Shown: piece by piece, positions 1 to 13,157 of the stretch
How positions within the stretch are numbered: the stretch's first letter is position 1
How the letters are laid out: each line of letters starts with the position of its first letter
Notes under the pieces: model-generated
Databases searched by the model: none
Seen by the model: the letters and a program-made list of their open reading frames with translations, nothing else
Told to the model about the DNA's origin: nothing
Program-made: the position numbers and the translations under genes
Assembly (NCBI GenBank): GCA_026985515.1
Contig: JALSQH010000110.1
Location: 1-13,157, forward strand
Reading direction: 5' to 3'
From: a bacterium
GTDB lineage: Bacteria > JALSQH01
DNA length: 13,157 nt

Positions 1-1050
1 ATGATGGGTCCGGGAGCTGCAGGTACGGCTTATATTCCCGGTCTTGCAGATTTTGTTCCCATGGTTAAAGGGACAAGCAGTATGGCTTTAGGTGGTCCGC
101 CTCTTGTGAGGGCTGTTGTTCATGAGGATATTACAGAAGAAGAGCTGGGAGGTTCAAAGATCCATAATGAGATCAGTGGTTGTGCTGATCTTGAGGTGGA
201 AAATGATGAAGAAATGATAAAAGTCATAAAGAAATATCTGAGTTATTTCCCTCAGCATAACGGAGAATTACCACCAAAGATGGAGTATCCACCAGATCAG
301 GATCCCAATAATATGAGCGATAAAATTCTGGATCTGATACCTGAGAATCCGAGACAGGCATTTAATATGAAAAGATTAATAAAATATATTGTGGATTTTG
401 GGGATTTCTTTGAGATTAAGCCCAAATGGGCAAAGAATATTATTGTTGGTTTTGCCAGAATAGGGGGTTATCCCATAGGTATTGTTGCCAATAATCCAAT
501 GTTTTTAGGTGGAGCTCTCGATGTTAATGCGTCAGATAAGGCTGCCAGATTTATCATGCTTTGTGATGCCTTCAATATTCCTCTTCTTTTTCTTCACGAT
601 GTGCCTGGTTTTATGGTTGGATCCAAAGTTGAAAGGGAGGGTATTATTCGTCATGGTGCAAAGATGCTCTACGCAGTTTCAGAGGCAACAGTGCCGAAAT
701 TTTCAGTGGTTGTTCGTAAATCTTATGGTGCAGGATACTACGTGATGTGTGGTAGGGCATTTGAACCTGATCTGATTGTTGCTTATCCAGGTGCTGAAAT
801 TTCAGTTATGGGTGCAGAAGGTATGGTGGGCATCATGTCCAGGAAATTTGATATGCCCGAAGAGGTCAAAAAACAGATCATTGAGCAAATTAAGCCGTAC
901 ATCAATGCATACAAATCTGCAGGATGGGGTTACATTGACGATGTGATAGATCCAAGAGAAACACGCGATATACTTATCAAAGCTCTTGAATTTACCAGAA
1001 ATAAACAGGTGCTCAGGCCAAAGAAGAAACATGGTGTAATGCCTGTTTAA
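1..1050 (+). CDS. Acyl-CoA carboxylase carboxyltransferase (beta) subunit, 5' end missing
   Basis: This is the C-terminal part (349 residues) of a biotin-dependent acyl-CoA carboxylase carboxyltransferase subunit (PccB/MccB-like, crotonase fold). The family moves a carboxyl group from carboxybiotin to an acyl-CoA such as propionyl-, acetyl- or methylcrotonyl-CoA in the cytoplasm. Visible family segments are GPGAAGTAY at the start, GGPPLV near residue 32, EELGG.K.H near 47, NNPMFLGGALDVNASDKAARF near 165-185, HDVPGFMVG near 200, and the characteristic tail RPKKKHGVMP. Family members are usually about 510-520 residues, so roughly 165 residues lie upstream. The ATG at base 1 aligns inside the family and is probably not the true start. 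The acyl substrate cannot be decided. The GGPPLV segment also occurs in methylcrotonyl-type enzymes. The stop codon overlaps that of the convergent Omp85 gene. Confidence 0.93.
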   Translation: MMGPGAAGTAYIPGLADFVPMVKGTSSMALGGPPLVRAVVHEDITEEELGGSKIHNEISGCADLEVENDEEMIKVIKKYLSYFPQHNGELPPKMEYPPDQDPNNMSDKILDLIPENPRQAFNMKRLIKYIVDFGDFFEIKPKWAKNIIVGFARIGGYPIGIVANNPMFLGGALDVNASDKAARFIMLCDAFNIPLLFLHDVPGFMVGSKVEREGIIRHGAKMLYAVSEATVPKFSVVVRKSYGAGYYVMCGRAFEPDLIVAYPGAEISVMGAEGMVGIMSRKFDMPEEVKKQIIEQIKPYINAYKSAGWGYIDDVIDPRETRDILIKALEFTRNKQVLRPKKKHGVMPV

Positions 1051-3743
1051 ATAAAAGTTTTTATGAGGAAGTAGAGTTGATAAGGGGCTATCCCCTTCTC
1101 TTTGGGAAGGGGATAGCCCACATTAAATGTAATGGGGCCAAGTGGAGTTTTATATTTTAAACCCCAGCCCGCGCCAAATCTCAGAGTAAAATTCTTCATC
1201 TCTGTAAAGTTACTGGGCCATACATTTCCTCCATCATTGAAGATAACAAAAGCAAAGTGATCAAATAGGGGGAAATCTATATCCACCTGATAATCAAACA
1301 TGCTAACTCCTCCCATATGAAGATTCGCACCACTTACAGAACTGTATGTAGCAGAGATTGAATCTTCCGCATAACCTCTCAATGTATATGCACCACCAAT
1401 GTAAAATTTTAGTATATCTGGAAGGTAAATTTTGTTTGAAGAGTAAACTTCACCGGTTTTAACCACTATCTCTGCTGTGACCTTCCTTAAAGAGAGAAAC
1501 CAGGCAAATGTTCCTCTGTATCTGAAATAGTCGAAGTCTGAGTAAAGATTTTTCAAACCCAGATCCAGTGATAGTAACTGGTAATTACCCGATGTGGGCA
1601 TGAAGATATCATTTCTCCTGTCCCGTAAAAAAACCAGATCAAAGTAACCAAGAGTAAATTTTCTCGGACCCGTAAAATTTATGTCGTTTACCTGATAGAA
1701 GTTGTAATTGTCGAGTTCGTAGGTGAATGATAATTCAGTTTTCCCGGAAAATTTTTTAACGATGCCTGCGCCATTTTTGTTGACTGTGTAACTGTATCGG
1801 GTATATTTGCTGTTAATTTCAAGGCTTGAGAAAATCTGAGTGCTCAGGTTGTATCTTGGACTTACTGGCTCTTTGTAGAGGAATGAGATGACACCATATG
1901 AGGGTGGTGTCCACTGGTGCATCAGAGTTTGAAAGTTGCTGTAATCATATTCTGCTTTGTTGTAGAAAGTGATTCTTCTTATACCGCCAAGGAAATACCA
2001 GGTAGAAAATCGTATATCTGTACTGATCCCCTCTTCTGTACCCAGAGCAAAGGAAATGTCAATTGTATTACTCGGTCTTTCCTTTACATCTATGATCAAA
2101 TCAAGTTTATTCCCATGAGGAAGGGTTGATAGTCTTATTGTCCTGAAGTACCCTGTTTCGTACAATCTTGAATAAATGGAGAAATACTTGCTCTGTGAAA
2201 AAGCTTCTCCTTTTCTAATATTGATCTTTTCCCTTATAAATTTTGTGGAAACTTCTTTGTTACCCGAGACAAAGATTTCATCCCAGAAGTATCTTTTCCC
2301 TTCATTTATATAGATTGTCACAGTTGTACGGGCCGGGTCAGTGGTGGAAATAGAGTATCTTACCGAAACATCTTTGAATCCTGAGTTTTTATATAAACTT
2401 GATATTTGACTTACCCCTTTCTCTATCGCAAAAGGGTCAACAGGTTCTCCCTCTTTTAGTTTTAACAATTTTCTCAATTTTTCGTAAGAATAAAATTTTG
2501 CACCTGTTACCATGATATTGTAAAGGATAAATTGTTTTCCCTCCTGTACCGGAACAACAATTCTGAGCCTGTTTCCTCCGTAGATTAAACGTTCCCTTGC
2601 AATCTTTACCTGCAGGAAGCCATTATGTATGTAAAAAGATTTGACTGCCTCAATGTCTTTTTTAAATTCTTCAGGGTCATAACACCTGTGGAAGAAAAGG
2701 TTTAAAGGAAATGAAAAAGGCTTCTGAAACATAACAGATAAGAGTTTTTCTGAAGGTATTTTTTCGTTACCAGTAAAATGAATTTCGCTTACAGGTAATC
2801 TGGGACCCTCTCTAATAATGAAGTTATAAACTTTTATATGTTTTTTCTTCTTTTCCGTTTTTATTTCGATGTGTACCAGGGGAAAACAGTTTTTGTAGTA
2901 CATTTTTTGTAGTCTGTGTTTTAATTCCTGAATGTACCCGTAAGTTATTCTCTTTTTTTTGTTTAAGCCAAGTGTAAAAAATAGTTCTTCTGAAGTGAAG
3001 TACCTGTTACCGGTGAATCTGATTTTTATTTTTTCACCTGGAATAACAACTGCACAGAGAGAAACAGCTTTGATGTATCTGTCAACTCCACAGACCCTGA
3101 TTTCAACTCTGGGATTTAAATATCCTTTTTCCATCAGCTGCTCTGTGAGTCTTGAAATGAAAGAATCTATCTTTTTTTTGCTGTATTCTGTTCCGGTGAG
3201 CTGACTGAGTAATTTTTTGTATCGATCATCTCCCTCGTCAAGGTGGACATTGTAGATCCAGTAAGGAGGTCCCTCTTCGATTTCAATTTTCACTATTCCA
3301 TTTCTCCGGTCAAATAGAATTGAAGATTTACAGTCAAATAACCCCAGAGACGCTGCGTAATTTTTGATGCGTTCAATAGCATAGTCCCGGTAATATGCCT
3401 TCCATTCGTCATCTTCTGAGAAGGGTAAAAGTTTGAGCAACTGTTCTCTGGAAAGCCTGTAGTTTCCTGTAATGATAATTTTTTTTATGTAGGATTTTGC
3501 CACTGGATAGAAAAAAAATGTTTTCCCTTTTTTTACGATTATCAGGTTGGATAGGTTGTGCCGGAGTATCATAAGTTTCAAAAAGTTGTTTAAATCGTCA
3601 GGTGATAACGTTTTGCCTTCCAGTCCCTTAATTTCATTTTTTATCGCTGTGTCCGGGAGCTGTGTGGTTAAAATGACACGGGTTGTAGTTATGTGAAGTG
3701 AAAAAAATAAAATTAAACCTGCCAGGCTACCAGTTAAACTCAT
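1047..3743 (-). CDS. Omp85-family outer-membrane assembly protein (BamA/TamA-like) with about seven POTRA domains
   Basis: This is an outer-membrane beta-barrel protein of the Omp85 superfamily, which folds or inserts other outer-membrane proteins. From the ATG at 3743 it has 898 residues: a signal peptide (SLAGLILFFS core), then about seven consecutive POTRA-like units at roughly 22-82 (degenerate), 83-159, 161-237, 238-314, 316-404, 405-485 and 486-558. Several carry a FTGN, ITGN or VSGN strand-turn, and most end in EGP or EGK. A 16-strand-type barrel follows from about 560 to the end, with the family L6 motif as LRGY in GGAYTLRGYAED and an aromatic end, LIKTFI. TamA usually has three POTRAs and proteobacterial BamA five, so this one is long. 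It overlaps the tamB 3' end by 17 bases, so the two genes are coupled. A TTG at 3788 is an alternative start (913 residues, 62-base overlap); neither has a good Shine-Dalgarno. I favour the ATG because it places the hydrophobic signal at the N-terminus. Whether it is the cell's main BamA or a TamB-dedicated partner cannot be told. Confidence 0.9.
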   Translation of the reverse strand: MSLTGSLAGLILFFSLHITTTRVILTTQLPDTAIKNEIKGLEGKTLSPDDLNNFLKLMILRHNLSNLIIVKKGKTFFFYPVAKSYIKKIIITGNYRLSREQLLKLLPFSEDDEWKAYYRDYAIERIKNYAASLGLFDCKSSILFDRRNGIVKIEIEEGPPYWIYNVHLDEGDDRYKKLLSQLTGTEYSKKKIDSFISRLTEQLMEKGYLNPRVEIRVCGVDRYIKAVSLCAVVIPGEKIKIRFTGNRYFTSEELFFTLGLNKKKRITYGYIQELKHRLQKMYYKNCFPLVHIEIKTEKKKKHIKVYNFIIREGPRLPVSEIHFTGNEKIPSEKLLSVMFQKPFSFPLNLFFHRCYDPEEFKKDIEAVKSFYIHNGFLQVKIARERLIYGGNRLRIVVPVQEGKQFILYNIMVTGAKFYSYEKLRKLLKLKEGEPVDPFAIEKGVSQISSLYKNSGFKDVSVRYSISTTDPARTTVTIYINEGKRYFWDEIFVSGNKEVSTKFIREKINIRKGEAFSQSKYFSIYSRLYETGYFRTIRLSTLPHGNKLDLIIDVKERPSNTIDISFALGTEEGISTDIRFSTWYFLGGIRRITFYNKAEYDYSNFQTLMHQWTPPSYGVISFLYKEPVSPRYNLSTQIFSSLEINSKYTRYSYTVNKNGAGIVKKFSGKTELSFTYELDNYNFYQVNDINFTGPRKFTLGYFDLVFLRDRRNDIFMPTSGNYQLLSLDLGLKNLYSDFDYFRYRGTFAWFLSLRKVTAEIVVKTGEVYSSNKIYLPDILKFYIGGAYTLRGYAEDSISATYSSVSGANLHMGGVSMFDYQVDIDFPLFDHFAFVIFNDGGNVWPSNFTEMKNFTLRFGAGWGLKYKTPLGPITFNVGYPLPKEKGIAPYQLYFLIKTFI
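1084..1120. terminator. Strong hairpin between convergent genes, possible bidirectional transcription barrier
   Basis: The arms gggctatccccttc (1085-1098) and gaaggggatagccc (1106-1119) pair perfectly over 14 bases. On the plus-strand RNA a G-U and a C-G pair extend the stem to 16, leaving a three-base loop (1101-1103). It lies 34 bases after the stop of the carboxyltransferase gene, where its terminator would be expected. It is inside the 3' coding end of the Omp85 gene, encoding the segment GYPLPKEKGIAP. Neither side has a clear U-run, so it is not a textbook intrinsic terminator. It could act as a pause or 3'-end stabilising hairpin. The structure is seen; the role is inferred. Confidence 0.45.
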
Positions 3744-6700
3744 AGTAAAAATGTGGTGACACAGAAAAATTTCCAGGAAATGAACCAAGTTTATTGTCCC
3801 AGCCCACTCCCAGACGTATATTTTGACTTATGATGTAATTTATTTCAAGCTCCTGATAGTCAGAAGTTGAAAATGTTACTCCAAGTTTTGGGGAAAGCCT
3901 TTTGGTTAGTTTTAATTTAAATGTTGAGTGCTTTGAAACATCGGAGAATGAGGGAGAAATTGAAATAACATCAAATCCCATCAATTCTTCCATTTTCCCT
4001 TCCAGTGTTCCAAGCTGATGGCTGAAAATCAGATTTCCTGTTTCAACCACTCCTGTTTGTTTTCCGGTGGCAGGAGTAATGAGAGCTGATGTTTTTACCC
4101 CGAAAACAATCAGAGATATTATGTCGGTTTCCGATAGAGGTGGTTGTGATTCCAGCAGAACCCTTATATTGCTGACAGGTCCCTGTGCAGTTAAGTAGAT
4201 TCGATATGTGTAATTATCCTTCAGATCTTCAATTTCAGCGTTGAATCTTGCGTCTACAAAAGGATCAGGAGGGTACAGGCCCTTGAAATTAATTATACCT
4301 GTTTCCAGGAAGAATTTTCTTTCTCTGAAAATTATACTTCCTTTGAGTAAATCCACGGATCCCACTATTTTCATTCTGTCTGGTGTTCCCTGAAGAATCA
4401 GATCAAATTTTATTTCCATGTCAGCCAGGTTGTTTCTTATGAGGAATCCTCCTTTCGAAAATGTTTTTATATTGAGATGAAGGGATTCGTTTTCTTCATA
4501 TGGGGCGATATTTCTCTTTTTCCTTAAGATTTCTTCCTGAATATTGATCTTTCTTGTTACAAGACCCCTGATTATCTCCACATTTCCACCAAGTAAGGCG
4601 TTTTCAGGTGAACCTGTAAGGCTCAGTTCACCTCCAGCGGTAATGTCTATGCCTTCAAAGGCTGTTATTTCCATATCCTGAAAATCGAAAAATAAATTGT
4701 ATCCAGCAGGCCTGAAATCCTTTACAGGTATTTCTCCTCTGAGTAACCCGGTGCCATTTCCACTGGATACTTTTATTCCGCTCAAAATAATTCTGTTCTC
4801 AGTCACATCAATATCACCATTGAGAAGTACAGGTTGGGGAAAGTCTGAGAGGGTTAGTTTCGAATTTATGAATTCCAGTTTTCCTGATGGTGAAACATCA
4901 CCCCATGGCCCTTTTATCCCCAGATCGAAGGCGAGAAATCCACCTGCTGAACTGATTTGTGGGAAGATGGAAGCTGCATAAAAAAGGTCAAGATAACCTG
5001 AGATGTCAAAATTAATTTGTCTGAACAGGTTAATTCTGGAGTCGATGTATAATTCTCCCCCCGTTCCCTTAAGTTCTCCACTGGCAATAATAATATTTTC
5101 ACCTGCGACATCGAGACGGATATTTCCTTTTAATGAGAAGTTTTCTCTGCTGATAACCACTTCTTTCAATAGGGTTTCACCACCTGTAATACTGAAAGGT
5201 GTAAGAGTGCCTTTCAAACGACCTTTTATCCCTGAGAAGAGATTTACAAATTCCTCTGTTCCAAGATCTCTGCTCCAATCTTTTCTTTTGATATGAATCC
5301 CTGCTATCCATCTGTTTTTGGATATATATACCGCTCCACCCACACTGACGAATCTGTTAAAGAATATAACAAAAAGGTTCATATCAGTGAGTGAAGTGTA
5401 AATATCAGGCTGATGGATGCATATGTTTTTTACACAGATTTTAAAAAATCTTCCATGAGTTATCATCTGAGGGTTTGTGATATCACCCTCAATTTTAAGG
5501 GTTATTTCACCTTCATGGATTTTTACCATATTACCATGTGTGTATGGGAGATTACTTATATACGCAAAAGCTTTCATGTTAATTGAACCATCCTCTCCAA
5601 TCAGTCCCCTTAGAGTAAGTTTGTTCTTCCCCATTCTGAGAATAGTATTATTTACCAGGAATTTCCCCTTTTCTCCAGAAAGATTCAGATTAAGTGAGGC
5701 GTGATTGCCCCATATTTTTCCATTAAAGGATAGTTTCCCCATCAGAGTATGTCCTGGAAATGAGCCAGAGAGCTTAATTTCTCCATCAAGTTTACCCAGA
5801 ATTTTATATTTTCTGCTGATCTGGATGGCCTCTGCAGGAAAATTTTTCATAGATATCTGTATGTTACTGAATTTTTTGGGGGACAGGATGTTGATGAACC
5901 CACCTGCAAAAGCTTCTCCCTTCCCCTTTCTCACTCTCACTGCTAATCTCAAGATATTATCCCTGAGATTAAAAGGTCCATTTAAGAGGTCTGCAGAGAG
6001 AAAGGGTGATCTGAAGTTGCGGATTCCAATTTTTCCAGTGATTACTCTCTCTCCCGGATTTATTTTCCAGCTGATTTTACCAGTCGATTTACCGGAGAGT
6101 CTGGTTAAAAATAGAGAGGATAACTTTTTAAGGGAAAGATTTTCCATACTAAGATTTCCGCTACTTGCCAGGTCATCATATTTAAGAGAAAAATCTGTAA
6201 GTAAGAGTTTCTCTTCACCCTGCCAGATGAATTGAGAAATTTCTATGTGGTCAGCCAGAATTACACCCTCGGCATTAAAACTTCCCTCACCGGGGATTTC
6301 TGTATTTGCTCCATTATTAAGATAGAAGATGGTTCCACGGAAATTTTTTATTTTAAAGGCGAGCTTAAGAGGAGAGTATGTTCCGGTTAGTGAAATTTTT
6401 CCATCCCCTTTCCCTTTCAGTATCTTCTCTGTCCATGGTAGAAGGTGAAAATTTAGACCGGCGACTTCCATTCTGGTAGTGGAAAAAAGTGTAGAAAAAT
6501 TAAGAGAGTAAAAGCCTTTTAACTGGCCACCGGCATATGATATATTTAAGCTGGCAATTTTCAGCCCTGAAGATGTAATTGAGAATCTGGAACTGGTTAT
6601 GGTAAATTTTGCACCTTCAAGGATACCTGTGCTTTTTCTTATGACACCTCTCAACAAAAAAGGTTTTGTACCACCTGCAGTAATTGTTCCCCTTATCTCG

Positions 6701-7491
6701 GCTCTCCCATCTATCGAAGGATAGGGGAATAATTGTTCGTTTAAAAATCTTAAAGAAGAATTTAGTTTGAATTTTATCCTGATTTCAGGGGATTCAAGAT
6801 TTTTGATTGACAATGTATAATTTAAAAAGCCTTCAGGTTTTTTCAGAACGAACAGGCCATCTGATGTCCTGATAGTTTGTCCTTTCTTCGAAAGAAGTGC
6901 AGAACCTTTTAAAATCTCAATTTTCAGGGGACCCTCACTGAAAAAGCTTTCACCTGCATAAAACTTCCCCTTTTTTCTTCTAAGATTGAATGTGAGAGCT
7001 TTTATATTCAGAGAAGTGGAAAAACCATTTTTAACATTTATTTCAAACCTGAGATTTTCAATCAGAAGATCTCCAATTTTAAGTGAAACAGTTTTGCCGC
7101 CCGGGGATTTCTTTTTAAAATGAGGGAAACCTATCAGGTTATAATTCTCGTCCATAGGAAGGTGAATTTTGCCTTTTCTTATGATGAGATGATGAATAAC
7201 AATTTTTTTTCTCATCAAAGCAAGTATGGAATAAACGACGGAAATATGGTGAATATTAAGGATTTCCGAATTTTCACTGTTTCGCAAAACAATGTCTGAT
7301 AGATCAACTGCGGGGTAAACAGGATAAAAATAGATATTACCGATTGAAACTTTTAATCCTTCCTTTGCTGCAACTGATGGGATTTTTTCAGATAAATAGG
7401 GTGCCAGTATGTAGTTTAGAAAAATATATTCACCTGCTACAAAAAGGAAAATGGCAATTATAAGATAACGGAAGAAATTGCGAATCAGCAA
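3727..7491 (-). CDS. tamB: TamB-family inner-membrane-anchored periplasm-spanning protein
   Basis: This 1254-residue protein belongs to the TamB/AsmA-like group. These proteins anchor in the inner membrane and span the periplasm as a long beta-taco groove, working with an Omp85 partner in outer-membrane protein assembly and, in the family, in lipid transport. The N-terminus is a signal anchor (residues about 8-30, core YLIIAIFLFVAGEYIFL). The middle is long beta-rich sequence with repeated strand pairs. The last 300 or so residues match the TamB C-terminal (DUF490) pattern, with SETDIISLIVFG, an amphipathic strand series, and the end HFYYEFNW. The start is TTG, because the codon just before it is a TAA stop and no earlier start is possible. 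The Shine-Dalgarno is weak (GGGA). It lies 27 bases after the tRNA-Gly 3' end and overlaps the next gene, so tRNA, tamB and the Omp85 gene probably form one transcription unit. Confidence 0.93.
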   Translation of the reverse strand: MLIRNFFRYLIIAIFLFVAGEYIFLNYILAPYLSEKIPSVAAKEGLKVSIGNIYFYPVYPAVDLSDIVLRNSENSEILNIHHISVVYSILALMRKKIVIHHLIIRKGKIHLPMDENYNLIGFPHFKKKSPGGKTVSLKIGDLLIENLRFEINVKNGFSTSLNIKALTFNLRRKKGKFYAGESFFSEGPLKIEILKGSALLSKKGQTIRTSDGLFVLKKPEGFLNYTLSIKNLESPEIRIKFKLNSSLRFLNEQLFPYPSIDGRAEIRGTITAGGTKPFLLRGVIRKSTGILEGAKFTITSSRFSITSSGLKIASLNISYAGGQLKGFYSLNFSTLFSTTRMEVAGLNFHLLPWTEKILKGKGDGKISLTGTYSPLKLAFKIKNFRGTIFYLNNGANTEIPGEGSFNAEGVILADHIEISQFIWQGEEKLLLTDFSLKYDDLASSGNLSMENLSLKKLSSLFLTRLSGKSTGKISWKINPGERVITGKIGIRNFRSPFLSADLLNGPFNLRDNILRLAVRVRKGKGEAFAGGFINILSPKKFSNIQISMKNFPAEAIQISRKYKILGKLDGEIKLSGSFPGHTLMGKLSFNGKIWGNHASLNLNLSGEKGKFLVNNTILRMGKNKLTLRGLIGEDGSINMKAFAYISNLPYTHGNMVKIHEGEITLKIEGDITNPQMITHGRFFKICVKNICIHQPDIYTSLTDMNLFVIFFNRFVSVGGAVYISKNRWIAGIHIKRKDWSRDLGTEEFVNLFSGIKGRLKGTLTPFSITGGETLLKEVVISRENFSLKGNIRLDVAGENIIIASGELKGTGGELYIDSRINLFRQINFDISGYLDLFYAASIFPQISSAGGFLAFDLGIKGPWGDVSPSGKLEFINSKLTLSDFPQPVLLNGDIDVTENRIILSGIKVSSGNGTGLLRGEIPVKDFRPAGYNLFFDFQDMEITAFEGIDITAGGELSLTGSPENALLGGNVEIIRGLVTRKINIQEEILRKKRNIAPYEENESLHLNIKTFSKGGFLIRNNLADMEIKFDLILQGTPDRMKIVGSVDLLKGSIIFRERKFFLETGIINFKGLYPPDPFVDARFNAEIEDLKDNYTYRIYLTAQGPVSNIRVLLESQPPLSETDIISLIVFGVKTSALITPATGKQTGVVETGNLIFSHQLGTLEGKMEELMGFDVISISPSFSDVSKHSTFKLKLTKRLSPKLGVTFSTSDYQELEINYIISQNIRLGVGWDNKLGSFPGNFSVSPHFYYEFNW

Positions 7492-7518
7492 TTATTGTCC
7501 CACATTCTGCTGATAGAA

Positions 7519-7593
<75 letters not shown>

Positions 7594-7604
7594 ATTCAGA
7601 ATAA

Positions 7605-7632
7605 ATTTTAACAAAACTTGAAGGTGTGTCAA
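7605..7632 (-). promoter_or_regulatory. Sigma70-type promoter for tRNA-Gly (and probably tamB)
   Basis: On the minus strand there is a perfect TTGACA (7632-7627), a 16-base spacer and TAAAAT (7610-7605). Transcription would start near 7598, a few bases before the mature tRNA 5' end at 7593. No other convincing promoter is visible between the tRNA and tamB, so this one may also drive the downstream protein genes. Confidence 0.8.
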
Positions 7633-7647
7633 GTTCAGAAATGCAGT

Positions 7648-7661
7648 AAAATGACCATTTT
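7648..7661. repeat. Short inverted repeat between divergent promoters
   Basis: AAAATG and CATTTT form a perfect 6-base inverted repeat around a 2-base centre. It sits between the -35 box of the tRNA promoter and the proposed -35 box of the rightward gene. It could be an operator or just AT-rich upstream sequence. No known regulator is recognised. Confidence 0.25.
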
Positions 7662-7673
7662 TTAGGCATATAT

Positions 7674-7704
7674 CTGACAGGTTGTTTAAATTTTGTGTTA
7701 ATAT
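7674..7704 (+). promoter_or_regulatory. Probable promoter for the exported 226-residue protein
   Basis: CTGACA (7674-7679) matches the -35 consensus at five of six bases. An AT-rich -10 region follows: GTTAAT at 17-base spacing, or TAATAT at 19-base spacing. Transcription would start near 7710, leaving a leader of about 80 bases before the start codon. Confidence 0.45.
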
Positions 7705-7791
7705 GGAGGTTTCACCAGTTGTTTAGTGGAAAGGATTGGCACAAAGATAGCCCGAAATTAGATAAAAAGATATAAAGGAAAGGAGGGCGTC

Positions 7792-8472
7792 ATGAGGAAA
7801 AAGCTTTCAATTTTGTTACTTATTTTGCTTTTAAATGGAAAGGTTTTGTTTTCTTATGCTTTCAATCCATGGGGAGGAATTACAGGTAAGAATGTAATGG
7901 GAATCACACCATTCCTGTATTTTACTGATGATTTCAAAAGTATCAGCAGTGATTTTTTTATAAATTATGGTTGGAGTGAAAAAGGTGATATATTTGTGGA
8001 TGTTCTGCCTCTTTCCATAGCTCCTTCTTTTGGGTATGGTATCATAACTGTTATGCCGAGATATGAAGTCTGGTCAGACATAATCTTTGCCGTACCACTT
8101 TACATCAATGTGCATGATGGAAGTGTAAGTGGCGATGTGGCACTTCATTACAACAAATTTCTGAATGAGAAAATCCAGTTTCAATTTAATGGTGGATACT
8201 CTATTCCAACCCATGGAGGTAAAGGATCCGTTTATTCTTTTGCTGCACTTGATTACTATGTTGATAACTATCTTGGTTTCTATGTGGAAATTGATCCCTC
8301 ATACGATTTTGATGTTTCCATATTTGATGTGGGGATTGTTCCAGGAATCTACATTGCTTTTGATAAGGATCAGAAGCATTCTGTTTCTATTGGATTTTTA
8401 AATTCTTTCTCATCTGGTGAGTTCGAATTTTACGGAATAGGAATGTGGTACTATACCTTCTTTGAACTGTAA
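7792..8472 (+). CDS. Exported beta-rich protein, probable outer-membrane barrel, unknown function
   Basis: I do not recognise this 226-residue protein as a named family. It starts with a clear Sec signal peptide (MRKK followed by LSILLLILLLNG, likely cleavage after SYA near residue 23). The mature part, beginning FNPWGG, is rich in aromatic residues and glycine, with alternating polar and hydrophobic strands separated by short turns. It ends YYTFFEL, with aromatic residues close to the C-terminus. This pattern suits a small outer-membrane beta-barrel of roughly 8-10 strands. The start is well supported by AGGAGG at 7781-7786, five bases before the ATG. It lies between a divergent tRNA promoter and the umuD promoter, so it is probably transcribed alone. 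Export is near certain; the barrel is inferred. Confidence 0.85.
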   Translation: MRKKLSILLLILLLNGKVLFSYAFNPWGGITGKNVMGITPFLYFTDDFKSISSDFFINYGWSEKGDIFVDVLPLSIAPSFGYGIITVMPRYEVWSDIIFAVPLYINVHDGSVSGDVALHYNKFLNEKIQFQFNGGYSIPTHGGKGSVYSFAALDYYVDNYLGFYVEIDPSYDFDVSIFDVGIVPGIYIAFDKDQKHSVSIGFLNSFSSGEFEFYGIGMWYYTFFEL

Positions 8473-8495
8473 ATCTTACTTTTTTCAGGTGATTG

Positions 8496-8504
8496 TGGTA
8501 TAAT
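8496..8504 (+). promoter_or_regulatory. Extended -10 promoter for the umuD-umuC operon
   Basis: TGGTATAAT is a perfect extended -10 element (TGN-TATAAT). The -35 region at 17-base spacing is poor (TTACTT, 8476-8481), which is usual for extended -10 promoters. Transcription would start near 8511, only about six bases before the ATG at 8517. I see no E. coli-type (CTGT-N8-ACAG) or Bacillus-type (GAAC-N4-GTTC) LexA box here. Confidence 0.65.
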
Positions 8505-8516
8505 GATTCAAAAAGA

Positions 8517-8909
8517 ATGGTTAACAGAAGGGGAAAGGGAAAAGGCCGTCTTATTGCAACGGGGTTTGCCTCTCCCGCTGATGATTTTCTTGAGAGGCCT
8601 CTTGATCTCAATAGCTATATTGTAAAAAACCCATCTGCTACTTTTTTCTTTCGGTATGAGGGGGAGGGTTTTGATTTGCGGAATGTGATGAATGGAGATC
8701 TTCTCGTTGTGGACAGATCCCTGACGCCTGTTAGCGGTGATCTTGTGGTGGTTGTTTGCGGAGATGAGTTCATTTTGAGGGAAATTAAAATAAAGAGCAG
8801 GAAGATATACCTGCTGAGTGACACCGGTCTTGAGGATCCTGTTTTGTGTGGCAATTTTGAAATCTGGGGAGTGGTTACCCATATTATCAGAAATCTCAGG
8901 CATAAATGA
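8517..8909 (+). CDS. umuD: UmuD'-like protein with both catalytic residues replaced
   Basis: This 130-residue protein aligns without gaps to E. coli UmuD from its residue 25 onward: TGFASPADDF against CGFPSPAADY, DLN, then NPSATFF against HPSATYF, NGDLLVVD, and WGVVTHIIR against FGVVIHVVK. UmuD normally self-cleaves on RecA-ssDNA to give UmuD', which partners UmuC in DNA polymerase V. Here the catalytic Ser (E. coli S60, in GDSM) is Gly51, in GEGF. The catalytic Lys (K97, in FTVKK) is Arg88, in FILRE. The N-terminal arm is nearly absent, replaced by a basic stretch (NRRGKGKGR). Self-cleavage should be impossible and also unnecessary. Start choice is open: ATG 8517 is almost leaderless, TTG 8493 overlaps the -10 box, and an ATT at 8553 sits seven bases after a purine-rich tract. 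umuC follows after three bases. Confidence 0.85.
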   Translation: MVNRRGKGKGRLIATGFASPADDFLERPLDLNSYIVKNPSATFFFRYEGEGFDLRNVMNGDLLVVDRSLTPVSGDLVVVVCGDEFILREIKIKSRKIYLLSDTGLEDPVLCGNFEIWGVVTHIIRNLRHK

Positions 8910-8912
8910 AAA

Positions 8913-10175
8913 ATGAGCGAATATTTTGCCCTTGTAGATTGTAACAATTTTTATGTTTCCTGTGAGCAGGTCTTTAATCCTTCTCTCCGGGGAAAGGCTG
9001 TGGTTGTTCTGTCAAATAATGATGGTTGTGTGATCTCCAGATCTCAGGAGGCAAAGGCTGCAGGTATTAAAATGGGCCAGCCTTTCTTTGAAATTGAAAA
9101 AATGGTAGAGGAAGGCAGGGTTATTGCTCTTTCAGCAAATTTTACCCTGTATGGAGATATGTCCAGGAGGGTAATGGAAACACTTTCTTTTTTCAGTCCC
9201 TTTGTGGAGATTTATTCTATTGATGAAGCTTTCTTACTGCTTGATAATAATGATGTGGATGACCTTTTAAAATATGGGGAAGGTATAAAGGAGTATGTGT
9301 ATAGATGGACAGGAATACCTGTGGCAGTTGGCATAGCCCCCACCAAAACTCTTGCCAAGGTTGCCACATATATTGCAAAACATGATTCTCCGAAGAGCGT
9401 GGTTTTCATAAGAAGGGGAGAAGATCTTAATCCTTACCTTGAAAAGGTGCCTGTGGAGGAGATATGGGGGATTGGAAGAAGTTACTCAGAATTTTTGCAA
9501 TTAAAGGGAGTTAAAACTGCCGCTGATTTTGTTAAGTTGCCTGAACAGTGGGTGAAAAGGTACATGAAAATAAATGGTGTAAGAACATGGAGGGAACTGC
9601 AGGGAAAGAAAGTGTTTTCCCTTTCGGAGAGGAGCATAAGAAAATCTTTCATAACTTCAAGGACCTTTGGAGAACCTGTTGAGGATTTTGAGAGTCTGAA
9701 GTCTTCCATTATTACTTTTATGAAAATGTCAGTTGAGAGACTCAGGGAAGAGGGTTACCTTGCCTCGGAGGTAACAATATTTATTTCAAGCAGCCTGCAT
9801 GTGAAGGATATTTACAGGTCTGCCATTGTTGAAAATCTTCAGTCTCCCACAGATTACCTGCCAGATTTAATAGCCCCTGTGGAGGATATGTTAAAAAGGA
9901 TTTACAGGAAGGGAGTGAAATACAGAAAAGCTGGAGTGGTACTATCTGGATTGATAAGGAAGGAGAATTATCAGTATGAACTTTTTACACCAGCAGAGGT
10001 TGTGAGGAGAAAGGAGAATTTGATGGCTGCAATAGAGGAAATTTCTGGAAAATTTGGGAGGGACTCAATTAAACTTGGAGGAGAATCTCTATCCAGCAGG
10101 TGGAAATCAGTCCAGAAACACCTCTCAAGAAGATACACAACTTCCTGGGATGGGATTCCGGTGGTGAGGGGGTAG
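8913..10175 (+). CDS. umuC: UmuC-like Y-family translesion DNA polymerase
   Basis: This full-length (420 residues; E. coli UmuC 422) catalytic subunit of a polymerase V-type enzyme copies past damaged template bases. Metal-binding residues are present: D9 in LVDCNNFY, and D104 and E105 in YSIDEAF. The steric-gate tyrosine is Y14. Other family segments are VLSNNDGCVISR, GIAPTKTLAKVA, VEEIWGIGR (helix-hairpin-helix region) and SRTFGEPV (little finger). QYELF at 354-358 matches the beta-clamp motif QLNLF of E. coli UmuC. The end LSRRYTTSWDGIP is the typical UmuC C-terminal (DUF4113) tail. It begins three bases after the umuD stop with only a weak ribosome site, so translation is probably coupled. 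Nothing suggests loss of polymerase activity. Confidence 0.96.
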   Translation: MSEYFALVDCNNFYVSCEQVFNPSLRGKAVVVLSNNDGCVISRSQEAKAAGIKMGQPFFEIEKMVEEGRVIALSANFTLYGDMSRRVMETLSFFSPFVEIYSIDEAFLLLDNNDVDDLLKYGEGIKEYVYRWTGIPVAVGIAPTKTLAKVATYIAKHDSPKSVVFIRRGEDLNPYLEKVPVEEIWGIGRSYSEFLQLKGVKTAADFVKLPEQWVKRYMKINGVRTWRELQGKKVFSLSERSIRKSFITSRTFGEPVEDFESLKSSIITFMKMSVERLREEGYLASEVTIFISSSLHVKDIYRSAIVENLQSPTDYLPDLIAPVEDMLKRIYRKGVKYRKAGVVLSGLIRKENYQYELFTPAEVVRRKENLMAAIEEISGKFGRDSIKLGGESLSSRWKSVQKHLSRRYTTSWDGIPVVRG

Positions 10176-10221
10176 TTATCCCTGAATTGATATAAGGTAT
10201 TAACCAGAATAAGTGGTAAAC

Positions 10222-10251
10222 TTGACAGAAATTAAAAATTTGTTCTATACT
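10222..10251 (+). promoter_or_regulatory. Strong sigma70-type promoter of the repeat-controlled operon
   Basis: A perfect TTGACA (10222-10227), an 18-base spacer and TATACT (10246-10251) give a near-consensus promoter with a start near 10258. It lies in the 103-base gap after umuC. It serves the ATG at 10279, about 20 bases downstream, through the ribosome site AGGGGG (10268-10273), five bases before that ATG. Confidence 0.8.
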
Positions 10252-10278
10252 TTTTATGAATGATAACAGGGGGTAAAA

Positions 10279-10374
10279 ATGAAGCTTAACCAACCAACCA
10301 ACCTACCTACCTACTTACCTGAAACACATCTTTGGATACTTTTTCCTGATTATTTCTTTTCTTTTACTCAGTGA
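10279..10374 (+). CDS. 31-codon OFF-state reading frame ahead of the repeat-controlled gene
   Basis: The ATG at 10279 has the best ribosome binding site in the region (AGGGGG, five-base spacing) and lies just after a strong promoter. As written, its frame reads MKLNQPTNLPTYLPETHL and stops at TGA 10372-10374. The frame passes through the tetranucleotide repeat and ends just before the downstream coding frame becomes a clear protein. I read it as the truncated product of an out-of-frame repeat state, not as a functional peptide, though a leader-peptide role is not excluded. Confidence 0.6.
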   Translation: MKLNQPTNLPTYLPETHLWILFPDYFFSFTQ

Positions 10375-12592
10375 TTTACCTCTTGAAGCACATCCTTCTC
10401 ATGGAAATCATAATGGAAATCACCATGGAGGATATGGATATTGTGGTACTCAGGTAACACTTAATGTTCCTTCATCCATCTGGGTTGGTAATATGCTGCA
10501 AAACAGGGGTCAGATTACCCTTGATGGTGAAGGAAGCAATATAGTCATCGGAAAGGATCTGCATAATTGCGGTGTTATCAGAAGTAATGCAGAACTGTTC
10601 TGTCGGAGAATTCACAGGGAAGGGGAGCTGGATGTTGAGGATGTGATTGAGAAGCATAAATGTATCAAAGGTCCCGATAATCTTTTTGAGAGGAATTATG
10701 GCAGAAGGATTTCTGATGCGACATATATATTTTCTGATTCGGGAGAGGTGACTCAGGATGGAGAGATTGTTGGTTATGGTGAATTCACTACTGGAGGGGT
10801 AACATTCAGATGGGATGGAGATGAGTGGATTATAGAGGGACAGGGTTATATAAGGGGAAGTGCCGTTTTTGAAAGTGGGGTAAAGATGAATGGTGCATGG
10901 GTGGATTTACTTGGGGATCTGAGTGTGAATGGAGCGTTAATTATTGATAGCGAGAGCACTCTTATTCTTCAAAGTATTGAGTGGCCAGGGTTGCTTGTCA
11001 GGGGTATGTTGAGAGTTGATGGATATGGGAGATTTAATACCGGTATTTACACAGGTCAGATGATGACAGGTTTCAATGCAGAGGTTGAGATATACGGAGG
11101 GCTTTTCGTGGCACACAACTTGCATAATAAAGGTAAGATGAAGGTTAAGTTCAGTCAGATGGTGATGAGAAGAATAGCAGAGAGGATCAAGCAACTTGAA
11201 GATGAAGAAGATAAGCAACTGCTGAGTGTGCAATATGCTGATGGAATTACGATGTTTGCTGGAGCGGGAATAGCTATTTTTGCATCCAGAAGAGGTAGCC
11301 TGGATGAAATTATGGCAGGTGAAATAACGGATGTTTCATACAGGATACTGGGTACTACAAGAAAACTTGGAGTTGATCTTGGAGGAGGCCTGGTACCTCC
11401 ACAGGTAATAGCATATGGTTTTATTGAGAATCTGAAACAGTCGGGTTATAAGCAACCGGTTTTACTAAAACTTTATTATTTGCCTCCTGACTTCTTTTAT
11501 GGAGAGTTTATGGATGCTTCAGATGGGGAATATATTGGAATATATCAGCTTGGAGATGGTTACAGGAAGGTTGATAAGGCTTTTTTTGAAGAAGTTGAAA
11601 TGGACCTGGAAAAGTGGTATGCCAGTTTACCAGTAACTATTTCAGAGGAATGGCAGCATCAAAGGGATCTGGAGTGGGAGGAGTTTTTGAGACCGGTGAG
11701 TGGAACAGCGAGTTTCGGTACAGAAAGTAGATTATTAAATTCAAAATTTGGAACGATGTCGTTCTTGGGTGGGTGTTATATAAAATATGACCATAGATAT
11801 ACTGTAACAGGTTTCAAAAAATGGAAGGTACTTGATGAAAACCTTTGGGATTCTTTATACCAGGTTATATTTGATGCTTCAAGTCTGAGTAAGGGAGATT
11901 ATAAGATTGGTTGTTCACCTGTATCGGCAGCTCTAATTTTTAGATATTGGGGTTGGAGAAATAGTAATTATAATTCCTGTCTCCCTGACAATAGGAATCT
12001 TTTAATTGATCTTCATAAAGCAATGAAGACAACGGATGATGGAGGAACAGAAAATGAAAATATAGCACCTGGTATAAAAAGTGTTGCGCAAAAGTATGGT
12101 ATGGAATTTAGAACAGGAGGGAAAGAGTTTTGGTGGAAGTCTCCATACAATTTTATTAGGGACGAAATACTGAGAGACAGACCTGTACACCATTCTTATT
12201 ATACTGCAAAGATGCTAAAGAAAGGAATGGGTCATTCAGCGGTGGCGTATGGTGTCAGGCATGTGAAAAGAGTTTATAAAACCTCTATCGGTACCAATGA
12301 CAGTCTATGTGCAGATAGGCATTATGTAGAAATTATATATTCTGCCGAAGCGGATTATGAAGAAAATCCACTTGGTTTTGGTGAGCATAGATTGGATATA
12401 TGGGCTGCACCGCCAGGCTGGTATGATGTTGTAGTTATTCCTGTTCATGGATGTCCTTCCGGAGGAGGGGGTGGTGGAGGAGGTGGTGGATGTAGCGAAA
12501 CACCAGGTCAGGATGAAGTGACCATTTTCTTTGCTGTTTATATGTGGATATTTTTAGTTAAAAGAAGGACACTCAACAAAAAGCATAGATGA
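10279..12592 (+). CDS. Candidate phase-variable surface protein: signal peptide, beta-solenoid, C39-like peptidase, Gly10-Cys sorting tail (OFF as written)
   Basis: The coding frame is open from 10283 to the stop at 12592 but lacks a standard start before ATG 10493. It is one base out of phase with ATG 10279. Upstream of 10493 it encodes a signal peptide (core GYFFLIISFLLL, likely cleavage after PLEA) and a His/Gly-rich mature start (HPSHGNHNGNHHGG). Numbering from the ATG at 10493, a motif [IV]-x3-L-[HQ]-N-x-G-x-[IM] recurs three times (VGNMLQNRGQI, IGKDLHNCGVI, VAHNLHNKGKM) within a beta-rich region up to about 220, suggesting a solenoid. A charged helix follows (about 225-245), then unrecognised sequence. 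A C39-like cysteine peptidase follows, with Cys474 in GCSPVSAALIFRYWGW and His581 in GMGHSAVAYG. The tail has ten Gly (657-666), Cys667, a hydrophobic segment (VTIFFAVYMWIFLV) and basic residues. The first solenoid motif starts before 10493, so that ATG is not the natural start. No close family is recognised. The peptidase assignment rests on motif shape. Confidence 0.7.
10288..10319 (+). repeat. Tetranucleotide repeat, eight WACC-type units, candidate phase-variation tract
   Basis: There are eight contiguous 4-base units: AACC four times, TACC twice, TACT once and TACC once. The tract begins nine bases after the A of the ATG. Because four is not a multiple of three, each unit gained or lost shifts the frame. 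The distance from the ATG to the downstream coding frame is one base out of phase (214 bases to 10493). Losing one unit, or gaining two, would put the ATG in frame with the signal peptide. Tetranucleotide tracts at 5' coding ends drive phase variation in Haemophilus and Neisseria surface genes. Confidence 0.8.
12461..12580 (+). other. C-terminal sorting-like tail: poly-Gly, Cys, membrane segment, basic end
   Basis: Ten consecutive glycine codons, using GGA, GGG and GGT in mixed order, lie between Cys654 and Cys667. The sequence then continues SETPGQDE, a hydrophobic stretch of about 14 residues (VTIFFAVYMWIFLV) and KRRTLNKKHR. The order of Gly-Cys, transmembrane segment and positive cluster resembles tripartite C-terminal sorting signals such as MYXO-CTERM, GlyGly-CTERM and Synergist-CTERM. 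In some of these a dedicated intramembrane protease processes the tail and the Cys is the anchor site. The mixed codons argue for selection on the protein and against recent slippage. Confidence 0.5.
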
Positions 12593-12602
12593 GGGGATAA
12601 GA

Positions 12603-13157
12603 ATGAGAAAATTCAGAGTCTTACAAAAGTTGAGAGTTTTTTCATTTTTAATGATAGTTTTATCTCTAATTTTAGGAGAAGGTTGTAATCATGAACATTG
12701 CTGTATGTTACCTCATCCTGAAGCACTTGATAATGGATTTTTGCTGAGATTGAGTAACGGAAAAATTATTTTTATGGATCCAATAGGTATATATAAATAT
12801 GATGAAGATGGTAATGGCGTGGCCTATCAGAGAAAGCTGCTATTTGATCTCTCCGGAACAGAACCTGTGCTGTATAAGAAATTTGACTTTGTCGGGAAAT
12901 TTAATCTTTACGAACCACTTTCTTCTTGGAAAAACTGGTATATTTTTTATAGATTAAAGCCTCAAAGTGACTGGATTGGAGTTAATGTAAGGGATACAAC
13001 AAGTTATCTTTTTAATGTTGCTACCTCAGCATCTATCAGAGTGACAGATGTCACATATTTCCCATGGGGAACATATAATGTTCCAGTTTCCTTTGCAGTG
13101 AATGGTCGGTATACAATATGGGAATTTCATTTTAGTGAATTATGTGAAAAAATTGAA
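12603..13157 (+). CDS. Secreted or lipidated protein of unknown function, 3' end beyond the window
   Basis: The frame is open for 185 codons to the window edge with no stop. I do not recognise the family. The N-terminus has a basic start (MRKFRVLQKLRVF) and a hydrophobic core (SFLMIVLSLIL), followed by GEGC. The Cys could be a lipoprotein lipidation site, but the preceding residues do not fit the usual lipobox well. A short His/Cys-rich patch follows (CNHEHCC), then beta-rich sequence with many aromatic residues (for example WKNWYIFYRL near residue 120). The start is supported by GAGGGG at 12591-12596, six bases before the ATG. It begins 10 bases after the stop of the upstream surface-protein gene, so the two are almost certainly cotranscribed and may work together at the cell surface. 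Confidence 0.8.
   Translation, partial: MRKFRVLQKLRVFSFLMIVLSLILGEGCNHEHCCMLPHPEALDNGFLLRLSNGKIIFMDPIGIYKYDEDGNGVAYQRKLLFDLSGTEPVLYKKFDFVGKFNLYEPLSSWKNWYIFYRLKPQSDWIGVNVRDTTSYLFNVATSASIRVTDVTYFPWGTYNVPVSFAVNGRYTIWEFHFSELCEKIE

What the first reader, a model, noticed from the sequence alone, without database searches (positions are those of the whole stretch)
8517..8909. UmuD homologue that starts as UmuD' and has lost both catalytic residues
Gap-free alignment with E. coli UmuD shows Ser60 replaced by Gly51 and Lys97 replaced by Arg88, while the fold-defining segments are kept. The N-terminal arm that self-cleavage normally removes is missing. The protein therefore looks permanently in the active UmuD' form, next to an intact UmuC. 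This would bypass the RecA-dependent cleavage step that delays mutagenic repair, making the polymerase potentially constitutive or controlled by another signal.
Basis: partly seen in the sequence, partly recalled or inferred. Interest (0 to 1): 0.78.

Follow-up and report, generated by a model that had tools for sequence, protein, structure and literature searches.

The report
Pre-activated UmuD' with dead protease site
This bacterium makes the helper subunit of its error-prone repair polymerase in an already-activated form that has lost its self-cutting machinery, and the genome has no LexA detected, so the usual damage-triggered self-cleavage step appears to be gone; similar losses have happened independently in a few other bacteria and in some phages.

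Summary
Confirmed, with corrections. The 130-aa protein at 8517-8906 is a UmuD-family S24 protein. It has Gly51 where E. coli UmuD has Ser60 and Arg88 where it has Lys97, and it lies 3 nt before an intact umuC. It is not a sequencing error or a local mutation: the only other held genome of the phylum (64-67% identity) has Glu and Arg at these sites and an even shorter N-terminus (10 residues). Both genes are under purifying selection. The arm is not cleanly absent: 15 residues remain (E. coli 24), with the usual PLFS-like motif gone. The genome (97.6% complete) has RecA, no detectable LexA, no other UmuD and no other Y-family polymerase. Most likely this is a constitutive UmuD' subunit of a Pol V that has lost both cleavage-based SOS controls. 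It is not unique. Uncleavable UmuD partners arose at least four times on the UmuC tree, and three of these lineages have short-armed proteins with Lys97 replaced by Arg. Phage P1 HumD is a known natural UmuD'. New variant of a known kind. Whether the polymerase is constitutively active is untested; in E. coli, Pol V still needs a RecA subunit after UmuD' is formed.

The parts
8517..8909 (+). umuD'-like gene, 130 aa, S24 fold, catalytically dead
8559..8564 (+). Thr15-Gly16, equivalent of the E. coli Cys24-Gly25 cleavage site
   Evidence: alignment
8667..8669 (+). Gly51 codon (GGT) at the position of catalytic Ser60; Glu in the relative G001
8778..8780 (+). Arg88 codon (AGG) at the position of catalytic Lys97; Arg also in G001
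8913..10175 (+). umuC, 420 aa, Y-family polymerase with DUF4113 C-terminal domain; acidic residues, clamp-binding-like QYELF and C-tail kept
8496..8504 (+). TGGTATAAT, extended -10-like site 12 nt before the ATG; TGGTAAAAT at the equivalent place in G001. Weak evidence: 2.3 such sites per window expected by chance

Best explanation
The gene encodes a naturally pre-activated UmuD' subunit. It folds like UmuD', keeps the conserved N-terminal segment that E. coli UmuD' is modelled to place near the UmuC active site, and pairs with the UmuC encoded 3 nt downstream to make a Pol V. It cannot cut itself, because the Ser-Lys dyad is gone and no other S24 protein of the genome could cut it in trans. 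The cleavage switch has therefore been dropped and UmuD' is ready as soon as it is made. With no LexA detected, the LexA part of the switch is absent too. Remaining control must lie in transcription, protein turnover, or RecA-filament activation of the assembled polymerase. Shown here: sequence, fold prediction, conservation, gene content. Inferred: dimerisation, UmuC binding, polymerase activation, mode of control.
For: Dyad lost in both genomes of the phylum, with different residues at the Ser site, as expected when Ser is no longer under selection. Both genes are under strong purifying selection: umuD pN 0.24, pS 0.80; umuC pN 0.26, pS 0.74. GFASPADDFLERPLDLN is identical in both. UmuC motifs and C-tail are kept. 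Predicted fold is UmuD', Z 14.1. No LexA or second UmuD (the other S24 hits are signal peptidase-like in G000, and the syntenic short ORF in G001). RecA present; sole Y-family polymerase. Precedents: P1 HumD starts at MGFPSP and is annotated as complementing UmuD' (PMC7092418). Natural UmuD'-UmuC operons with K97R occur in Nitrosomonadales and beside LexA in G008.
Against: 10-15 residues remain in front of the UmuD' start, so it is not exactly UmuD'. Only two genomes of the phylum are available, both fragmented assemblies. No functional data. Absence of LexA rests on profile searches of 97.6% and 80% complete genomes.
Confidence: 0.8

Rival explanations
1. The protein is locked in an uncleavable full-length-like state and restrains UmuC, as E. 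coli UmuD S60A reduces mutagenesis.
For: A 15-residue arm remains and cannot be removed; S60A in full-length E. coli UmuD lowers UV mutagenesis (PMC3901139). G010 shows an S60A/K97Q UmuD with an apparent arm of about 20-26 residues.
Against: The arm is 10 residues in the relative and the PLFS-like motif is lost in both. UmuC is the only Y-family polymerase and is conserved, so permanent inhibition would be pointless unless something else relieves it.
Confidence: 0.12
2. Decaying gene or sequencing error.
For: Draft assembly of 268 contigs.
Against: The relative, a separate assembly, has also lost both residues; pN is well below pS; reading frames of both genes are intact.
Confidence: 0.02
3. 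The arm is trimmed by a different protease, so activation remains regulated by another route.
For: A short, basic, disordered N-terminal segment remains (residues 1-19 mostly pLDDT under 50).
Against: No conserved site in that segment between the two genomes (MVNRRGKGKGRLIAT and MRKPQRIIAT); no candidate protease was found.
Confidence: 0.06

Closest known systems
E. coli UmuD' / Pol V (UmuD'2C)
   Same: S24 fold (Z 14.1 to 1ay9), GF(A/P)SPA N-terminal segment, gene directly before umuC, UmuC with DUF4113 and C-tail
   Different: Made without cleavage; Ser60 and Lys97 equivalents lost; 15-residue leader; no LexA found in the genome
HumD of phage P1 and relatives (N15 gp26, HK140, HK639)
   Same: Naturally short UmuD' form; SGDSM motif altered (AADSHH, AGATHY, AGSTYL)
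   Different: HumD stands alone with no umuC beside it in the stretches read, starts at MGFPSP, and mostly keeps the Lys; the window protein scores only 68 bits to the NCBIfam HumD model (cut-off 120)
Short UmuD'-like proteins of Nitrosomonadales MAGs (L042, L047) and of G008/G386
   Same: Start 3-8 residues before the Gly25 equivalent; Lys97 replaced by Arg; next to umuC (not in G386)
   Different: Ser kept in Nitrosomonadales and G386; those genomes also carry a LexA-like protein or a cleavable UmuD
Acinetobacter UmuDAb and Bacteroidetes LexA-like regulators
   Same: Departures from canonical SOS control in lineages without canonical LexA (PMC8565304)
   Different: Those keep a cleavable Ser-Lys dyad and a DNA-binding domain; this protein has neither

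Membership tests
UmuD/UmuD' subunit of Pol V | S24 sequence and fold, nearest to UmuD | tested here: met
   the NCBIfam UmuD model scores 99.8 bits, just under its cut-off of 110
UmuD/UmuD' subunit of Pol V | Gene adjacent to an intact umuC | tested here: met
   3 nt gap; UmuC acidic residues and C-tail kept
UmuD/UmuD' subunit of Pol V | Binds UmuC and supports translesion synthesis | not testable with these tools
   needs biochemistry
Self-cleaving UmuD (S24 peptidase) | Ser60-Lys97 dyad | tested here: not met
   Gly51/Arg88; Glu/Arg in the relative
Self-cleaving UmuD (S24 peptidase) | About 24-residue N-terminal arm ending in Cys/Ala-Gly | tested here: not met
   15 residues (10 in relative), Thr-Gly at the site
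HumD family | NCBIfam HumD model above cut-off | tested here: not met
   68.3 bits against a cut-off of 120
LexA-controlled SOS operon | LexA in the genome | tested here: not met
   genomes 97.6% and 80% complete

The most novel reading that the evidence does not exclude
A phylum-level lineage runs Pol V without either proteolytic SOS control: no LexA and a permanently processed, catalytically dead UmuD'. More generally, loss of UmuD self-cleavage is a recurrent evolutionary route (at least four times on the UmuC tree), often marked by a shortened start and a Lys97-to-Arg change, turning a peptidase into a plain polymerase subunit.
Probability: 0.6. Interest if true: 0.62.

Novelty: new variant of a known kind. 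Interest (0 to 1): 0.52.

Why it matters
UmuD cleavage is presented in the literature held here as the general activation step for umuDC-type operons, with P1 HumD as the exception (PMC7092418). Operon-encoded natural UmuD' proteins in several bacterial lineages, one without LexA, suggest that the delay step is dispensable. They offer natural systems for testing what the cleavage step contributes and what RecA does beyond it.

Tried and rejected
A viral-contig scan with the window protein found no relatives. No WYL (PafBC-type) or M78 (IrrE/ImmA-type) regulator in the two genomes. The promoter scan found no standard -35/-10 pair before the gene; the extended -10-like site is not above chance by count. 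Weak LexA DNA-binding hits are below cut-off; the G000 hit reads like a GntR-type winged-helix regulator. I considered one common origin for all uncleavable UmuD proteins: holding the UmuCs of the window, G001, the two Nitrosomonadales loci and G010 in one clade is rejected (p-AU 0.00013). The group was named after an earlier tree was seen, so read that p-value with care. The original HumD paper (PMC94175) is not held, so HumD function rests on the record annotation and PMC7092418.

Full report
OBSERVATION. The ORF at 8517-8909 (+) encodes 130 residues and is followed after 3 nt by a 420-residue UmuC at 8913-10175. It matches Pfam Peptidase_S24 at E=2.7e-13 and E. coli UmuD in the PDB at E=4e-18. 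Alignments place Gly51 on Ser60 and Arg88 on Lys97 without gaps up to that point. AlphaFold gave pLDDT above 80 for most of residues 31-130 and low confidence for residues 1-19. The best solved match is E. coli UmuD' 1ay9 (Z 14.1, rmsd 2.2 A, 105 residues).

IS IT REAL? Only one other genome of the phylum is held (G001; public record JALTID010000076.1, an unclassified bacterial MAG). Its UmuD is 64-67% identical and reads YEGDEF where E. coli has ASGDSM, so Ser60 is Glu, and Lys97 is again Arg. Its arm is 10 residues, capped by an in-frame stop. Two separate assemblies agree that both residues are lost. Nonsynonymous differences are far fewer than synonymous ones for umuD (pN 0.24, pS 0.80) and umuC (pN 0.26, pS 0.74; synonymous sites are near saturation, so no precise ratio is given). 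The residue at the old Ser site is free to vary while GFASPADDFLERPLDLN is identical. This is what one expects if the peptidase is gone and the polymerase-binding function stays.

CORRECTION. The arm is shortened, not absent. E. coli has 24 residues before the Cys-Gly cut; the window has 15 and the relative 10, both rich in Arg and Lys and without the PLFS-like motif common in other UmuD proteins. Hymenobacter L037 has an arm of about 13 with an intact dyad, so arm length alone proves nothing. The upstream TTG start (8493) is unlikely because it lies just upstream of a TATAAT hexamer, but this is not proven.

GENOME CONTEXT. G000 (2.36 Mb, 97.6% complete) has RecA, one Y-family polymerase, and only two S24/S26-type hits: this protein and a 101-aa signal-peptidase-like protein. 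LexA DNA-binding hits are below cut-off in both genomes. WYL and M78 regulators are absent. Only the umuD-umuC pair is shared around the locus; the upstream gene differs in G001. The operon is thus outside any recognisable LexA circuit, and no other S24 protein could cleave the UmuD in trans.

HOW WIDESPREAD? In the loci gathered here, 52 S24 proteins with a UmuC-like frame on the same strand keep Ser and Lys and 6 do not (my count from its table; the set is not a random sample and includes some LexA-type proteins). The exceptions are the window (G,R), G001 (E,R), two Nitrosomonadales (S,R), G008 (A,R) and G010 (A,Q). The Nitrosomonadales proteins begin MTT-GFASP (or, in L047, possibly MPYKMTT-GFASP), so they are close to natural UmuD'. 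One of these genomes also has an ordinary cleavable UmuD with its own UmuC; the other has a LexA-like protein and a further short UmuD'-like protein. In G008 the short UmuD' (MQRQVVGFASP) sits between LexA and a Y-family polymerase; its class-mate G386 keeps Ser but has Arg at 97. On a UmuC tree the losses need at least four changes, and holding five of these UmuCs in one clade is rejected (p-AU 0.00013). Three lineages share the pattern short start plus Lys97 to Arg; G010 is different (longer arm, Ala and Gln).

KNOWN PRECEDENT. Phage P1 HumD begins MGFPSP and is annotated as functionally complementing UmuD'. PMC7092418 calls it an already activated, shorter UmuD and an exception to the general rule. 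Its relatives have an altered Ser motif. So the idea of a natural UmuD' is known. What I did not find in the searched papers is an operon-encoded bacterial UmuD' that has lost both residues, in a lineage without LexA, or the repeated origin of the state.

MECHANISM. In E. coli, UmuD2 is cut with the help of the RecA filament, UmuD'2 binds UmuC, and a RecA subunit with ATP completes the active enzyme (PMC6511836). [quoted passage not shown] The window pair keeps the N-terminal segment and the UmuC C-tail (TTSWDGIPVVRG). I infer that UmuD' is ready on synthesis, that the RecA-transfer step may still gate activity, and that the basic leader may lie close to DNA. The last is speculation. Constitutive mutagenesis is not shown.

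VERDICT. New variant of a known kind.

Noticed in passing
L092 3319-5597 (G008); L117 817-1881 (G386): A short UmuD'-like gene lies directly behind lexA in two genomes of one class; in G008 a Y-family polymerase follows, in G386 a helicase-like gene instead.
   Followed up: partly
L093 2530-3171 (G010): UmuD with Ser60 to Ala and Lys97 to Gln but an apparent arm of about 20-26 residues, next to umuC: a candidate naturally uncleavable full-length UmuD.
   Followed up: partly
L088 (G351) around 1580; L089 (G080) minus strand around 1548: UmuD-like proteins with an intact dyad but no GFPSP-type cleavage segment and no UmuC nearby.
   Followed up: no
L125, L129 (G388); L118, L124 (G387): Nitrosomonadales genomes with more than one umuDC-type operon; in G387 one is cleavable and one is natural UmuD' with K97R.
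   Followed up: partly
window 10493-12592: 699-aa protein with a weak C39-like peptidase match (E=0.24) and a C-terminal poly-Gly, Cys, hydrophobic, basic tail that looks like a sorting signal; a 434-aa ORF in L002 ends in a similar Cys-hydrophobic-basic tail.
   Followed up: no
window 10287-10320: Short degenerate repeat of AACC/TACC units in the intergenic region after umuC.
   Followed up: no
window 7519-7593: tRNA-Gly (anticodon CCC) on the minus strand between the tamB/Omp85-type genes and the umuDC region.
   Followed up: no

What the first reader, a model, noticed from the sequence alone, without database searches (positions are those of the whole stretch)
10279..10374. Tetranucleotide repeat places a strong ATG one base out of frame with a surface-protein gene: likely phase variation, captured OFF
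A near-consensus promoter, an AGGGGG ribosome site and an ATG lead into eight 4-base units (AACC x4, TACC x2, TACT, TACC). The ATG frame stops after 31 codons. The frame one base over encodes a textbook signal peptide and a long open frame to 12592 that has no good start of its own. Removing exactly one repeat unit gives MKLNQPTYLPTYLK joined to the signal peptide. The encoded protein looks surface-anchored, the usual target of phase variation. The geometry is directly visible; switching is inferred. The mixed units and small copy number would make slippage slower than in Haemophilus tracts.
Basis: partly seen in the sequence, partly recalled or inferred. Interest (0 to 1): 0.88.

Follow-up and report, generated by a model that had tools for sequence, protein, structure and literature searches.

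The report
Repeat switch on surface-protein gene family
A short four-letter DNA repeat at the start of a surface-protein gene, and of its sister genes in the same uncultured bacterium, throws the start codon out of frame, which is how better-known bacteria randomly turn surface proteins on and off.

Summary
ATG 10279 follows a promoter and ribosome site, runs through eight tetranucleotide units (10288-10319) and stops after 31 codons. The signal-peptide frame, open to 12592, has no ATG/GTG/TTG before 10493.

The genome holds paralogues. C96 is 95% identical over about 950 bp but has six units, so its ATG is out of frame in the other register; its other coding indels are compensated. C168, only 30% identical, has six units of a different repeat (CTCA) at the same place. 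A homologue in a second genus keeps promoter, ATG and an offset, with two degenerate units. In 1.27 Mb (54%) of the genome, the only exact period-4 runs of 14 bp or more are in these genes.

This fits translational phase variation by slippage, as at Haemophilus influenzae tetranucleotide loci. The protein carries a myxosortase-type C-terminal tag and the genome encodes a myxosortase, so surface display is plausible. Promoter, repeat and N-domain form a cassette shared by paralogues whose C-terminal parts diverge.

Not shown: switching itself, or any ON copy (all four are OFF; about 0.2 by chance). Programmed frameshifting fits poorly because offsets are both +1 and +2. New member of a known kind, in a lineage with only one other held relative.

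The parts
10222..10251 (+). sigma-70-like promoter, TTGACA-18-TATACT
   Evidence: TTGACA is kept at -57, -58, -63 and -59 from the ATG in the window, C96, C168 and G001
10268..10273 (+). Shine-Dalgarno AGGGGG
   Evidence: sequence; purine-rich site also before the ATG in the three relatives
10279..10374 (+). short OFF reading frame from ATG, 31 codons and stop
10288..10319 (+). tetranucleotide tract of 8 units (AACC x4, TACC x2, TACT, TACC); proposed slippage site that sets the frame
   Evidence: six units in paralogue C96
10319..12592 (+). main reading frame (757 codons and stop), out of frame with the ATG at 8 units: signal peptide, N-terminal domain, Cys/His peptidase-like region, Gly-rich linker, C-terminal sorting tag
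10319..10390 (+). signal peptide region (LKHIFGYFFLIISFLLLSDLPLEA)
   Evidence: read from the translation; conserved in C96 with compensated indels
10217..11169 (+). cassette nearly identical among paralogues (95-97%): promoter, tract, signal peptide and N-terminal domain; identity falls to about 60% after it
11900..12330 (+). C39/papain-like cysteine peptidase-like region (GCSPVSAALIFRYW, GHSAVAYG, ADRHYV)
   Evidence: Cys, His and Asp/His positions invariant in four copies; no Pfam hit, so family by motif resemblance only
12454..12589 (+). Gly-rich linker, Cys, hydrophobic helix and basic tail: CTERM-type sorting tag
   Evidence: JDVT-CTERM model E 0.003, below its cut-off
12603..13157 (+). 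downstream lipoprotein-like gene, runs off the contig; probably on the same transcript
   Evidence: lipoprotein-like genes also follow the copies on C65, C168/C11 and G001

Best explanation
A translational phase-variation (contingency) locus. Gain or loss of 4-base units by slippage during replication shifts the ATG in or out of frame with an exported, probably surface-anchored protein. In the assembled sequence the window copy has 8 units and is OFF, giving a 31-residue peptide; unit counts of 7 or 10 would put the ATG in frame with the signal peptide. At least two paralogues carry the same kind of arrangement, so cells could display none or different members of the family. Shown: geometry, unit-number difference between near-identical copies, frame conservation downstream, an independent repeat in a diverged copy, and rarity of such repeats elsewhere in the genome. 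Inferred: slippage as the cause, switching in the living population, and surface display.
For: Window 8 units and C96 6 units, the only indel of unit size in about 950 aligned bases at 95% identity. Single-base indels downstream in C96 are compensated within a few bases, so the signal-peptide and body frames stay open. Between window and C96 there are 11 synonymous and 16 nonsynonymous codon differences in the cassette, against 7.9 and 23.9 expected at random, a mild bias; the diverged body (about 60% DNA identity) stays open over 757 and 775 codons. C168 has a 26-bp perfect CTCA tract at the same place, with its signal-peptide frame offset from the ATG. Offsets are +1, +2, +2 and +1 in window, C96, C168 and G001. 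No other exact period-4 run of 14 bp or more in 1.27 Mb. The position just after the start codon is that of H. influenzae tetranucleotide repeats (PMC2651432).
Against: No copy is seen in the ON register: four of four OFF, about 0.2 by chance. No reads were available. Window units are mixed, with at most 16 bp perfect, which should slip slowly. C168 has further frame breaks at about 7640 and 9588, so it may be a relic. The G001 homologue is a short remnant with two degenerate units. The C65 copy lost its 5' end at a contig end where it is identical to the window, so the window's 5' part could be a merged consensus of two copies.
Confidence: 0.76

Rival explanations
1. The genes are silent: former switches now locked OFF, or pseudogenes kept as donors of sequence.
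For: All four copies with a 5' end are OFF; C168 has more frame breaks and G001 is a remnant; window units are mixed.
Against: The 757- and 775-codon frames of window and C96 are open despite strong divergence of the body, with compensated indels and a conserved promoter and ribosome site.
Confidence: 0.12
2. The protein is made constitutively without a unit change, by a non-standard start (CTG 10319 would give MKHIFGYFF...) or by recoding such as frameshifting in the repeat.
For: CTG 10319 is followed by a plausible signal peptide in window and C96.
Against: No ribosome site before CTG 10319; C168 has no equivalent start with a charged n-region. A single programmed shift cannot serve offsets of both +1 and +2. 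The strong ribosome site and ATG upstream would be pointless.
Confidence: 0.08
3. Assembly or base-call artefact, including collapse of paralogues, produced the window's unit count.
For: C65 breaks where it is identical to the window, so reads of the two copies may have been merged; draft of 268 contigs.
Against: A 32-bp tract is well within an ordinary read. C96 and C168 independently have tracts, also out of frame. Such repeats are absent elsewhere in the surveyed genome.
Confidence: 0.04

Closest known systems
Tetranucleotide-repeat phase-variable genes of Haemophilus influenzae, especially the hgp haemoglobin-binding protein paralogues with CCAA tracts (PMC2651432)
   Same: Tract inside the reading frame just after the start; surface products; several paralogues each with a tract; interrupted tracts, which those authors link to recombination between paralogues; CCAA is also part of the window tract.
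   Different: Fewer units (6-8); unrelated protein family; uncultured lineage; no strain panel or reads to show variation. The window mixes CCAA- and CCTA-type units.
MYXO-CTERM / JDVT-CTERM proteins sorted by myxosortase-family proteases (PMC11980579)
   Same: Cys motif, hydrophobic helix and basic tail at the C-terminus. The genome has one MYXO-CTERM and one JDVT-CTERM tail above cut-off, and a protease over the Mrt core cut-off.
   Different: The window's tail scores below the curated cut-offs; cleavage and lipidation untested.
C39/papain-like cysteine peptidases
   Same: Cys-, His- and Asp-containing motifs invariant in four copies.
   Different: No Pfam hit; one copy only weakly matches an NCBIfam putative cysteine peptidase model, below cut-off.

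Membership tests
Tetranucleotide-repeat translational phase-variable locus | Tandem repeat with unit length not a multiple of 3, inside the coding region near the start | tested here: met
   8 units at 10288-10319, starting 9 bases into the frame from ATG 10279
Tetranucleotide-repeat translational phase-variable locus | Tract length beyond chance for the genome | tested here: met
   Clear for C96 (24 bp) and C168 (26 bp), longest chance run 17 bp in 20 simulations; window 16 bp exact, 32 bp imperfect, marginal alone
Tetranucleotide-repeat translational phase-variable locus | Unit number differs between alleles or relatives | tested here: met
   8 against 6 units between paralogues at 95% identity; alleles of the same locus not available
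Tetranucleotide-repeat translational phase-variable locus | An ON allele exists | tested here: inconclusive
   None among the four copies seen, about 0.2 by chance if a third of alleles are ON; other alleles of the same locus could not be sampled
Tetranucleotide-repeat translational phase-variable locus | Reversible switching in a growing population | not testable with these tools
   no reads, no culture
MYXO-CTERM / JDVT-CTERM sorted protein | C-terminal model score over curated cut-off | tested here: not met
   JDVT-CTERM 17.4 bits against 27
MYXO-CTERM / JDVT-CTERM sorted protein | Cognate intramembrane protease in the genome | tested here: met
   C193 protein, Mrt core 124.9 bits against 100
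C39/papain-like cysteine peptidase | Family profile match | tested here: not met
   Pfam none at E<=1 for the window protein; motifs only

The most novel reading that the evidence does not exclude
A two-layer variation system: each gene is switched by repeat slippage, and a cassette of promoter, repeat and N-domain is spread by gene conversion over paralogues with different C-terminal parts, so cells draw both the ON/OFF state and the member displayed, in a deep lineage where I found no report of such a system.
Probability: 0.3. Interest if true: 0.72.

Novelty: new member of a known kind. Interest (0 to 1): 0.62.

Why it matters
Repeat-driven phase variation is known mostly from host-adapted pathogens. 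Here it appears at a whole gene family in an uncultured lineage with only one other family member among the genomes searched, while such repeats are almost absent from the rest of the surveyed genome. That makes it a sharply testable case of selection keeping a slippage switch, and hints that these cells face phages, predators or partners that recognise surface proteins. It also shows how automatic annotation would start such a gene at a wrong codon (ATG 10493 here) and lose the signal peptide.

Tried and rejected
Programmed frameshifting: rejected as the general explanation because offsets are +1 and +2 in different copies. Relatives in genome contigs (two scans) and viral contigs (one scan): none confirmed. 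98 genomes by protein: only G001 outside the own genome. Other tetranucleotide arrays in the genome: none of 14 bp or more in the 54% surveyed; whole-genome pattern searches for ACCT, TCAC and CCAA tracts found only these loci, apart from one weak 2-mismatch site on C194. AlphaFold on the single sequence gave mean pLDDT 34, so no fold search was made. Pfam, NCBIfam and PDB sequence searches gave no significant family for the window protein. Papers: no report of this family was found in five keyword searches.

Full report
What was checked. The window is contig C110 of a 2.36 Mb draft genome in 268 contigs, 97.6% complete. Among 98 searched relatives only G001 belongs to the same family; all others share only the domain, so the lineage is isolated in the held set.

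Paralogues in the same genome. A DNA search found two more copies of the 5' region. C96 aligns at 95% from 10217 to 11169. It has ATGAAGCTC followed by six units where the window has eight: a difference of exactly two units. Its ATG is therefore out of frame in the other register and stops right after the tract. Other indels in the coding part come as pairs that restore the frame within a few bases, in the signal peptide and near 10750. So the frame that is kept is the signal-peptide frame, not the ATG frame. C65 aligns at 97% from 10563 to 11177 but its contig ends there, so its tract is not seen.

A diverged paralogue and a homologue. C168 is about 30% identical in protein. Its start is AAAGGAGGGGTGAA-ATG, followed about 30 bases on by six perfect CTCA units (26 bp, 7531-7556), then a signal peptide in a frame two bases off the ATG. 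This repeat is unrelated in sequence to that of the window, but sits in the same place. The C168 gene has two further frame breaks, near 7640 and at 9588, so it may be decaying. In G001, a different genus of the family, the homologue is a short gene in which the N-terminus runs directly into the C-terminal tag. It keeps TTGACA, a GGGAGG site and ATG, and has two degenerate TCAT units where C168 has its CTCA units; its signal peptide is one base out of frame.

Shared layout. In all four loci TTGACA lies 57 to 63 bases before the ATG, a purine-rich ribosome site precedes the ATG, and the ATG is out of frame with the signal peptide: +1, +2, +2, +1. Mixed offsets argue against a single programmed frameshift. 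If each locus spends a third of its time in frame, four OFF out of four has a chance of about 0.2, which is unremarkable but means no ON copy has been seen.

How unusual the repeats are. I took 145 stretches covering 1.27 Mb, 54% of the genome. The only exact period-4 runs of 14 bp or more are in window, C96 and C168, which are also the only family members of this genome whose 5' ends are assembled. The genome otherwise has slightly fewer period-4 runs than a first-order Markov model predicts, and 20 simulated copies gave nothing longer than 17 bp, against 24 and 26 bp observed. Whole-genome pattern searches for the three unit types found these loci, plus one weak two-mismatch site on C194. 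The window's own tract is interrupted and its longest exact run is 16 bp.

The protein. The main frame has a signal peptide, a conserved N-terminal domain (in C168 a weak, below-cut-off resemblance to bactofilin), a region with GCSPVSAALIFRYW, GHSAVAYG and ADRHYV motifs invariant in their Cys, His and Asp/His positions across four copies, a Gly-rich linker, and a Cys-helix-basic tail. The motifs resemble C39/papain-like cysteine peptidases (from general knowledge), but no profile confirms this. The tail resembles JDVT-CTERM (17.4 bits, cut-off 27). Other proteins of the genome carry tails over the JDVT-CTERM (30.3 against 27) and MYXO-CTERM (21.6 against 20) cut-offs, and a protein on C193 passes the myxosortase core cut-off (124.9 against 100). 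In Myxococcus xanthus such tags lead to surface display (PMC11980579). Surface display here is therefore a reasoned inference.

Cassette structure. Identity between window and C96 is 90-100% per 50 bases over nearly all of 10300-11150, then falls at once to about 60%. Window against C65 falls at the same place. Promoter, tract, signal peptide and N-domain thus behave as one unit shared by paralogues with different C-terminal parts, which suggests gene conversion. Interrupted tetranucleotide tracts in H. influenzae hgp paralogues were attributed to recombination between paralogues (PMC2651432); the mixed AACC/TACC units of the window could have the same origin.

Mechanism and certainty. I favour translational phase variation by slippage (0.76). 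Shown: geometry, unit-number difference, independent tract in a diverged copy, rarity of such repeats, and frame conservation. Inferred: slippage, switching in the population, surface display, and any polar effect on the downstream lipoprotein-like gene. Main rivals: locked-off relics (0.12), a CTG start or recoding (0.08), assembly artefact (0.04). A real caveat is that C65 breaks where it is identical to the window, so the window's 5' end may blend reads of two copies.

Comparison. It works like the tetranucleotide contingency loci of H. influenzae, where tracts also lie in the frame just after the start (PMC2651432). Two membership features, an ON allele and demonstrated switching, could not be settled here, so the firm claim is resemblance in mechanism. 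The protein family matched nothing in the libraries searched. I rate it a new member of a known kind.

Noticed in passing
10217-11169, against L004 and L005: Promoter-to-N-domain cassette is 95-97% identical between three paralogues and then drops abruptly to about 60%, at the same point in both comparisons; looks like gene conversion.
   Followed up: partly
L020 (C168) about 7640 and 9588: The diverged paralogue has two frame breaks besides the repeat offset; the related copy on C11 (L021) is open through the second point. C168 is probably decaying, or misassembled.
   Followed up: partly
L013 (G001:C23) 926-1318, minus strand: In the other genus the homologue is a 123-codon remnant joining the N-terminus to the C-terminal tag (GGCSETEPSD, as in C96), followed by a lipoprotein gene like the one upstream of the C96 copy.
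   Followed up: partly
12603-13157; also L004 2438-3727, L005, L021 873-3892: Each copy is accompanied by a lipoprotein-like gene (signal peptide with a Cys), diverse in sequence; no significant Pfam family in those tested. Possibly a co-expressed partner.
   Followed up: no
G000:C193 (L177 1186-1824); tails on L023, L038, L062, L165: A myxosortase-family protease and several MYXO-CTERM/JDVT-CTERM-like tails in this isolated, unnamed lineage.
   Followed up: partly
L053 (C32) 302-341: A 40-bp array of a 9-base unit (TCTTTCTCC); the unit length is a multiple of 3, so it would change length, not frame.
   Followed up: no
1047-7491, minus strand: Two long adjacent genes that read like an outer-membrane assembly pair (BamA/TamA-like and TamB-like), by eye only.
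   Followed up: no
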